This document shows positions 1 through 64,000 of a stretch of 64,000 nt of DNA, in pieces. The DNA is from Pelagovum sp. HNIBRBA483. GTDB taxonomy: Bacteria > Pseudomonadota > Alphaproteobacteria > Rhodobacterales > Rhodobacteraceae. The number at the start of each line of letters is the position of its first letter. The first letter of the stretch is position 1. The translations under genes were made by a program, and so were the position numbers. The stretch is taken from assembly GCF_040931995.1 (NCBI RefSeq), contig NZ_CP162412.1:2767001-2831000 (forward strand), read 5' to 3'. The notes below the pieces were generated by a model. It searched no databases, had not been told where the DNA came from, and saw only the letters and a program-made list of their open reading frames with translations.

Positions 1-725
1 GGCTCGGCAAAGTCGTAGGTTGAGCGCATGATCTGATCCCACAGCGCACGCGCCTCGACCGTCTTGTAGATCTTGCCGTCAAACACCAGCTCCCAAGGGC
101 CATCCGCTTTCACCGCTTCCATGAACGGGTCCGTCACCAGAACCGACATGTTAAACATCCGCAGCCGCGCTGGATCGGATTTCGCTGTGATGAAATCCTC
201 AATATCGGGGTGGTCGCACCGCATCGTTGCCATCATCGCGCCGCGCCGCGATCCTGCGCTCATGATCGTGCGGCACATCGCATCCCACACATCCATGAAA
301 GACAGCGGGCCAGACGCATCCGCAGCCACGCCCTTCACAATCGCGCCGCGCGGTCGAATGGTCGAGAAATCATAGCCGATTCCGCCGCCCTGCTGCATGG
401 TGAGCGCAGCCTCTTTGAGCGCGTCGAAGATGCCGCCCATCGTATCTGGCACCGTTCCCATGACGAAACAGTTGAACAATGTGACCGAGCGCGCCGTTCC
501 CGCACCTGCGGTGATCCGGCCTGCTGGCAGGAATTTGAAATCCTCCAAAGCGGCATAGAAGGTGTCTTCCCACGCTTCCGGCTTCGATTCAGGCGCCGCC
601 AACGCCCGCGCAATACGCCGCCAGCTGTCCTCGACACTGGCATCTATCGCTGTGCCATCCGCCTCTTTGAAACGGTATTTCATATCCCAAATCTGTTCAG
701 CGATGGGGGCAGCAAAACGGCTCAT
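1..725 (-). CDS. nrdJ: Adenosylcobalamin-dependent (class II) ribonucleotide reductase, N-terminal part
   Basis: Reduces ribonucleotides to deoxyribonucleotides in the cytoplasm using a B12 radical. I translated the reverse strand from the ATG at 723-725; the frame stays open to the window edge, so only about the first 241 residues are seen. Visible blocks are FLPAGRITAGAGTARSVTLFNCFV, in which the NCF cysteine is conserved in the family, then QQGGGIGYDFSTIRPRG and SAGSRRGAMMATMRCDHPDIEDFI, which match the NrdJ catalytic barrel. No ATP-cone is visible before the barrel. The gene is read away from the DUF1489 gene at 870, with about 144 bp between the starts. A NrdR-like half box lies in that gap. 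The class is inferred from these blocks; the C-terminal cysteines are outside the window. Confidence 0.88.
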   Translation of the reverse strand, partial: MSRFAAPIAEQIWDMKYRFKEADGTAIDASVEDSWRRIARALAAPESKPEAWEDTFYAALEDFKFLPAGRITAGAGTARSVTLFNCFVMGTVPDTMGGIFDALKEAALTMQQGGGIGYDFSTIRPRGAIVKGVAADASGPLSFMDVWDAMCRTIMSAGSRRGAMMATMRCDHPDIEDFITAKSDPARLRMFNMSVLVTDPFMEAVKADGPWELVFDGKIYKTVEARALWDQIMRSTYDFAE

Positions 726-793
726 AGGGTCGATCCTCTGGCAGGAGTAGGGGAAGCAGGCCCAGAAGATATTGAGAAGATTTCTCAGGGTCA

Positions 794-809
794 AACACTA
801 TATAGGGGG
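794..809 (-). promoter_or_regulatory. Possible NrdR-box-like element upstream of nrdJ
   Basis: The sequence AACACTATATAGGGGG resembles half of the known NrdR box (consensus around ACACTATATAGTGT). It lies about 70 bp upstream of the nrdJ start. Only one convincing box is visible, whereas NrdR usually binds two spaced about three helical turns apart. The TATA-like core could equally be a -10 element. Confidence 0.3.
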
Positions 810-869
810 TGGCGCCCCTTGATCTTCGTTTAAGGCACGCTAGGCTGACGTCTTCTCGCGAGGAAGCCA

Positions 870-1304
870 ATGAGCAACTACACCCACCTGGTCAAACTCT
901 CCGTCGGCACTGAAGCGATTGCCGATCTTGCTGCTTGGCAAAGTTCACCCCGCGCCAAAGGGCCGGATGGCCTGCCCTGCCACGTCACCCGCATGTGGCC
1001 AAAACGCGAGAAAGAGATCCTGAACGGCGGCTCGATATATTGGGTCATCAAGGGGGTGATCCTCTGTCGCCAGCGCATCGTCCGGCTCGACGAGGTGCAT
1101 GGCAGCGATGGCGTCCGCCGCTGCGCCATTGTGCTCGATCCGACGCTGGTGCGCGTTAATCCCACACAGAAACGCGCCTTTCAGGGCTGGCGCTACCTCA
1201 GCCCCGCCGACGCCCCTGCTGACCTGCGCACCCAAGGCAGCGCCGGCGAGGAGGCCATCCCCCCGCAGCTATCGGCGGAACTCGCCAAAATCGGCGTGCT
1301 GTAG
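870..1304 (+). CDS. DUF1489 family protein
   Basis: A 144-residue cytoplasmic protein of a family conserved in alphaproteobacteria without a known function. The signature stretches are HLVKLSVGTE near the start, TRMWPKR at about 41-47, and GSIYWVIKGVILCRQRI at about 54-70. The length fits the family. There is no signal peptide or membrane segment. It is divergent from nrdJ and appears to be a single-gene unit. The family assignment is by recognition of the motif pattern; no role can be given. Confidence 0.8.
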   Translation: MSNYTHLVKLSVGTEAIADLAAWQSSPRAKGPDGLPCHVTRMWPKREKEILNGGSIYWVIKGVILCRQRIVRLDEVHGSDGVRRCAIVLDPTLVRVNPTQKRAFQGWRYLSPADAPADLRTQGSAGEEAIPPQLSAELAKIGVL

Positions 1305-1314
1305 CAAACCTCCC

Positions 1315-1644
1315 TCACCCCGCATCCACGCTCACGCGCCCGCCGCCACGCCGGATCACGGCAGATGTTCCGTTTCGGCGCCAAACGGTTTCGCCGGCCG
1401 GAGAGATGCTCCGCGCAAATCCGATATCTTCCAGCACATGCGGCGCGGCCTCGGCCAAGCGCTTTAGGTCATCTTGAAAAGGATCACCCTGATCATCCCC
1501 ACGCTTGAAAAAGGCAAATCCCCCAAACGTCTCGATGAAAGAAAAACTGAACAACTTGTGATGACGTGGAAGTACAAAAACTTTCTGCATTTGCGATATA
1601 TCCCCATTTTTGTTGATTATCGCAGACCAGAACATTGCAAACAA
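1315..1644 (-). CDS. Hypothetical protein (weakly supported)
   Basis: An open frame of 109 codons between the DUF1489 gene and a divergent LysR gene. An internal ATG would give a product starting MQKVFVLPRHHK. No family is recognised. The C-terminal half (DDLKRLAEAAPHVLEDIGF) reads like a genuine amphipathic helix, and the codon choice there is like the neighbours. The upstream third is AT-rich and may be regulatory DNA for the LysR gene instead. A competing frame on the plus strand (1474-1665) looks less protein-like. Confidence 0.3.
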   Translation of the reverse strand: MFAMFWSAIINKNGDISQMQKVFVLPRHHKLFSFSFIETFGGFAFFKRGDDQGDPFQDDLKRLAEAAPHVLEDIGFARSISPAGETVWRRNGTSAVIRRGGGRVSVDAG

Positions 1645-1689
1645 ACCAAGTTTCTGTATCCTTAGGATCAGATAAATTGAACCTATGCT

Positions 1690-2619
1690 ATGTTGAAACT
1701 GCCACCTCTCAACGCCCTACGCGCCTTTGAATCCGCCGCCCGCCACCAAGGGTTCATTGCGGCGGGGGAGGAATTGCACGTTACGCGCGGCGCCATCAGC
1801 CGCCATGTCAAACTTCTCGAGGATCATCTCGGCGTTCAGCTTTTCGTTCGCCATGCCCAAGGCGTCCGTCTGACCCCCGCTGGCAGGCGGCTCCAGCCGG
1901 TATTGGCAGATGCGTTCGCAATGATTTCGGCGGAGGCTCAAAAGCTCGCCTCAGATGCGTCGGTTCTGCGGGTGCTCTGCCCCCCTGGTACATCGATCCG
2001 CTGGCTGATCCCAAAGCTCGACAGCTTTCGCGAACGCCACCCTGACATCCAGCTCCAACTGACGACCGACTTTCATCCCAATGGTGGCTTTGCGCCGCAG
2101 GAGGTGGATGTCGCCTTTTCAGTCACCAACTGGCCATCACGCGCCAAAACGGTGGAGACACTGCCCCTCTTCCCCATCACCATGATTCCCGCCTGTGCGC
2201 CGGATTATCTCCGTGCGCACCCAATGGCGGACCCGACCTCACTCGCCGCCTGCGAGTTGCTTCATGAGTCAAAAACCCACGAAGACTGGAGAGAGTGGGC
2301 CGTTTGTTTCCCTGAGGCCGGCATCAATCCAAACGCGGGCCAACAGTTTCCCAATCTCGATATGGCGACAAAGGCCGCCGTCATGGGTATCGGCGTCGTC
2401 ATGGCTGATCTCGTCCTATGCAAAGACGAACTGACCTCCGGCGCACTCGTCGCGCCTTTCCCCGATATGGCAGCACAGTCCCCGCGCGGGGAGATCTGCC
2501 TCATCGCCAGTCAGGAGGTCTGGACCGCGCCCAAGGTCGAAGCCTTCAAGGCTTGGGTCAGCGAAGCAGCCGAAATCGACCGTGAAATGATCGCGGGCAA
2601 AGCCCTCGCAACCGACTAG
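1690..2619 (+). CDS. LysR-family transcriptional regulator, GcvA-like
   Basis: A DNA-binding regulator of 309 residues. The N-terminal winged helix is at about 5-65: LPPLNALRAFESAARHQGF, then HVTRGAISRHVKLLEDHLG as the recognition helix. The substrate-binding domain runs from about 90 to 295. The opening PPLNALRAFE and the effector domain are typical of the GcvA subgroup, but its target is unknown. The neighbouring minus-strand frame at 1315 starts only 45 bp away, so the shared AT-rich gap probably holds its operator. Its TAG stop overlaps the TAG of the convergent HxlR gene by four bases. Confidence 0.85.
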   Translation: MLKLPPLNALRAFESAARHQGFIAAGEELHVTRGAISRHVKLLEDHLGVQLFVRHAQGVRLTPAGRRLQPVLADAFAMISAEAQKLASDASVLRVLCPPGTSIRWLIPKLDSFRERHPDIQLQLTTDFHPNGGFAPQEVDVAFSVTNWPSRAKTVETLPLFPITMIPACAPDYLRAHPMADPTSLAACELLHESKTHEDWREWAVCFPEAGINPNAGQQFPNLDMATKAAVMGIGVVMADLVLCKDELTSGALVAPFPDMAAQSPRGEICLIASQEVWTAPKVEAFKAWVSEAAEIDREMIAGKALATD

Positions 2620-3350
2620 TGCTGCATCACCTCTGATTGCCGCGTCTCACCCGCCATAAACGGGCGCGGGCCACCATCAGGAATAATCGTCGTCACATAG
2701 AGCCAGCGCTGCATCGTCCGCGCCAGCAACGCGTCGCCCGTGACGAACATCCGCTCCGCTTCGATCTCGCGCGCAACGGTGGAACGGGCTAAGATCACCG
2801 CGCTCAACGATGCAACCGTCGTCTCGACCCACAGATCAACCTCAAATCCGGGGATAGAGGAGCAAATCTGCACCGGCTCCCCCGGCTTCACAACGATCCA
2901 GTAGGTGTCATAGTCCAGATCGTCATCCTTGAAATGAAACCGGATCACCACGCGGCGCTGGGGCAATTCTTCCGGCACGATATATTTCCGCATCTTCCAC
3001 GTCAGCGAGGAGAGGTTCGCCTCGCACGCGATCTCGGCCTCGATATATTTCTGCGCCCAAACCGCCATCGCATTCAGCGCAGGTTCCAGATCAATCGCCA
3101 TTTGCGTCCGGATGTAATCAACCGCACCCGTCGCCGGATCTTCGACCCGCTCGATCATGCCAAGCTCTTCCAGATCTTTCAGCCGTTTCGAGAGCAGCGC
3201 GGGAGAAATGCTGCCAACACCACGCCGGATCTCGTTGAACTTCGTCGATCCGGCCCAGATCTCCGATACGATCAGGATCGTCCAGCGCGGCTCGAGAACG
3301 TCACAGGCACGCGTTATCGGGCAAATAAGTCCGTATGGCTTCTTGTTCAT
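2616..3350 (-). CDS. HxlR-family winged-helix transcriptional regulator with C-terminal ligand domain
   Basis: A 244-residue regulator. The start is set at MNKKPYG because GGAGGT lies seven bases upstream; an in-frame start 57 bases further up lacks such a site. The HxlR domain covers about 1-100: CPITRACDVLEPRWTILIV, then SPALLSKRLKDLEELGMIER as the wing and recognition region. The remaining residues form a second domain (about 125-235) of the SCP2-like or sterol-carrier kind seen fused to HxlR domains in proteobacteria; that subdivision is inferred. It overlaps the LysR stop by four bases tail to tail. The target is not evident. Confidence 0.82.
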   Translation of the reverse strand: MNKKPYGLICPITRACDVLEPRWTILIVSEIWAGSTKFNEIRRGVGSISPALLSKRLKDLEELGMIERVEDPATGAVDYIRTQMAIDLEPALNAMAVWAQKYIEAEIACEANLSSLTWKMRKYIVPEELPQRRVVIRFHFKDDDLDYDTYWIVVKPGEPVQICSSIPGFEVDLWVETTVASLSAVILARSTVAREIEAERMFVTGDALLARTMQRWLYVTTIIPDGGPRPFMAGETRQSEVMQH

Positions 3351-3505
3351 GATCGGCACCTCCATGGTCATAGAGTGCCACAACCCCTCCAGCGCGATCC
3401 AGTTCACAATCTGTACCGGCGAGAGTTCATTTCCTGCACTACCCGAAAAAGGCGCTTCCCGGTCAGTCTGGGTGCATCACGAAACGCAACCCGAGGAGAC
3501 TGACA

Positions 3506-3772
3506 ATGACCAGCTTCACCACCAATATCTTCATCCCGTCCCGCCATGAGAAGGCCACCGCCCGGCTCCTTTGGCACCGCCTGATTGCTACCGCCAACGA
3601 ACTGCGCCGCCGCCAGTCAGATGCCCGCGCCCTGCGAGAGCTGGACGCCCGCAATCTGAAAGATATCGGCCTGACTGAAAACGACCTCACCGCCGCGCAC
3701 AGCATGCCCCTGAGCATCGACGCAAGTGATGCACTTCACCGGACAAGCCTCCAGCGCTGCCGCAACTGGTAA
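3506..3772 (+). CDS. DUF1127 domain protein (YjiS-like)
   Basis: A small basic protein of 88 residues. The DUF1127 core RALRELDARNLKDIGLTEND (about 46-65) is clear. Proteins with this core are common in alphaproteobacteria, and several have been tied to RNA turnover or phosphate and stress responses; no specific role is claimed here. A good ribosome site (GAGGAG) precedes the ATG. It is divergent from the HxlR gene and convergent with hisG. Confidence 0.8.
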   Translation: MTSFTTNIFIPSRHEKATARLLWHRLIATANELRRRQSDARALRELDARNLKDIGLTENDLTAAHSMPLSIDASDALHRTSLQRCRNW

Positions 3773-3781
3773 GCAAGCGGC

Positions 3782-4474
3782 TCAGACGCCCAGCACTTGC
3801 TCCAGATTCCGCCAAATGTCGCGGTTGTCCCCGTCCCAATCCGCCGCGCGGCTTTTGAACAGTGTCGCTTGGCTTGAATGGATCAATCCGTCTGACAGGA
3901 TTTTCAACCCGTTCGCACGCAATGTCTCTCCGGTCGAGGTGATATCCGCAATCGCCTCGGCCGTTTCGTTGCGCACGGTGCCTTCGGTGGCGCCTTGGCT
4001 ATCGACCAACTGGTAATCGGCCACACCATTGGCTTGCAGGAAATCCCGCACCAGCCGGTGATACTTCGTGGCAATCCGCAAGCGGAATCCGTGCGCTCTA
4101 CGAAACGCCGCCGCAGCCGCGTCGAGGTCATCAAGCGTATCCACATCAACCCAGAAATTCGGCACCGCGATAATCAGGTCAGCACCGCCAAACCCCATCG
4201 GTGCCACTTCCTTGACCCGCGCACCCCAATTCGCCAGCTTCTCGCGCACCAGATCAGAGCCCGTCACCCCTAGATGAATGCGGCCAGCGGCCAGTTCACG
4301 GGGGATTTCGCCAGCCGACAGGAGCACCAGCTCGACACCCTCTACCCCTTCGACCACGCCAGAATATTCCCGTTCCGATCCGGTCTTGGCGAGCGCAACG
4401 CCCCGTGATCCGAACCAGTCAAAGGTCTTTTCCATCAGCCGCCCCTTGGACGGCACACCGAGCTTGATCGTCAT
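3782..4474 (-). CDS. hisG: ATP phosphoribosyltransferase, short form catalytic subunit
   Basis: First enzyme of histidine synthesis: joins ATP and PRPP. At 230 residues it is the short HisG form, which needs HisZ as a regulatory partner, and hisZ lies directly upstream. Visible marks are the start IKLGVPSKGRL, GVTGSDLVRE at about 70-79, and the PRPP-binding stretch DSQGATEGTVRNETAEAIAD at about 158-177. The ATG overlaps the hisZ stop as ATGA, so the two are probably translationally coupled. It is the last gene of the hisS-hisZ-hisG operon. Confidence 0.95.
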   Translation of the reverse strand: MTIKLGVPSKGRLMEKTFDWFGSRGVALAKTGSEREYSGVVEGVEGVELVLLSAGEIPRELAAGRIHLGVTGSDLVREKLANWGARVKEVAPMGFGGADLIIAVPNFWVDVDTLDDLDAAAAAFRRAHGFRLRIATKYHRLVRDFLQANGVADYQLVDSQGATEGTVRNETAEAIADITSTGETLRANGLKILSDGLIHSSQATLFKSRAADWDGDNRDIWRNLEQVLGV

Positions 4475-5559
4475 GCCGCGCCCTCCCCGAGGCTCACAAC
4501 CACCTCCGGCCGGATCACCGCGCCAACGGCAGGTACAGCACGCCCCTGCCCAAGAACCCGCGTCAGCGCATCATAGCGCCCGCCCGTCGCTACCGGCGGC
4601 AGGTCGGGCCTGTCAGCCGCATAGAAACCAAAGACAAAGCCGTCATAATACTCCATCGACGTGCGCCCGTAGCTGCCTTCGAACTCCAGCGTCGCCACGT
4701 CGATGCCACGCGCCGCCATAGCTTCAAGGCGCTCTTCCAAGCGATCCACCGCAGCGCCGATGGCAGGCAGATCCACCGCAATATCACGCAAGTTCGCCAG
4801 CACGTTTTGCGCCGTTTCCCTGAGCGAGAGGATCATATCGAGCAGAGAGATCTCCTCAGCAGAAATCGGGGACAGCGCCGTGTCCTGCCGCAGCGCATCG
4901 ATCCGCTTTTCCACCTCACCACGGCTCCGAAGGCCAAATTCCGCGCCAGAACCGGCGAACGGATCATCCGCGTTCAGCAGCGCTATACGGCTCGCAGGTG
5001 GAGCGATCTTTCCACCAAAGCGATCCAACAGCGCCCTGAACCTCCGCGGCCGCCACAAATGACGCATCAGCGCGGCTTTGCGGGCCTCGCTGGTTGCCAG
5101 CCCGCTCACAGCGGCCATCAAAATCCCGAAATCCCCCGTTGCCGCCCGCAGCGACAAACCGTCGAGCGCCTTGGCGATCACCGCGAACACTTCCGCATCC
5201 GCCTGCGCAGGGGCTTTACCGTCAAACACCTCGTAACCCACCTGCAAGAATTCATGCGGTCGACGCTCGTCGCTTTCCTGTTTGCGGAACACTTCGCCGC
5301 AATAGGTATAGCGGGCAGGCTCCGCCTGACTTTCCATATGCATCTGCACCACCGGCACGGTGAAATCGGGCCGCAGCATCAACTCGCCCGCCAGCGGATC
5401 AGCCGTCACATAGGCCCGCGCGCGGATGTCCTCACCATATAGGTCCAAGAGCGTATCGGCGGGCTGCAATATCGCCGCTTCCACCGGCAGCGCTCCCGCC
5501 GCCGCGAACTGCGCGGCGATCCGCGCCGCTTCCGCCCGTCCTGCCGCCGAAATGGTCAC
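4471..5559 (-). CDS. hisZ: ATP phosphoribosyltransferase regulatory subunit
   Basis: A catalytically dead histidyl-tRNA synthetase paralogue that forms a hetero-octamer with short HisG and mediates histidine feedback. The 362 residues show class II synthetase folds: [14 protein letters not shown] (about 63-76) and [29 protein letters not shown] (about 82-110, cited in parts), with the glycine-rich ATGGRYDAL near 325. The anticodon-binding domain is absent, as expected. Both ends overlap its neighbours by four bases (ATGA). Confidence 0.94.
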
Positions 5560-7187
5560 GATCCACCCTGCCCGTCGAGGATTTCCCGTACCTTCGCCAC
5601 CAGATCACCCCGCGCGACCTCGTATTGGCTCGGGCGGTCTTTCCATTCGTCAAGGCTGGCGCTCTTGGCGATTTCGGCACCAAGGATCAAATCCTTGATC
5701 TGCACCACGCCGGCATCCTTTTCCGCCGTGCCTTCGATCACCGCCACCGGCGCATTGCGCTTGTCGGCGTATTTCAACTGGTTGCCAAAGTTCTTCGGAT
5801 TGCCCAGATAGACCTCGGCCCGAATGCCCGCATTGCGCAGCTCGGCCACCATCGCCTGATAGTCGGCCATCCGGTCACGATCCATCACGGTAACAACCAC
5901 CGGCCCCTGCGCCGCATCCGCTCCGATCCGCCCCTTCGCCCGCAGCGCAGCAAGCAAACGGTCCACCCCGATGGATACACCCGTCGCAGGCACTTCCTGC
6001 CCCGTGAAGCGTTTCACCAGATCATCATAGCGCCCGCCACCAGCGACCGAGCCGAACTGCCGCGGGCGGCCCTTTTCATCGAGGATTTCAAAGGTCAGCT
6101 CCGCTTCGAACACAGGGCCGGTATAATAGCCAAGGCCGCGGACGACAGAGGGGTCGACCCGAATTCGATCTGCACCATAGCCTTGCGCCTGCAACAGTTC
6201 GAACATTTCGCGAAGTTCTTCGACGCCAGAGAACCCAATATCCGAAGACCCAACAATATCTCTCAGGTGGTTGAAGACGCGAGAGTTCCAGATCGAAAGT
6301 GCTTCTGGGTCAGATGAAACGGGATCGTCTTTGAACTCAGGCGAAACGCAATAGCGCGCGCGATCCAATTGCTCGCCCCGTCCTGCATTTCCCTCGTCGT
6401 ATGCTTGGCTTGCTTCTAAGGAAAGCTTGTTCTGAACGAAAGCAAAGTAGTTGATGAAGCCAAGAACTGGGGCCATTTCCGCATCGCTCAAGCCAACCCC
6501 GTCAATATACGCGCCCGAGGCATCAAGCCGCCCCTTGCCCAAAAGCTGGCGCACACCGTCCTCGCCCACCTTGTCGAACTTGTCGATGGTGCGCAGAACA
6601 GCATCCTTGCGATCCTGATCGTCGCCAAGGCCCATCGCCTCCAGCACGCCGTTCAGCACCTTGCGGTTATTGACACGGACCACATAATCTCCGCGCGGAA
6701 TGCCAACGGTTTCCAGCGTATCGCTGAGCATCGCGCAAATCTCGGCGTCAGCAGCGACGCTCGGCGCGCCAACGGTATCTGCATCGCATTGATAGAACTG
6801 CCGAAACCGCCCCGGCCCCGGCTTTTCGTTGCGCCAGACAGGCCCCATCGCATAGCGGCGGTAGGGCGTCGGCAGGTCGTTGCGGTACTGTGCATAAACC
6901 CGCGCCAGCGGCGCGGTCAGGTCATAGCGCAGCGCCACCCAGTCGCTGTCATCCTCCTGCCAAGCAAAGACACCCTCGTTCGGGCGGTCCACATCCGGCA
7001 GGAATTTCCCCAAAGCTTCGACAGTTTCCACCGCGCTCGATTCCAGCGCATCGAAGCCGTAGCGATGATACACGCCCGCAATCTGTTGCAGCATCTCGGC
7101 GCGCTCTGTCACCTCAGCGCCAAAATAATCGCGAAAGCCCTTTGGCGTAATCGCCTTGGGCCGGGGCTGTTTCTTCTGCTTTGCCAT
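5556..7187 (-). CDS. hisS: Histidyl-tRNA synthetase, alphaproteobacterial type, enlarged
   Basis: Charges tRNA-His. Motif 2 reads [13 protein letters not shown] (about 119-131), the form known for alphaproteobacterial HisRS that charge a tRNA-His lacking the extra G-1. The HisA box [11 protein letters not shown] and motif 3 GGGRYDDL follow, then the anticodon domain from about 430 with [20 protein letters not shown]. The length is 543 residues, some 40 more than I expect for the group. The surplus lies in the insertion domain (about 240-335), where base composition and codon use shift to lower GC (nt about 6190-6470). The ATG has GAGGT upstream. Confidence 0.94.
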
Positions 7188-7299
7188 CGGAACCTCAGGT
7201 CTTGGTCGCGCCAGCCTTTACCCTGCATGGCGATGCGGGGCAACGGGCGATGCCGCTGATTCCGCTTGTGGAAAGGGCAAAACTGGTTATCTCAGGATC

Positions 7300-7503
7300 A
7301 TGACCGATATTACCGCCCTCGAAGAACGGATCGCCCACCTCACCCGCATGGTCGAAGACCTCTCCGACGAGGTTGCCCGCCAGGCTAAGGAACTGGCCAT
7401 TACCTATCGCCGTGTCGAGGTCTTGATGGAGCGCGAGGCTGAACGCGAGATCGCCGATTCCAGCTCCGTACCGCTCGCGGATCAGAAGCCCCCGCATTGG
7501 TAG
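7300..7503 (+). CDS. slyX: SlyX family protein
   Basis: A small coiled-coil protein of 67 residues. It begins MTDITALEERIAHLTRMVED and keeps the heptad pattern to about 50, ending in PPHW, the usual SlyX tail. No biochemical role is established for the family. The gene starts 112 bp from the divergent hisS and is followed 8 bp later by a secreted protein, so the two may be cotranscribed. Confidence 0.8.
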   Translation: MTDITALEERIAHLTRMVEDLSDEVARQAKELAITYRRVEVLMEREAEREIADSSSVPLADQKPPHW

Positions 7504-7511
7504 CGTACGTT

Positions 7512-8186
7512 ATGATCCGTCTGCGCCCCTTGCTGTTACTCTTTGCTGGCCTCGCCGCCACCCCGCTGACCGCCGAGCCGCAGAGCTTTAACTTCAAGGG
7601 TTTCGGCGCGGATGTCGGGCGCATGACCCTCAATATCGCAGCCGATGGCGCACATTGGCTCGACTCTCAAACCGACAACATGCCCTTCGGCTTCCTCAAT
7701 GGAACCTATGTCGCGCGAACGGATTTGCAGCGTGGCGTCGGCAATCGCAGTTTCCTTGCGGACAGGATCGCCGCAGATGGCGATACCCGCTACTACCGTT
7801 TGGCCTTTTCGGGCGACACTGTCACCGAAACCGTGATCAAACCCGCCGCCGACCTGACCGAGATGAGCGATATTACACGCATCGATCGCCCGGTTGCCTC
7901 GCCGCTCGAAGCACTTGTGTCGCTGTTCGACCTCTCCCGCTGCGGCGAAACGCGGTCCTTCTACGATGGTCGCCGGATCGTCGACATCACCCTCTCACCA
8001 CCCGAGCCTGAAGGTGAAAACAGCGTCTGCAAAGGCCGCTATGAAATCGTCGCAGGGCCGGGGCATGGTGGAATCGTCGGCCTGAAAGACCTGCCACTGA
8101 CGCTCACATTCGATGGTGAAGGCACGCTCCAGCGGATCGCCACGCGGCTCCTGTTCTTCCGCGTCGCAGCTGAGCGCGTCGAGTGA
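7512..8186 (+). CDS. Secreted protein, DUF3108/DUF6134-like
   Basis: A 224-residue protein with an N-terminal signal peptide (MIRLRPLLLLFAGLAATPLTAEP, cited in part, cleavage likely after TAE). The start is set at the ATG 8 bp after slyX, rather than the in-frame ATG that overlaps it. The mature part is predicted beta-rich and resembles periplasmic lipocalin-like proteins annotated as DUF3108 or DUF6134; this is a loose resemblance. A cysteine pair (about 142 and 177) could form a disulfide. The TGA directly abuts the TCA of the convergent acyltransferase gene. Confidence 0.65.
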   Translation: MIRLRPLLLLFAGLAATPLTAEPQSFNFKGFGADVGRMTLNIAADGAHWLDSQTDNMPFGFLNGTYVARTDLQRGVGNRSFLADRIAADGDTRYYRLAFSGDTVTETVIKPAADLTEMSDITRIDRPVASPLEALVSLFDLSRCGETRSFYDGRRIVDITLSPPEPEGENSVCKGRYEIVAGPGHGGIVGLKDLPLTLTFDGEGTLQRIATRLLFFRVAAERVE

Positions 8187-9155
8187 TCAGCCGCCCTGCG
8201 AGGGCGACGGCGATGGCACAGCACCCGCATAGCCGCGCCGCCGTTCAAGCGCCGGATCAAGCGGTGTTTTAGAGACTCGCAGCAAACCCTCCAAGGCAAA
8301 GCCTTCAGGCGGCAGGTTCAGCGTCGCTGTCTGCAAATGCTTGATCGCATCATCAGGATTGCGCGGCAACGACTCAGATGAGATCGGCGCCCCGATGGTG
8401 ACTTTGAAGGGTTCTTTGCCCTTGTTCAGCAGTTCGTAAAACAGCGTGATGTCGCGCAAGGTTGGGTGCAAAAAGTCAAAAAGATAGAACAACCACGAGT
8501 TCTTCGCCTGCACATTAACCGGCACCACCGGCACCTTGTATTTGCGCGCGATTGTCGCGGCTCCTGCCATCCATTCCCGCTCGTGCAGCCACCGGCCACG
8601 GCGCTTGGCAATCCGGCCAGAGGGGAAAATCACGCACAGCGCATTCGCATCATACGCGCTCTTATAGGCTTCGAGCGTCTTGCGCATCGCCGACATGCTG
8701 CGCTTCTGGGTACGCCACTCGACCGGAATAACGATCTGCTCAAACTGCGGCAGAACGCGATTAATGTCTCCATTGGCAAAATAACGCACATCCTTGCGCA
8801 CCTTGCCGAACACATGTTCGAGCACGATCCCGTCACCGATGCCGGTAGGGTGGTTCGCAACGATCAGCACCGGCCCGTCTTGGGGCAGGTTCTCCAACCC
8901 CGAAATCTCGACCTTCCGCGCGATCAGTTCTTCCAGTTCGCGCATGATTCCGTCTAGCGGCAGATCCTTGTAGCGGTTTCCCCGCTCAAGCGTCCGGTCG
9001 TAATCCAGCAGCAGCTCTAGGCTCCGCTTGATCACGCCGACATACCACTTGCCATTGTACAGCCACGGAGCGCGCTCCTTGATCAGCGTATCGACACGTT
9101 CTTTCAAGTCAGACCCCGATGTGGTGCGTTGCTTCGCGCTCTCTCTACCCTGCAT
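8187..9155 (-). CDS. Lysophospholipid acyltransferase-family protein (PlsC-like)
   Basis: A likely membrane-associated acyltransferase for phospholipid or related lipid acylation. The catalytic motif is NHPTGIGDG (about 105-113), a version of the NHx4D box, followed by the acceptor-site block FPSGRIAKRR (about 180-189) and VPVVPVNV. About 322 residues from the ATG at 9153-9155; in-frame TTG and GTG codons 12-15 bases upstream are also possible, since AGAGGG sits too close to this ATG. The substrate cannot be told. It is followed by no obvious partner. Confidence 0.78.
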   Translation of the reverse strand: MQGRESAKQRTTSGSDLKERVDTLIKERAPWLYNGKWYVGVIKRSLELLLDYDRTLERGNRYKDLPLDGIMRELEELIARKVEISGLENLPQDGPVLIVANHPTGIGDGIVLEHVFGKVRKDVRYFANGDINRVLPQFEQIVIPVEWRTQKRSMSAMRKTLEAYKSAYDANALCVIFPSGRIAKRRGRWLHEREWMAGAATIARKYKVPVVPVNVQAKNSWLFYLFDFLHPTLRDITLFYELLNKGKEPFKVTIGAPISSESLPRNPDDAIKHLQTATLNLPPEGFALEGLLRVSKTPLDPALERRRGYAGAVPSPSPSQGG

Positions 9156-9227
9156 CCCTCTAAACACCAAGTGCGCAGAGCGGCTTTTCGCCGTTTATCA
9201 GGGGTTTTTACATGTTTGACACAAAAC

Positions 9228-10835
9228 TCAGAACCAGCCCAACCGGCGTTCCCAGTGCAGCGCCACGCCAAAATCAGCGCTCCCGCGCGCCAGAACCGAG
9301 CCGATCCCCTCGCGCCCTGCCGCATTGGTGGCAAAGGCTTCGACGCTTAGCGGGGTGCCCGCCAGATCATGCCGCACGCCCACGGCCCAAACATCGCCAT
9401 GCGCAGGGCCAGTGTAGCTGTACTCGCCCATTACCACCGTCCGCTCGCCCAGCGCCACCGAAGCGCCAAGACCAATTCCGTAGCGCCCGCCATAACCTGT
9501 TGCGCCATAGCGCGGGTTGAGCACCAGTTGCCCCCAGTCGCCAAACTCCCGCGCCGCCATCGCCTCGCCAAAGATCACGCCGGTGGTGGGCTTGCGGATG
9601 TCACGCCCCACCAACGTGCGAAAGCCAAGGCTCACAGGATGCCCATAGCGCTGATCCATCGCCTGCCAGCGCCCACCGATCTGGTAGCGCAGATCCTCCA
9701 CCGCCGCAGATCGGAAACCCGTCGCGGCATCAATCGCGTATTGCTCCAGCGTCACATCATACTGGATATCAGGATCGGTGGTAAAATACCCCGACACCGC
9801 ATAATTCCCGCTCGCGGTATAGGATGCCCGCACCCGCAGTTGATCGGGCGCCAAAGTTTGTGGGCTGGTAATGGTGATCCCATCGGCAAAGCCCTCCGGC
9901 CGCAGCGCCGCCACGCGGTCTTCGACAAACGGCGCATAGCGGGGGATCGGCTCATCACGGCGGCTTGGCACATAGCTCAGCACCAACCCGAAGGAAGGGT
10001 TTTGCTTGTCCGCGAAAAACAGCATGTCATCGGTGATCGGCGAGACGCCAAAGCCATTGGTCGCATAAAGGTCCAGCGCCATTTGCGGCGTCAGCGCCCA
10101 GCGCCCGCCCAGCGACCACAGCATCTGCGGATCGGTTGCGCTCGGCGCATCAATCGCGGCCGATCCCAGCTCACGCCGCACACCCTTCGCGCCCGCATGG
10201 AGGAAGAGCCTGTCCACCGGCTGCCAGATCACGCTTGCGCCAGCGGTCAGCCGTTTGCCAAATCCTGTTTCGCCCTGCTGGGTATCTGGCAGGAAGGTCA
10301 CGCCCGCATCCGCGCCCAGCGCCCAACGCTCGGTCAGCCGCCATGTCACCGGCAGGCTCACCCCGAACCCATAGGTCTGTCGCCCCTTGGCGGTGTTATC
10401 CGGCCCGCCCGCGCGATAGAAACCGGCCTCCGCAGCCACCCGCAGCGCCGCTGACAACGTTTCACTCTCGGTCAGCGGAAATTTCAAATCCCCCCCAAAC
10501 GAGAAATAGGTGATGTTGGTCATCCGCCCGTTGATCGGCGTATTGGGCGGGTCGTCGAATACCTGAATATTCCACGCCGCTTGTGGCTGGTTGCCATGCC
10601 GCCAACGCGCGCCGCCAAAATAGGTCTGCTTGCCAGTGCCGGAGGTCGTGTTCGGCGCCGTCTGCTGCGACCCAACATAACCCTTGAACGTATCGGGCGG
10701 CAGCAACACGCCGGTATCCACACCCGCCAAATGCTCGGGGAACTCCTCAAAAGGGAAATTCGGATCGGCAAAGGCGATCCCGCTTGCGGTAACGATCCCC
10801 GCAACGGCTGCGGCAACAAAGCGAATGAAAGGCAT
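9228..10835 (-). CDS. Outer-membrane beta-barrel protein, YjbH-like
   Basis: A 535-residue exported protein. The start is set at MPFIRFVAAAVAGIVTASG, which gives a proper signal peptide (cleavage likely after AFA); the longer frame adds 20 residues in front of it. The mature sequence is rich in alternating aromatic/polar strands and ends in WF, the aromatic end typical of barrel proteins recognised by BamA. The internal GDLKFPLT and GGRWALTPQMALDLY stretches resemble YjbH/exopolysaccharide outer-membrane proteins of Rhodobacterales, but no polysaccharide genes are nearby, so the function is uncertain. Confidence 0.65.
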   Translation of the reverse strand: MPFIRFVAAAVAGIVTASGIAFADPNFPFEEFPEHLAGVDTGVLLPPDTFKGYVGSQQTAPNTTSGTGKQTYFGGARWRHGNQPQAAWNIQVFDDPPNTPINGRMTNITYFSFGGDLKFPLTESETLSAALRVAAEAGFYRAGGPDNTAKGRQTYGFGVSLPVTWRLTERWALGADAGVTFLPDTQQGETGFGKRLTAGASVIWQPVDRLFLHAGAKGVRRELGSAAIDAPSATDPQMLWSLGGRWALTPQMALDLYATNGFGVSPITDDMLFFADKQNPSFGLVLSYVPSRRDEPIPRYAPFVEDRVAALRPEGFADGITITSPQTLAPDQLRVRASYTASGNYAVSGYFTTDPDIQYDVTLEQYAIDAATGFRSAAVEDLRYQIGGRWQAMDQRYGHPVSLGFRTLVGRDIRKPTTGVIFGEAMAAREFGDWGQLVLNPRYGATGYGGRYGIGLGASVALGERTVVMGEYSYTGPAHGDVWAVGVRHDLAGTPLSVEAFATNAAGREGIGSVLARGSADFGVALHWERRLGWF

Positions 10836-10922
10836 AATACTCAACCGGCAGTCATGAACTGACAGCTTCATGCGCCACCAGCCCACCGAAGGCAACCACC
10901 CGCTGTCATAAAGCCGAGGTGA

Positions 10923-13900
10923 TCAGACCTCCTCAACCTCCAATACCCCGCCCAAACTGCGTAAGGCCCCCTTGATCTGCGGATTCACGGGGAACTCCTG
11001 CCCCAGATCAATCTCCACCTCACCGGGCAGACCATGCCCCATCAAGCAGAAATAGACCGGCCCACGCCCGCCGCGCACTTTGTCGCGCGCCGCGTTTTGC
11101 AGCACCGTCGCCACCGTCGTAATCGCGCCCTCTTCTTCGATGAACACCCGCAAACCGCTGCTTCCAGCATCCGCCACAGCCACGTCAATGGGGGATACCG
11201 AGCGCGCCAAAAGCTTCAGTTGGTCGCTCTCCATCGTGGCTTCCACCTGCAAAACCACCTGCGAACCCGTCTCCAGATGATCGCGGCATGCCTCCAACGT
11301 GTCAGAGAACATGGTCACTTCATACTGCCCTGTCGGATCGGACAGCTGCACAAAGGCAAAGCGATTGCCCCGCGCCGATTTGCGCTCCTGCCGCCCCGCG
11401 ATCGTGCCAGCCATCTTGACGATACAGGCACCACGCTCGGCCTTCGCTGTCACCTCATCGAGGGTCAGCACACCCTTACGCTTCAACGGCGCGATGTAAT
11501 CATCCAGCGGGTGGCCGGAGAGGTAGAAGCCAATCGCCTTGAATTCCTCCGCCAACCGCTCAGCCGGCAACCAGTCATCCCGATTGGGTAGGCGCGGCTC
11601 GGGCAGGTCGTCGCCCGCCTCGCCAAACAGCGACACCTGATTCGAGGATTTCTGCTCATGCACCGCCGCCGAATAGGCTGCCAGCGCATCAAGGCTCTCG
11701 AACACCCGCCGCCTGTTACTGTCGAGCTGGTCAAACGCACCGGCCCGCGCCAGCATCTCCAGTGGCCGCTTACCGATCCGCTTGATATCCACCCGCCGCG
11801 CAAAATCGAAGAGGTTCACGAAAGGCCGCTCCCCGCGCCCCTCCACGATCAGCCGCATTGCCTCGACGCCAACGTTCTTCAGCGCGCCCAGCGCATAAAC
11901 GAGCTTGCCCTCCTCCACGTCAAACGTCGCCTGCGAGCGGTTCACGCATGGCGGGATGTAATCCAGCTCCAGTCCCTTTTTCACCTCTTGAAAGTAAACG
12001 CCCAGCTTGTCGGTCAGATGAATATCGCAGTTCATCACACCCGCCATGAACTCGACCGGATGGTTCGCCTTGAGCCATGCCGTCTGGTAGCTCACCACCG
12101 CATAGGCCGCCGCGTGGGATTTGTTGAAGCCGTAGTTGGCGAATTTTTCGAGCAGGTCGAAAACCTCGGTGGCCTTCTTATTGTCGACCCCGTTCGCCTT
12201 CGCCCCTTCAACGAACTTCGGCCGCTCGGCGTCCATCGCCTCTTTGATCTTCTTACCCATCGCGCGGCGCAAAAGGTCTGCACCGCCAAGGCTATAACCC
12301 GCCATCACCTGCGCGATTTGCATCACCTGCTCCTGATAGACGATGATGCCCTGCGTCTCCTCCAGAATATAGTCGATGGTCGGGTGAATGGATTGCAGCT
12401 CTTTCTGCCCGTTCTTCACCTCGCAATAGGTGGGGATGTTCTCCATCGGACCCGGGCGATAGAGCGCCACAAGCGCCACGATATCCTCGATGCAGGTGGG
12501 CTTCATGCGCTTGAGCGCATCCATCATGCCCGAGCTTTCCACCTGAAACACCGCCACCGTCTTGGCGCTGGAATAGAGCTTGTAGGTCTTTTCATCATCG
12601 AGGGGGATTTGCCCGATGTCATTCTCGGCCCCCTCGAACGGCTCGTAGATGGTGCTGCCATCCTCGGCCACATGCAGCGGGCGGCCCGATTTATGGATCA
12701 GGTTGATCGCGTTCTGCACCACCGTCAGCGTCTTGAGGCCCAGAAAGTCGAACTTCACCAGCCCCGCCTGCTCGACCCATTTCATGTTGAACTGCGTCGC
12801 GGGCATGTCAGAGCGCGGGTCTTGATAGAGCGGCACCAGCTCGTCGAGCGCACGATCACCGATCACCACGCCCGCAGCGTGGGTCGAAGCGTTCCGCAAC
12901 AACCCCTCCACCTGCTGCGCATAGGTCAGCAGCCGGTCAACAACCTCCTCGTTGCGCGCCTCTTCTCGCAGGCGCGGCTCGTCTTGCAACGCCTTGGCGA
13001 TGGAAACAGGCTTCACCCCCTCCACAGGGATCATCTTTGAAAGCCGGTCCACCTGCCCATAGGGCATTTGCAGCACCCGCCCCACATCCCGCACAGCGGC
13101 CTTCGATAGCAGCGCGCCGAATGTGATGATCTGCGCCACTTTCTCGCGGCCGTATTTCTCCTGCACATACTGGATCACCTCCTCCCGGCGATCCATGCAG
13201 AAGTCGATATCGAAGTCCGGCATCGACACACGTTCAGGGTTCAGAAAGCGCTCGAACAGCAGCGAATAGCGTAGCGGATCAAGGTCGGTGATCGTCAGCG
13301 CATAGGCGACGAGACTACCCGCGCCCGAACCCCGCCCCGGCCCGACCGGAATGTCGTGATCCTTGGCCCATTTGATGAAGTCCGCAACGATCAGGAAGTA
13401 TCCAGGAAAGCCCATCCCCTCGATGATGCCCAGCTCGAACTCCAGCCGCTTTTCATACTCCTCAACTGAGGCCGCATGCGGAATCACCGCCAATCGCGCG
13501 GCCAGTCCTTCCTTGGCCTGACGGCGCAGTTCATCCACCTCGTCATCCGCGAACTTCGGCAGGATCGGGTCGCGCTTATAGGCTTTGAACGCACAGCGCT
13601 GGGCGATTTCAACCGTGTTTTCCAGCGCTTCGGGGAGATCGGCAAATAGCGTCGCCATCTCCTCGGTGGATTTCAAATAATGCTGCGCGGTCAACCGACG
13701 GCGCGGCTCCTGCTGATCTACATAGGCGCCTTCAGCAATACAGATCAGCGCGTCATGCGCCTCGTATAGCTCGGTTTTCGGGAAATAGGCGTCATTCGTG
13801 GCCACCAGCGGCAGGCCCATCTCGTAGGCCATTTCCACATGGCCACGTTCCGAATCCCGCTCCGCTTGCGGCAGCCCGTCCTCGGTGGGGTGTCGCTGCA

Positions 13901-14423
13901 ACTCCACATAGAGCCGATCTGGGTAAATCCCCGCCAGCCGCTCCATCAGCGCCTGTGCCTTGGGCCGCTGCCCCATCCGCAACAGCCGCCCAACAGGACC
14001 ATCCGGCCCACCGCTCAGGCAGATCAGATCCGCTGAATATTGTTGCAGATCATCCAGCGTCACATGCGGCAGCTCTCCCCCTGCATCCACATAGAGCGCA
14101 GAGTTGAGCTTCATCAGGTTCATGTAACCCACTTCCGACTGCGCCAGCAGCACCACCGGTGCCGGTGCCTCGGGCCGCTTACCCGGCTCTGGTTCCATAT
14201 ACTGCAGATCGACCTGACAGCCGATGATCGGCTGAATGCCCTCCTTGCTGGCGTATTCCGAGAATTCGAGCGCGCAAAACAGGTTGTTGCTGTCCGTCAC
14301 AGCCACCGCAGGCTGGCCAAACGCCTTCACCATTTCTGGTAACATCTTGACGGGAATCGCCCCCTCTAGAAGCGAGTATTCCGTGTGGGTTCTGAGGTGG
14401 ATAAAGCGCGGCAGACTGGTCAT
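10923..14423 (-). CDS. dnaE: DNA polymerase III alpha subunit
   Basis: The replicative polymerase subunit, 1166 residues, the normal length of DnaE1. In order: the PHP domain from the start ([17 protein letters not shown]), the polymerase palm with [16 protein letters not shown] and the two catalytic aspartates in PDFDIDF (about 401-407), the third aspartate in [10 protein letters not shown] (about 556), the helix-hairpin-helix region (about 850-900), and the C-terminal OB fold (about 990-1070: [20 protein letters not shown]). It is a monocistronic gene divergent from the purine operon. Confidence 0.97.
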
Positions 14424-14720
14424 TCTTGCAAGCTAACCCACCCCTCGACCATCGAAAAGCGGGAATCGCACCGCTGCCACTCACCGCGCACCCTTCAGGC
14501 GAAACTTGTCTATATCATTCAACTTAATAGCTTTTTCTGCCTCTTTTTTGACTATTCGCAATTTTTTGAAGGTCTTTCTTCCATTTCTGGGTGTGACACA
14601 CTTGCCTTGCGGCCAAAGTCGGGCTTTCCTGCTTGTCACAACAGGGGGCGCTGGTTTTACGTCGCATCGGACCAGCGCAAAGCGGCAAAGCCGCAAAACA
14701 GAAGGCGACAGAGATCAGGC
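14424..14720. other. Divergent intergenic region between dnaE and xdhA
   Basis: A gap of 297 bases with a marked AT-rich core (about 14510-14590) in otherwise GC-rich DNA. It must contain the promoters of both dnaE and the long purine operon. I could not fix a good -35/-10 pair by eye. There is no convincing small gene: the open frame that runs into xdhA from 14385 has no ribosome site and does not resemble a xanthine dehydrogenase N-terminus. Confidence 0.5.
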
Positions 14721-16085
14721 ATGACCGAGATCGCGTTTCTTCTCAACGGAGAGACCGTACGGGTTGCGGCCACCCCAACTCGTACACTCCTCGATTTTCT
14801 GCGCGAGGATCATCATCTTAAAGGCACCAAAGAAGGCTGCAACGAAGGCGATTGCGGCGCTTGCACCGTTGTTGTCAGCGATGGCAGCGGCACCCGGGCG
14901 CTCAACGCTTGCATTCTGTTCCTTCCTCAATTGCACGGCAAATCCGTCCGCACGGTCGAGGGGCTTTCCGGCCCGAATGGAGAACTGCACCCCGTGCAGG
15001 AGGCCATGGTCGCCCATCACGGCTCGCAGTGCGGTTTCTGCACACCAGGCTTTATCGCGTCGATGGTCGCCGCCCATCAGCTGGGGCGCACCGATCACGA
15101 CAATGTTCTGGCAGGCAATCTCTGCCGCTGCACCGGCTATGCCCCGATCATCCGCGCGGCCGAATCCCTCGAAGGCGTGCAAGCGCCCGATTGGTTCGAT
15201 GGCGATCTCCACGGCACCGACGCCGCTGAAATCGACATCGCCCCGACCACGCTCGACGCGCTCGCCTCTTGGTACGCCGATAACTCCGACGCCACGCTAA
15301 TTGCAGGCGCGACCGACGTCGGCCTCTGGGTCACCAAACAGCAACGCGACCTGCCCAAGGTCGCCTTCCTCAATCAATGCGCCGAGCTGCGCGAGGTTGA
15401 TCTCTCCGGCGATCTGATCCGCGTCGGCGCTGGCGTCAACATGACCACCATGCGTGAGCTGATGGAGGTCTATCATCCTTCCTATGCCGAGATGATCCGC
15501 CGCTACGCCTCCGAACAGGTGCGCAATGCCGCCACCATCGGTGGCAATATCGCCAACGGCTCCCCCATCGGGGACAACCCGCCGGTGCTGATCGCGCTGG
15601 ATGCCACCCTGCACCTGCGCCACCGCGACGTGACCCGCGACCTGCCAATCGAAGATTTCTTCATCGACTACGGCAAACAGGACCGCGCGGCAGGCGAATT
15701 GGTCATCGGCGTCAGCCTGCCCAAATCCGCGCCTGCCCTGCGGGTCTACAAGCTGTCCAAGCGCTTCGATCAAGACATCTCCGCCGTCTGCGGCGCGTTT
15801 AACGTGACCATCGAGGATGGCACCGTCACCGCCGCCCGCATCGCCTTTGGCGGCATGGCAGGCACCCCCAAACGCGCCAGCGCGGTCGAGGCCGCACTCA
15901 TCGGCCAACCGTGGACCGACGCCACCATCACCGCCGCACTTCACGCCTTTGCTGAGGATTTCACCCCTCTCAGCGATATGCGTGCCTCCGCCACTTACCG
16001 GCTGGAAACCGCACAAAACATGCTGCGCCGCTACTTCTACGATCTCGCCGGTCAGACGGTGAATGTGCTGGAGGTGCAGCCATGA
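14721..16085 (+). CDS. xdhA: Xanthine dehydrogenase small subunit (Fe-S/FAD)
   Basis: Carries electrons in xanthine/hypoxanthine oxidation. 454 residues from the ATG at 14721, chosen because the protein then begins with the expected [13 protein letters not shown]. The 2Fe-2S ferredoxin-like domain has CNEGDCGAC (about 39-47), and the second cluster domain has CGFCTPG and CRCTGY. The FAD domain runs from about 180 to 350 with [18 protein letters not shown]. The small-subunit arrangement (Fe-S plus FAD in one chain) is that of bacterial XdhA. Its stop overlaps the xdhB start. Confidence 0.94.
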
Positions 16086-18382
16086 GCGTCCACAAGCCCC
16101 TCCCCCATGACAGCGGCCCACTGCACGTCACCGGCCAAGCCCGCTATATTGATGACATCCCAGTTCCCGCTGGCACGCTGCACCTCGCCTTCGGCCTCTC
16201 GACCGTCGCACGCGGCCGCATCACCGCGCTTGATCTCGCTTCTGTGCGCGCCGCGTCAGGCGTTGTCGCGGTGCTGACGGCGGATGACCTGCCCTTCGCC
16301 AATGATGTCTCCCCCTCGATCCACGACGAGCCGCTCCTGTCGGACGGCACGGTCCATTATGTCGGTCAACCGATCTTTCTGGTGGTCGCATCCTCCCATC
16401 ACGCTGCCCGCCGCGCCGCGCGGCTGGCCGAGATCAGCTATGAGGCCGAAACCCCGATCCTGACAGTGGATGACGCCCTCGCCGCCGGCAGCTATTTCGA
16501 GGATGGCCCCCGCACATGGACCAAGGGTGACGCCGATACCGCGCTCACCTCCGCCACCCACCGCCTGCAAGGGCGGCTCGAAATGGGCGGTCAGGAGCAT
16601 TTCTACCTCGAAGGCCAAGCCGCCCTCGCCCTTCCACAAGAAGGCGGCGATATGGTGGTGCATTCCTCCACCCAACACCCCACCGAAATTCAGCACAAAG
16701 TGGCCGAAGCCCTTGGCGTCCCGATGAACGCTGTGCGCGTCGAAGCGCGGCGCATGGGCGGCGGCTTCGGCGGCAAAGAGAGCCAAGGCAACGCACTTGC
16801 CTGTGCCTGCGCCATTGCCGCCCGCGCCACCGGCCGCGCCTGCAAAATGCGCTATGACCGCGACGACGATATGGTCATCACCGGCAAGCGCCACGACTTC
16901 CGCATCGATTATGACGTCGGCTTCGATGACGAGGGCCGCATAACCGGCATCACCTTCGAGCAGTTCACCCGTGGCGGCTGGGCGCTCGACCTCACGATCC
17001 CCGTCGCCGACCGCGCGATGCTCCACGCAGATAACGCCTATCTGCTGGACCACGTCCGCATCACCTCTCACCGGCTCAAGACCAACACCCAATCCGCCAC
17101 CGCCTATCGTGGCTTCGGTGGTCCGCAGGGCGTCTTGGGCATCGAACGGGTGATGGATCATATCGCGCATTACCTTGGCCGCGATGCGCTCTCCGTTCGG
17201 CAGACGAATTTTTATGCTCCGATGGCCGATGTCCGCGCCGGAAAGGTTACCAACAATACCACCCCCTACGGGATGGAAGTGCGCGATTTCCTCCTGCACG
17301 AAATGACCGAGCGCTTGGTGGCGCAAAGCGACTATTCCGCCCGCTGCGTCGAAATCGCAGAATGGAACGACGCCAACCCGCTGATGAAACGCGGCATCGC
17401 CTATTCTCCGGTAAAGTTCGGCATTTCATTCACCCTGACCCATCTTAATCAGGCCGGTGCGCTGGTGCATGTCTATCAAGACGGCTCGATCCACCTCAAC
17501 CACGGCGGCACTGAAATGGGCCAGGGCCTTTTTCAGAAGGTAGCGCAAGTTGCCGCGTCCCGCTTCAGTGTTGATCCCTCGCTGGTGAAGATCACCGCGA
17601 CCGATACCGCCAAAGTGCCCAATACATCCGCCACCGCCGCGTCATCCGGCTCTGACCTCAACGGCATGGCCGCCAAGATCGCCTGCGACACCATCCGTGA
17701 CCGCATGGCCGAGGCTCTGGCTGCGCTCCACCAAACAACCGCTGACAAAGTGCAATTTAGCGATGGCCGCGTCCAGATCGGCCGCGAAAGCATGAGCTTC
17801 GCCGAGGCCGCCGCCACCTGCTATCAGAACCGCGTCAGCCTCTCGGCCACCGGCTTTTACAAAACCCCCGATCTCAGCTGGGACCGCATCGCGGGCCATG
17901 GCCGCCCGTTCTTCTACTTCGCCCATGGCGCTGCGATCACCGAGGTCGTCGTCGATACCCTTACCGGCGAGAACCGCATACTCCGTGCCGATATCCTCCA
18001 TGATGTGGGCAAGAGCCTCAATCCAGCGCTCGACATCGGGCAGGTCGAAGGCGCCTATGTCCAAGGGGCAGGCTGGCTCACCACCGAAGAGCTCGTCTGG
18101 GACGATGCCGGCCGCCTGCGCACCCATGCGCCTTCCACCTACAAAATCCCCGCCTGTTCGGACCGCCCCCGCGAGTTTAACGTGGCCCTCTGGGATGGCG
18201 AAAACCCCGAAGCCACGATCTACCGCTCCAAAGCAGTGGGCGAGCCGCCCTTCATGCTGGGCATTTCCGCCTATCTTGCGCTTTCCAATGCGGCCACCGC
18301 CTGCGGCCCGAACTACCCCGATCTCCGCGCGCCCGCCACGGCGGAGAACCTCCTCGCCGCAATCAAACGGGCACGCGGATGA
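16082..18382 (+). CDS. xdhB: Xanthine dehydrogenase molybdopterin-binding subunit
   Basis: The 766-residue molybdenum subunit that hydroxylates hypoxanthine and xanthine to uric acid. Visible marks are [16 protein letters not shown] (about 178-193), the molybdopterin block [13 protein letters not shown] (about 223-235), [11 protein letters not shown] (about 340-350) with the family arginine, and [13 protein letters not shown] (about 475-487). The catalytic glutamate fits [11 protein letters not shown] near the C-terminus. ATGA overlaps at both ends show coupling with xdhA and xdhC. Confidence 0.95.
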
Positions 18383-19329
18383 GCTTTGACCGTGACACCC
18401 TCGCGGCTGCGGTCGCGGATCATGGCACGGTGGTCCGCATCCTTGTGCTGCGCAGCGCCGGTTCCGCCCCGCGCGACGGTGGCACCTCCATGCTCGTCTG
18501 GGCCGACGGCATGTCCGGCACCATCGGCGGCGGCACGCTCGAGTGGCAGGCCATTACTGAGGCCCTTACATTGCTGAACAGCGACAACGCAATACAACAC
18601 CGCACGCTCCCGCTCGGCCCCGCGCTCGGCCAATGCTGCGGCGGCGCAGTCACCCTCGTCTGGGAACGGTTCAACGCCGCCACCCTGCCGCAGCACTTCC
18701 CCTTCGCCCGCCCTCTGCAACAGGGCGCAGCCATGCCCGCGAGCCTCACCCGCCGCCTGCCGCATCTGGGCGACAGCTTCGCCCCGTTCGAGCAAGACGG
18801 CTGGATCGTCGAATCCGCTTTGCCACAAGGCCGCCCGCTCTGGGTCTGGGGCGCAGGTCATGTGGGCCGCGCGCTTGTCGATGTGCTGGCCCCGCTGCCC
18901 GATCTTTCCATCACATGGGTCGACACCGCCCGCGAACGGTTCCCCGCGCATATCCCTGAGGGTGTCACGATCCTCCCCGCAGCTGAGCCTACGCGCCTCA
19001 CCCCGCATGCGCCTCGCGACGCGGATCATATCGTGCTCACCTACAGCCACGAGCTGGACCTTGCGCTCTGCTACGCGCTTCTCGGCCACGGCTTCGCCAG
19101 CCTCGGCCTGATCGGTTCCGCCACAAAATGGGCGCGCTTCCGCAGTCGCCTTGCCGCACTCGGCCACAGTCACGAACAAATTGCGCGTATCGCTTGCCCC
19201 ATCGGGGACCCGTCATTAGGAAAACACCCGCACGCCATCGCGCTCGGGGTCGCAACAAGCCTGCTCAGACAGGTGCAAAAACAAACAGATAACAGGGGGA
19301 CGTTATCCAGTGAGAGAGACACTGCTTGA
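18379..19329 (+). CDS. xdhC: XdhC molybdenum cofactor insertion protein
   Basis: Binds and sulfurates the molybdenum cofactor and delivers it to XdhB. 316 residues. The N-terminal XdhC domain has RSAGSAPRDGGTSMLVW (about 25-41) and GTIGGGTLEWQA (about 50-61) plus the conserved GPALGQCCGG (about 79-88). The C-terminal Rossmann domain has VWGAGHVGRALVDVLAPL (about 157-174) and ends with ACPIGDPSLGKHPHAIALGV. It overlaps the next ABC ATPase gene by 20 bases, so transport and oxidation genes are one transcription unit. Confidence 0.93.
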   Translation: MSFDRDTLAAAVADHGTVVRILVLRSAGSAPRDGGTSMLVWADGMSGTIGGGTLEWQAITEALTLLNSDNAIQHRTLPLGPALGQCCGGAVTLVWERFNAATLPQHFPFARPLQQGAAMPASLTRRLPHLGDSFAPFEQDGWIVESALPQGRPLWVWGAGHVGRALVDVLAPLPDLSITWVDTARERFPAHIPEGVTILPAAEPTRLTPHAPRDADHIVLTYSHELDLALCYALLGHGFASLGLIGSATKWARFRSRLAALGHSHEQIARIACPIGDPSLGKHPHAIALGVATSLLRQVQKQTDNRGTLSSERDTA

Positions 19330-20833
19330 ACTCGACGGCCTGACCAAGGCCTATCCGGGGGTCGTCGCCAACAGCGATGTCTCCTTCCAGATCGGCAAGG
19401 GTGAGGTCCACGCGCTCTTGGGCGAAAACGGCGCTGGAAAGTCCACGCTGGTCAAAACGATCTACGGCCTCGTCAAGCCCGACACCGGCACGATGACCCT
19501 CGAAGGCAAGCCCTTCGCCCCCGCCGAACCACGCTCCGCCCGCGCCTCCGGTATCGCGATGGTGTTCCAGCATTTCTCGCTTTTTGACGCGCTCGACGTG
19601 GCCGAGAATATCGCCCTTGGCATGGAAAACCCGCCCGCAATGGGCGATCTGGCCGACCGCATCCGTGACGTGTCCGAAACCTATGGCCTGCCGCTTGATC
19701 CTTCGCGGATCGTCGGCGATCTCTCCGCCGGTGAGCGTCAGCGGGTCGAAATCATCCGCTGCCTTCTACAAGACCCCAAGCTCCTGATCATGGACGAACC
19801 CACCTCCGTGCTCACCCCGCAAGAGGTCGAGATCCTGTTCGAGACGCTCCGGCTCCTCTCGTCTGAAGGCACCGCCATCCTCTACATTTCCCACAAGCTC
19901 GAAGAGATCCGCGCCCTGTGCGAAAGCGCCACGATCCTGCGTTTGGGCAAGGTCGTCGGCACCTGTGACCCGCGCCAGACATCGGCCCGCGAAATGGCCG
20001 AGATGATGGTCGGCTCCACCCTCCATACCCCCGAGCGCGAGGCCAAAGACCCAGGCGAGGTCGTACTCTCGATCAAATCGCTCTCCGCCCCCGCGCCGCA
20101 CCGCTTCGGCACGGCGCTCAAGGACATCTCCATTGATGTCCGCGCCGGCGAAGTGCTCGGTATCGGCGGCGTCGCGGGCAACGGTCAGGACGAACTCGTC
20201 GCCGCCCTCTCCGGCGAGATGCGCACTGGTGCGGGCATGGTATCGCTCAACGGCCAGTCGATCGGCCACCTGATGCCCAATGCCCGCCGCGCGCGCGGCC
20301 TCTGCGCCGCGCCGGAGGAGCGCAACGGCCATGCCGCCGCCCCCGATATGAGCCTGACCGAGAATGCCACCCTCACCGGCACCGTCCGCATGGGGCTCAC
20401 CAAGAACGGCTTCGTCCAATGGCACAAGGCCCGCAGCTTTGCCGAAGAGGTGATAAAGGCCTTTGATGTCCGCACCCCCGGCCCCGACAATGCGGCGCGG
20501 TCGCTCTCCGGTGGCAACCTGCAAAAATTCGTCATCGGCCGCGAAATCATGCAAAAACCCCGCGTGTTTGTGGTCAACCAGCCCACATGGGGCGTCGATG
20601 CTTCCGCCGCCGCTGCGATCCGGCAGGCGCTCCTTGATCTGGCCGCCGACGGCGCAGCCGTCGTGGTGATCTCCCAAGACCTCGACGAATTGATGGAAAT
20701 TTCTGACCGCTTCGCCGCTCTCAACGGTGGTGCCCTGTCAGCCCCGCGCCCCGCCCAAGGCCTGACGGTCGAAGAGATCGGCCTGATGCTCGGCGGCGCT
20801 CATGATATGGAGGTGGCCCATGTTGAGGCTTGA
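19310..20833 (+). CDS. Nucleoside/purine ABC transporter ATP-binding protein (duplicated ABC domains)
   Basis: Energises import by the two permeases downstream. 507 residues from a GTG start inside the end of xdhC, with GGGGA upstream. Domain 1 has Walker A GENGAGKST (about 36-44), the signature LSAGERQRVEI (about 138-148) and Walker B LLIMDEPTS. Domain 2 has a degenerate Walker A (GVAGNGQDE) and signature LSGGNLQKFVIG, as in sugar and Bmp/Nup-type importers. The xdh genes upstream suggest a purine base or nucleoside as substrate. Confidence 0.9.
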   Translation: MRETLLELDGLTKAYPGVVANSDVSFQIGKGEVHALLGENGAGKSTLVKTIYGLVKPDTGTMTLEGKPFAPAEPRSARASGIAMVFQHFSLFDALDVAENIALGMENPPAMGDLADRIRDVSETYGLPLDPSRIVGDLSAGERQRVEIIRCLLQDPKLLIMDEPTSVLTPQEVEILFETLRLLSSEGTAILYISHKLEEIRALCESATILRLGKVVGTCDPRQTSAREMAEMMVGSTLHTPEREAKDPGEVVLSIKSLSAPAPHRFGTALKDISIDVRAGEVLGIGGVAGNGQDELVAALSGEMRTGAGMVSLNGQSIGHLMPNARRARGLCAAPEERNGHAAAPDMSLTENATLTGTVRMGLTKNGFVQWHKARSFAEEVIKAFDVRTPGPDNAARSLSGGNLQKFVIGREIMQKPRVFVVNQPTWGVDASAAAAIRQALLDLAADGAAVVVISQDLDELMEISDRFAALNGGALSAPRPAQGLTVEEIGLMLGGAHDMEVAHVEA

Positions 20834-21905
20834 GAAACGCCCCCAGCCCTCACAGGTATGGACCTACACCACCCCGCTTCTGGCGGTCGCGATCACCATG
20901 GTTATGGGCGGCATCCTGTTCGCCGCACTGGGCAAAGACCCCCTGATCGCCATCCGCACCATCTTCTGGGATCCGATGTTCGGCCAGTTCGCCAGCTACT
21001 CGCTGCCGCAACTTCTGGTCAAAGCCGGCCCGCTGATGCTCATCGCCATTGGCCTGTCCTTCGGCTTCCGCGCGGGCGTGTGGAATATCGGCGCTGAAGG
21101 CCAGTATATCATCGGCGCGATATGCGGCGCGGCGGTGGGGCTTGCCTTCTACCCGATGGAGGCCCGCTGGCTGATCTTCCCCCTGATGATTATCGCAGGC
21201 TTTGCAGGGGGCATGCTCTGGGCGCTGATCCCCGGCTTCCTGCGGGTGCGCTTTGGCACCAACGAAATCCTTGTTTCCCTGATGCTCGTCTATGTGGCAG
21301 AGCAGCTTCTGGCCTCGATGTCGCTCGGCCTCCTCCGCAATCCAGAGGGCATGGGCTTCCCCGGCAGCCGCAACCTGGGCCAGATCACGTCGAGCCAAAA
21401 CCTCGAACTCATCTCCGGCACTGGCATGCACTGGGGCGTTGTCTTTGCCTTCATCGCGGTGATCTTCGCCTATATCGCGCTCTCGCGGCATATGTTCGGC
21501 TTCAATGTCCGCCTTGCAGGGCAAAGCCCCAAGGCCGCAGCCTTCTCCGGCGTGAACCCCAAGCGCCTCGTGCTGATCTGCATGGGCCTTTCGGGTGCGC
21601 TGGCAGGTGCTGCGGGCCTGTTCGAGGTCGCTGGCCCCTCGGGCCAAGTCTCGATTGATTTCAACGTGGGCTACGGCTTCACAGCGATCATCGTGGCCTT
21701 CCTCGGAAGGCTGCATCCGGTGGGTATCCTCTTGGCGGCACTCCTGATGGCGCTGACCTATATCGGCGGCGAAATCGCCCAGCTGACCCTCGGCCTGCCC
21801 GGCGCAGCGATCCAGCTGTTTCAGGGGATGCTTCTGTTCTTCCTCCTCGCCGTGGATGTGCTGACCAACTACCGCATCGTTCTTGCCAAGTCGGAGGCCG
21901 CGTAA
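20820..21905 (+). CDS. Nucleoside/purine ABC transporter permease 1
   Basis: An integral membrane permease of 361 residues with about ten hydrophobic segments. The start is set at MLRLEKRPQPSQ since GGAGGT lies six bases upstream; it overlaps the ATPase stop by 14 bases. The family block RAGVWNIGAEGQYIIGAICGA (about 85, cited in part) and RFGTNEILVSLMLVYVA are typical of the BPD-type permeases of nucleoside importers (YufP/NupB like). It pairs with the next gene. Confidence 0.9.
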   Translation: MLRLEKRPQPSQVWTYTTPLLAVAITMVMGGILFAALGKDPLIAIRTIFWDPMFGQFASYSLPQLLVKAGPLMLIAIGLSFGFRAGVWNIGAEGQYIIGAICGAAVGLAFYPMEARWLIFPLMIIAGFAGGMLWALIPGFLRVRFGTNEILVSLMLVYVAEQLLASMSLGLLRNPEGMGFPGSRNLGQITSSQNLELISGTGMHWGVVFAFIAVIFAYIALSRHMFGFNVRLAGQSPKAAAFSGVNPKRLVLICMGLSGALAGAAGLFEVAGPSGQVSIDFNVGYGFTAIIVAFLGRLHPVGILLAALLMALTYIGGEIAQLTLGLPGAAIQLFQGMLLFFLLAVDVLTNYRIVLAKSEAA

Positions 21906-22819
21906 TGGATTTCTCTTCAATCAACCCGATCCTGCTGCTGGCCTCGCTGATGGTCGCCTCCACCCCGATCCTGCTCGCCGCGATTGGCGAACTGGTGGTC
22001 GAACGCGCAGGCGTGCTGAACCTCGGCGTCGAAGGCATGATGATCACCGGCGCGGTCTGCGGCTTTGTCGTTGCCTACCACTCCGGCTCGCCTTGGCTCG
22101 GCTTCATCTGCGCGGCGCTTGGCGGCGCGGCGCTGTCCATGCTCTTCGCTTTCCTGACCCAGTTCCTCCTGTCCAATCAGGTTGCCACCGGCCTCGCGCT
22201 GACGCTTTTCGGCCTCGGCCTCTCAGCGCTCATCGGGCAAGGCTACAACGGGATCAAAGCCCCCAACTTCCCCGACTGGCATATCCCCCTTCTGGGCGAC
22301 ATTCCCGTCATTGGCCCAATTGTTTTCCAGCATGACCCGATGGTCTATGTTGGGCTGCTGATCGTGGGCGCTGTCTGGGCGTTTCTCAAGTATTCGCGGG
22401 CTGGCCTGATTCTGCGCGCCGTGGGTGAAAACCACGACGCGGCGCACGCATTGGGCTACAACGTCATCTTTATCCGCTTCCTTGCCATAGGCTTCGGCGG
22501 CGCCTGCGCAGGGCTTGGCGGCGCCTACATCAGCCTCGTCCGCGTGCCACAATGGACCGAGGGCATGACCGCCGGCGCTGGCTGGATTGCCCTTGCTATC
22601 GTGGTATTTGCAAGCTGGAAGCCGAGCCGTCTTTTGCTCGGTGCCTATCTATTCGGCGGAGTGACCGTCTTGCAGCTGAACCTTCAGGCAGCAGGGCTTG
22701 CGATCCCCGTCGAATATCTTTCCATGTCGCCATACCTTGCGACGATCATTGTTCTTGTCATTATGTCAGCCGGACGTGCGCCGGGATCGCTTGGCAAGAT
22801 CTTCCATGCCTCGCGTTGA
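21905..22819 (+). CDS. Nucleoside/purine ABC transporter permease 2
   Basis: The second permease, 304 residues with about eight membrane segments. The block ERAGVLNLGVEGMMITGAVC (about 37-56) is the family mark, followed by GLALTLFGLGLSALIGQGYNG. The TAATG junction joins its start to the previous stop. It is of the YufQ/NupC-type and acts with permease 1 as a heterodimer. Confidence 0.9.
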   Translation: MDFSSINPILLLASLMVASTPILLAAIGELVVERAGVLNLGVEGMMITGAVCGFVVAYHSGSPWLGFICAALGGAALSMLFAFLTQFLLSNQVATGLALTLFGLGLSALIGQGYNGIKAPNFPDWHIPLLGDIPVIGPIVFQHDPMVYVGLLIVGAVWAFLKYSRAGLILRAVGENHDAAHALGYNVIFIRFLAIGFGGACAGLGGAYISLVRVPQWTEGMTAGAGWIALAIVVFASWKPSRLLLGAYLFGGVTVLQLNLQAAGLAIPVEYLSMSPYLATIIVLVIMSAGRAPGSLGKIFHASR

Positions 22820-22852
22820 GGCGACCCAAGACCACCAACAGGGAGTAACAGT

Positions 22853-23929
22853 ATGAACCTTAAATCAATCCTGACCGGCGCCACGGTTGCGCTTGGCATG
22901 TCGACGGCTGCCATCGCCGACAGCCATGTGACCAAAGTGGGCTTTGTCTACGTCGGCCCCGTCGGCGACGGCGGCTGGACCTACGAACATAACGAAGGCC
23001 GCCTCGCCGTCGAAGAGCACTTCGGCGATGCCGTCGAAACCGTTTTCGTCGAAAGCGTCCCCGAAGGCCCCGACGCAGAGCGCGTGATGACCCAGATGGC
23101 GCTCGGCGGCGCTGACCTGATCTTCACCACGTCCTTTGGCTACATGGACCCGACAATCAACGTCGCTGCCAAGTTCCCCGATGTGAAGTTCGAACACGCC
23201 ACCGGCTACAAGCGCGCCGATAACGTGTCCACCTACTCGGCCCGCTTCTACGAAGGCCGCGCCGTTCAAGGTCACATCGCTGGTCAGCTGACCGAGAGCA
23301 ACATCGTTGGCTACATCGGCTCTTTCCCGATTCCGGAAGTGATCCGCGGTATCAACTCCGCGTATCTCCACGCCAAGGAAGTAAACCCCGACGTTGAGTT
23401 CAAGATCGTCTGGGCCTTCACATGGTTCGATCCGGCGAAAGAAGCCGAGGCCGCCTCCGTGCTCATCGAGCAGGGCGCTGACGTGATCCTCCAGCATACC
23501 GACTCCACCGCGCCTCAGGCGGCGGCACAGGCTGCTGGCAACGTCTATACCTTTGGTCAGGCCTCCGACATGGGCGAATACGCCCCGATGCCGCGCGTGT
23601 CCTCGATCATCGATAACTGGGCACCCTACTACATCGCCCGCACCCAAGCTGTCATCGACGGCACATGGGAAAGCACCGATACTTGGGATGGCATCGGCCC
23701 GGGCATGGTCGGCATCGGCGAGATTTCCTCCGCTGTTCCGGCAGACGTGAAAGCCTCCGCCGAAGCGCTGCGCGACAGTCTGGCCTCCGGCGAATACCAC
23801 GCCTTCACCGGCCCGATTAACAAGCAGGACGGCAGCGCATGGCTCGCAGAGGGCGAAACCGCAGATGACGGCACCCTTCTGGGCATGAACTTCTATGTCG
23901 AAGGCATCTCCGGCGACATTCCGCAATAA
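22853..23929 (+). CDS. Bmp-family substrate-binding lipoprotein-like/periplasmic protein of purine ABC transporter
   Basis: Periplasmic substrate-binding protein of 358 residues, the last gene of the operon. The signal peptide covers about 1-22 (LTGATVALGMSTAAIADS) without a lipobox. The Bmp signature is VTKVGFVYVGPVGDGGWTYE (about 25-44), followed by GGADLIFTTSFGYMDP and the NSAYLHAKEVNPDVEF block. Known members bind purine nucleosides or bases; the adjacent xanthine dehydrogenase supports a purine ligand. GGGAG lies before the ATG, and a hairpin terminator follows 25 bp after the stop. Confidence 0.92.
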   Translation: MNLKSILTGATVALGMSTAAIADSHVTKVGFVYVGPVGDGGWTYEHNEGRLAVEEHFGDAVETVFVESVPEGPDAERVMTQMALGGADLIFTTSFGYMDPTINVAAKFPDVKFEHATGYKRADNVSTYSARFYEGRAVQGHIAGQLTESNIVGYIGSFPIPEVIRGINSAYLHAKEVNPDVEFKIVWAFTWFDPAKEAEAASVLIEQGADVILQHTDSTAPQAAAQAAGNVYTFGQASDMGEYAPMPRVSSIIDNWAPYYIARTQAVIDGTWESTDTWDGIGPGMVGIGEISSAVPADVKASAEALRDSLASGEYHAFTGPINKQDGSAWLAEGETADDGTLLGMNFYVEGISGDIPQ

Positions 23930-23954
23930 GCGGACCCGTCACCTAACAACAAAG

Positions 23955-23981
23955 CACCCGGGCCTCGGCTCGGGTGTTTTT
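23955..23981 (+). terminator. Rho-independent terminator of the xdh-ABC operon
   Basis: Stem CACCCGGGC (23955-23963) pairs with GCTCGGGTG (23968-23976), including one G-U pair, around a four-base loop, and is followed by a T run. It sits just after the binding-protein stop and just before the convergent barrel gene. Confidence 0.85.
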
Positions 23982-23985
23982 GTTT

Positions 23986-25089
23986 CTACCAGCGGAACGG
24001 CTCGAACGAGACACCGATCACCGGCGCGCGTTCGTCGAAATAGTCGATGCTGCTGTCATTGCGCCGGTAGCCCACCTGCACTGAAAGCGCATCGGTCAGC
24101 GCATAGCTCGCTTGCAGCGACCAACCGCGATCCTCCCGCGCAATGCCGAAAATCTGGCTGCCATAGGCCCGCTGCACGCCCGCCGAAAGCGTCAAAGCGC
24201 GGTCATTCAGCTTGGTGCTATAGCTTGCTTGGAAGCCAAAGCGCTGGACATGCTGGCCGCTCACCGGCAGCCCAAACGTGGCATTCAACCCGATCTCATC
24301 ACCCGCGCGTGTTTTCTGCCGCGCCGCAAAGCCCAGCGATGTCACCGCCGTATCGCCGCTAAACACGCGCTCGATCTGCGCCCCCAGCCCCGTGTAGCGG
24401 CGCGGGGCCGTCTGGAAATAGCGCGTGAATCCCGCCGTCAGGCTCCGCTGGCGGCTCTCGCTCAATTCATAGCGCGTCACCGAACGCGCCCCACAGAAAT
24501 TAGCAAAGGTGTTGTCGCCCATGTAATTCTGATAGCAAAGCTGCTGGCTTTGCCCGATCACCTCAGCCCCATGCTGCGGCGCACGCGAGGCATTGAACCC
24601 CAGCGCGCCGGTAATCGTGTCGCCGCCACCCAGCCGGTAAAGCCCGCTCGCCTGAAGGCCCGCACCCACCAGTACGCCCGCCTTCCGCAAAAGGTCGGGA
24701 TCGGTTTCAAAGGTGATTGCTCCAAGGGTCAGCTCATCGGAATTGTTTCCACCATTCACATTCCGCGAATAGGAAAAGATCGGCGTCACCGTCAGATCGG
24801 TGTCAAACCGCGGCAACGCACCGGGGAAACCTAATCCCTCCTCGAAACCGGCCTTCTTAAGCCGCCCGTCGGTCGTCAAAATCCCGCGCGGATCGGTCAG
24901 GCGCTCGGCGTTGATCTCATTGATCAAACAGTAATTCGCCAGCCGCGTATCCCCCGAGGCCGAGAGGCATAAATCACCCGAGTCGATACGCCCACCCGCC
25001 TCCTGCGCAAACACGGCGCCGGCCCCGCTTAGGCTTGAAAGCACAATCACAGGCGCAAAGATGCGACGGATCAGTTTTCCATAATTCAT
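23986..25089 (-). CDS. Outer-membrane beta-barrel protein, unknown, companion of a TbpB-like lipoprotein
   Basis: A 367-residue exported protein. The signal peptide is about 1-29 (cleavage likely after VFA). The mature part shows repeated alternating strands and aromatic girdles and ends FEPFRW, a BamA-type C-terminal signal. Cysteine pairs (CLSASGDTRLANYC and QLCYQNYMGDNTFANFC) may form disulfides in extracellular loops. It has no TPR region such as Slam proteins carry, so a Slam assignment is not supported. It lies 66 bp downstream of the lipoprotein gene, beyond a strong hairpin, which suggests a linked but unequally expressed pair. Confidence 0.6.
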   Translation of the reverse strand: MNYGKLIRRIFAPVIVLSSLSGAGAVFAQEAGGRIDSGDLCLSASGDTRLANYCLINEINAERLTDPRGILTTDGRLKKAGFEEGLGFPGALPRFDTDLTVTPIFSYSRNVNGGNNSDELTLGAITFETDPDLLRKAGVLVGAGLQASGLYRLGGGDTITGALGFNASRAPQHGAEVIGQSQQLCYQNYMGDNTFANFCGARSVTRYELSESRQRSLTAGFTRYFQTAPRRYTGLGAQIERVFSGDTAVTSLGFAARQKTRAGDEIGLNATFGLPVSGQHVQRFGFQASYSTKLNDRALTLSAGVQRAYGSQIFGIAREDRGWSLQASYALTDALSVQVGYRRNDSSIDYFDERAPVIGVSFEPFRW

Positions 25090-25118
25090 TGCAAAAAATC
25101 ATCTTCTGAAAAAGCAAA

Positions 25119-25141
25119 CGGCGGCCGGAGTCCGGCCGCCG
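25119..25141 (-). terminator. Strong GC-rich hairpin between lipoprotein and barrel genes
   Basis: GGCGGCCGGA (25120-25129) and TCCGGCCGCC (25131-25140) form a near-perfect stem. Read on the minus strand it is followed by GTTTGCTTTTTC, so it can act as an intrinsic terminator or attenuator after the lipoprotein gene. Confidence 0.7.
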
Positions 25142-25155
25142 CGATAGCAATCGGT

Positions 25156-26142
25156 CTACTCGGACCCGACAAACCCACCGACGAGCGACGGGCTATCGCC
25201 AATCGTATCGTAGTAGATACCGCTGACTTCGCCGTCATCGTAATAGTATCCACCTCCGCCGGAGAACTGGCCGTTCACAGCAGCCGGGGCGGTCCGATCC
25301 CCGTTATAGATCGTAAGGTCACCCGAAAGCTCCCCCGTGCCCGGATTGATGCTCAGTCCGCTGCCGCCGAGGGAGACGATACCAGCGTCAATCGAAATTG
25401 TAGCAGTGCGCGACGCGAAATCTGCGTTCAGGGTGAACGTCCCAAAGTAAGGCGTCTCTCCCTCATCACGCAAAATGGTCACAGTCGAGCCAGAGTACCT
25501 GGCGGCACCACTCGGGAGCGTGGAGCTCGTGCCTTCCGAAGCAGTCGCCCAGATGTCAACGACCTCGTCGGTAGAGTCATCAATGATCAGCGCCATCCAC
25601 TGCGGATCAGAGGTATAATTCTCCTCCCAGTAATAGTAGCTGACCCGCTCGCCATCACGGGTGCCAGTGTTATAATACCATGTTCCACCTGCGATAGAAC
25701 CAATAGCAGTAGGTGTCCCCGACGATGTCATCGTGCTCGCTCCGCCGCTCGGATCATCTGCCCAATTCGACTGATCGCTCAAGAAATACACGCCGCTACC
25801 ATCTGCAAACCTGACTTCGAGATCAGGCCCGCTCGATCCGCCAAAGAAGTCCGACGCATCGTCGAAATCGAGGTCGGCATCATCGTCAGAATCATTCTCC
25901 CAATAATCGTCGTCGTAACCATAAACACCCGCGCTGCCCGAGCTGCCGGACCCGCCAGAGCTGCCCGTCACCGAGCCACTGCCAACGCCCACGGTGGTCC
26001 CGTCGAAAGTCAGTGCGGTATCTGTATTAAACGTCGACCCACTCGCATCCACATTCACATTACACGCGCTCAAAAGCGCCGCCGTGCCGGCAGCCAACAG
26101 CAATCGCCCGCCGTTCTTTGTCTCTAATTGATAGATCATCAT
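25156..26142 (-). CDS. Surface lipoprotein with TbpB-like beta-barrel domain
   Basis: A 328-residue lipoprotein. The start MMIYQLETKNG is chosen because it puts the lipobox LLSAC (about 27-31) at the end of a signal peptide; the open frame runs much further upstream without a better start. A low-complexity Gly/Ser and Asp/Tyr-rich linker (about 52-100) precedes a C-terminal domain. That domain has the pattern VNGQF, then a Gly/Tyr stretch, then GIYYD and VGGFVGS, as in the C-terminal barrel of transferrin-binding-protein B-like and related surface lipoproteins. Such proteins occur in Rhodobacterales as transferrin-binding protein-like solute binding protein; the ligand is unknown. Confidence 0.68.
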   Translation of the reverse strand: MMIYQLETKNGGRLLLAAGTAALLSACNVNVDASGSTFNTDTALTFDGTTVGVGSGSVTGSSGGSGSSGSAGVYGYDDDYWENDSDDDADLDFDDASDFFGGSSGPDLEVRFADGSGVYFLSDQSNWADDPSGGASTMTSSGTPTAIGSIAGGTWYYNTGTRDGERVSYYYWEENYTSDPQWMALIIDDSTDEVVDIWATASEGTSSTLPSGAARYSGSTVTILRDEGETPYFGTFTLNADFASRTATISIDAGIVSLGGSGLSINPGTGELSGDLTIYNGDRTAPAAVNGQFSGGGGYYYDDGEVSGIYYDTIGDSPSLVGGFVGSE

Positions 26143-26430
26143 CGTCTGTCCCGTTCCAACCTGTTTTCGCAACGCGAGGACTTTCTCGCGCAATCGTTTA
26201 AAGGTTAGTTCGGCACTGCGGCCCCGACACCCGCCCGAACAGGCAGGTCGGCCTCTCAAAAGAGTATCAATATGATACAAATTGGGACTCCTAGTCGGGC
26301 CATGACAATTTTGATGCCCAATCACGCTCGGAAACTCGTCAGAGTCTCCATTTGAGCGAAGCCTCGCCGTTCCTAACGTTTGCGTGAGGCAGCTATTGAT
26401 CCAAACCCACCGCTCTCCTACATTTGACCC

Positions 26431-26715
26431 ATGAAAAAGTATCTCAAACTCGCGCAAGTCCGCGCGCTATTGGCGGATATGGAAGGCGAACTTGGCCTTT
26501 CTGAACTCTCCGCCGTGGAGCGCGATGTCCTCTATGCTTTCACCGAGGCGGCAGAACGCCAATCAACGATCGCGACCAGAGATGTCATGTCCCACCCGCT
26601 GGTGACACCGATCTCCCGCCCGACCGTTTTTCGCGCGATTGACCGCCTCAAGGCCCGCGGCTTGCTCCAGCATGTCGAAGGCCGCGAGCGTGGCCTCTAC
26701 ACACTCACGGGCTGA
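26431..26715 (+). CDS. Small winged-helix transcriptional regulator
   Basis: A 94-residue protein with a winged helix: LSELSAVERDVLYAFTEAAE (about 23-42), then the recognition helix SRPTVFRAIDRLKARGLLQH (about 66-85) and wing GRERGLYTLT. The layout is MarR-like but shorter. It lies four bases ahead of a GTG-started membrane protein, so the two are probably cotranscribed. The target is unknown. Confidence 0.7.
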   Translation: MKKYLKLAQVRALLADMEGELGLSELSAVERDVLYAFTEAAERQSTIATRDVMSHPLVTPISRPTVFRAIDRLKARGLLQHVEGRERGLYTLTG

Positions 26716-26718
26716 CCG

Positions 26719-27306
26719 GTGCGCGCGCTGGCCATCGAAACCTTCACCGGCTCGGTGGCCTACATTCTGGCCTTCACCCTCGTGGTATTGCTGATTGGCC
26801 CGATGCAAAGCGCGCTCATCACAATTCCGGGGACACCAAACGCGCCGGACCCGAGCCTCCTGTTCCTCCCCCATGGTGTGCGAATCCTCGCCGCATGGCT
26901 GTTCAAGTGGCGTGCCGTTGTCATTTTGCTGCCCGGTGCAGCGATCATGCACTTCGCCTTCCTCGGCAGCGCGGGCTTCTCCGGCTACGCGCTCATGCCG
27001 CTCTTTGTCGGCGTGTTCGTCGCGCCCTTCACCTTCGAACTCTTCAAACGCCTCGGCTGGAACCTATATGCCGGCACGGGCGCACCCCGCTGGCGCGGCG
27101 TGATGCTCGTGGGATTCTGCGCATCAATCCTGAACTCACTTCTCACCAACTATGCCTATGCGGCGAGCCCGTCGTCCTATTTCGGCTACCTGATCGGCGA
27201 TTTCTTCGGCCTGTTCTTTGCCTTCCTGATCCTGCTCGCCGTGTTCCGCGCCTATGAGCGCCGCACGAACGTCGACCCAACAGGCGGCGCACCGAAAGAA
27301 CAGTGA
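26719..27306 (+). CDS. Integral membrane protein, unknown
   Basis: A 195-residue protein from a GTG start, with about five membrane segments: roughly 10-30, 55-80, 83-106, 129-150 and 155-180. The hydrophobic layout resembles MASE1-type sensor domains but without any output domain. Gene order places it with the winged-helix regulator upstream. No function is proposed. Confidence 0.6.
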   Translation: MRALAIETFTGSVAYILAFTLVVLLIGPMQSALITIPGTPNAPDPSLLFLPHGVRILAAWLFKWRAVVILLPGAAIMHFAFLGSAGFSGYALMPLFVGVFVAPFTFELFKRLGWNLYAGTGAPRWRGVMLVGFCASILNSLLTNYAYAASPSSYFGYLIGDFFGLFFAFLILLAVFRAYERRTNVDPTGGAPKEQ

Positions 27307-27428
27307 CCGCCTGACATACCCGGTGCGCGCGCTTTAAGCAGATCAGATTTATACAAACGTATAAGTTCAAGAAGCGGGTGTAAGAACACCGCACGGGGCT
27401 ACCAAATCGCCACCTCACCCGCTGTAGA

Positions 27429-28478
27429 CTAGGCGGAATTACGAATACAAAGCTGCGCGGGAAAGAGCTTCTCTACCGGCTTGCGCCCCTTATCCAAGTC
27501 GGCGCGCGCCTGACTGGATATGCTATCAACCGCCGCACGCCCGATGCGGGAAACGTCCTGCGAAACGGTCGTCATCGCCGGCCACATGTACTGGCTCAGC
27601 GGATGATCGTCATGGCCGGCAATCCGCAAGCGCGGCCCGTCCACATCCGGCGCACCAATCAGGCCTGCCTCGTTGGCAGCCCTGAGCGCGCCCATGGCAA
27701 GGCGGTCATTGGCGCACAAAATCGTCGCATCCACTTCCAAGCCACCTGCGATCAGCTCCCGCATGACCTCATAACCATGGGATTCGAAGTCCCAGATCGA
27801 CGCGCTTGACGTACCCCTGATCACTTGCGGCTCAAGCCCAACTTCGATCATCCGCGCTATGTATGCTTGCTCGCGTTCATCGGAGTTACTGTTCACCGAT
27901 GGCATGCTCAAGAACTTTGGAGGCGTCCCCGAACGGCGCAAGTAATCCACCATAAGCTTCATACTTTGCGCATTATCCGTCCCGACAAAGGAAAACTCCT
28001 TCTCCAGCCCCGGACACCGCGCATCGACGAACACCATCGGCAAATCCTCCGACAGCCGCTTGAATGCAGGTGTATTCTGCACAGCCCCTATCGGTGCGAC
28101 GATCACGCCTTCCGCGTTCATCGAGCGCAGGTTTTTGACAGCCTGCACCTCCTTCTCCGGATCACCGTGTGAGTTCTGGATCAATACCGAAAAATCCAGC
28201 TCCTCCGCACGTCGCTCAATCTCGCGCAGCAATGTCATGTAGAACAGGTCGTTCAAATGCGGCAACACAACACCGAACCAGCCTGTCCGCTTGCGGTTCA
28301 TATTCCGTGCGAGGAAATTCGGCACATAATCGACCGTCGTGAGCAAATGCGCGATTTTCTCTGAGGTCGACTTTCGGACCAAGGAAGGGTCTTGGAAATA
28401 CCGCGACAGGGTTGCCCGCGACACGCCGATCTCGGCAGACAACTGCTCCATCGTGTTGATACGTTTTTTGCCGCTCAC
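27429..28478 (-). CDS. LacI-family transcriptional repressor
   Basis: A 349-residue sugar-responsive repressor. The GTG at 28476-28478 is preferred, giving an HTH start VSGKKRINTMEQLSAEIGVS; a TTG 60 bases further upstream is an alternative. The helix-turn-helix has SRATLSRYFQDPSLVRKSTS (about 24-43) and the hinge VPNFLARNMNR. The ligand domain has IVAPIGAVQ, FVGTDNAQSM and CANDRLAMGALRAA. It is divergent from the PfkB kinase gene and most likely controls that operon. Confidence 0.85.
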   Translation of the reverse strand: MSGKKRINTMEQLSAEIGVSRATLSRYFQDPSLVRKSTSEKIAHLLTTVDYVPNFLARNMNRKRTGWFGVVLPHLNDLFYMTLLREIERRAEELDFSVLIQNSHGDPEKEVQAVKNLRSMNAEGVIVAPIGAVQNTPAFKRLSEDLPMVFVDARCPGLEKEFSFVGTDNAQSMKLMVDYLRRSGTPPKFLSMPSVNSNSDEREQAYIARMIEVGLEPQVIRGTSSASIWDFESHGYEVMRELIAGGLEVDATILCANDRLAMGALRAANEAGLIGAPDVDGPRLRIAGHDDHPLSQYMWPAMTTVSQDVSRIGRAAVDSISSQARADLDKGRKPVEKLFPAQLCIRNSA

Positions 28479-28540
28479 CGCTTGGCCTTTTTCGTCGTGC
28501 TTTCCCAGGATCGTCAGAGTCGATCTAACATCGTGCAACA

Positions 28541-28575
28541 GGTGATGTCACCCGTTTCCGATACAGGTTCGGAAA
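28541..28575. promoter_or_regulatory. Two inverted repeats between LacI regulator and kinase operon (candidate operators)
   Basis: GGTGATGTCACC (28541-28552) is a perfect-arm palindrome around TG. It is followed by TTTCCGA (28555-28561) and TCGGAAA (28569-28575), a second inverted repeat with a 7-base spacer. Both lie between the divergent genes, where a LacI operator is expected. A TTGACG hexamer follows at 28580-28585. Confidence 0.45.
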
Positions 28576-28643
28576 AACATTGACGCGTGTATAAGTTTTT
28601 CACTAACACTGTGCGGACCTTATCCAACCAAACAGGCGGCGAC

Positions 28644-29564
28644 ATGATCTACACAGCCGGTGAGATGCTGGCAGAGTTCGTCTCTCACGAGATCGGCTGC
28701 ACCCTCCAGAAGACGACAACCTTCTCAGGGCCTTACCCAAGTGGCGCACCTGCGATCTTCATCGATCAGGTCGCGCGCGTGGGCGGGGCAGCAGCGGTGA
28801 TCGGCGCCGTCGGCGATGACCCGTTTGGCGAGATGTTGCGGCACCGGCTGGCGACGGACGGGGTGGACATCTCCCACTTGCACACCAGCAAGACCCTGAC
28901 CACGGGAACCGCGTTCGTGTCCTATTTCGAAGACGGTTCCCGCACTTTCGTCTTTCACATGGACGGCACAGCGGCAGATGATTTCGCCGCAATCCCGACG
29001 CTGCCGCAGGGATCGACCTTGCATATCTCCGGCGCGTCACTCGGCAACCCGAATATCCGCGCGATGATCGAAGGCATGCTCGCGCAAATGGAAGGCCGTG
29101 GCACCGTCAGCTACGACCCCAACATCCGGCCCGAACTCATGCGCGATCCTTCCGTTCGCCAGGTGATTGATCAGATCATCACCCGTTGTGACATCTTCCT
29201 GCCCAGCGACTCCGATATTGCAGCCCTCTACCCGGGCCAAACAGCGGAAACCGTCATTCTCGACCTGCTCGAAGCAGGCAAGAAAATCGTCGTGGTAAAA
29301 CAGGGCGCAAACGGCGTCCTCGGGTCGGATGGAACCGCCATGATCCGCCTCCCCGCACTCGCGGTCCACGAGGTCGACCCAACCGGCGCGGGCGATTGCT
29401 TCTGCGGCACGCTGATCGGTCTGCTGGACCAAGGCCGCCCCTTCAAGGAGGCGCTGGCGGCAGCAAATATCGCAGGCGCACTTCACGTCACGCGGCGCGG
29501 CCCGATGGAATGGAACCCGACCCTCTCCGACATTAACGAACATCTAGAGATCGCACCGGCATGA
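28644..29564 (+). CDS. PfkB-family sugar kinase
   Basis: An ATP-dependent carbohydrate kinase of 306 residues, ribokinase fold. The ATG at 28644 has AGGCGG upstream; a longer frame starting at 28587 lacks similarity. The sugar-binding N-terminus includes GGAAAVIGAVGDDPFGEMLR (about 47-66), and the catalytic site DPTGAGDCFCGTLIG (about 251-265) carries the GAGD anion hole and base. ATGA overlap with the next gene. Given the GatZ-family partner, a ketohexose such as tagatose is a reasonable substrate guess; not shown by sequence. Confidence 0.88.
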   Translation: MIYTAGEMLAEFVSHEIGCTLQKTTTFSGPYPSGAPAIFIDQVARVGGAAAVIGAVGDDPFGEMLRHRLATDGVDISHLHTSKTLTTGTAFVSYFEDGSRTFVFHMDGTAADDFAAIPTLPQGSTLHISGASLGNPNIRAMIEGMLAQMEGRGTVSYDPNIRPELMRDPSVRQVIDQIITRCDIFLPSDSDIAALYPGQTAETVILDLLEAGKKIVVVKQGANGVLGSDGTAMIRLPALAVHEVDPTGAGDCFCGTLIGLLDQGRPFKEALAAANIAGALHVTRRGPMEWNPTLSDINEHLEIAPA

Positions 29565-30820
29565 GCATTGATTTGAAAGACCTCGTGGCGCAAAACCGCA
29601 ACGAAGCGCCAACCGCGCTTCCAAGCTTTTGCACAGCCAACGCCTATGTCCTGCGCGAAATCACGCGCTTCGCCGCAGAGCACAACCTTCCTGCGCTGAT
29701 CGAGGCCACCTGCAATCAGGTTAACCAATTCGGCGGTTATACGGGGCAAAAACCGGCGGCCTACGCCGCGTCGCTTCGCACTCTTGCGCGAGACGCCGGA
29801 ATGTCTTCGAGCAACCTCATCCTCGGTGGCGACCACCTCGGCCCGAACCCGTGGCGCCACCTGCCCGCTGAAGTGGCAATGGACCATGCCAAGACCCTCG
29901 TGAAAGATTATGTCGAAGCGGGCTTCACCAAGATCCATCTTGACGCAAGCATGGCCTGCGGCGGAGAGCCGACACCCTCTTTCGAGTTGGTCGCGCAGCG
30001 ATCCGCAGCGCTTTGCGCCGTTGCCGAAAGCCATGCACCTGACCCATCCGCGCTAAGCTATGTGATCGGCACCGAGGTTCCCGTCCCCGGCGGTGAATCG
30101 GACGATATGTCCGGTATCAGCGTCACCACCCCCGAGCGGCTTGCGGAGACGATTGAGACGCACCGCACCGCCTTTGACGCCGCAGGCGTTCCGCAAGGTA
30201 TCGAAAAAGCCATCGCCGTTGTGGTCCAACCGGGGGTCGATTTTTCCCATGAGGCCGTATTCCACTATGACCGCGCAAAAGCACTGGGCCTGAAGGCCGC
30301 AATCCAAAACCACGACAACATCGCCTTCGAGGCTCATTCGACGGACTACCAGAGCACCGAAAACCTGTCACATCTGGTATCCGACCACTCCGTCATCCTG
30401 AAGGTCGGCCCTGAGCTGACATTCCGCTTTCGCGAAGGGGTCATGGCGCTCGATCAGATCGAGGGCGCATTACATCTGCCCAATCCGGCAGCACTCAAAG
30501 CGTCCATCCTTCGCGCAATGGCAGACGCGCCGGAGGACTGGAAAAACTATTATCAAGGATCAGTCGACCACATCGCATATCTGAAGCTCTACAGCCTGAG
30601 CGATCGCATTCGATACTACTGGGACCGGCCTGCCGTTGCCGCCGCTTTCGAACAGCTTATGGCCAACTTCAAAAGCCACCCCATCACCGCAGCGATGGCC
30701 TCACAATTTGGCGCAACATTCCCCGTTTCAGCGGCGAATGTCGGTCCCGACGCGCTGATCTCGCCGCGCATCGAAACCACCCTCGCCCGCTACTACCGCG
30801 CCTGTCGGTGGGTCGACTAA
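29561..30820 (+). CDS. GatZ/KbaZ-family protein (tagatose-bisphosphate aldolase subunit or 6-phosphate 4-epimerase)
   Basis: A 419-residue TIM-barrel protein of the family first known as the non-catalytic subunit of class II tagatose-1,6-bisphosphate aldolase. The key blocks are EATCNQVNQFGGYTG (about 48-62), GGDHLGPNPWR (about 90-100), KIHLDASMACGGE and IGTEVPVPGG. No gatY/kbaY-type catalytic partner is present. Other members of this family act alone as ketose-6-phosphate 4-epimerases, which would fit the kinase next door. The start overlaps the kinase stop. Confidence 0.85.
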   Translation: MSIDLKDLVAQNRNEAPTALPSFCTANAYVLREITRFAAEHNLPALIEATCNQVNQFGGYTGQKPAAYAASLRTLARDAGMSSSNLILGGDHLGPNPWRHLPAEVAMDHAKTLVKDYVEAGFTKIHLDASMACGGEPTPSFELVAQRSAALCAVAESHAPDPSALSYVIGTEVPVPGGESDDMSGISVTTPERLAETIETHRTAFDAAGVPQGIEKAIAVVVQPGVDFSHEAVFHYDRAKALGLKAAIQNHDNIAFEAHSTDYQSTENLSHLVSDHSVILKVGPELTFRFREGVMALDQIEGALHLPNPAALKASILRAMADAPEDWKNYYQGSVDHIAYLKLYSLSDRIRYYWDRPAVAAAFEQLMANFKSHPITAAMASQFGATFPVSAANVGPDALISPRIETTLARYYRACRWVD

Positions 30821-30837
30821 CACCGATACCGCCGCCT

Positions 30838-32273
30838 TTACGCGGCCTGCGGTAGCGCCTTTTCTTCCGGCGCTCCAACCAATGCCGCATGAAGCGCCTT
30901 CACTGCATCATCCACCGCATCGCGCGGCACCACGAATTGGATGTCCACATTGCGCAGCGTCTGATGCGCTGCGATCACGTCAATTGCGCTGTCCTCCAAG
31001 GACATCAAGCCACGGCTAAAGGCCTTCAATCCGGTGAGATCACGGCCAATTGCCGAAACGATTGACACATTGCGCGCACTCACATCCGCCGAGGGAAAGG
31101 CATCCTCTAGGTCGGAGACAACCCGCCGCACGGTCTTGAGTGGCGCCTCGACATAATGGGTGATGGTGTTCGCATTCGATGTCTTGGCGGCAATGCGCAC
31201 CTTGTGCCGGCGCAGCGCCTCCAGAACGGCCGCGTCATACCCTTTCACACCGACCATATCCTGTTCGAACAGCTCAAGCGAAACCACGTTTAGCCCCGTC
31301 ACGATTTCCACGGCGGGGCTATCCGCCGGTTGATCGTCAATCAGCGTACCCGGGTCCGTCGGCTCGAATGCATTCGTGACCCGCAGCGCAATGTTGGACT
31401 GCCGCAAGATCTTCGCCGCGTTGGGATGGATCGCCTCCATCCCCATGTTGGAAAGCTGATCGGCAACGTCGTAATTCGTATGCCCCAGCTTGCGCACGGC
31501 ACCCGCGCCCACCAATGCCGGATCGGCCGACGATAAATGGAACTCTTTGTGAATGATCGCTTCAGTCGCACCTGTATGGGCCGCGATGTTGGAGAACGTG
31601 ACTTCCGAATACCCCCTGTCATATTCGCGCATGAGGCCTTCTTTGCACTGCGCATAGCCCGTCACAATGGGGAGTTCGGCAGTCAGCTCCACATCGCTGA
31701 AACCTTTACTGATGCGCTCTTGCAGACTGTACTCTGTTTCATCGCGCCACCCGCTGAGATCCACAAAGCGGGCGTTGACCCCAGCCCGCTGGAGCATCAG
31801 CGTCGTCACATAGGCGGAATGCGCCTCACCCAATCCCGACAACAGCTCTCGCACGATCATCATCTGGCTGGACAGCCGGAAGTGGCCGTAAGAACACAAG
31901 CGGCGCAATCCGAAAAGACAGTTCCGCGCGCCTTCGATCCGATCCCTGACAAAATCCTCGGCCAAGGCGCGGTCGGCGGGAGCATCCAATACGTCGTTGT
32001 GGCGATCCGCCATCGCTTCCGCCACCCTGTCCTGCGCGGCCAGCCAGCTGTGATCGTTGTCATCATTCGCGAAAAGCGCAAAACACCCGGCTCACCGGAT
32101 TTCTTGTGCTCCAGCAACAAATCGGTGATGCCACCAAATGCCGACACAACAAAAATCCGGCGATACAATGCCTCTGCGGTACGGTCGCCAATGATCAGCG
32201 CGTCGCGCAACTCACTGATGCGCGACATGGAAGTCCCGCCAATCTTCTCAACGGTATGCTCTGGGAATGTCAC
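30838..32273 (-). pseudogene. ask_ect: Ectoine-cluster aspartate kinase, frameshifted
   Basis: Phosphorylates aspartate to feed ectoine synthesis. The N-terminal part (GTG at 32271-32273; VEKIGGTSMSRISELRDALI and IFVVSAFGGITDLLLEHKKS) lies in one frame and the rest (RVAEAMADRHNDVL onward, ending KALPQAA) in another. On the coding strand GTTTTGCGC at the break (AAAA at 32080-32083 on the plus strand) needs one more T to read GVFALFANDDNDHSWLAAQD across the join without gap. The remainder is intact, with ACT-type regulatory parts at the C-terminus. It is either a true one-base deletion in a homopolymer or a sequencing error. The gene follows ectC with about 30 bases between. Confidence 0.88.
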
Positions 32274-32303
32274 AATATGTCATCCGGCCAGCGCCGGATC
32301 CTC

Positions 32304-32708
32304 TCAGGTTGTTTCGAGATCGTCCGCAGCGGCATAGGAGCCATCTTCGCGATGCACTTCCTTCCCCGTCACCGGAGGATTGAAGCAACACGCCATGACA
32401 AGCTCTTCATCAGCCCGCAGGATATGGCGATCATGCTGATCCAGCGCATACATCACGCCAGGTTTGATGATGTGCGTTTCGCCGGTTGCGATGTCAGTGA
32501 TCGCACCGCGACCCTGAATGCAATAAACGCTCTCGAAGTGATTTTTGTATTCAAACGTATGCTCCGACCCCGGCTCCAAAAAGGTGATGTGGAAGGAAAA
32601 GCCCATTCCATCATCCGCCAGCAGCATACGCACGCTGCTCCACTGGGCGTCAGAGACAACGCGATCACGCTCTTTTTCGATTATCTCGTTGAAATCGCGT
32701 ACAATCAT
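32304..32708 (-). CDS. ectC: Ectoine synthase
   Basis: Cupin enzyme that cyclises N-gamma-acetyl-diaminobutyrate to ectoine. 134 residues, the usual size. It starts [18 protein letters not shown], with the metal-binding stretch [19 protein letters not shown] (about 52-70) and [17 protein letters not shown] (about 83-99) typical of EctC. It starts four bases after the ectB stop and is followed by the aspartate kinase gene. Confidence 0.95.
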
Positions 32709-32712
32709 TGCC

Positions 32713-33999
32713 TCACTCCGCTGCGAATTTCTGCGCGTTCACAACGTCTTGCGTCGCACCAATCAGGATATCCAAACCGGCTAGCAAGGTTTCGTCCGGT
32801 GTTGTGAGCGGCGCGAGGATCTTGACGACTTCATCCTCCGGTCCGGAGGTTTCGATGATCAATCCCCGCTCGAAGGCAAGGGCGCAGATGTCACTGGCGA
32901 GCGCACCGCTGCCAACGTCGACGCCGCGCATCATGTTACGCCCTTTCAGGCGCGCACCATCGATCATGTCGGCAATGGATTGCAGACCGTCCTCCACGAT
33001 TTGCGCACGGCGGGCAATATCGTGCTGAAACGCATCATTCGCCCAGAATTTTTCCAACGCTGCGCGCGCGGTAACGAACGCATGCGTGTTGCCGCGAAAG
33101 GTGCCGTTGTGCTCGGCGGGGCCCATCACGTCATACTCCGGCTTGACCAACACCAGCCCCATCGGCAGCCCGAAGCCCGAGATGGATTTCGCCATCGTGA
33201 TGATATCGGGAGAAATACCCATCTCCTCGAATGAGAAGAACGTGCCAGTACGGCCACAGCCCGCCTGCACATCATCGACAATCAGCAGCGCGCCCGCCTT
33301 GCGAGCCAGCTCCGCGATCCGTTGCAGCCATGCCGGACTTGCGGCATTCAATCCACCCTCGCCCTGCACCGTCTCAAGAATGATCGCAGCAGGGGCGTCC
33401 AGTCCACTGGAGCGGTCGTTGAGCATCGCTTCCAGAAAATCAGCCGTATCACCACAGCCGGGGAAGTAGTCCTCATACGGAATCCGCGTCACGTCGCTCA
33501 GCGCCGTACCCGCGCCGCCCCGATGGTAGCTGTTACCCGTTGCGGCCAAAGCACCCTGCGTGACACCATGAAAGCCATTGGTGAAAGCAACGACATTGGT
33601 ACGGCCAGTTGCTTTGCGGGCGATTTTCAGCGCCGCTTCCACGGCATTCGCTCCCGTCGGCCCTGTGAACATGAGCTTGTGAGCCATGTCACGCGGGGCG
33701 AGGATCAGCTTTTCGAACGCCGAGATGAATGCGGCCTTGGTATCGGTATGCATGTCCAGTCCATGCGCAATACCGTCCGCCTGAATATGCGCGATCAAGG
33801 CATCCTTGAGGTCGGGATCATTGTGACCATAGTTCAAAGAAGAACAGCCCGCGAGGAAGTCGATATAGCGCTCCCCATCGCGGGAGATCATTTCGGAGCC
33901 GCTGGCCGAGGTGAAGACCTTGTCAAACCCGCGGCAATAGCTGCGGGCCTCAGATTCACGGCGTTTAAAGACGGAAATATCTGTTGGGTTCGTAGACAT
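32713..33999 (-). CDS. ectB: Diaminobutyrate-2-oxoglutarate transaminase
   Basis: PLP enzyme that aminates aspartate semialdehyde to diaminobutyrate, first committed step to ectoine. 428 residues from [11 protein letters not shown]; an ATG four codons upstream is also possible. Class III transaminase marks are [20 protein letters not shown] (about 107-126), [29 protein letters not shown] (about 242-254) and the PLP lysine in [12 protein letters not shown] (about 270). It sits between ectA and ectC. Confidence 0.95.
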
Positions 34000-34064
34000 A
34001 CGACCTCTCATAAGCTTCAGTTTGTTGAATGAAGAACGCTGGTTGGCGGCAGTAGGCAGGCAGC

Positions 34065-34595
34065 TTACGCGGCCAGTTGCAGCCGCTTAGCCAGCGGTAT
34101 GGTGACCATGAACTCGGTCTTGTGCCGATCCTGAAAATGCAGCGATTGCGTGTAGTAGGGATCCACGTCCAGCTCCCCGCCCTGAAGGCGCGCAAACTTG
34201 CGGAACAGCGCCCACGACGCATCATTGTCTGCGGTGATGGTCGTTTGCAGACGGGTCACACCGCGACATTGCGGACGGTTCACAATATTTTGCAGCATCA
34301 AGCCGCTCAGGCCTTGCCCGCGCGCCACTTCAGACACGGCGACCTGCCACACAAACAGCGTATCAGGCTCGTTCGGCATCACATAGGCAGAAACCCAGCC
34401 CACAACTTCGCCCGCCATCTCGGCCAGAACGCAAGTTTCGGCGAAGTGATCGCTTTGCAGCAAGTTGCAATACATCGAGTTTTCATCGAGCGGGCGGCAC
34501 GCTCTCACGAGCTTCCAGATATCTGCGCCAACTTTGGCCGTTGGTTTACGCAACGAAGGCGAGTCGCTGCGCATCGGGTGAGCGGGGTGTTGCAT
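34065..34595 (-). CDS. ectA: Diaminobutyrate acetyltransferase
   Basis: GNAT-type enzyme that acetylates diaminobutyrate. 176 residues, the normal length. It begins with a polar tail, then DIWKLVRACRPLDENSMYCN (about 25-44) and the acetyl-CoA loop VSEVARGQGLSGLMLQNIV (about 87-105), ending with HFQDRHKTEFMVTI. GGAG lies six bases before the ATG. It is the first gene of the ectoine operon; the 217-base AT-rich gap to the divergent regulator holds the promoters. Confidence 0.95.
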   Translation of the reverse strand: MQHPAHPMRSDSPSLRKPTAKVGADIWKLVRACRPLDENSMYCNLLQSDHFAETCVLAEMAGEVVGWVSAYVMPNEPDTLFVWQVAVSEVARGQGLSGLMLQNIVNRPQCRGVTRLQTTITADNDASWALFRKFARLQGGELDVDPYYTQSLHFQDRHKTEFMVTIPLAKRLQLAA

Positions 34596-34732
34596 TTTGG
34601 GCTCCTTTCGCTTCGGCGGCTGAAATAACGCCGTAATAACTAAATTTCAACATTCAAAGTAATATTTATGCGCATTAAGGCTGATTATGCTCAAAATATC
34701 CAATAATATAAGGTTTTTGACGGAAAATTCCC

Positions 34733-34745
34733 TTTGATAGTCAAA
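34733..34745. promoter_or_regulatory. Inverted repeat in ectR-ectA gap, candidate regulator site
   Basis: TTTGATAGTCAAA is a perfect 5-bp inverted repeat around TAG, located just upstream of the likely ectR promoter and between the divergent genes. It is a reasonable operator for the MarR-type regulator, but assignment is by position only. Confidence 0.35.
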
Positions 34746-34757
34746 CATCATTGGCAT

Positions 34758-34786
34758 TTGCCCAAAAAAATCTGACAAGATATACT
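34758..34786 (+). promoter_or_regulatory. Likely promoter of the MarR/EctR gene
   Basis: TTGCCC (34758-34763) and TATACT (34781-34786) are spaced by 17 bases and end 26 bases before the GTG start, after a GGAGG ribosome site. Confidence 0.5.
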
Positions 34787-34812
34787 TCGACAAGCAAACC
34801 AACGGAGGCGTC

Positions 34813-35289
34813 GTGGACCGGATTGATAGCAGTTTGATTGCCCTGAGGCGGATCGTCCGCGCGACAGAGCTGTTCGGTCGGGAAATTCGTCAGTCAACGG
34901 GCATCACGCCGACCCAGTTTCGCGTTCTGCAAATCATCTCGGAGCAGGGCTACGCCACCGCCAAAGCGATCTCACTCCGCATGCGGATTTCCCAAGGCAC
35001 GGTCACATCGCTGGTCGATAAGCTGGTGCGCGACGGCTTGGCGGTACGCGAAAAATCCAGCCAGGACCGGCGGCAGATCAACATCGTGCTTACCGATGCC
35101 GGACGCACCATTCTGGAGGACGCCCCCGACCCGCTCCAACAGCGGTTCGTCCGAAAATTCGCCGCGATGGATGACTGGGAACAAGCAATGCTCGTCGCCA
35201 GCCTCGAACGTGTCGCCGCCATGCTGGACGCCGAGGAAATGGACGCCTCTCCCGTCCTCGATACTGGCGAAATCCGGCCAGCCGAATAG
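34813..35289 (+). CDS. ectR: MarR-family regulator, EctR type
   Basis: A 158-residue MarR regulator starting at a GTG with GGAGG four bases upstream. The winged helix covers about 33-100: TGITPTQFRVLQIISEQG, then RMRISQGTVTSLVDKLVRDG as the recognition helix and SSQDRRQINIVLTDAG as the wing. Divergent MarR genes next to ectABC are known as EctR, a repressor of ectoine genes. The symbol rests on position plus family. Confidence 0.82.
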   Translation: MDRIDSSLIALRRIVRATELFGREIRQSTGITPTQFRVLQIISEQGYATAKAISLRMRISQGTVTSLVDKLVRDGLAVREKSSQDRRQINIVLTDAGRTILEDAPDPLQQRFVRKFAAMDDWEQAMLVASLERVAAMLDAEEMDASPVLDTGEIRPAE

Positions 35290-35330
35290 CCTTATTCTCA
35301 ACCAATGGCCTGTGAGGTGTGCCACCAACA

Positions 35331-35359
35331 GCCTGACGCACCAGCATCAAGGGTCAGGC
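35331..35359. terminator. Hairpin between convergent ectR and LysR genes
   Basis: GCCTGAC (35331-35337) and GTCAGGC (35353-35359) form a perfect 7-bp stem with a 15-base loop in the short convergent gap. The T run is poor, so it may be a weak bidirectional terminator only. Confidence 0.3.
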
Positions 35360-35362
35360 CGC

Positions 35363-36235
35363 TTATTCGTTCTGAAGTTCGGATTTGATGCAGCCCAGCA
35401 TAGCCTGCACTTTTTCAGTCCGGTGCAGATCAACATGCGTGACGAGCCATAGCGGCGCGGTCCAATCCTTGTTCGGCGGCAGAACAGCATGAAAGCCGCC
35501 GCGGGCAGCAGCTTCGTGGTCCGCGATAAAGCCCATGCCAATGCCCGCCGACATTGCCGCGATGTTGACCTCGATGTTCCGAGACTCCAGCGCGATCATC
35601 TCGGGGTGCGCGTGGTCATCTATCCAAGATCGGAACGGCAGGCGGCCACCTCCAACAGCTGAAACGACAAATTGATGGCCGCTCATATCGTCGGGGCCTT
35701 CCGGCAGTCCAAACCGGCGGATGTAGTTGTCATGGGCATAAAGGTTAAAGCCGTAGCGCCCGAAGAAACGCACAACATAGTCTGGGTGGTCAGGCTTTGT
35801 GCCAGCGCGCAGGGCGATTTGGGCCTCACCATATTCAAGCCGCGCGAGGTCTTCGCTTACATCGATCTGGACACGGCAATGGGGGTTCTCCTCCCTGAAG
35901 CGCGTGATCGCCTTCATCAACAGCCCGGCAAACGGCGCAAGCAGGGTCAGCTTGATCTCACCTGAAATCTCGGCCTTGGCACCGTTTGCACGGCCCGCCA
36001 TATCGTCGATCAGTTCCTCGGTTTTTTGCGCGACCCGCAGAACGTCTTCGCCCAGTTCAGTCAACGCATAGCCGCGCGCGTGACGGATAAACAGAGGCCC
36101 GCCCAGTTCAGCCTCCAACACATCGATGTGACGGATGACCGTCGCGCGGTGAAAGCCAAGCGCCTCAGCAGCAGCGCTGACCGTCCCCAATCTTGCAACC
36201 TGATATGCGGTGCGCAGCTCGGCCCATTTATCCAT
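35363..36235 (-). CDS. LysR-family transcriptional regulator
   Basis: A 290-residue regulator. The HTH is at about 5-60: LRTAYQVARLGTVSAAAEAL and GFHRATVIRHIDVLEAELGG. The effector domain is from about 90. It is divergent from the doxX-led redox operon with a 111-base gap that includes CACTTTTTGTACA-like and TGTACAC palindromic bits, so it probably controls that operon. The ligand is not known. Confidence 0.85.
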   Translation of the reverse strand: MDKWAELRTAYQVARLGTVSAAAEALGFHRATVIRHIDVLEAELGGPLFIRHARGYALTELGEDVLRVAQKTEELIDDMAGRANGAKAEISGEIKLTLLAPFAGLLMKAITRFREENPHCRVQIDVSEDLARLEYGEAQIALRAGTKPDHPDYVVRFFGRYGFNLYAHDNYIRRFGLPEGPDDMSGHQFVVSAVGGGRLPFRSWIDDHAHPEMIALESRNIEVNIAAMSAGIGMGFIADHEAAARGGFHAVLPPNKDWTAPLWLVTHVDLHRTEKVQAMLGCIKSELQNE

Positions 36236-36346
36236 TTTTCACCTGTACACTTTTTGTACATATAATGCAGAAATCACGCGCATTGATCCCCATTGTGTAC
36301 ACTGATGTTATGAATGCAAGCAAACATTACACATCGGAGACACACC

Positions 36347-36718
36347 ATGACGTATCTTTCTCTCGGCCTTCGTATCGTTCTGACTCTCGCATTCATTGGC
36401 GCGGGCGGCGCCAAGCTCACAGGGGTCGAGATGATGGTCACTACCTTTGATCAGATCGGCTTTGGTCAGGGCTTTCGCTATGTTACCGGCCTGATCGAGC
36501 TTACTGGCGCGGCCTTGCTCTGGTTGCCGCGTCGTCAGGTCATCGGCGCCGCTGTCCTAGGCGGCACAATGGTTGGGGCGGTCCTGACGCACTGGTTCAT
36601 CATAGGGCCATCAGCCGTTCCCGCAATCGTGCTCGGCCTCCTCTCGGCGGCGGTTCTGTACATCTACCGCGCTCAGATTCCCGAGATCCTCGGCACGGCG
36701 CGGCGGTCGCAAGCTTGA
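36347..36718 (+). CDS. DoxX-family membrane protein
   Basis: A 123-residue protein with four membrane segments (about 5-25, 47-62, 65-88, 92-110). The start is the ATG after CGGAGA; an upstream in-frame ATG lacks a ribosome site. The block FIGAGGAKLTGVEMMV and DQIGFGQGFRYVTGLIELTG matches DoxX-like proteins, a family linked to thiol and redox stress. First gene of an operon with three further redox proteins. Confidence 0.82.
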   Translation: MTYLSLGLRIVLTLAFIGAGGAKLTGVEMMVTTFDQIGFGQGFRYVTGLIELTGAALLWLPRRQVIGAAVLGGTMVGAVLTHWFIIGPSAVPAIVLGLLSAAVLYIYRAQIPEILGTARRSQA

Positions 36719-36767
36719 TTGCATCACCACCAACCGTGACGATCCGATTTCATCAAGGAGATCCATC

Positions 36768-38306
36768 ATGAGCCAAGACGTTCCCATCATCGCAGCCAAG
36801 GTTCCAACCAAGGTCGAGTTGGAAGAGGGCAAGACCTACTTCTGGTGCCGCTGCGGCCGCTCAAAAAACCAGCCGTTTTGCGATGGCTCACATGCAGGCA
36901 CGGGGCTTAAGCCGCTCAAGTTCACCGCCGAGAAGACCGGCGCGGCAACCCTGTGCCAATGTAAATCCAGCGCGAATGCGCCCTTCTGCGACGGCTCACA
37001 CACAAAGTTAGGCGATCTCGCCGTGGGCGACCCGTCGCCCGCACCCAAATCAGATGTTCCGCAAGCCACGCCAACGGCTGAGGAACCGACGGTCGCGCGG
37101 ATTCATGCGCTGGCAAAGGACGGCCTGTCAAAGCTCGGCCACCACGGCGAGATGGGCGCGATGGGTGTGCCACGCAAAGACCTGCCGCATTGGGACGATA
37201 TCCAGATTCTCCCCGCACAGATGGCGCGCAAACCCCTCTTGGATGACGCGCCAGTGGCGACCTCTGTTACCATCGGCCCGCGCGCGGCAAAGCCCTTGCA
37301 ACTCGATATTCCGCTCTTCGTGTCCGACATGAGCTTCGGCGCTCTGTCGGAGGAGGCGAAAACAGCCCTTGCCCGCGGTGCGGAGATGGCCGGCACCGGC
37401 ATCTGTTCCGGCGAGGGGGGTATGCTGCCCGAAGAACAGGCCGAAAACAGCCGTTATTTCTACGAACTGGCATCGGCGCGTTTCGGATGGTCGCTCGATC
37501 ATGTTGCGCGGGTACAAGCCTTTCACTTCAAAGGCGGCCAAGGAGCCAAGACAGGCACCGGCGGACATCTTCCCGGCGAAAAGGTGCAAGGCAAAATCGC
37601 CGAGGTACGCGGGCTGGAGCCGGGGCAAGCCGCGATCTCGCCAGCCACTTTCCCCGACCTGCACACGCCCGCTGATTTCCGCCAGCTTGCGGATCAGGTG
37701 CGCGAGCGTTCGGGTGGCATTCCCATCGGCTTCAAACTATCTGCCAACCATATCGAGGATGACATCGACTTCGCGCTTGAGGCTAGTGCCGATTACATCA
37801 TCCTCGACGGGCGCGGTGGCGGCACCGGCGCGGCCCCGCTGATCTTCCGCGACCATATCTCCGTCCCGACGATCCCGGCATTGGCACGCGCCCGCAGGTA
37901 TCTGGACGCCAAAACCGGGCGCGAGGTCACGCTTGTCATCACCGGCGGCCTGCGGATGCCCGAGGATTTCGTCAAGGCAATGGCGCTCGGTGCGGATGCC
38001 ATCGCGGTGAGCAATTCCGCCATGCAGGCCGTGGGCTGCATCGCCGCGCGGATCTGTAACTCCAACAATTGCCCTGTCGGTGTGGCGACCCAAAAGCCCG
38101 AACTACGCAAGCGGCTGGATGTTCAAGTCGGCGCGGAACGTCTGGCGCGGTATTTCGGCGCAAGCGTTGAGCTGATGCAGGTGCTCGCCCGCGCCTGCGG
38201 GCATGACAGCCTGTCGGGCTTCACCCCGCGCGATATCACCGCATGGAAACGCGATGTCGCGGAACTCAGCGGCATTCGTTTCGCTGGTGTTTCGCCCAGC
38301 GCATAG
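36768..38306 (+). CDS. Fusion of two CDGSH iron-sulfur motifs with a glutamate-synthase-like FMN domain
   Basis: A 512-residue fusion. The N-terminus has two CDGSH motifs, CRCGRSKNQPFCDGSH (about 27-42) and CQCKSSANAPFCDGSH (about 63-78), each able to hold a [2Fe-2S] cluster with three Cys and one His. From about 125 follows the FMN-binding barrel of glutamate synthase: SDMSFGALSEEAKTALARGA, GTGICSGEGGMLPEE, GGQGAKTGTGGHLPG and DGRGGGTGAAPL, then CNSNNCPVGVATQ, a likely Fe-S contact. It lacks the amidotransferase domain, so it is not a complete GltB. The electron partner and true substrate are unknown. Confidence 0.85.
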   Translation: MSQDVPIIAAKVPTKVELEEGKTYFWCRCGRSKNQPFCDGSHAGTGLKPLKFTAEKTGAATLCQCKSSANAPFCDGSHTKLGDLAVGDPSPAPKSDVPQATPTAEEPTVARIHALAKDGLSKLGHHGEMGAMGVPRKDLPHWDDIQILPAQMARKPLLDDAPVATSVTIGPRAAKPLQLDIPLFVSDMSFGALSEEAKTALARGAEMAGTGICSGEGGMLPEEQAENSRYFYELASARFGWSLDHVARVQAFHFKGGQGAKTGTGGHLPGEKVQGKIAEVRGLEPGQAAISPATFPDLHTPADFRQLADQVRERSGGIPIGFKLSANHIEDDIDFALEASADYIILDGRGGGTGAAPLIFRDHISVPTIPALARARRYLDAKTGREVTLVITGGLRMPEDFVKAMALGADAIAVSNSAMQAVGCIAARICNSNNCPVGVATQKPELRKRLDVQVGAERLARYFGASVELMQVLARACGHDSLSGFTPRDITAWKRDVAELSGIRFAGVSPSA

Positions 38307-38319
38307 CGGCCATGGCGGC

Positions 38320-38357
38320 GGGCAATCTGGTGCGGCGACCAGATTGCCCCCACCTTT
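38320..38357 (+). terminator. Hairpin after the CDGSH-GltS fusion gene
   Basis: GGGCAATCTGGT (38320-38331) pairs perfectly with ACCAGATTGCCC (38338-38349) around a six-base loop, then CCACCTTTT. It may partly end transcription or stabilise the upstream mRNA, since the hemerythrin gene starts only 20 bases later. Confidence 0.6.
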
Positions 38358-38377
38358 TACGCGAAAGGAGTTGAAAC

Positions 38378-38944
38378 ATGCTTGATACCTATCACATCCG
38401 CGACACAGAGATGCCTGCCGACATGCAAACCCTTCTGGAGCGCTACCCCCGCGATGGGTGGGAAGGGCATCCCGGCTTCCGCGATAAGACACGCCACTGG
38501 CTCGGCGCGCATCGGATGTTCCGCCGCGTGGCAGGGCGCATCCGGCTGGATACCGAGGCCGTACTGAACAAGGATACGACCCTCGATGATTATGCCGCGC
38601 GTCTGTCCTACCTTGGCGGTAATCTGGTTGGAAACCTGCACGGCCATCATGGGTGGGAGGACCGCAGCTATTTCCCCGAACTTGCCGCCGCGGAGCCACG
38701 CTTCGCAGCCGGCCTCGATCTGCTGGAACAGGACCATGCCGATCTGGACAGGGTGCTCGATGATTTTACCCGCCAAGCCAATCGTGTGATCAAACTATCG
38801 GCGCTTGATGAGGCTCAAGCGCATGACGAGGCAGGTGCGGTTCATGAAATCAGTCAAGTCATCGAGGCGTTTCTGAAGCGTCATTTGACGGATGAAGAAG
38901 ACCTCGCCATTCCGATCATCCTGCATCATCGGCTCAGAGGATAG
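38378..38944 (+). CDS. Hemerythrin-domain protein
   Basis: A 188-residue four-helix protein with a putative di-iron site. The ligand set is visible as HRMF (about 46), NLHGHHGWEDRSYFPEL (about 85-101), LLEQDHADLDR (about 114-124) and HLTDEEDLAIPIILHH near the C-terminus. Such proteins bind oxygen, NO or iron in the cytoplasm. AAAGGAG precedes the ATG. It lies between the Fe-S/FMN fusion and a glutathione-linked reductase in a likely stress operon. Confidence 0.82.
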   Translation: MLDTYHIRDTEMPADMQTLLERYPRDGWEGHPGFRDKTRHWLGAHRMFRRVAGRIRLDTEAVLNKDTTLDDYAARLSYLGGNLVGNLHGHHGWEDRSYFPELAAAEPRFAAGLDLLEQDHADLDRVLDDFTRQANRVIKLSALDEAQAHDEAGAVHEISQVIEAFLKRHLTDEEDLAIPIILHHRLRG

Positions 38945-38946
38945 AA

Positions 38947-39975
38947 ATGACCAAAGACATCGCGACCGAAGAAGACCAATCAGGCGCCGCCGAACGCCGC
39001 GCGCGGGGTGAATTCGTGCGCGGCCTCAGCGGCTTTCGCCACGCCATCGGTGATGGGGATTTCCCGCCCGAGCCAGGCCGGTATCACCTGTTTGTTGCGA
39101 TGAACTGCCCGTGGTGCCATCGCGCGATCCTCGCGCGTAATGTACTGGGCCTCCAGCAGGGCATCACGATGGATGTGGCCTTCCCGAACCGGACCGATGA
39201 GGACGATCCGGAAGGGCCCAACCTGTGGCAGTTCGCGCCTGACAAGATTGCCACGCTGACCGGCAACACCTTGCCCGAATGCACTTACGAAACAGGCACC
39301 GGAAAAGGGCTGCGCCTCGCCAAGCAGATCTATCTGGCCGAAGGCTCCGATGAACAGTCCCTGCCAATCCTGTTCGACAAAGTCTCCGGCCGGATTGTCA
39401 GCAACGAAAGCGCCGAGATCATCCGCATGCTCGATACACATGCCGAGGCCTTGGGAAGCACCATTCCCACCGCCAACCGGGTGCGCCTCTGTCCCGAGAA
39501 CCCGACCCAGTGGCAGGAAATCCACGCGCTGAATGAACGGATTTATACGACGATCAACAACGGCGCTTACAAAGCGGGGTTTTCGTCGGATCAAGCGGTG
39601 TATGCCGCCGCTTTTGATGCCTATTTCTACACCCTCGCCGCGCTTGATGCCTTGCTGTCGGATGGCCGCCCCTTCCTGACGGGGGCCGCCTTCACCGAAG
39701 CCGACCTGCGCCTGTTTCCAACGCTCTACCGTCATGATCCTGTCTACTATGTACGGATGAAACTGAACGGCGCGCGCATCCTTGATTACCCCCACCTATG
39801 GCGTTGGCTCTGCCGTGTTCACGCGCTGCCTGGAATCGCCACAGCGGGTTCGCTGATACACTGCCGCCAAGGCTATTTTGGGCGCAGCTGGAACCGGGTG
39901 GTGCCCAAAGGTCCGCTAAAGCCAATGGAATATCCCGAGGCCTACAATCACCCTGAGCTTGCTCTGCGGGGCTAA
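38947..39975 (+). CDS. Glutathionyl-hydroquinone reductase (Xi-class GST)
   Basis: Reduces glutathionyl-hydroquinones to hydroquinones using glutathione. 342 residues. The catalytic Cys is in MNCPWCHRAILARN (about 51-64), and the GST C-terminal helical domain holds LNERIYTTINNGAYKAGFSS and FTEADLRLFPTLYRHDPVYY. These are the marks of the YqjG/PcpF/Xi family. Two bases separate it from the hemerythrin stop. It ends the operon, just before the tRNA remnant at 40062. Confidence 0.9.
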   Translation: MTKDIATEEDQSGAAERRARGEFVRGLSGFRHAIGDGDFPPEPGRYHLFVAMNCPWCHRAILARNVLGLQQGITMDVAFPNRTDEDDPEGPNLWQFAPDKIATLTGNTLPECTYETGTGKGLRLAKQIYLAEGSDEQSLPILFDKVSGRIVSNESAEIIRMLDTHAEALGSTIPTANRVRLCPENPTQWQEIHALNERIYTTINNGAYKAGFSSDQAVYAAAFDAYFYTLAALDALLSDGRPFLTGAAFTEADLRLFPTLYRHDPVYYVRMKLNGARILDYPHLWRWLCRVHALPGIATAGSLIHCRQGYFGRSWNRVVPKGPLKPMEYPEAYNHPELALRG

Positions 39976-40061
39976 CCACCCTCTCTTCAAGGCGCAGCCC
40001 CACGCACCTTGAAGCCCGCCTGAGTGCGATTTCGATAACGGTTAGTCAGGAAAGAAATTTG

Positions 40062-40106
40062 TGGCGATCCCGCGAGGACTCGAACCCCGAACCTGCTGAT
40101 TAGAAG
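40062..40106 (-). repeat. attL: displaced 3' end of tRNA-Arg gene
   Basis: 45 bases identical to 49832-49876, the 3' half of the tRNA-Arg gene including its encoded CCA and reaching into the anticodon loop. Beyond 40106 the match stops at once. It is the copy left on the chromosome side when the island integrated. Confidence 0.93.
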
Positions 40107-40127
40107 CGCGGGTCAGGCCATTTTCAC

Positions 40128-40138
40128 CACTTGCGCCA
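40128..40138 (+). repeat. Shared end motif A, left copy
   Basis: CACTTGCGCCA occurs here, 22 bases inside attL, and again at 49692-49702 near the right end, in the same orientation. Candidate integrase or excisionase arm site. Confidence 0.45.
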
Positions 40139-40233
40139 GAATTCGCCAAACTTTCATAAATCATTGTCTTCATTGAGTTTTTCTTGACGGCCATTGCGCC
40201 CATAGTTCATGGATTCCCCTAGATTTCGCTCGC

Positions 40234-40255
40234 TAGTGCTTCCGTAGTGCTTCCG
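40234..40255 (+). repeat. Tandem motif B at left end
   Basis: TAGTGCTTCCG is repeated twice without spacer just upstream of the integrase gene. The same 11-mer is at 49744-49754 near the right end, followed there by a degenerate second copy. Candidate integrase arm sites. Confidence 0.5.
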
Positions 40256-40280
40256 TGGAGCGTTTGGCTCGGAGGGGAAA

Positions 40281-41477
40281 ATGCCGACACTGACGAAAAC
40301 TTTTGTGGAAAAACTTGAGGTCAAATCCGCCGACTACATCGTATTCGACACCGTGCTTCCACGGTTCGAAATTCGGGTCATGCCCTCAGGCGTGAAATCC
40401 TATCTCGTTCAGTACCGGAACGGTGGTCGCAACCGTCGCCTCACCCTCGGTCGGCACGGTGTCCTCACCGCTGACGACGCCCGCAGGCTGGCGCAGAAAC
40501 GGTTGGGTGAGGTCGCTCAAGGCGAAGACCCCTCCGCCATCCGCAACGAAAAGCATCGCGCCCCGACGATGACCATTCTATGCCGTCGGTTTCTCACCGA
40601 TCACGTCGCATTGCATTGCAAGCCGACAACGGCTCGAAACTACACCAGCCAAATTGAAAAAATCATCATTCCCGCATTCGGCGCATTCAAAGTGGCCGAC
40701 ATGCGCCGCACCGATATTGCCGAGTTGCATCACAAGTTGAGGGATACCCCCTATCAGGCCAACCGTATGCTCGCGATGTTATCGAAGATGTTTAACATCG
40801 CAGAGCTCTGGGGAATGCGCCCAGACGGGTCCAACCCTTGCCGCCTTATTCCCCGCTATAAGGAACGCAAATGCGAACGCTATCTCAATGAAGTCGAGCT
40901 CACACGGCTGGGGCGAACGCTTGCGACGGTTGAAGCAGACGGTTCGGAAACCGTCTACGTTACGGCTGCATTCAAACTACTGCTCATGACGGGCTGTCGC
41001 CGTGGCGAAATCCAAACTTTGAAATGGGAGTATGTCACCGCGACCCACCTTGTCCTTCCAGACAGTAAAACCGGCGCCCGCCGCATTCCCCTGCCCTCAG
41101 ACGCCCATCAGGTGCTTGCCGCCCTCCCCCGCGATCCTAGCAACCCTTACGTGATCCAAGGGCGCTTTCCAGGCTCACACATCACTGATCTCGAACGCCC
41201 ATGGCGGCGGATCAGAGAGCTTGCCCAGTTGGAAGATGTTCGCATCCATGACCTTCGGCATACCTATGCCTCTATCGCAGCAATGAACGGGATTGATCTT
41301 CTGACCCTTGGCAAGATTTTGGGCCATACGAATTTCCAAACGACACAACGCTACGCACATTTGGCAGACGAAAGGGTGAGACAGGCCGCAGATAAGGTAT
41401 CGGGACTGCTATCAAGCGCGATTCATCAGCCGCAGCCGCAACTACCGCAAAGCGGGCATCTACGCGTTGTTCGGTAA
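40281..41477 (+). CDS. int: Tyrosine-type site-specific integrase
   Basis: Catalyses integration and, with an excisionase, excision of the island. 398 residues. An N-terminal DUF4102-like DNA-binding part (about 1-90: YLVQYRNGGRNRRLTLGRHG), a core-binding domain (about 95-180), and the catalytic domain with TGCRRGEIQTLKW (Arg I), HDLRHTYAS (His-x-x-Arg), LGHTNFQTTQRYAHL (His and the nucleophile Tyr). GGAGG lies five bases before the ATG. It reads inward from attL. Confidence 0.95.
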   Translation: MPTLTKTFVEKLEVKSADYIVFDTVLPRFEIRVMPSGVKSYLVQYRNGGRNRRLTLGRHGVLTADDARRLAQKRLGEVAQGEDPSAIRNEKHRAPTMTILCRRFLTDHVALHCKPTTARNYTSQIEKIIIPAFGAFKVADMRRTDIAELHHKLRDTPYQANRMLAMLSKMFNIAELWGMRPDGSNPCRLIPRYKERKCERYLNEVELTRLGRTLATVEADGSETVYVTAAFKLLLMTGCRRGEIQTLKWEYVTATHLVLPDSKTGARRIPLPSDAHQVLAALPRDPSNPYVIQGRFPGSHITDLERPWRRIRELAQLEDVRIHDLRHTYASIAAMNGIDLLTLGKILGHTNFQTTQRYAHLADERVRQAADKVSGLLSSAIHQPQPQLPQSGHLRVVR

Positions 41478-41553
41478 TCATTTAGGTTGAATTTCGGGAC
41501 GAGTGCTTTTCTAACTACCCTAATTCACCGAACGAGCAGCCGCCGGAGATTAC

Positions 41554-42360
41554 ATGCGTTTTGACCTCGAAAGCCACCTGAGCCTGTTACAGGCGTTTGA
41601 CTTCACTGGACGAAGACTTTTTCAGAAAAAATGGCAAGGAACAGAAGTTTTCTCTCGGCATGTAGACGACCCCCAACACACAAAAGAACAACGCCAAAAT
41701 ATCCTTAAGCGACTGGACGACCTCGAAACTGAAGCATTGCCATTCCACCGCGTTTTCCGTCTCAATTCATCTTTCGAAGAACAAGAGAACGCGAACAAAG
41801 CGCTCTACCCTATTCGAATGGAAATCGAGGAGCTTGAACGGAAGCTCTCTCGTATTCCACACGTTTCGGACACGTGGCTGGCCGACCACGAGGCTTATGC
41901 ACGGCGCTGTAAGGTAGAGGCGGACCTAAAAGCGGCTTTTCATGATGAAGAGCTTACCTTGATCCTCGGAGGCAATGAGGTCGCACAATGGAAATCATGG
42001 GAGAGATCACGAGATTTTCGCGTCTACTTCTCACTTTCGATGACCATTCCACCCCGCGAATACAGCGGAACACGTAGACGAGAACCAGCATTCCTCAAAA
42101 AAGATGAGTTCTTTGAATGGCTGGAACGTTACGAACCGTCATCAGAGGAAGAAACCGCCAATCTTACGCCTGAAAAGCGGTGTGAAATCTGGTTGAACGA
42201 GTGTGTGAAGACAATGAAAGCCAAGGAGCGGTCGAAAGATGAGTTCCGATTTGAGGCTATGGACAAGTTCAACGGCTTGAGCCGCAGAGCATTCGAGCGG
42301 ATTTGGGCAAGCACCGTACCACCAAGCTGGAAAGCATCGGGACCGACGCTACCACGCTAG
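41554..42360 (+). CDS. Hypothetical island protein
   Basis: A 268-residue soluble protein with no recognised domain. It is charged and helix-rich, with a probable coiled coil at about 50-110 (RQNILKRLDDLETEA and MEIEELERKLSRI). GGAG before the ATG supports the start. Lower GC and more A-rich codons than the flanking chromosome. Its position between integrase and AlpA-like gene suggests island accessory or maintenance function; this is a guess from place only. Confidence 0.7.
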   Translation: MRFDLESHLSLLQAFDFTGRRLFQKKWQGTEVFSRHVDDPQHTKEQRQNILKRLDDLETEALPFHRVFRLNSSFEEQENANKALYPIRMEIEELERKLSRIPHVSDTWLADHEAYARRCKVEADLKAAFHDEELTLILGGNEVAQWKSWERSRDFRVYFSLSMTIPPREYSGTRRREPAFLKKDEFFEWLERYEPSSEEETANLTPEKRCEIWLNECVKTMKAKERSKDEFRFEAMDKFNGLSRRAFERIWASTVPPSWKASGPTLPR

Positions 42361-42550
42361 TTCGTCGCACCCCTGCAACGAACCCAGTTCTCCCCCGCAA
42401 AAATAGTTATAAACATATGATTTTATGTAATAAAGTTCACTACGGCAAAGTGTATCGAACTTAATAATTCGTGCCGTCTAACTCGATTCGTTTCGTTGGA
42501 TTACCTCTTTCACATCGGCACTTCGCCGACCAACCAAGAAAGGGGGCCAG

Positions 42551-42784
42551 ATGCCTATCGAATTCGTTAATCAGCTCGCAAATGAGCACTCTAATCGACT
42601 GCTGAACGAAGCAGACGCAGCCGACATCCTTTGTTATTCCGTTCGCGCCCTTCAGAATTGGCGTTATCGGGGAGGTGGGCCGCGCTTTGTAAAAGTGTCC
42701 GCGCGGTCGGTTCGATACCGATACAGCGACCTAATCGCATGGATTGAAGAGCGCACCGTCGCTCATACCAGCGAACTGATCTGA
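42551..42784 (+). CDS. AlpA/MerR-like helix-turn-helix protein (probable excisionase/regulator)
   Basis: A 77-residue protein with a winged HTH: LLNEADAADILCYSVRALQNW (cited in part, about 17-37), then RYRGGGPRFVKVSARSVRYRYSDLIAWIEERT. This is the HTH_17 layout of excisionases and AlpA-type regulators. GGGGG lies upstream of the ATG. The 190-base AT-rich gap before it probably holds its promoter. In many islands such a gene controls excision. Confidence 0.85.
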   Translation: MPIEFVNQLANEHSNRLLNEADAADILCYSVRALQNWRYRGGGPRFVKVSARSVRYRYSDLIAWIEERTVAHTSELI

Positions 42785-42922
42785 CATTCAGTTTTGCCCG
42801 CGCAGGGTTGGCAGCGCTGCGTGGGATTTTGGGGCCGGATGGCTCGAAAAGGGGCGCGAGGACGCGTTGCCTCGCGCCCTCCATTTCTCTGCCAATGAAC
42901 TCAATTGCTGAAAGGAAACAGC

Positions 42923-43138
42923 ATGGCTAATACGCCTGTATTCAAATTCAAAATCGGCCTGATCACGGCCACCATCTGGGAAAATGATGGGTTCTACTCC
43001 GTCGATCTCACCCGTTCCTACAAGACCAACGAAGGCGAATGGCGCTCAACGAGCTCCTATTCCCACAACGATCTCCTGAACGTCGCGAAATGTGCAGAAC
43101 GGGCAGAAAATTGGATCGCGAGAAAGGCATCTTCGTGA
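42923..43138 (+). CDS. Small conserved integrative-element protein
   Basis: A 71-residue protein starting MANTPVFKFKIGLITATIWE after AAAGGA. The pattern KIGLITATIWEN, then YSVDLTRSYK and WRSTSSYSHNDLLNVAKCAE is one I know from small genes next to AlpA and Rep genes on integrative elements. It is compact, beta-rich at the front with a C-terminal helix. Possibly a nucleic-acid-binding accessory of replication; function unknown. Confidence 0.72.
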   Translation: MANTPVFKFKIGLITATIWENDGFYSVDLTRSYKTNEGEWRSTSSYSHNDLLNVAKCAERAENWIARKASS

Positions 43139-43152
43139 AGCCGGGTTGCGCA

Positions 43153-43171
43153 GCCGGGCGTCCAGCCCGGC
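43153..43171. repeat. GC-rich hairpin upstream of the Rep gene
   Basis: GCCGGGC (43153-43159) and GCCCGGC (43165-43171) form a perfect stem with a five-base loop, followed by an A-rich stretch. It lies 160 bases before the Rep start and could be part of a replication origin; no nick site is identified. Confidence 0.35.
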
Positions 43172-43329
43172 CCCAAAATAAAAGCTGCCCCGCCGGAGGC
43201 ATATCGGAGGGCGCAACCGCGCCTGACGATATCCCCACCCCTCCCAAAGAGCACGGCACCCGCCGCAAGAGGGGGGTGATAGTAGCACCCCCCTCTAGAA
43301 ATACCGTTCCCACACAGGAGAGCCCGCAA

Positions 43330-44481
43330 ATGCGCGTCGTTCACAAAGGCTTTGACACCATTACTCTATCCATTCAGGCAAACATTCCCCCAAAGCTCTT
43401 TGAGGCGCTGGAAGCAGAGCGCGAAAGTGCCGAGGATGAGCGCACCCCTCGCCCTTTCACCTATGGCGGCGCGGATTTTGATCTGATGCCCTATGGCGGC
43501 AATGGGTATCGCTTCATCCTCAAAGGCGGTTTTCTGGACGCTCAATGGTTCTTCAAGAAACCGCACGCAAAAGACCCTTGGGGAATTAGGATCAACATCG
43601 GATCACTCCTGCTCGCAACGCAGGGGCTTGGCTACGCCCGCGCCTACATCGACAAAACCCTGACCCGCCTCGGCGTCCGATATGCCGCGCATCAAGTCAG
43701 CATCGCGAGAGCGGATTTTTGCATTGATGTGCACGCACCTGACTTCGAGCTCATTCCAGAAAACATCGTCACCCATAGCCGCTCCAACCGCGCCGATCAC
43801 CAAAGCGCGGTCGAAGATATCCGCAGCAACGGTCGATCAGGTCGGTTCACCTCCGTGACCGTGGGCAAGATGCCGGGGCGGCAGGTCATCATCTACGACA
43901 AGCGCCGCGAAGTGATCGACAAAAAGAAACCCATCTGGTGGGAGATTTGGAACGCAAACCTCAGGGCAGAAAACGAACCCGAGCTAACACCCGACGACCG
44001 CTCAAATAGCCAAATTTGGCGGATCGAATGCCGTGCCGGAAAAGACCTCCTGAAAGAGCGCTGGCAAATCCGCGAATGGGCAGAATTTGATGGCCTGATT
44101 GGTGACGTGATGGCAGAGGCGACCTCAAAAATCCGCTACTGCACACCCGACCCTTCAGACAGCAACCGAGCGCGTTGGCCCAACCACCCGCTCTGGGATT
44201 TGGTTGTGCGGGAGATGAAAGGCGACCTAGAAGAAATGCGGAGCTTTGTTGAGCCATCGCTGATCAAAGACGTGCATAGAAATGAGCACATCCAGTTGAT
44301 CTTGGGTCAAGTCGTTGGCGGGGTAACAACCGTAGCGGCGCTTGAGGATCAGAAAAAATCCGACCTGAAGGATTACTTCAAGGCATTCGGTGAACGGTTG
44401 CAACAGGAATTCAGCAGAGCGCCCGACCGCATTCAACGGAAGTTCGGAGAGGCGAAGGCGCGGTATAGGTTTGTGGAGTAG
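43330..44481 (+). CDS. Replication initiation (Rep_trans-like) protein
   Basis: A 383-residue protein set to start at MRVVHKGFDTITLSI, with AGGAGA nine bases before the ATG; the frame is open further upstream but without resemblance. The sections NIGSLLLATQGLGYARAYID, VSIARADFCIDVHAPDF (about 120-136) and GRQVIIYDKRREV (about 185-197) match the replication initiation factor family of rolling-circle plasmids and integrative elements. YDKRREV may carry the nicking tyrosine or be a structural strand; catalytic residues are not certain. It implies autonomous replication of the excised island. Confidence 0.72.
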   Translation: MRVVHKGFDTITLSIQANIPPKLFEALEAERESAEDERTPRPFTYGGADFDLMPYGGNGYRFILKGGFLDAQWFFKKPHAKDPWGIRINIGSLLLATQGLGYARAYIDKTLTRLGVRYAAHQVSIARADFCIDVHAPDFELIPENIVTHSRSNRADHQSAVEDIRSNGRSGRFTSVTVGKMPGRQVIIYDKRREVIDKKKPIWWEIWNANLRAENEPELTPDDRSNSQIWRIECRAGKDLLKERWQIREWAEFDGLIGDVMAEATSKIRYCTPDPSDSNRARWPNHPLWDLVVREMKGDLEEMRSFVEPSLIKDVHRNEHIQLILGQVVGGVTTVAALEDQKKSDLKDYFKAFGERLQQEFSRAPDRIQRKFGEAKARYRFVE

Positions 44482-44749
44482 GGCGGGAAGCAGACCTTCG
44501 CTGCGTTCTGGACGAATGGCAGCGATGCGGAACGAAGCGTCAACTCGCGGCAGTTAAGTTTGCGGCAACCATTCTCTTTTAGCCTTGCTTCTTAGTGATC
44601 CTGACCCCTAGCTAAGTTGCCCTAAAGCGAGCTTGGCCTTGCACTGACCCTAAGCGCAGGCAATACACACTCGACCCTGTGCGCGCATGCTATACAAATT
44701 GGCACGAGTGGCGCATAGTGGGCAGGAATACAACAACTTAGGGGCAGTA

Positions 44750-45829
44750 ATGGCACCGAACCTTAAGACACTGCCAGTGTCCCAACTAAATTTTGACCCC
44801 GACAATCCTCGACTACCCGACCGTATCGATGGGACAGATACGGACGCGGTGACAGATTTTTTTCTGTTGGAATGCAATCTGATCGAGTTGATGATGTCTA
44901 TCGCCGAACAAGGTTATTTTCACGGCGAACCGCTTCTAGTTGTCGAGGATGCTGGAAGTGCGACCCATACCGTAGTGGAAGGCAACCGACGCCTTGCATC
45001 ATTGAAGATACTGACCCAAGAAATCGCGCCTCGGTCGATGGAAAAGGCCGTCGCGAAAATTCTAGCTGAAGCCAAAGAAAAACCTGATCGTGTTCCTTGC
45101 TTAGTGTTTGGAGCACGGCAAGATGTCCTCAAGTACTTAGGTTATCGGCACATTACCGGAATCAAGGAGTGGGATGCACTCGCTAAGGCCCGTTACCTGG
45201 CCCAGCTTCGAAATAACATCGCCGCAGCAACGCACGATGACGCACACAGGATTTTGGCGAAGGAGATTGGCAGCAAATCCAATGCGGTTGCAAAGATCCT
45301 CACTGGTTACAATCTGCTTCAATATGCCCACGATGAGGGAATTCTGCGTGAACTCAAACTCGACGCAGAAGACGTTCCTTTTTCGCTCCTGACAACGGCT
45401 ATCGGCTGGTCGGGAATTGCCAACTTTATCGGGTTAGATGGAAGTGGCGATGTTGAGATTGCCAACGTAAAGAAGGAAGAAACTAGGGAGCTCTTTCTTT
45501 GGGCGTTCCATAAAATCGATGGATACAAAACAAGAATTGGAGACTCGAGAAATTTCAAAATATTTGCTCGTATTGTCGAGTTCCCTGCAGCCCTAGAAGC
45601 TCTTAGGCGAGGAGCTACGCTAGAGGAAGCTGATATCCTTGCCGATGGCCCACTTCAGGCGATCCGAACAAATATCCTTAAGGCGATCACCGCGATTGAA
45701 CACTCCCAGTCCTCAATTTCCATGGCAGACGGTTTGACGGCTGATGATTTGGCCGAGGCGACAAAACTGAGAAAACTGGCGTCTGCGCTTGAAGGCTCGA
45801 TAAAAGCCAACATTGATAATGAAGATTGA
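44750..45829 (+). CDS. ParB/Srx-like N-terminal domain protein
   Basis: A 359-residue protein starting MAPNLKTLPVSQLNFD after GGGGC. The ParB-type fold is at about 8-95: NFDPDNPRLP, then LMMSIAEQGYFHGEPLLVVE and VVEGNRRLASLKIL, where EGNRR stands at the ParB arginine box. A middle part EWDALAKARYLAQLRN and EIGSKSNAVAKILTGYNLLQ resembles the ParB helix-turn-helix. Unlike plasmid ParB it has no ParA partner nearby. The next gene begins nine bases after its stop and looks like a nuclease, so the two are probably a single module. Confidence 0.78.
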   Translation: MAPNLKTLPVSQLNFDPDNPRLPDRIDGTDTDAVTDFFLLECNLIELMMSIAEQGYFHGEPLLVVEDAGSATHTVVEGNRRLASLKILTQEIAPRSMEKAVAKILAEAKEKPDRVPCLVFGARQDVLKYLGYRHITGIKEWDALAKARYLAQLRNNIAAATHDDAHRILAKEIGSKSNAVAKILTGYNLLQYAHDEGILRELKLDAEDVPFSLLTTAIGWSGIANFIGLDGSGDVEIANVKKEETRELFLWAFHKIDGYKTRIGDSRNFKIFARIVEFPAALEALRRGATLEEADILADGPLQAIRTNILKAITAIEHSQSSISMADGLTADDLAEATKLRKLASALEGSIKANIDNED

Positions 45830-45838
45830 GAGAGCCTA

Positions 45839-46750
45839 ATGACGATTAACTTGGATCGTCCGCGCGATCACGACACGCACACTCTGGCCGATTTTTTGGA
45901 ATTGCTTTGTCTCGTCAGCTTAGACCGACAAGTTAGCACTGATACTTTGAGGGATTATATCGAAGATAACCGTGGAACGCACAGTTATCAGCTCAGTGAT
46001 GAACATCTGGAAGACGTTCTTGGACAGGTCCGCTGGCGGGTTGAAGCACTTGCCGCTTGGTATCCATTCTCGTTGACCAACCACGGGCGAGTTGTGGAAG
46101 CCCCAGATGACATCACCCCCAATCAATCAAAGTATGTTAGTCTGCTGATATGTGCTAATCTTCCGTTTTTCGCACAGAACGAGCGTCAAGCATTGACCGA
46201 TTTCTTCGAACGCCTTTCAGAGAATGTCCTACGCGAGCTTTGGCCGGTTGCGGGCACCGCTATGACCGTCGGCAAAAACACGACGGCCTTAACGGGCTCG
46301 AAGGCTGCGAAGCTGAATACCTTAGGAAAGCTCATTGGGGCGAATCCTAACTTGAAGGACACAGACTTTCGCGACCGCGACAAAGGTGACGGGGGCATTG
46401 ACCTTGCTGCGTACATTGAACTCGATAGGTTTGAGCACCAAAACACCATTTCGGCGCTTGGGCAGTGCGCTTGTTCCAGATCAGAGTGGTCAGCAAAACA
46501 TAGCGAGATCACACACACCCGCCTAAGAACACTGCTGCCCCACACTGCTTTGTGGATGGAGATGCTGTTCACGCCAATTCTATTCCGCGAGAACTCTGGC
46601 AAATGGGCAGTGCCTGGGGACGTTCCAGCAATAACGCTAGTGGACAGGCTGCGCTTGATTGGATCGCTGATAAGATCAGAGCCCGCTGGCCATCCTGAAT
46701 TGCCTGATATTGTTCAAACGCTGCTGGATTTTCGCTTGGATGTGGTGTGA
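45839..46750 (+). CDS. Putative PD-(D/E)XK-like nuclease, partner of ParB-like protein
   Basis: A 303-residue protein not assigned to a named family. Its middle has FRDRDKGDGGIDLAAYIELD (about 177-196), then ISALGQCACSRSEWSAKHSEI (about 203-223, cited in part). The order G-D-G-x-I-D, then a strand with QC, then a Lys about ten residues later, resembles PD-(D/E)XK nucleases with a Q in the ExK position. The N-terminal 100 residues are helical. It is in the same direction as the ParB-like gene with nine bases between, and convergent with the restriction genes. The nuclease call is inference. Confidence 0.55.
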   Translation: MTINLDRPRDHDTHTLADFLELLCLVSLDRQVSTDTLRDYIEDNRGTHSYQLSDEHLEDVLGQVRWRVEALAAWYPFSLTNHGRVVEAPDDITPNQSKYVSLLICANLPFFAQNERQALTDFFERLSENVLRELWPVAGTAMTVGKNTTALTGSKAAKLNTLGKLIGANPNLKDTDFRDRDKGDGGIDLAAYIELDRFEHQNTISALGQCACSRSEWSAKHSEITHTRLRTLLPHTALWMEMLFTPILFRENSGKWAVPGDVPAITLVDRLRLIGSLIRSEPAGHPELPDIVQTLLDFRLDVV

Positions 46751-46756
46751 TCAGCA

Positions 46757-47674
46757 CTACTCGCCGGTAGTGCTTCCGAGCGCCCGCAGGATCGCATCCC
46801 GGTAGACGTTCTCTACAGGCAGTGTCACATTGTTAAAGGCTTCCTGCACCTTGTAGACTGTCGTCGAATGATTGAGCGTGTTTTTCAACGGAACCAAACT
46901 TTCGGGGGCAGGCTTGTCCGGCATGTCATAGTCGTACACGGCGAAGGTGATCGACGCGGGCTGAAGCGCATATCGGATCAGGCTTTCCTGACCACCTAGT
47001 CGTTCCATGATCCGTTCGAAAACCGGCGCAGGACACACAAAGAACAGACCACTGCGGCACAGTTCCTCACGTTGCAGAATCTGCCCTTTATAAATCAACT
47101 GCGGCAGGATGCGTTTGGCGACATTTTCCCAATTCAGCCCGGCCGTTGTTTTCTCAATCGAGCGATCTGTCTTGAGTGCATCATAGCCTGGGCGATATGT
47201 GCCGGTCGTATCAATCGTCTGCACCTCAACCGCTACAAACTCGATCAATTCGCCCTGACTGCTGAGTTTCGCCAGTACCCAATCGACAAAGTAGCCGCCC
47301 TTTTTCGACTTTTGCGGCAGGCGGAGTTCACCGCCCCAGCCCTTGCCGAAAACGGCGACACATTCTTCCTGATGATCAATCGAGTGCTTTACGGCATCGC
47401 GCCCCGCAACCAATTTTAAGTTGGAGCCAAATACCCGGTCGGCAATATCGGACAAAATACGGTAGTCGTCGGCATATAGGCGGATCGGACAGCAGATCAC
47501 CGGCTCGCTGGTGATGGGTTTGATCGCGCAAACGCCCGACACCACCCCATCGTTAAAGCTTTTCTGACAAGTATCCCCGCTGATTGGGCAGGTTTCCGTA
47601 TCCGCAGCACGCTTCGCAACGTCGGACGCATCATCTGAACGATACCCAAAGAACTCGAAAATTGTTGCGGCCAT
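46757..47674 (-). CDS. NotI-family type II restriction endonuclease
   Basis: A 305-residue protein. The start MAATIFEFFGYRSDD follows the methyltransferase stop by four bases; ten more in-frame codons upstream overlap that gene. Cysteines C29, C36, C49 and C61/62 match the metal-binding Cys set of NotI. EVQ in FVAVEVQTIDTTGTY (about 148), with an upstream Asp in VDWVL, fits the PD-(D/E)xQ-type catalytic site of that family. Its target may be GC-rich like NotI's but cannot be read from sequence. It forms a restriction-modification pair with the gene upstream. Confidence 0.82.
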   Translation of the reverse strand: MAATIFEFFGYRSDDASDVAKRAADTETCPISGDTCQKSFNDGVVSGVCAIKPITSEPVICCPIRLYADDYRILSDIADRVFGSNLKLVAGRDAVKHSIDHQEECVAVFGKGWGGELRLPQKSKKGGYFVDWVLAKLSSQGELIEFVAVEVQTIDTTGTYRPGYDALKTDRSIEKTTAGLNWENVAKRILPQLIYKGQILQREELCRSGLFFVCPAPVFERIMERLGGQESLIRYALQPASITFAVYDYDMPDKPAPESLVPLKNTLNHSTTVYKVQEAFNNVTLPVENVYRDAILRALGSTTGE

Positions 47675-47678
47675 GTTG

Positions 47679-48890
47679 TTACGAAACCTTCCGCGTGCGT
47701 CCACTCAATTCCTCAAGGACACCGCGGATCGACCGCCCAATCGCAGCGGCCAATAGCGACGGAACAGCATTTCCAACCTGCTCGTACTGTTCGACGCGCG
47801 AACCAACGAAGCGGTAGCTATCTGGGAATGTCTGAATTCGCGCCGCTTCTCTGACAGTGAAGCAACGATCTTGCTCATAGTGGAAATAGGCGCCCCAATG
47901 GGGATCGCATTTCGTCAGAATGGTCGATGCAAGGCCATCTGGCGCAACTCGACCGTATCGCTTGGTGTGATCAGAACGGCGCGCCCGTCTCATACCTTTC
48001 GGCAGCAGATCCTCGGGGATGTCTGTCCAGTTTCCCCCAGGCGGGATGAACGACATGCGCTTGATGTTAATTTCTCCGAGGCGCGGGGCCTCGTGGTTCA
48101 GGACACCCTTACTCCCGTTTCTCATGGCAGCCTGAAAATCATTCTGCGGCTTGGTCTTGTAGTCTTTGCGCTTCGCTCCGGTTTCCCCGTTCAAGAGGAC
48201 GGGAAGATCATCAATCGCGTCACGCACACTCACGAAAGAGGGCAGCTCCAGGTTCTTTGGAAGAGCAACAATGTTCTTGCCCTCGAAGTTCGAGGTGAAA
48301 TTCACTCGTAGAGGCGCATTACGAACTGGTTCGGGGAAGGCGCTAAGAGGATCTGCCTCATCCCCACGGATACCGATGATCACAGTCCGCCACCGGGTTT
48401 GGGGCACGCCGAAATGCGGCGCGTAGAGGATTTTCACATCCGCTCTGTATCCGTGCTGACCTAATGCCTGCAAGATTGCCTGCAAGGTGCCACCACCTTC
48501 GAACGAGACAAGACCGGGGACATTTTCGATCAGGACCGCCTTTGGCTCGAACTCATCCACAAAGCGCAAGAATTCGAGAAAGAGGCTGTTCCGTTCATCG
48601 TCCAACGACCGTTTGGGCGCATTGATCGAGAAGCCCTGACAGGGCGGGCCACCGGCCACAAGATCCAGCTCCCCCTTTTGCAGTCCCAACCGACGACGTA
48701 CATCACCAGAATCAACCAAGCGAATATCTCTCGACTCAACAATGGTCTCAGGGTGGTTCAGAGCATAAGTCTCGGCATGACGAGCAACGATTTCGTTTGC
48801 ATATAAAGACTTGAAGCCAGAAACGCGCAGCCCTTCAGAAAGCCCACCGGCACCTGAAAACAAGTCAATAGATGTAAATTGGGCTGCCAA
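47679..48890 (-). CDS. DNA cytosine-C5 methyltransferase
   Basis: A 403-residue m5C methyltransferase. Motif I is FTSIDLFSGAGGLSEGL (about 5-21), motif IV is GGPPCQGFSIN with the catalytic Cys (about 80-90), motif VI ENVPGL (about 121), and motif X QVGNAVPSLLA near the C-terminus. The target-recognition region lies at about 245-325. It protects host DNA from the NotI-family nuclease encoded just downstream. Both genes read toward the ParB/nuclease cassette. Confidence 0.95.
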   Translation of the reverse strand: MAAQFTSIDLFSGAGGLSEGLRVSGFKSLYANEIVARHAETYALNHPETIVESRDIRLVDSGDVRRRLGLQKGELDLVAGGPPCQGFSINAPKRSLDDERNSLFLEFLRFVDEFEPKAVLIENVPGLVSFEGGGTLQAILQALGQHGYRADVKILYAPHFGVPQTRWRTVIIGIRGDEADPLSAFPEPVRNAPLRVNFTSNFEGKNIVALPKNLELPSFVSVRDAIDDLPVLLNGETGAKRKDYKTKPQNDFQAAMRNGSKGVLNHEAPRLGEINIKRMSFIPPGGNWTDIPEDLLPKGMRRARRSDHTKRYGRVAPDGLASTILTKCDPHWGAYFHYEQDRCFTVREAARIQTFPDSYRFVGSRVEQYEQVGNAVPSLLAAAIGRSIRGVLEELSGRTRKVS

Positions 48891-49143
48891 GACGACTCTC
48901 CTCTTTTTGCGACGGCTCTATCATGCCTGCAGATAGCATGAAAGATTCGACAATGTCTTCCCTGTTTGTTCTCCTGCCTAACGTCTTGCCAACCGATCTG
49001 CGAGGTCTGGGTACTGCTTCGCCTTCAGTCTACGCCTCGGTAATCTAGGAGAATCTTCATATTTTGCATGTGCAGCGAATGACCGCATTGCGGGTTCCAG
49101 CCTCGGAATCCGAAAGCGATGGTAAACGGCAGCTTTGAGCCGC

Positions 49144-49542
49144 TCACGCCTGCACTTCCACCCGCTTCCGCGCCCGTGCAGCTGCACTCCGCTTTCCTAG
49201 CTCTGACATAGCCTGCCGAATGAGCTCCTTGCTCTGATCAAGCGCGTCCTTCGAATACGAAACCTCAGAGGCATCTTCGCGCCCAACCTGCTCCGCTTCT
49301 TCGCGGGCGACATGGGTTTCCACAACTGACGCCGCCAAAATTTCGCGCCTCTCTTCAGAACACCCATCCGTCTCCTCACTCGAAGCCGTCGGTCGATCAC
49401 CCGCCACCTCATCCTCATCATCCGCCAACAGCCGATACAAACCCACTCCGATCACTCCCAGCCCAACCGCAGCCGCGACGGTTGGGTTGAATAGTGCGGG
49501 CAGAAATAGACCTAGGCCGGAACGGTTGGATGCAATGCTCAT
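49144..49542 (-). CDS. Small single-pass membrane protein near the island right end
   Basis: A 132-residue protein with GAGGT nine bases before its ATG. One membrane segment (about 10-40, LFLPALFNPTVAAAVGLGVI), then an acidic region (DDEDEVAGDRPTASSEETDG) and a basic helical tail (LGKRSAAARARKRVEV). No family recognised. It lies between the methyltransferase and attR. Small anchored proteins of this shape are seen on other integrative islands; function unknown. Confidence 0.6.
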   Translation of the reverse strand: MSIASNRSGLGLFLPALFNPTVAAAVGLGVIGVGLYRLLADDEDEVAGDRPTASSEETDGCSEERREILAASVVETHVAREEAEQVGREDASEVSYSKDALDQSKELIRQAMSELGKRSAAARARKRVEVQA

Positions 49543-49562
49543 AGCGATTTACCTCATGTGGT

Positions 49563-49662
49563 TTTGAACGGTTGCGAACCGTTCCCAACGCCGTTCATCC
49601 AACGGTTAGGGCAACGGTTCCCAACCGTTACTTAGGGACGATTGAACCGTTTGAATCCCCCC
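49563..49662. repeat. Cluster of AACGGTT/AACCGTT repeats near right island end
   Basis: At least six copies in about 100 bases, in direct and inverted orientation: GAACGGTTGCGAACCGTTC, AACGGTT in CCAACGGTTAGGG, AACGGTTCCCAACCGTT, and a last AACCGTTT. This density is not seen elsewhere in the window. It may be an iteron-like origin, or binding sites for excisionase, integrase or the AlpA-like protein. Confidence 0.6.
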
Positions 49663-49691
49663 AAAATTCGAAAAGCGACGCGGGTTTCGCT

Positions 49692-49754
49692 CACTTGCGC
49701 CAAGCCCCCTATTGCCAATCCGCAACAGGCGACTTTCTTCCGCTAGTGCTTCCG
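49692..49754 (+). repeat. Shared end motifs A and B, right copies
   Basis: CACTTGCGCCA (49692-49702) and TAGTGCTTCCG (49744-49754) repeat the motifs near attL in the same orientation and order. Their place 78-140 bases from the right core repeat fits attP arm sites. Confidence 0.45.
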
Positions 49755-49831
49755 TGGTGCTTACATGCAAAAAATGGATTGCATTCTTGGATTCACGCAG
49801 CCGCACAAGTATTTGAATTTAATGAAAAATT

Positions 49832-49876
49832 TGGCGATCCCGCGAGGACTCGAACCCCGAACCTGCTGATTAGAAG
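49832..49876 (-). repeat. attR core, 3' half of tRNA-Arg restored by the island
   Basis: Identical to 40062-40106. The last shared base lies in the anticodon loop, a common crossover region for tyrosine integrases in tRNA genes. Sequence beyond it (49877-49908) is the chromosomal 5' half of the tRNA. Confidence 0.92.
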
Positions 49877-49908
49877 TCAGCTGCTCTATCCAGTTGAGCT
49901 ACGGGACC
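49832..49908 (-). tRNA. tRNA-Arg (anticodon UCU)
   Basis: Folds fully: acceptor GGTCCCG/CGGGATC with discriminator G and encoded CCA, D arm GCTC...GAGC, anticodon stem GCTGA/TCAGC with loop CTTCTAA (anticodon TCT, reads AGA), T arm CGGGG/CCTCG. 77 bases. Its 3' half comes from the island. Confidence 0.95.
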
Positions 49909-49951
49909 GCTGGCTTGCACATAGCGGCATCACGCCGCTGGCGGCAAGAGG

Positions 49952-50263
49952 CTAGTGGGTCCAAGCCCCACGGCGGTTAGTCGCGAAATTTTCGCCATAG
50001 CCCATCGTGCGCAGGTTCGGTTTGCGGGTCTTGGGTTCTTGCACCACGGCATCAATTCCGTGCGCCTCGGCATATTCGAGCGCAGCTTCCTTGCTGTCGA
50101 AGCTCAGCTTCACCTGGCTCTGCGTATCTCCTGAGGAGGTCCACCCCATCAGCGGATCAACCTCGCGCGCACTGGCGGGCGCAAATTCAAGGATCCACTT
50201 ACGAGTTTTGGCAGTACCGGAAGACATCGCGGTCTTCGCAGGACGATAGATTCGTGCACGCAT
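49952..50263 (-). CDS. ETC complex I accessory subunit (NDUFS4-like)
   Basis: A 103-residue accessory subunit of NADH:quinone oxidoreductase, found in alphaproteobacteria and mitochondria. The start [18 protein letters not shown] has AGGAGT six bases upstream; a longer frame is not used. The marks are [10 protein letters not shown] (about 20-29), [12 protein letters not shown] and [15 protein letters not shown], ending [20 protein letters not shown]. It lies next to the tRNA-Arg and not in the nuo operon. Confidence 0.9.
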
Positions 50264-50490
50264 CACTTCACTCCTTGCTTGCCGCCTTATCCCGAAAACA
50301 GGCGACAGGATCAAGCGCGATCCACCGCCGACGTTTTGAGGAAATCTGGCAACTTCCTGCCCAATCCGCACCATTTCCGCCTCAGTCGCGCCACATTCTG
50401 CCTTTAACACGTTATGCGAGTGCGGCATCTACATGCGTACGAGTTCCGATTGTTTTGCTGCAACCCAATCACTCAAAGAGGTCTAACGAC

Positions 50491-51408
50491 ATGAAACCGT
50501 TTTCCCGTCATCTCATCGCCACCCTTGGCGTCTCTGCAATGGCTCTGCTGCCTGCAACGGGTGGCGTTTTCCTTCTCTCTGCAGATCAGGCCTTTGCGCA
50601 GGGCAAGGGCAACAGCGGCAACAACGGTAATCGCGGCGGTGGCAACCGCAGCGATCGCGCCGACGAGCGCGGCAACAAAGGCAATAACGGCAACAACGGT
50701 AACGGTAATGGCCGTGGCAACGGCAACCAGCCTTCCGCCAGCCAGCAGAGCGTCGATGGCGACGAAGGCTCCGAGGATGAAGGCAAGCCCGGTCGTGGCG
50801 CCATCGCATCCGAGCTGAAGGGCCTGAACGCCGCCCATGCCAATATCAACGCCCTGATGAACGCCTCCCCCAACAGTCAGGTTGGCCGTATCGCCAGCTA
50901 CTATTTCGCGGTGAATGCGACCGATGACCTGCTCGCCGACATCGCGGCGGCTGAGGGTTATTTCGATGCCGAGACGCTCGAGAGCATCGCTGCATACGAA
51001 GACGCGATCGCGGCGCTCGACCCCGAAAGCCCCACATACGATGCCGAACTGGAAGCGCTCACCAATTCACTCAATAAGGTCTACGAAGATCTGATCACCG
51101 ACCTCGACGCCGAGATCGCCGCCCTCGATACCGACGGCGATGGCATCGCCGACGACCCGACGAACGATCAGGCCCTTGCCGATCTGCAAGCCGAGCTGAA
51201 CGCTGTAACGACCTACCGCGACGCCGAAACCCTCCTCGCCGAAGCTGAAGCCGCCGAGGGTGACAGCTACAATAATCTCGTCAGCGATACCCTCTCGGAG
51301 GAAGCATGGGCCGAATTCCTCAGCCTCCTCGGCCTCGACCCCGAAACCGAGCAACCGGAAATCGCGATAGAGGAAACCACTGAAGGCGACGGCGAAGCCA
51401 CCGAATAA
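50491..51408 (+). CDS. Secreted Gly/Asn-rich protein with calcium-binding-like loop
   Basis: A 305-residue exported protein, with AGAGGT before the ATG. Signal peptide about 1-37 (cleavage likely after AFA). A low-complexity Gly/Asn/Arg stretch (about 38-85: [16 protein letters not shown]) leads to a largely helical acidic domain (about 105-300). [17 protein letters not shown] (about 213-229) resembles a thrombospondin type 3 or EF-hand-like calcium loop. Such proteins are annotated only as hypothetical in Rhodobacterales. Followed by a good terminator. Confidence 0.65.
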
Positions 51409-51435
51409 CCCCTATTCTCCCAACCAAACCACCTT

Positions 51436-51463
51436 GAAGCGGCTCTCGGGCCGCTTCTTTTTT
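51436..51463 (+). terminator. Rho-independent terminator after the Gly/Asn-rich gene
   Basis: GAAGCGGC (51436-51443) pairs with GCCGCTTC (51450-51457) around a six-base loop, then six T. It separates the secreted protein gene from uvrB. Confidence 0.88.
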
Positions 51464-51526
51464 GTCCACCCCTTGCGGTGCGCGCGATTAGGCACAATTC
51501 TTAGCGCTCAGTTGCAGGAGAGCCCG

Positions 51527-53713
51527 ATGCACAACAACCGCCCTGACGATTTGCCGATGCTTCATCGCAGCCCCGCCCAGCGCGATAAGCTGGAAGGCGG
51601 CAAGGCATTCGTCATGCATTCGGAGTTCTCCCCCGCTGGCGACCAACCCACCGCGATCAAGGAGCTGGCTGGCGGCCTCCGGCAGGGCGAGCGCGATCAG
51701 GTGCTCTTGGGCGCCACCGGCACTGGCAAGACCTTCACGATGGCCAAGATCATCGAGGAAACCCAGCGCCCCGCGATCATCCTCGCGCCCAACAAAACCC
51801 TCGCCGCCCAGCTCTATGGCGAGTTCAAAGGCTTCTTCCCTGAAAACGCTGTCGAATATTTCGTCAGCTACTACGACTACTACCAGCCCGAAGCCTATGT
51901 GCCGCGCTCCGATACCTATATCGAGAAAGAGAGCCAGATTAACGAACAGATCGACCGCATGCGCCACTCCGCCACTCGGGCGCTGTTGGAGCGCGACGAC
52001 GTGATCATCGTGGCCTCGGTGTCCTGCATCTACGGCATCGGCTCTGTTGAGACTTACTCCGCTATGACGCAAGACCTCCATGTCGGTAAAATCTATGACC
52101 AACGGCAGGTGATGGCCGATCTCGTCGCGCAAACCTACCGCCGCAACGATCAGGCCTTCCAGCGCGGCTGCTTCCGTGTGCGCGGCGACAGCCTCGAGAT
52201 CTGGCCCGCCCACCTTGAGGACCGCGCGTGGAAGCTTTCGTTCTTTGGCGAGGAGTTGGAAGCGATCACCGAGTTCGACCCCCTCACAGGCCAGCGCACC
52301 GACACGTTCGAACAAATCCGCATCTACGCCAATTCTCACTACGTCACGCCGCGCCCCACCATGCAGCAAGCGATCAAGGGCATCCGCGCCGAGCTGGGCA
52401 TCCGCCTCAAACAGCTGGAGGAAGAGGGCAAGTTGTTAGAGGCCCAGCGCCTCGAACAACGCACCAATTTCGATCTTGAGATGCTGGAGGCCACCGGCGT
52501 TTGCAATGGCATCGAAAACTATTCCCGCTACCTCACCGGCCGCGCACCCGGTGAGCCGCCGCCCACGCTGTTCGAGTTCATCCCTGACGATGCCATCGTC
52601 TTTGCCGATGAAAGCCACGTTTCCGTTCCACAGATCGGCGGCATGTATCGCGGCGACTACCGGCGCAAGTTCACGCTGGCCGAGCACGGCTTCCGCCTGC
52701 CCTCCTGCATGGATAACCGCCCGCTGAAGTTCGAAGAATGGGACGCCATGCGCCCGCAATCGGTGTTCGTTTCCGCCACCCCCGCCGCATGGGAGATGGA
52801 GCAAACCGGCGGCGTCTTTACCGAACAGGTGATCCGCCCCACCGGCCTCCTTGATCCTCAGGTCGAAATCCGCCCGGTCGAAATGCAGGTCGATGACCTC
52901 TTGGACGAGGTGCGCCGCGTCACCTCTGACGGCTACCGCACGCTTGTAACCACGCTGACCAAGCGCATGGCCGAAGACCTCACCGAATATATGCACGAGC
53001 AGGGCATCAAGGTCCGCTACATGCATTCCGACATCGACACCATCGAACGTATCGAAATCCTCCGCGATTTGCGTCTCGGGGCGTTTGACGTGCTGATCGG
53101 CATCAACCTCCTGCGCGAAGGCTTGGACATCCCTGAATGCGGCCTCGTCGCCATTTTGGATGCCGATAAAGAGGGCTTCCTGCGCTCCGAGACGTCCCTG
53201 ATCCAGACCATCGGCCGCGCCGCGCGGAATGCCGATGGCCGCGTCATCATGTATGCCGACCGTATCACCGGCTCGATGGAACGGGCGCTGCGCGAAACCG
53301 ATCGCCGCCGCACCAAACAGATCGCCTATAACGAGGAACACGGCATCACCCCCGCCACCGTGCGCAAGAATGTCGATGACATCCTCGCCGGCCTTTATAA
53401 GGGTGATGTGGACATGAACCGCGTCACCGCCAAGATCGACAAACCGATGCATGGCGCCAATCTCGAAGCCCATCTCGACGGGCTGCGCACCGACATGCGC
53501 AAGGCCGCCGAAAACCTCGAATTCGAAGAAGCCGCCCGCCTCCGCGATGAGATCAAGCGACTGGAAACGGTCGATCTGGTGATCAGCGACGACCCCCTCG
53601 CCCGCCAGCAAGCGGTCGAAAAGGCCGTGGATGACGCCGCCAAAGCCTCCGGCCGCTCCACAGCAGGCCGCCCCGGCATGCGCGGCGGCAACGTCAAGCG
53701 GCGGAAGCGGTAG
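51527..53713 (+). CDS. uvrB: Excinuclease ABC subunit B
   Basis: Damage-verification helicase of nucleotide excision repair, 728 residues. The start [12 protein letters not shown] has AGGAGA upstream; the open frame reaches back further but without similarity. Walker A is GATGTGKTF (about 62-70), the beta-hairpin [12 protein letters not shown] (about 115-126), helicase motif II DESHVS, and motif [14 protein letters not shown]. The UVR domain (about 640-675) binds UvrC. The basic C-terminal tail is normal. Confidence 0.97.
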
Positions 53714-53715
53714 CA

Positions 53716-53845
53716 CCAAAGCCGTCGCGCGTGGCGGCAATCTCGCGGCCTAAGCCACGCAGTTTATTCCACCACATCCGCGAAACCTCGACCGTCGCAC
53801 CAAACCCAACCCAAAAGCCGCCGCAGTGGGGCGCGACGGCTTTGG
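53716..53845. repeat. Long-range 15-bp inverted repeat after uvrB
   Basis: CCAAAGCCGTCGCGC (53716-53730) and GCGCGACGGCTTTGG (53831-53845) are perfect reverse complements. A second nested pair, AGCCGCCGC and GCGGCGGCT, lies at about 53817-53860. No protein gene is convincing in this gap, so structured RNA or a cruciform is possible. Confidence 0.45.
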
Positions 53846-53941
53846 CGCGGCGGCTGCGCCTTGTCCCGCGCCTTTGGCACCAATCCCTCGCCACACAAAC
53901 CCACGCCTGCTAAACTCACACAACCAAAGCGTGAGTCGCTC

Positions 53942-54334
53942 ATGATCAGCCACACGACCGTCACCGCCGTCGCTCTTGCGATCCTGATCCCCTACATTGC
54001 CCGCGTGCCGGGCATGGCGGTTCACGGGCCGGACTGGCTCTGGTCCTATTTTCCGTCGCTGTTCGGCATCGCGTTCTTCGCGGCTTTTGCGGCCATCCCC
54101 GGTGCGGCGCTGGCATTTCTGGCGCATATGATGCCGCAGCACTCTTTCGCCTTCAGCCTCGGGGCGGCGGCGATGACGGTGGCGCTGTTTTTCCTGCATG
54201 CCTCGCTTGATCTCGCCTCGGATTCCACCGCCGCAATCGCATTGGTGATCTTCCCCTTCCTGGCGATGATCATGATGATCGGCGGCTTTGCCGTGGGCGT
54301 GGCCTCCACATGGCTCGCCACGCGCCGCCGCTAG
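53942..54334 (+). CDS. Small integral membrane protein
   Basis: A 130-residue protein with four hydrophobic segments (about 5-22, 36-56, 66-86, 100-122). No motif is recognised. It is convergent with the zinc-ribbon gene. Start chosen at the ATG following GCGTGAGTCGCTC; the ribosome site is weak. Confidence 0.6.
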   Translation: MISHTTVTAVALAILIPYIARVPGMAVHGPDWLWSYFPSLFGIAFFAAFAAIPGAALAFLAHMMPQHSFAFSLGAAAMTVALFFLHASLDLASDSTAAIALVIFPFLAMIMMIGGFAVGVASTWLATRRR

Positions 54335-54346
54335 CCGCAATTAAAC

Positions 54347-54607
54347 TTAGTCGAAATCGAAAAGCTCTTCCAACCAGCCACCGCGCTTCTTGCGCTTTTT
54401 GTAGCCTTTGTCCCCATAGCCGCTGTCATAGCGCGGCTGCGCCTGTGGCATGGGCGCGGGCTGCACGGAGCGCTCGATGATCTTGTCCAATTCCCCACGA
54501 TCCAGCCAGACACCGCGGCATGAGGGACAGTAATCCACCTCCACACCCGCGCGATCAGTCATTACAAGTTCGGTTCCGTCAATCGGACAAAGCATCGGCG
54601 TCTCCAT
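54347..54607 (-). CDS. TFIIB-type zinc-ribbon protein
   Basis: An 86-residue protein. The single zinc ribbon uses C7 in LCPIDGTEL and CPSCRGVWLDRGELDKII (about 27-44), the exact zf-TFIIB pattern common in bacteria. The tail is basic and glycine-rich (KKRKKRGGWLEELFDFD). A nucleic-acid or metal role is likely but not known. Confidence 0.82.
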   Translation of the reverse strand: METPMLCPIDGTELVMTDRAGVEVDYCPSCRGVWLDRGELDKIIERSVQPAPMPQAQPRYDSGYGDKGYKKRKKRGGWLEELFDFD

Positions 54608-54671
54608 TTGGTTTCATATGACACCGATGTGGGGCGCGACCTGCCCTCAGGCAAGCCCACCCGCCGACAAT

Positions 54672-54746
54672 CTACATAAACGGTACGAACGGCATGCCAC
54701 AGGCGCCCAAAGCGGTCAGCGCCGCCAATGCCAATAGAACCCGCAT
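54672..54746 (-). CDS. Very small lipoprotein (24 residues)
   Basis: A short gene read on the minus strand: MRVLLALAALTALGAC is a full lipoprotein signal with lipobox LGAC, leaving a mature tail of only CGMPFVPFM. GGGGAG lies seven bases before the ATG. Tiny lipoproteins with a PFVPF-like tail recur in Rhodobacterales as far as I recall. It lies between the zinc-ribbon gene and the nitroreductase, all on the same strand. Confidence 0.6.
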   Translation of the reverse strand: MRVLLALAALTALGACGMPFVPFM

Positions 54747-54779
54747 CTCGGATCTCCCCATCATTCCCATGCCGTCAGC

Positions 54780-55487
54780 CTAGCCCAGAGGGGCAGCTTC
54801 GAATAGCCCCATGATCTCGCTCAGCGGTTTCTTGATCTTCGCCGCTTTCGGCACAACCGCATCAGCCGCCGGATGCCCCGCGGCAATGATCATCACAGGC
54901 TTTTCCGATGCAGGCCGCCCCAGCATTCCGTTGAGGAATTTCATCGGATTAGGCGTATGCGTCAGCGCCACCAGCCCTGCCTCGTGCAGCGCGGTCAGCA
55001 GCACGCCCGTCGCAATGCCAACGCTCTCGGGTACATAGTAATTCTTGTAGCGCGTGCCGTCCTCAAAATTGCCCCAGCGCTGCGCAAACACCACGATCAG
55101 CCACGGCGCGATTTCCAGATGCGGCTTCTGATCGTCCGTGCCAATCGGCGCCAAAGCGCCGAGCCACTCATCCCCCGCCGCGCCACTGTAAAAGCGCCGC
55201 TCCTCTTCTTCCGCCTCTGCCCGTATCCGCGCCTTCAACGCCGGATCGGATATCGCGGCGAAGAACCACGGCTGGTGATTGGCCCCGCTCGGCGCTGTGC
55301 CAGCGGCAGCGATGCAATCGGCAATCACACCGCGCGGCACCGGCTTGGGGTCGAACTCCCGCACCGAATGCCGCTTACGCATATGGGTCAAAAACGCCAC
55401 CGCGCGCGCCGCCATTTCCGCATCGTCATAATCGAACCGGTCCGGCAATGGCACCGGCTCGAATGTCAGTCCCTTCTTGGCAACCAT
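54780..55487 (-). CDS. Nitroreductase-family flavoprotein
   Basis: A 235-residue FMN oxidoreductase. The FMN contact RHSVREFDPKPVP (about 38-50) is followed by AAGTAPSGANHQPWFFAAI (about 65-83), and the C-terminal part has SVGIATGVLLTALHEAGLVA. The SGANHQPW block is close to iodotyrosine-deiodinase-like members of the family, but substrate cannot be set. GGGAGG lies before the ATG. Confidence 0.87.
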   Translation of the reverse strand: MVAKKGLTFEPVPLPDRFDYDDAEMAARAVAFLTHMRKRHSVREFDPKPVPRGVIADCIAAAGTAPSGANHQPWFFAAISDPALKARIRAEAEEEERRFYSGAAGDEWLGALAPIGTDDQKPHLEIAPWLIVVFAQRWGNFEDGTRYKNYYVPESVGIATGVLLTALHEAGLVALTHTPNPMKFLNGMLGRPASEKPVMIIAAGHPAADAVVPKAAKIKKPLSEIMGLFEAAPLG

Positions 55488-55542
55488 CGCGCGCGCCTCC
55501 CTTTTGCAGGAAGCTGCGCCGCAACCCCGCGCTAGGCAAGCC

Positions 55543-55950
55543 CTATCGGATCACATGCACCGAACATTGCGCATGGCGCACCACCCGCGTTGTGGTGGAC
55601 CCCAAAAGGTAATCTCCCAGCCCTGGTCGATGCGAGGAGATCACGATGCAATCCACATCATGCGCCTCGGCATATCCCAGGATCGAACGCCCTACTTGGC
55701 CTTCGATCACCGCCGTATCCGCATGGGGGAAGGCCTTTGCCTTTTCCTGCATTGCTGCTTCAACAGCATTGCGGCTGGCCGCGCGAAAACCCTCCGGCAG
55801 ATAAGAAATCGCGTAGCCTGGCACCTCCTCCATCACATGCAGAAGCGTCACCTGCGCATCCGGCGGTGCCAGCCGCAGTGCCACCTCGATTGCCCGCGTT
55901 CCGTCATGCTCCTCGTCGAAAACGATTGGCACCAGAATATGCTTGTACAT
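55543..55950 (-). CDS. Universal stress protein (UspA family)
   Basis: A 134-residue single-domain Usp. The start MYKHILVPIVFDEEHDG has GGAGG six bases upstream. The ATP-binding-type end is VDCIVISSHRPGLGDYLLGS (about 99-118) with the G-x-G and GS signature, closing in HAQCSVHVIR. Role: stress tolerance, cytoplasm. Confidence 0.88.
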   Translation of the reverse strand: MYKHILVPIVFDEEHDGTRAIEVALRLAPPDAQVTLLHVMEEVPGYAISYLPEGFRAASRNAVEAAMQEKAKAFPHADTAVIEGQVGRSILGYAEAHDVDCIVISSHRPGLGDYLLGSTTTRVVRHAQCSVHVIR

Positions 55951-56070
55951 GGCATGTCCTCCATAAGATCTGACACAACTCTGCGCCGCATCCGAGAGCC
56001 GCGCCTTGATCCATGTCAGCTTTCGCAATGCTTGACTCGCGCAGCCTTCAGCGCGAAAAAAATGCCCGTC

Positions 56071-56146
<76 letters not shown>

Positions 56147-56158
56147 CTTACCGCAGAC

Positions 56159-57328
56159 TCAGTCGGGCTCCGTACAAGGCAGCATAATCGATGCCACCAT
56201 GCCGCTCGTCTCGCCGCGTCTCAGCTCCAGCTTTCCGCCCATTGCATGTACATAAGCCTTCACAATGGTCAGGCCCAAACCTATCCCCGAAGTCGTGCCT
56301 AGCGCCTGCTCCAAGCGCTCGAAGGGTTTCAGCGCGGCATGACGCTCGGACGCGCTCAGGCCCATCCCGCTATTGGCGATGGCAAGCTCGCAGAGGTCGT
56401 CGCCGCTCTTGCGGATGGCAACAACGATCGTTTCCTCCGGCGCGCCATAAAGGGCCGCGTTTTCAAGGATCATCGCCAGCGCCCGCACAAACATCGTCGG
56501 ATCGGCCAGCGGCACAACCGGATCATGCCATTCGGTCGCCACCTTGATCTTCTGCCGCGTCAGTACGCGCTCGATACGTTCGACCGCATCAGAAACCGCA
56601 CGATCAACCGCGACAGGCAACGCCGCTGCCTCCAGTTCCCCCATATTAACGAGCGACAGATTGGCAACCTTGCGCACGATCTCCAGCAGGTCTTGCCCCG
56701 CCTCCTTCACCGATTGCGCATACTTGATCGCTGCTTCCTGCCCCGCGCCCATTTCCGTCAGGTGCATTTCAAGCAATTCGCCATAGCCGATGATAGAACT
56801 CAACGGCGTGCGGAACTCATGATTCACCATCTCCAGAAGGCGGCTCATGAACTGGCTATTGGCCTCCGATGTACGCAGCGCGATGCCGATATCTTCTGTC
56901 CGGTCCATCACCTGCTGTTGCAGGCTCTCGCGGTGTTTCTCTAGCTCGATCGCATGCAACCAGCGGTCCGTGACATCAACGATGCTGGCAAAATAGAAGG
57001 TCTGTCCCTCCAGCGACGTCGATGACAAGCCCACCTCGATCGGAAACAGCTGGCTGTTTTTCCTGCGCCCGCGCAGCACCTTCTTGCCACCCATTGGCCG
57101 TGTCTCCGGTGCGCGCGCATATCCCTGACGGTGCAGAATATGCATGGTACGCAGGTCATCCGGCAGCAAAACCTCCAGTTGTTGCCCGATCAACACCCCC
57201 TCATCATAGCCGAACATCGCATTGAGCGCCGGATTACAAAACTGGATGACCCCTTCCATGTCCACGATAACGACAGCGTAAGGCGCTACGCGCACAACTG
57301 AATCCATGAGCTTTGCGAGTTCAGCCAT
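56159..57328 (-). CDS. PAS-domain sensor histidine kinase
   Basis: A 389-residue soluble kinase. The start MAELAKLMDSVVRV has GGAAGA upstream; the open frame extends 96 codons further without similarity. PAS domain at about 8-115 (APYAVVIVDMEGVIQFCNPA), then a coiled linker, the HisKA box VNHEFRTPLSSIIGYGELL (about 167), and the ATPase with N box ENAALYGAPEET and G2 box GIGLGLTI. No membrane segment is seen. No response regulator is adjacent, so the partner is elsewhere. Confidence 0.85.
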   Translation of the reverse strand: MAELAKLMDSVVRVAPYAVVIVDMEGVIQFCNPALNAMFGYDEGVLIGQQLEVLLPDDLRTMHILHRQGYARAPETRPMGGKKVLRGRRKNSQLFPIEVGLSSTSLEGQTFYFASIVDVTDRWLHAIELEKHRESLQQQVMDRTEDIGIALRTSEANSQFMSRLLEMVNHEFRTPLSSIIGYGELLEMHLTEMGAGQEAAIKYAQSVKEAGQDLLEIVRKVANLSLVNMGELEAAALPVAVDRAVSDAVERIERVLTRQKIKVATEWHDPVVPLADPTMFVRALAMILENAALYGAPEETIVVAIRKSGDDLCELAIANSGMGLSASERHAALKPFERLEQALGTTSGIGLGLTIVKAYVHAMGGKLELRRGETSGMVASIMLPCTEPD

Positions 57329-57500
57329 TCTTCTTCCGTTTTTAAAAAGCGTCTCACAATTTTGGCGGATAAATCCGTTTCCGGCAAGGCAGCGCAACCA
57401 AAACGGGAAATATAGTAGGTGAATAACAGGCTTGGAAACCGCCATAAACTGCATCACAACAAGGCGTCCGCAAAACTGACTATCCGCGAAGGAGCGCCCC

Positions 57501-57899
57501 ATGACCACCACCTCGCAATTCGACGAAGACCTCTTTCTCAAGGGCCTCGAACAGCGCAAATCAACCCTCGGCGCCGAGTATGTCGAGAATAACCTCGCCG
57601 CCGCCGATGACTTCACCCGCCCCTTTCAGGAGGCGATGACAGCATGGTGCTGGGGCTTCGGCTGGGGCGACGATGTGATCGACGCCAAAACCCGCTCAAT
57701 GATGAACCTCGCGATGATCGGCGCGTTGGGCAAAATGCATGAATGGGAACTGCACTGCAAAGGCGCGCTGAACAACGGCGTCACACCCGAGGAAATCCGC
57801 GCCATCATCCATGTGGTCGGCATCTATTGCGGCGTCCCGCAATCGCTCGAATGCTTCCGCGTTGCCCGCAAAGTGCTGGAAGAACGCGGCCTGCTATAG
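57501..57899 (+). CDS. Carboxymuconolactone decarboxylase-family protein
   Basis: A 132-residue protein of the CMD/AhpD-like family. FTRPFQEAMTAWCWGFGWGD (about 38-57) and LHCKGALNNGVTPEEIRAII, then GIYCGVPQSLECFRVA match gamma-carboxymuconolactone decarboxylase-type members. No protocatechuate genes are near, so pcaC is not claimed. Overlaps by six bases the convergent secreted protein. Confidence 0.85.
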   Translation: MTTTSQFDEDLFLKGLEQRKSTLGAEYVENNLAAADDFTRPFQEAMTAWCWGFGWGDDVIDAKTRSMMNLAMIGALGKMHEWELHCKGALNNGVTPEEIRAIIHVVGIYCGVPQSLECFRVARKVLEERGLL

Positions 57900-58229
57900 G
57901 GCACACACATCACAATGAGCGGGGCCGAACAGCGCCGCAGGTGCCGGCTCATCGCCAGACCGCCCCGTTGGGTTGGCGATTTGGTGAAGCTGGGTGGGTC
58001 GCTCAGCCGTTCCCCAACTGCGCCGCGCCAGCGCGTGATCCGGCACCGCTTGCAAATAGGCCTGCCCTTCGGCTTCGCTCACCGGCGCGCCTGCGTTCGG
58101 AGCACCAGTCCGGCTCAGGCACCGCTCCAGCGCCGCCTCGTCGGCCCATGTGGCCGATCCGGCTAGCGCCAGCCCCGCGCCCACTGCCATCACACCCAAT
58201 GCGCTTTTCGCTTTTCCGGCCAAACCCAT
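57894..58229 (-). CDS. Small secreted protein, unknown
   Basis: A 111-residue protein with a signal peptide (GVMAVGAGLALAGSATWADE, cleavage likely after TWA). The mature part has a Cys at EALERCLSR-like position and a C-terminal CDVCAL. A TTG two codons upstream is an alternative start. No family is recognised. The overlap with the CMD stop is only at the tail. Confidence 0.5.
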   Translation of the reverse strand: MGLAGKAKSALGVMAVGAGLALAGSATWADEAALERCLSRTGAPNAGAPVSEAEGQAYLQAVPDHALARRSWGTAERPTQLHQIANPTGRSGDEPAPAALFGPAHCDVCAL

Positions 58230-58436
58230 ACTCAAAATACCCTTTATTTCATTTGTTGTTCACAGCTTAGCGCCAGAATGAGACTCGTCTACCCCGCCGA
58301 AAGAGGAGGAAACCTGCCGATTCTCGCCTTTTTGTGCCAAATGGCTGGCGGGAAACCGCCTGTTGCGCTCTAACTGCTCTTGGCAGGCCTTTTGCAGGCT
58401 TGCGCCATTGGGTTGGTCCGCATAGTGCACGCCGTT

Positions 58437-59810
58437 ATGTCTACGACACTTCCATATCAGGGGCTTTTCCCCCTCTCGCGCCTGCAAACCGGCGTTCTCG
58501 CTGGCGCTGCGGTGGCGGCCCTTGTCGTTGGCGCATGGACGGCCTCCGCCCTGTCGGATCGCGCCGACGCACGCAATTCCACCGCTCCGGCAGAGGTATC
58601 CAGCGCCGCACCGCGCATCGGCCTGCCCACCGTGACAGATTCACCTCTTCTCGCTGTCACCGCTGGCAGCAGCGCGCCGCAATCCGGCATTGCCCCGCAC
58701 CTTAACGCACCTGCGACGACCAATTCACTTCCCGCTTTCGCTCTGGCCTCCGCCGCTGGCCCCGCACCACTGGCCGAGCAGCGCTTCTCCGCCTTGGTGC
58801 CAGAGAGCACCCCGCGCCCCGCCCTGCGGCCTGCAAGCCTCGTGGCCCGCATCGCGTCCGTCACCGAGGCGACCGAAACACCCCTGCGCCCCGCATTGCG
58901 CCCCGCGAACCTCGTCACCGAGGTCGCCACCGCCACCCGCACCGAAACCGCGCCGGTCACGCTCGCCGCAGCGCCCGTGGCCACACCCACCATCGCGCCG
59001 CTGCCTTCTTCGCCTGACAGCTGCGCCCGCAGCCTCACCCGCCAGATCCCCCGCCGCGCCGGTAATGCGGCGTCGGGCAGCGCGGTTCTTGCTGCGCTCG
59101 ATGGCGTCGGCGGCAGCACCCGCGACAGCGCTCTGGCCCGCGAGCTTGCTTCCGGCAACCTGCCCGATTTCCTGCGTCGTCTGGTGCCCGTCTCCGTCAC
59201 CGGCACCGCTGGCGGCGCGCCGGTTCGGATCACCGTCTGCGTGATGCCTGATTACCTCGCCGTTGGCAGCGACCGTGATTATGTCCGCGTGCCGCTCGGC
59301 CTCCCCGCCGCCGCCGCCGTGGCTGACAGGTTCGGCTTCATGCTGCCCACAACCGAGCTTGTCGATGTGATCTACCGCGAGGCCGGCCTCCGCCTGCCGC
59401 CGCGCCCAATGACCCCCGGCGCGGCAATGACCTCAACAGCCTACATGGTACAGCACAACGCCACGATCGAGGGCCAGCGCCAGCAGGCCACCAATTCCCT
59501 CGGCCTGCTGATGGCCGGTCACAAGAAAGACCTCGTCGTCTCGAACCGCCTCTGGCGCAATCCGGGGCGTGTAGCGATCTATGGCTGGCACCAGCCCAAC
59601 GGCCGCGCGATCCAGCCGCTCAGCACCGTTCACGGCGCCGAATATGCTGATTATAGCCACGGCGTCCGCCTCGTGGCCCGCACCGCTTACCTCAATGGCC
59701 GCGCGGTTGATCTCGAAGACCTGCTCGCCGATGCGACCTATGCAGGCCTCCTGAGCGACGAAGGCCCGATCTCGCGCCCTGCTGTCCTGCTCGCCTCGCT
59801 GTCGCGCTAA
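58437..59810 (+). CDS. Secreted/anchored protein of unknown function
   Basis: A 457-residue protein. A single membrane segment (about 20-40: VLAGAAVAALVVGAWTASAL) acts as anchor or uncleaved signal; then an Ala/Pro/Thr-rich linker to about 200 with near-repeats RPALRPASLVA and RPALRPANLVT; then a compact C-terminal domain (about 205-457) with FGFMLPTTELVDVIYREAGL and a final region GWHQPNGRAIQPLSTVHGAEY, YSHGVRLVAR. The His-rich tail could be catalytic but no family is known to me. Convergent with two secreted proteins that are coupled to each other. Confidence 0.62.
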   Translation: MSTTLPYQGLFPLSRLQTGVLAGAAVAALVVGAWTASALSDRADARNSTAPAEVSSAAPRIGLPTVTDSPLLAVTAGSSAPQSGIAPHLNAPATTNSLPAFALASAAGPAPLAEQRFSALVPESTPRPALRPASLVARIASVTEATETPLRPALRPANLVTEVATATRTETAPVTLAAAPVATPTIAPLPSSPDSCARSLTRQIPRRAGNAASGSAVLAALDGVGGSTRDSALARELASGNLPDFLRRLVPVSVTGTAGGAPVRITVCVMPDYLAVGSDRDYVRVPLGLPAAAAVADRFGFMLPTTELVDVIYREAGLRLPPRPMTPGAAMTSTAYMVQHNATIEGQRQQATNSLGLLMAGHKKDLVVSNRLWRNPGRVAIYGWHQPNGRAIQPLSTVHGAEYADYSHGVRLVARTAYLNGRAVDLEDLLADATYAGLLSDEGPISRPAVLLASLSR

Positions 59811-60814
59811 CGCACGTCTTTCACGCAGCGAAAGCCCAAGTGGTAATTGCGGTGGCTGCCGGTATCCATCACCCGTGTGCCGTGCCAGAACGGCGCGCGC
59901 CAGCGGGTCCAGTCCTCATGCGCGCGGATCGTATCCCAGATGAACCAGCTGCCCTTCATCTCGGTCACGCCAAGCGTGGTACTCCCACGGCTCGCCATCT
60001 GGTCAGGGCTCAGCGGCAGGTTCATATGCTCGGCGGCGTTGCCGTCGATGTCATAAACCCCAAGCGGGCTGCGGCAGGACGGGAAGCTCCCCGCCGGATA
60101 GGTGTTTGACCCGCAGCCGCGGAAGCTTCCGCCATTACAGCCCGAGGACTTGAAGCTCCCCATCGCGCACACGCCGCGCTGGTATGTGGTGCCATAGCTC
60201 CAGCGCTTCTGCCCCGCATAAGCCGCATTATGCGCCGCCCGCATCCGCGACACCGCCGCCTGCGCCGATACACCCGCCGCCAGATCAAAGCGGTAATCGG
60301 GCGGCAACAGCTGGCCCGAGGCCGCGCCTTCCCACTCATGTGCATCCGCCATCCGCTTGCCTTCTGCCGCGCATAGCAAAGCAGCCTCCCGCGCCGAAAC
60401 CCAAACCACGGGATAAACCGCAGGCACGTTGGGATATTCGAACATATCGATGCAGACGGTGGCATCTTCGGGCGCTTGCGTCGCCGGATCATAGAGCGGC
60501 GCCATGTAGCGCGCGCCACAAATCCGCTCAAACCGGCTGTTCCGGTATCCCTGCGGCCCACCGCCGGGCATCCGCGCAGCGGCCTCGGCAGGGCTCATCG
60601 GGTGCCGTGTCACCGCCGGATTACCTTGCCCGATATACGAAGAACCCGCGAATATCTCCCGCACCCGCGCCATCGTTCCAGCCGACAGCCCCCGCGCCTG
60701 CTGCATCTGCTGCAGCATCTCCGCGTTCCGCTCCGCCAGCGATTGCGCCTGCGCACCTCCTGCTACCAGCAGCGCCAGCAGCGTGACGACGATGGAGAGC
60801 GGGAAGCGAGTCAT
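59807..60814 (-). CDS. Secreted formylglycine-generating-enzyme-like (SUMF1) protein
   Basis: A 335-residue exported protein. Signal peptide about 1-24 (cleavage after AQA). The FGE/SUMF1 core shows CIDMFEYPNVPAVYPVVWVS (about 121-140), AAEGKRMADAHEWEGAA, PLGVYDIDGNAAEHM and the tail YHLGFRCVKD. The region GVCAMGSFKSSGCNGGSFRGCGSN (cited in part) is unusually rich in cysteines. The Cys pair of true FGE is not clearly kept. ATG lies two bases after the previous stop with GGAGG inside it, so it is translationally coupled to the 569-residue gene. Confidence 0.78.
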   Translation of the reverse strand: MTRFPLSIVVTLLALLVAGGAQAQSLAERNAEMLQQMQQARGLSAGTMARVREIFAGSSYIGQGNPAVTRHPMSPAEAAARMPGGGPQGYRNSRFERICGARYMAPLYDPATQAPEDATVCIDMFEYPNVPAVYPVVWVSAREAALLCAAEGKRMADAHEWEGAASGQLLPPDYRFDLAAGVSAQAAVSRMRAAHNAAYAGQKRWSYGTTYQRGVCAMGSFKSSGCNGGSFRGCGSNTYPAGSFPSCRSPLGVYDIDGNAAEHMNLPLSPDQMASRGSTTLGVTEMKGSWFIWDTIRAHEDWTRWRAPFWHGTRVMDTGSHRNYHLGFRCVKDVR

Positions 60815-60816
60815 AG

Positions 60817-62526
60817 CTATTCCTCCTTGCGCAGCAGGTAGAAGAAGTCGCGGTTATCGGAGAAACCCACAAACCGTGGGATCACCGCGCCAGAGTTACT
60901 GGTGTCATCAATATAGCGCATATTGCTCACCAGATGCTGCGGCGCGAAGCCGTCATTTTCCTCATCAGTAGGGAACAGCGCCATATAAGTGTGCTCTTGC
61001 GAGTTCATGTCGAGCAGCATCCCGTAACGGCAGCCATAGGCCTGAAATGTCCGCGCCATAGCCGAAGGCGTCGCGGTCGAGAAATAGGCGTAGATCAGGA
61101 AGTCGCGCCCCGCCACGCTCTTCATGCATGCGCCACCGCGCAGCGTCCGCAGTTCCGCTTCCGCCGAGCCGGACCAGTTCCCACCAAGCCAGCTGCGCAC
61201 CTGCTCACCCGGCACGCCCTCGCCTGTCTCGGGGTCCGTCTCGATCAACGGCACCCCGTTCTGGCGCGCGAACCGCAACCGTGGCAACAGGCCCGCATCC
61301 TCCTCTGTCCATGTTTTCATGCCGATCGTGCCATCATCCAGCACATAGATCGTCGACAGGCCCGGATGCAGCTTGCTCATCAGCACCCCGTGGCTGAGGA
61401 AGCCATAATGGTGGCCATAATTGGTTTCGGCCTTATCACTGGCCCGAAATGCGCCATGCGCCCGCTTGAACCCGCCGGTAAACACCGCCGCCACGCGATC
61501 CGCATGGGCGGGGTTCAGCATCCCCACCGTCACCAGCGGATCAGGCCGGTCAAATCCGTCAGGGCCGGGCAGCCAATCAGCACGGCCCGCCCCCCAAGGG
61601 CGCGGCGACCAGTCCAAGCGCGGGTGATCGGTGCCACGCTCGTAGCCGATCTCGAACTCGTTGAGATCGAACGCCACCAGATACACATCCGCCTGCCGCT
61701 CCACACCGTCCAGCCAGTGCGTCTCGTCTGGGCGGTTCAAGATGTCATTGGCGATCATGCCGGGCTGCATCGCACTGGCATAAATGCCGGGCGTGTCCTC
61801 AACCGCGTACCAAGCCCCGGCCTCGACCACCCTGTCCTCGACCCCGATCAGATCAAACCCGATGGAGGCATACATCCCCGGCGCGCGGTCCAGCGCCGCC
61901 TTACCCAGCGCCGCCACCGCATCACCTGCCGCTGCGGCGTCGAATGTCTCGCCCGACTCCATATAGGCATCTTCATAGAAGGTGCCCTTGATGAACCCGA
62001 CAAGGCTTTCGCCAAACCACACATTATCCCGCAGGAAATCAACAACCGCTTCCTTATTGGTGCGGTTGCCCGCCACGCGGTTGCGGAGGTAAAGCCGCTG
62101 TCCGCAGACCGGCGCATAGGGAAGACCCGCAGCTCTCGCCGCGTCCATCTCTCCGTCTGCCCAAGGGCGGCAATTCTCGACCATCCCATATTCACCCAGC
62201 GCGAGGCTCCCATCCTCCGCCAGATCAACCGTGACCTCCTCCGGCGCAGGGTTCTCCAGATGGTAGCTCACCCCGTCTACCTCCAGCACGAACCAGCTGT
62301 TGATCAACGGGTTGAGCGAAGTCAGCATCACCGTGTGCCCGTCGGCATCAATGCCTGTCGCGATCGCACGCTGGATTTGCAGGTCCAGCACGGTCTTTCG
62401 GGCCTCCGCCTCATAGACCGCCCAGCGCTCAGCGAGCTCACTGTCGGCAGGGCCATCCAGTGCCACACCAGCGACTGGCAAAAGACATGCCCCACTCAAG
62501 AATAGACCGCCTAAAATCCGACGCAC
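60817..62526 (-). CDS. Secreted 569-residue protein, unknown (possible NAGPA-like C-terminus)
   Basis: Starts at a GTG with GGAGGG upstream; signal peptide about 1-22. No named domain is clear. Stretches GGFKRAHGAFRASDKAETNYG and GHHYGFLSHGVLMSKLHPGL, then a TIYVLDDGTIGMKTW strand and a late CRYGMLLDMNSQEHTYMALF resemble the pattern of phosphodiester-glycosidase-like proteins; this is weak. Cysteines are few (about five). It is coupled with the SUMF1-like gene and lies opposite the 457-residue protein. Confidence 0.6.
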   Translation of the reverse strand: MRRILGGLFLSGACLLPVAGVALDGPADSELAERWAVYEAEARKTVLDLQIQRAIATGIDADGHTVMLTSLNPLINSWFVLEVDGVSYHLENPAPEEVTVDLAEDGSLALGEYGMVENCRPWADGEMDAARAAGLPYAPVCGQRLYLRNRVAGNRTNKEAVVDFLRDNVWFGESLVGFIKGTFYEDAYMESGETFDAAAAGDAVAALGKAALDRAPGMYASIGFDLIGVEDRVVEAGAWYAVEDTPGIYASAMQPGMIANDILNRPDETHWLDGVERQADVYLVAFDLNEFEIGYERGTDHPRLDWSPRPWGAGRADWLPGPDGFDRPDPLVTVGMLNPAHADRVAAVFTGGFKRAHGAFRASDKAETNYGHHYGFLSHGVLMSKLHPGLSTIYVLDDGTIGMKTWTEEDAGLLPRLRFARQNGVPLIETDPETGEGVPGEQVRSWLGGNWSGSAEAELRTLRGGACMKSVAGRDFLIYAYFSTATPSAMARTFQAYGCRYGMLLDMNSQEHTYMALFPTDEENDGFAPQHLVSNMRYIDDTSNSGAVIPRFVGFSDNRDFFYLLRKEE

Positions 62527-62665
62527 GCGAACCCTCCAAACAAATTACCCCGCAGAATCGCGGGATTAGAACTCAAAATGATACTCTAGGGCATCAGCGT
62601 CAAAGTCATGCTACGCCTAGTCTAAATGGGTTTCCAGTATCCGTTTGCGCCACAAATCAGGCGAT

Positions 62666-64000
<1,335 letters not shown>

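What the first reader, a model, noticed from the sequence alone, without database searches (positions are those of the whole stretch)
44750..46750. Two-gene ParB-like plus putative PD-(D/E)XK nuclease cassette on a defence-bearing island
Seen: a ParB/Srx-like protein without a ParA partner, followed nine bases later by a 303-residue protein with GDGGID and GQCACS...K spacing like a PD-(D/E)XK core. They share direction, are AT-richer than the flanks, and lie beside a restriction-modification pair inside an integrated island. Known: defence genes cluster in such islands and often occur as nuclease plus DNA-binding pairs. Inference: this is a stand-alone anti-phage or anti-plasmid module, or a guard of the island, not previously assigned by me to any named system.
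Basis: partly seen in the sequence, partly recalled or inferred. Interest (0 to 1): 0.72.

Follow-up and report, generated by a model that had tools for sequence, protein, structure and literature searches.

The report
ParB-like nuclease pair tied to methyltransferases
Two side-by-side genes, a ParB-like DNA-clamp protein and a probable DNA-cutting enzyme, look like the cutting half of a widespread but apparently unnamed restriction-modification-like defence system of phages and mobile islands, nearly always carried next to a DNA-methylating enzyme that presumably marks the carrier's own DNA as safe.

Summary
A (44750-45829) is a ParB/KorB-type fold plus HTH; B (45839-46750) is a winged helix plus a PD-(D/E)XK-type nuclease nearest MspJI; both lie in a 9.8-kb tRNA-Arg island. 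"Stand-alone module" does not hold. Of 119 non-redundant A loci, 103 have at least 1 kb on both sides: B is adjacent in 102 and a DNA methyltransferase lies within 150 bp in 93 (C5 62, D12 25, N6/N4 beta-class 6). A and B co-evolve (r 0.96) while the methyltransferase is exchanged. The A tree splits into C5 and amino-methyltransferase clades. Here the partner is a C5 methyltransferase with a NotI-like endonuclease; this four-gene set recurs in sister locus L111 and distant L094. Phage Wphi gp98-gp96-mth is a member. Best reading: A-B is the restriction engine of an R-M-like system, an NTP-gated ParB-type switch licensing the nuclease. Closest validated relative: PD-lambda-5, sharing A's N-terminus and, in the D12 clade, the methyltransferase, but not B. 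I found no defence assay of A-B.

The parts
40051..40106 (.). left attachment repeat (56 bp, copy of the tRNA-Arg 3' end)
   Evidence: direct repeat D1, 93% to 49821-49876
40281..41477 (+). tyrosine integrase of the island
   Evidence: Phage_integrase 5e-20, Arm-DNA-bind_3 2.6e-14
42551..42784 (+). small HTH_17 (AlpA/excisionase-like) protein
   Evidence: HTH_17 1.9e-8
43039..44481 (+). Rep_trans-like ORF (weak)
   Evidence: Rep_trans 0.024 for the part from 43294, below cut-off
44474..49137 (.). A-B-R-M cassette shared as one block with L007 in different flanks
   Evidence: single blastn alignment, 4671 columns, 94.2% identity
44750..45829 (+). A: ParB/Srx-type fold + HTH + C-terminal helices, 359 aa
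   Evidence: AF2 pLDDT 91.6; KorB 8qa9 Z 10.5 (200 aligned, rmsd 5.3); ParB_N in 10 of 35 homologues (not in the window A itself)
44804..44812 (+). A NPR motif (residues 19-21)
   Evidence: 119 of 120 sequences (the other has a gap)
44978..44992 (+). A EGNRR motif (residues 77-81), position of the ParB P motif
   Evidence: 119 of 120 sequences (the other has a gap)
45839..46750 (+). B: winged helix (about 7-110) + PD-(D/E)XK-type nuclease domain (about 112-290), 303 aa
   Evidence: AF2 pLDDT 91.1; MspJI is the only Foldseek match with E <= 0.001; Z 7.0
46385..46402 (+). B GDGGID; D184 and D188
   Evidence: D184 in 115 of 116, D188 in 116 of 116
46463..46498 (+). B Q209 ... K220 (relocated catalytic lysine proposed)
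   Evidence: Q209 116 of 116, K220 111 of 116; 4 of 5 with Q-x-K lack K220
46757..47704 (-). R: NotI-family type II endonuclease, 315 aa
   Evidence: NotI 6.5e-10; PADLOC REase_II 1.2e-35; PDB NotI 2.3e-6
47679..48890 (-). M: C5-cytosine DNA methyltransferase, 403 aa
   Evidence: DNA_methylase 1.1e-66
49821..49876 (.). right attachment repeat
49832..49908 (-). tRNA-Arg (tct), integration target

Best explanation
A and B are the two restriction subunits of a restriction-modification-like system whose third part is a DNA methyltransferase. A is a ParB-type DNA clamp or switch: its HTH places it at a target, nucleotide binding in the ParB/Srx domain changes its state, and it recruits or licenses B, a metal-dependent PD-(D/E)XK nuclease, to cut DNA that lacks the partner methyltransferase's mark. 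In most relatives the mark comes from a HaeIII-like C5 enzyme (GGCC inferred), in others from D12 or N6/N4 enzymes. In this window it most likely comes from the C5 enzyme at 47679-48890, shared with the NotI-like endonuclease. Shown by computation: folds, conserved motifs, A-B co-evolution, methyltransferase linkage, purifying selection. Inferred: nucleotide use, recognition of the unmethylated site, cleavage, phage defence.
For: B adjacent to A in 102 of 103 loci; a methyltransferase within 150 bp in 93 of 103 (C5 62, D12 25, beta 6), against 19 such genes in the 822.5 kb of the same loci lying more than 1.5 kb from the pair. The gene orders vary (A-B then convergent M, A-B-M, M-A-B) but linkage is kept. 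A-B distances correlate at r 0.96, A-M 0.27, B-M 0.24; nearly the same M (98% identical) serves A/B pairs that are 33%/20% identical. The A tree separates amino-methyltransferase partners (clade of 34 rows) from C5 partners (82 rows), 12 changes against 40.5 in shuffles. Nuclease: MspJI-like fold, MspJI as sole PDB profile hit (E 0.095) with the same D-to-Q spacing of 21 in that alignment, and lysine relocation between Q+2 and Q+11. A matches ParB, KorB and Noc. The four-gene A-B-R-M set is in the window, L007, L094 and L111. Precedent: in SspE a ParB-superfamily (DUF262) GTPase licenses a nuclease (PMC13251355, passages).
Against: I found no defence, cleavage or nucleotide-binding data for any A-B pair. 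Of the 10 loci without a methyltransferase within 150 bp, four have one at 0.86-1.06 kb with one gene between (L007, L094, L125, L221), but six have no C5/D12/beta enzyme within 1.2 kb: L006, L010 (a large N6_Mtase protein lies 102 bp away), L024 (GmrSD and Mrr neighbours), both L074 pairs and L098. L101 and L102 have A-like ORFs without a detected B, and L017 has B and M but no A. B's Z of 7.0 is in the range that unrelated folds can reach, and its nearest structure is a methylation-dependent enzyme. No HaeIII-like methyltransferase was found in the window genome (2 PF00145 hits), so if A-B cuts all unmethylated GGCC it would attack self. Methyltransferase HMMs were built partly from the loci they score.
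Confidence: 0.66

Rival explanations
1. A-B is a modification-dependent (type IV-like) restriction pair: A senses modified DNA as GmrS or SspE do, and B, related to MspJI, cuts modified invader DNA; the neighbouring methyltransferase is a separate R-M or a decoy.
For: B's best fold match is the nuclease domain of methylation-dependent MspJI, with AspBHI also found; 4 of 35 A homologues weakly match GmrSD_N (best 0.0012); L024 places A-B between GmrSD and Mrr genes.
Against: Tight, rearranged linkage to C5, D12 and beta methyltransferases in 93 of 103 loci would put the enzyme making a mark beside a nuclease that attacks it; the N-terminal part of B matches winged helices, and no modified-base sensor was listed (not an exclusion).
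Confidence: 0.14
2. A-B is an abortive or guard module that fires when the partner methyltransferase or R-M is lost or inhibited, as in an addiction or PrrC-like role.
For: The nearest validated relative, PD-lambda-5, was described as a compacted prophage RM+Abi system (PMC9519451, passages); some A-B pairs lie beside a complete R-M (window, L094, L111).
Against: In 93 of 103 loci A-B and the methyltransferase are direct neighbours with no gene between, and a NotI-like R was found only in the window/L007 block, L094 and L111; other REase families were not searched systematically. B is a DNase-type fold rather than an RNase.
Confidence: 0.12
3. A is an orphan partition or regulatory ParB and B an unrelated neighbour; the association reflects defence-hotspot clustering.
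For: ParB fold and HTH; the Wphi copy lies near gpA, two small orfs away, in the region described as the P2 hotspot between gpA and gpQ (PMC9122126, passages).
Against: ParA-like ORF within 4 kb in 1 of 119 loci; overlap or a gap of at most 20 bp in 114 of 115 A-B pairs, taking the longest ORF for each; A-B r 0.96.
Confidence: 0.04

Closest known systems
PD-lambda-5 (PADLOC PD-Lambda-5_A/_B; anti-phage system of Vassallo et al. 2022, PMC9519451)
   Same: N-terminal ParB-fold domain homologous to A (9.7e-22; Wphi A 2.5e-24); paired with a DNA methyltransferase; the D12 methyltransferases of the A-B loci L069 and L100 match PD-Lambda-5_B at 7.9e-121 and 6.7e-90.
   Different: The C-terminal half of PD-Lambda-5_A does not match B (best E 0.13 in a 4-protein search); A here has about 200 further residues, and B is a separate PD-(D/E)XK-type protein; most A-B loci use C5 enzymes (62 of the 93 with one within 150 bp).
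PADLOC candidate PDC-M38A
   Same: Matches A across most of its length (Wphi A 41-327 on profile 58-342, 6.5e-25).
   Different: Profile is 715 long; no B matched it; no function known to me.
SspE / GmrSD (DUF262 ParB-superfamily GTPase + HNH)
   Same: Working analogy: nucleotide-hydrolysing ParB-like domain licensing a nuclease (PMC13251355, passages); SspE appears in the A structure list (6jiv, Z 4.7).
   Different: HNH rather than PD-(D/E)XK; nuclease domain in the same protein in SspE; SspE responds to modified (phosphorothioate) DNA; a DGQQR motif rather than EGNRR. GmrSD details are recalled.
MspJI / Mrr-type PD-(D/E)XK nucleases
   Same: Fold and D...Q arrangement of B's C-terminal domain.
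   Different: Lysine at Q+11 instead of Q+2 in 110 of 116 Bs; no modified-base sensor domain was listed (not an exclusion).
NotI-type R-M (genes R and M of the window)
   Same: Direct neighbours, conserved as one cassette with A-B.
   Different: Occurs without A-B in the fetched stretches L072, L095 and L096.

Membership tests
PD-lambda-5 | N-terminal ParB-fold domain of PD-Lambda-5_A | tested here: met
   residues 5-152 on profile 4-161 of 466, 9.7e-22
PD-lambda-5 | C-terminal domain of PD-Lambda-5_A | tested here: not met
   no best stretch of the window A extends beyond profile position 211; B profile against four PD-lambda-5 proteins, best E 0.13; no PADLOC hit for 10 Bs at 0.01
PD-lambda-5 | PD-Lambda-5_B (D12) methyltransferase adjacent | tested here: not met
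   In the window the methyltransferase is C5; met in D12 relatives such as L069 and L100
ParABS partition | ParA partner gene nearby | tested here: not met
   1 of 119 loci with a ParA-like ORF within 4 kb (motif scan)
ParB/Srx NTPase fold | ParB N-domain and HTH fold with conserved NPR and EGNRR motifs | tested here: met
ParB/Srx NTPase fold | Nucleotide binding and hydrolysis, DNA clamping | not testable with these tools
   none
PD-(D/E)XK nuclease | core fold with D...(D/E/Q)...K active site | tested here: met
   K proposed from the next helix; Z 7.0 alone would not suffice
MspJI-like modification-dependent REase | SRA-like modified-cytosine sensor domain | tested here: inconclusive
   N-terminal rows are winged helices; an unlisted fold is not excluded
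Restriction-modification system | nuclease genetically linked to a cognate DNA methyltransferase | tested here: met
   93 of 103 loci within 150 bp; in the window M is separated from B by R; that the enzyme is cognate is inferred
Restriction-modification system | cleavage of unmethylated DNA at the methyltransferase's site | not testable with these tools
   none

The most novel reading that the evidence does not exclude
A-B is an unrecognised class of restriction engine in which a ParB-type, nucleotide-gated DNA clamp does the self/non-self reading and licenses a PD-(D/E)XK nuclease with a relocated catalytic lysine. The same engine has been fitted to three methyltransferase families (C5, D12, N6/N4 beta-class), and in two separate lineages (window/L111 and L094) to a NotI-type R-M, making a four-gene double-cutting system that shares one mark.
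Probability: 0.5. Interest if true: 0.85.

Novelty: new variant of a known kind. Interest (0 to 1): 0.68.

Why it matters
It would explain gp98 and gp96 of the classical phage Wphi and two PHROG families of unknown function (phrog_3694, phrog_3984) as the restriction half of an R-M-like system. It would give ParB-type clamps a role in immunity, and offer a natural set of swaps (nearly the same methyltransferase with very different A-B, and the reverse) in which target recognition can be tested directly. Kaljevic et al. (PMC12704722) report numerous orphan ParB-fold proteins; this would assign one group of them a partner and a probable job.

Tried and rejected
Pfam, NCBIfam and PDB sequence searches with the single window proteins gave nothing useful for A or B. 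Alignments and predicted folds were needed.

The Type IV-only and partition readings were considered and set lower, for the reasons under Rival explanations. A GGCC-only target for the window's A-B was considered. HaeIII-like enzymes (GGCC, from similarity to M.HaeIII) dominate in relatives: 60 of 72 C5 partners are at least 55% identical to Wphi/D14A Mth, 3 are window-type and 9 are others. NotI's site GCGGCCGC (recalled) contains GGCC. But the window's M aligns with M.HaeIII only over residues 8-177, so this stays a hint.

Counts: the first tally missed B in L027 and L187 because of an overlap limit; reading those loci showed B, and repeats the tally with a wider limit. L221 has an ORF in the B slot that neither my B profile nor Pfam matched and is counted as lacking B. 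16 of the 119 non-redundant loci have under 1 kb on one side and were left out of the k-of-103 counts. L074 contributes two of the 103. The window itself is represented there by its near copy L007. In one search some loci were set aside: short genome-search loci and duplicates of stretches fetched again, PD-lambda-5 loci (L075-L077), R-M loci without A-B (L072, L095, L096), and L101 and L102, whose A-like ORFs had no B detected and which look like PD-lambda-5 relatives by eye. These last are A-type hits without B and are not in the 103. L017 has B and M but no A, with an IS200-like stretch where A would be (by eye); having no A it is not in the 119. Of the 9 genomes of 198 with an A hit, six have B (G000, G735, G833, G751, G682, G818); G805 (L101), G699 (L102) and G707 (hit with a stop, not fetched) have no B shown. 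The G336 fragment (71-aa frame) was not examined. In the phage collection 6 of 17 records with an A match cover only 37-41% of it and have no B match; the two examined are PD-lambda-5 loci (L075, L076). The and scans kept only the best 80 of 115 and 80 of 106 relatives.

The lysine table has Fisher p 3.5e-6, but the five Q-x-K proteins form one clade (L073, L212, L214, L219, L250), so this is one or few events and the p-value should not be read as independent; L219 has both lysines and L143 neither. One search ended with a script error after the results quoted had been printed. dN/dS for phage pairs was mostly saturated and is not used.

Not in print, as far as searched: in the PMC open-licence library (no preprint collection held; subscription papers missing). 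None of the listed titles and abstract openings described this A-B-methyltransferase set. Of PMC9122126, PMC9519451, PMC13251355 and PMC12839542 I saw passages only, of PMC12704722 the abstract and sections 7 and 8; supplementary tables could not be read and may list the set as an untested cluster.

Full report
What is in the window. A reads from 44750 to 45829 (359 aa) and B from 45839 to 46750 (303 aa), nine bases apart on the + strand. Behind them, on the other strand, lie a NotI-family endonuclease R (46757-47704) and a C5 methyltransferase M (47679-48890). The set lies in an island bounded by a 56-bp direct repeat (40051-40106 and 49821-49876, 93% identical) that overlaps the 3' end of tRNA-Arg, with a tyrosine integrase at the other end.

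What A and B are. The AF2 model of A (35-row alignment, mean pLDDT 91.6) matches KorB (Z 10.5, 200 residues aligned, rmsd 5.3), ParB and Noc, covering the nucleotide domain and the HTH. ParB_N is found in 10 of 35 homologues and GmrSD_N weakly in 4 of 35. NPR and EGNRR are kept in 119 of 120 sequences, the remaining one having a gap there. The model of B (39 rows, pLDDT 91.1) has an N-terminal winged helix and a C-terminal domain whose only Foldseek match at E <= 0.001 is MspJI. The second look gives MspJI Z 7.0, and most further rows over the C-terminal part are enzymes that I know as PD-(D/E)XK nucleases (class recalled). That Z alone would not decide. The B profile against PDB sequences also finds only MspJI (E 0.095), aligned over the GDGG...Q stretch with the same D-to-Q spacing of 21. 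D188 and Q209 are invariant in 116 of 116 sequences and K220 is present in 111 of 116. Five sequences carry the ordinary Q-x-K lysine, and four of those five lack K220; they are one clade, so this is one or few events. The simplest reading is a PD-(D/E)XK nuclease whose catalytic lysine moved to the next helix.

The pair is not stand-alone. Named phages carry it: Wphi gp98-gp96, Peduovirus 12474II and Pseudomonas phage D14A, each with a convergent C5 methyltransferase right behind. In the phage collection the 10 records with a Wphi-type methyltransferase at 60% identity or more are the same 10 that the window B found, several of them duplicate records of one phage. All 11 records with an A match over at least 79% of its length also have B; the other 6 A matches cover 37-41% and have no B match. 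In E. coli 139 of 5426 genomes match the Wphi block, 103 over at least 80% of it. I then collected relatives from genome and viral collections by B, from genome samples and, as separate ascertainments, by A. I reduced them to 119 A loci at 90% identity. Of 103 with at least 1 kb on both sides, B is adjacent in 102, and a methyltransferase lies within 150 bp in 93: C5 62, D12 25, beta 6. By source: one search set, B 29 of 29 and methyltransferase 28 of 29; one search set, B 31 of 32 and methyltransferase 31 of 32; all others, B 42 of 42 and methyltransferase 34 of 42. More than 1.5 kb from the pair, the same models find 19 methyltransferases in 822.5 kb of the same loci. Pfam confirmed the classes on five examples: D12 in L069, L070 and L100; N6_N4_Mtase in L071 and L099.

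How the three parts evolve. In 32 non-redundant complete triads, mostly from the B-found sets, A and B distances correlate at 0.96, A-M at 0.27 and B-M at 0.24. Wphi and 12474II have A 33%, B 20%, but M 98% identical. A tree of 116 A proteins, taking a methyltransferase within 1.2 kb as the partner, puts the rows with amino-methyltransferase partners in one clade of 34 (D12 27, beta 6, none 1) and the rows with C5 partners in another of 82 (C5 72, none 10), with 12 changes against 40.5 in shuffles. So the methyltransferase is exchangeable within a chemistry, and A-B tracks the chemistry.

The window's own version. The window and L007 share exactly 44474-49137 (94.2%) in different flanks, i.e. 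A-B-R-M as one cassette, with dN/dS 0.22 (A), 0.20 (B), 0.20 (R) and 0.07 (M). The window's sister in the A tree is L111 (support 94). L111 carries A-B, then a convergent window-type methyltransferase (66% identical to that of L094) and a NotI-family endonuclease (NotI 1.2e-107). A distant A lineage, L094 (A 27% identical), has A-B-R in one overlapping operon with a convergent window-type M (46% to the window's). The R-M pair also lives without A-B (stretches L072, L095, L096). Of six genomes with R across two samples (2 of 289 and 5 of 198, the window genome in both), three have A-B. The other C5 enzyme found in the window genome is only distantly related.

Mechanism proposed. A is a nucleotide-gated ParB-type clamp or switch that reads DNA and recruits or licenses B; B cuts; the methyltransferase marks self. 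The folds, linkage, co-evolution and selection are shown by computation. Nucleotide use, the reading of unmethylated sites, cutting and phage defence are inferred. ParB-fold proteins bind CTP, ATP or GTP (PMC12704722, sections 7 and 8 read), and SspE couples GTP hydrolysis in a ParB-superfamily domain to a nuclease (PMC13251355, passages). Most C5 partners are HaeIII-like (60 of 72): Wphi Mth aligns with M.HaeIII over residues 4-307 (1.6e-48) while M.HhaI aligns only over 5-175. The target core is therefore probably GGCC in those systems; the window's target is unknown.

Comparison with the known. PD-lambda-5 is the nearest validated system that I found. It shares A's N-terminal domain, and its methyltransferase is the same family as the D12 partners here. 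Its ParB-protein's second half is not B, so the window set fails that membership test, although it may work alike. [quoted passage not shown] I file the present set as a new variant of ParB-plus-methyltransferase defence. The bolder reading, a separate class of restriction engine, is not excluded.

Noticed in passing
L074 (MT835579.1) 4659-6852 and 7398-9498: Two different A-B pairs lie on one phage contig, the second in an apparent same-strand run with a Z1-domain gene and a C5-type methyltransferase.
   Followed up: partly
L024 5185-9748: GmrSD gene, A, B and an Mrr-type HARE-HTH nuclease lie in one same-strand run; no C5, D12 or beta methyltransferase was found in the 16.7-kb locus.
   Followed up: partly
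L096 5988-9583: The window-type NotI-like R-M occurs with an Mrr_cat protein instead of A-B, and with an ORF that reads like a Vsr endonuclease (by eye).
   Followed up: partly
L076 3132-5568 (Vibrio phage ValB1MD-2): PD-Lambda-5_A is split into two adjacent genes before its methyltransferase.
   Followed up: no
L017 7480-8696 and E. coli records H45-H48: Copies interrupted beside or within the block by insertion elements: an IS200-like stretch in L017 (by eye), and IS5-like and IS3-like annotations in E. coli.
   Followed up: no
window 40224-40257 and 49734-49767: A second, 34-bp direct repeat (82%) lies just inside both attachment repeats and may be integrase arm sites.
   Followed up: no
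L125 8044-8865: An unidentified 273-aa + strand ORF (no Pfam match) sits between B and the convergent C5 methyltransferase, in the slot where the window has its NotI-like endonuclease.
   Followed up: partly
L221 7068-8129: The ORF in the B slot between A and a D12 methyltransferase matches neither the B profile nor Pfam; its active-site residues look degenerate by eye.
   Followed up: partly
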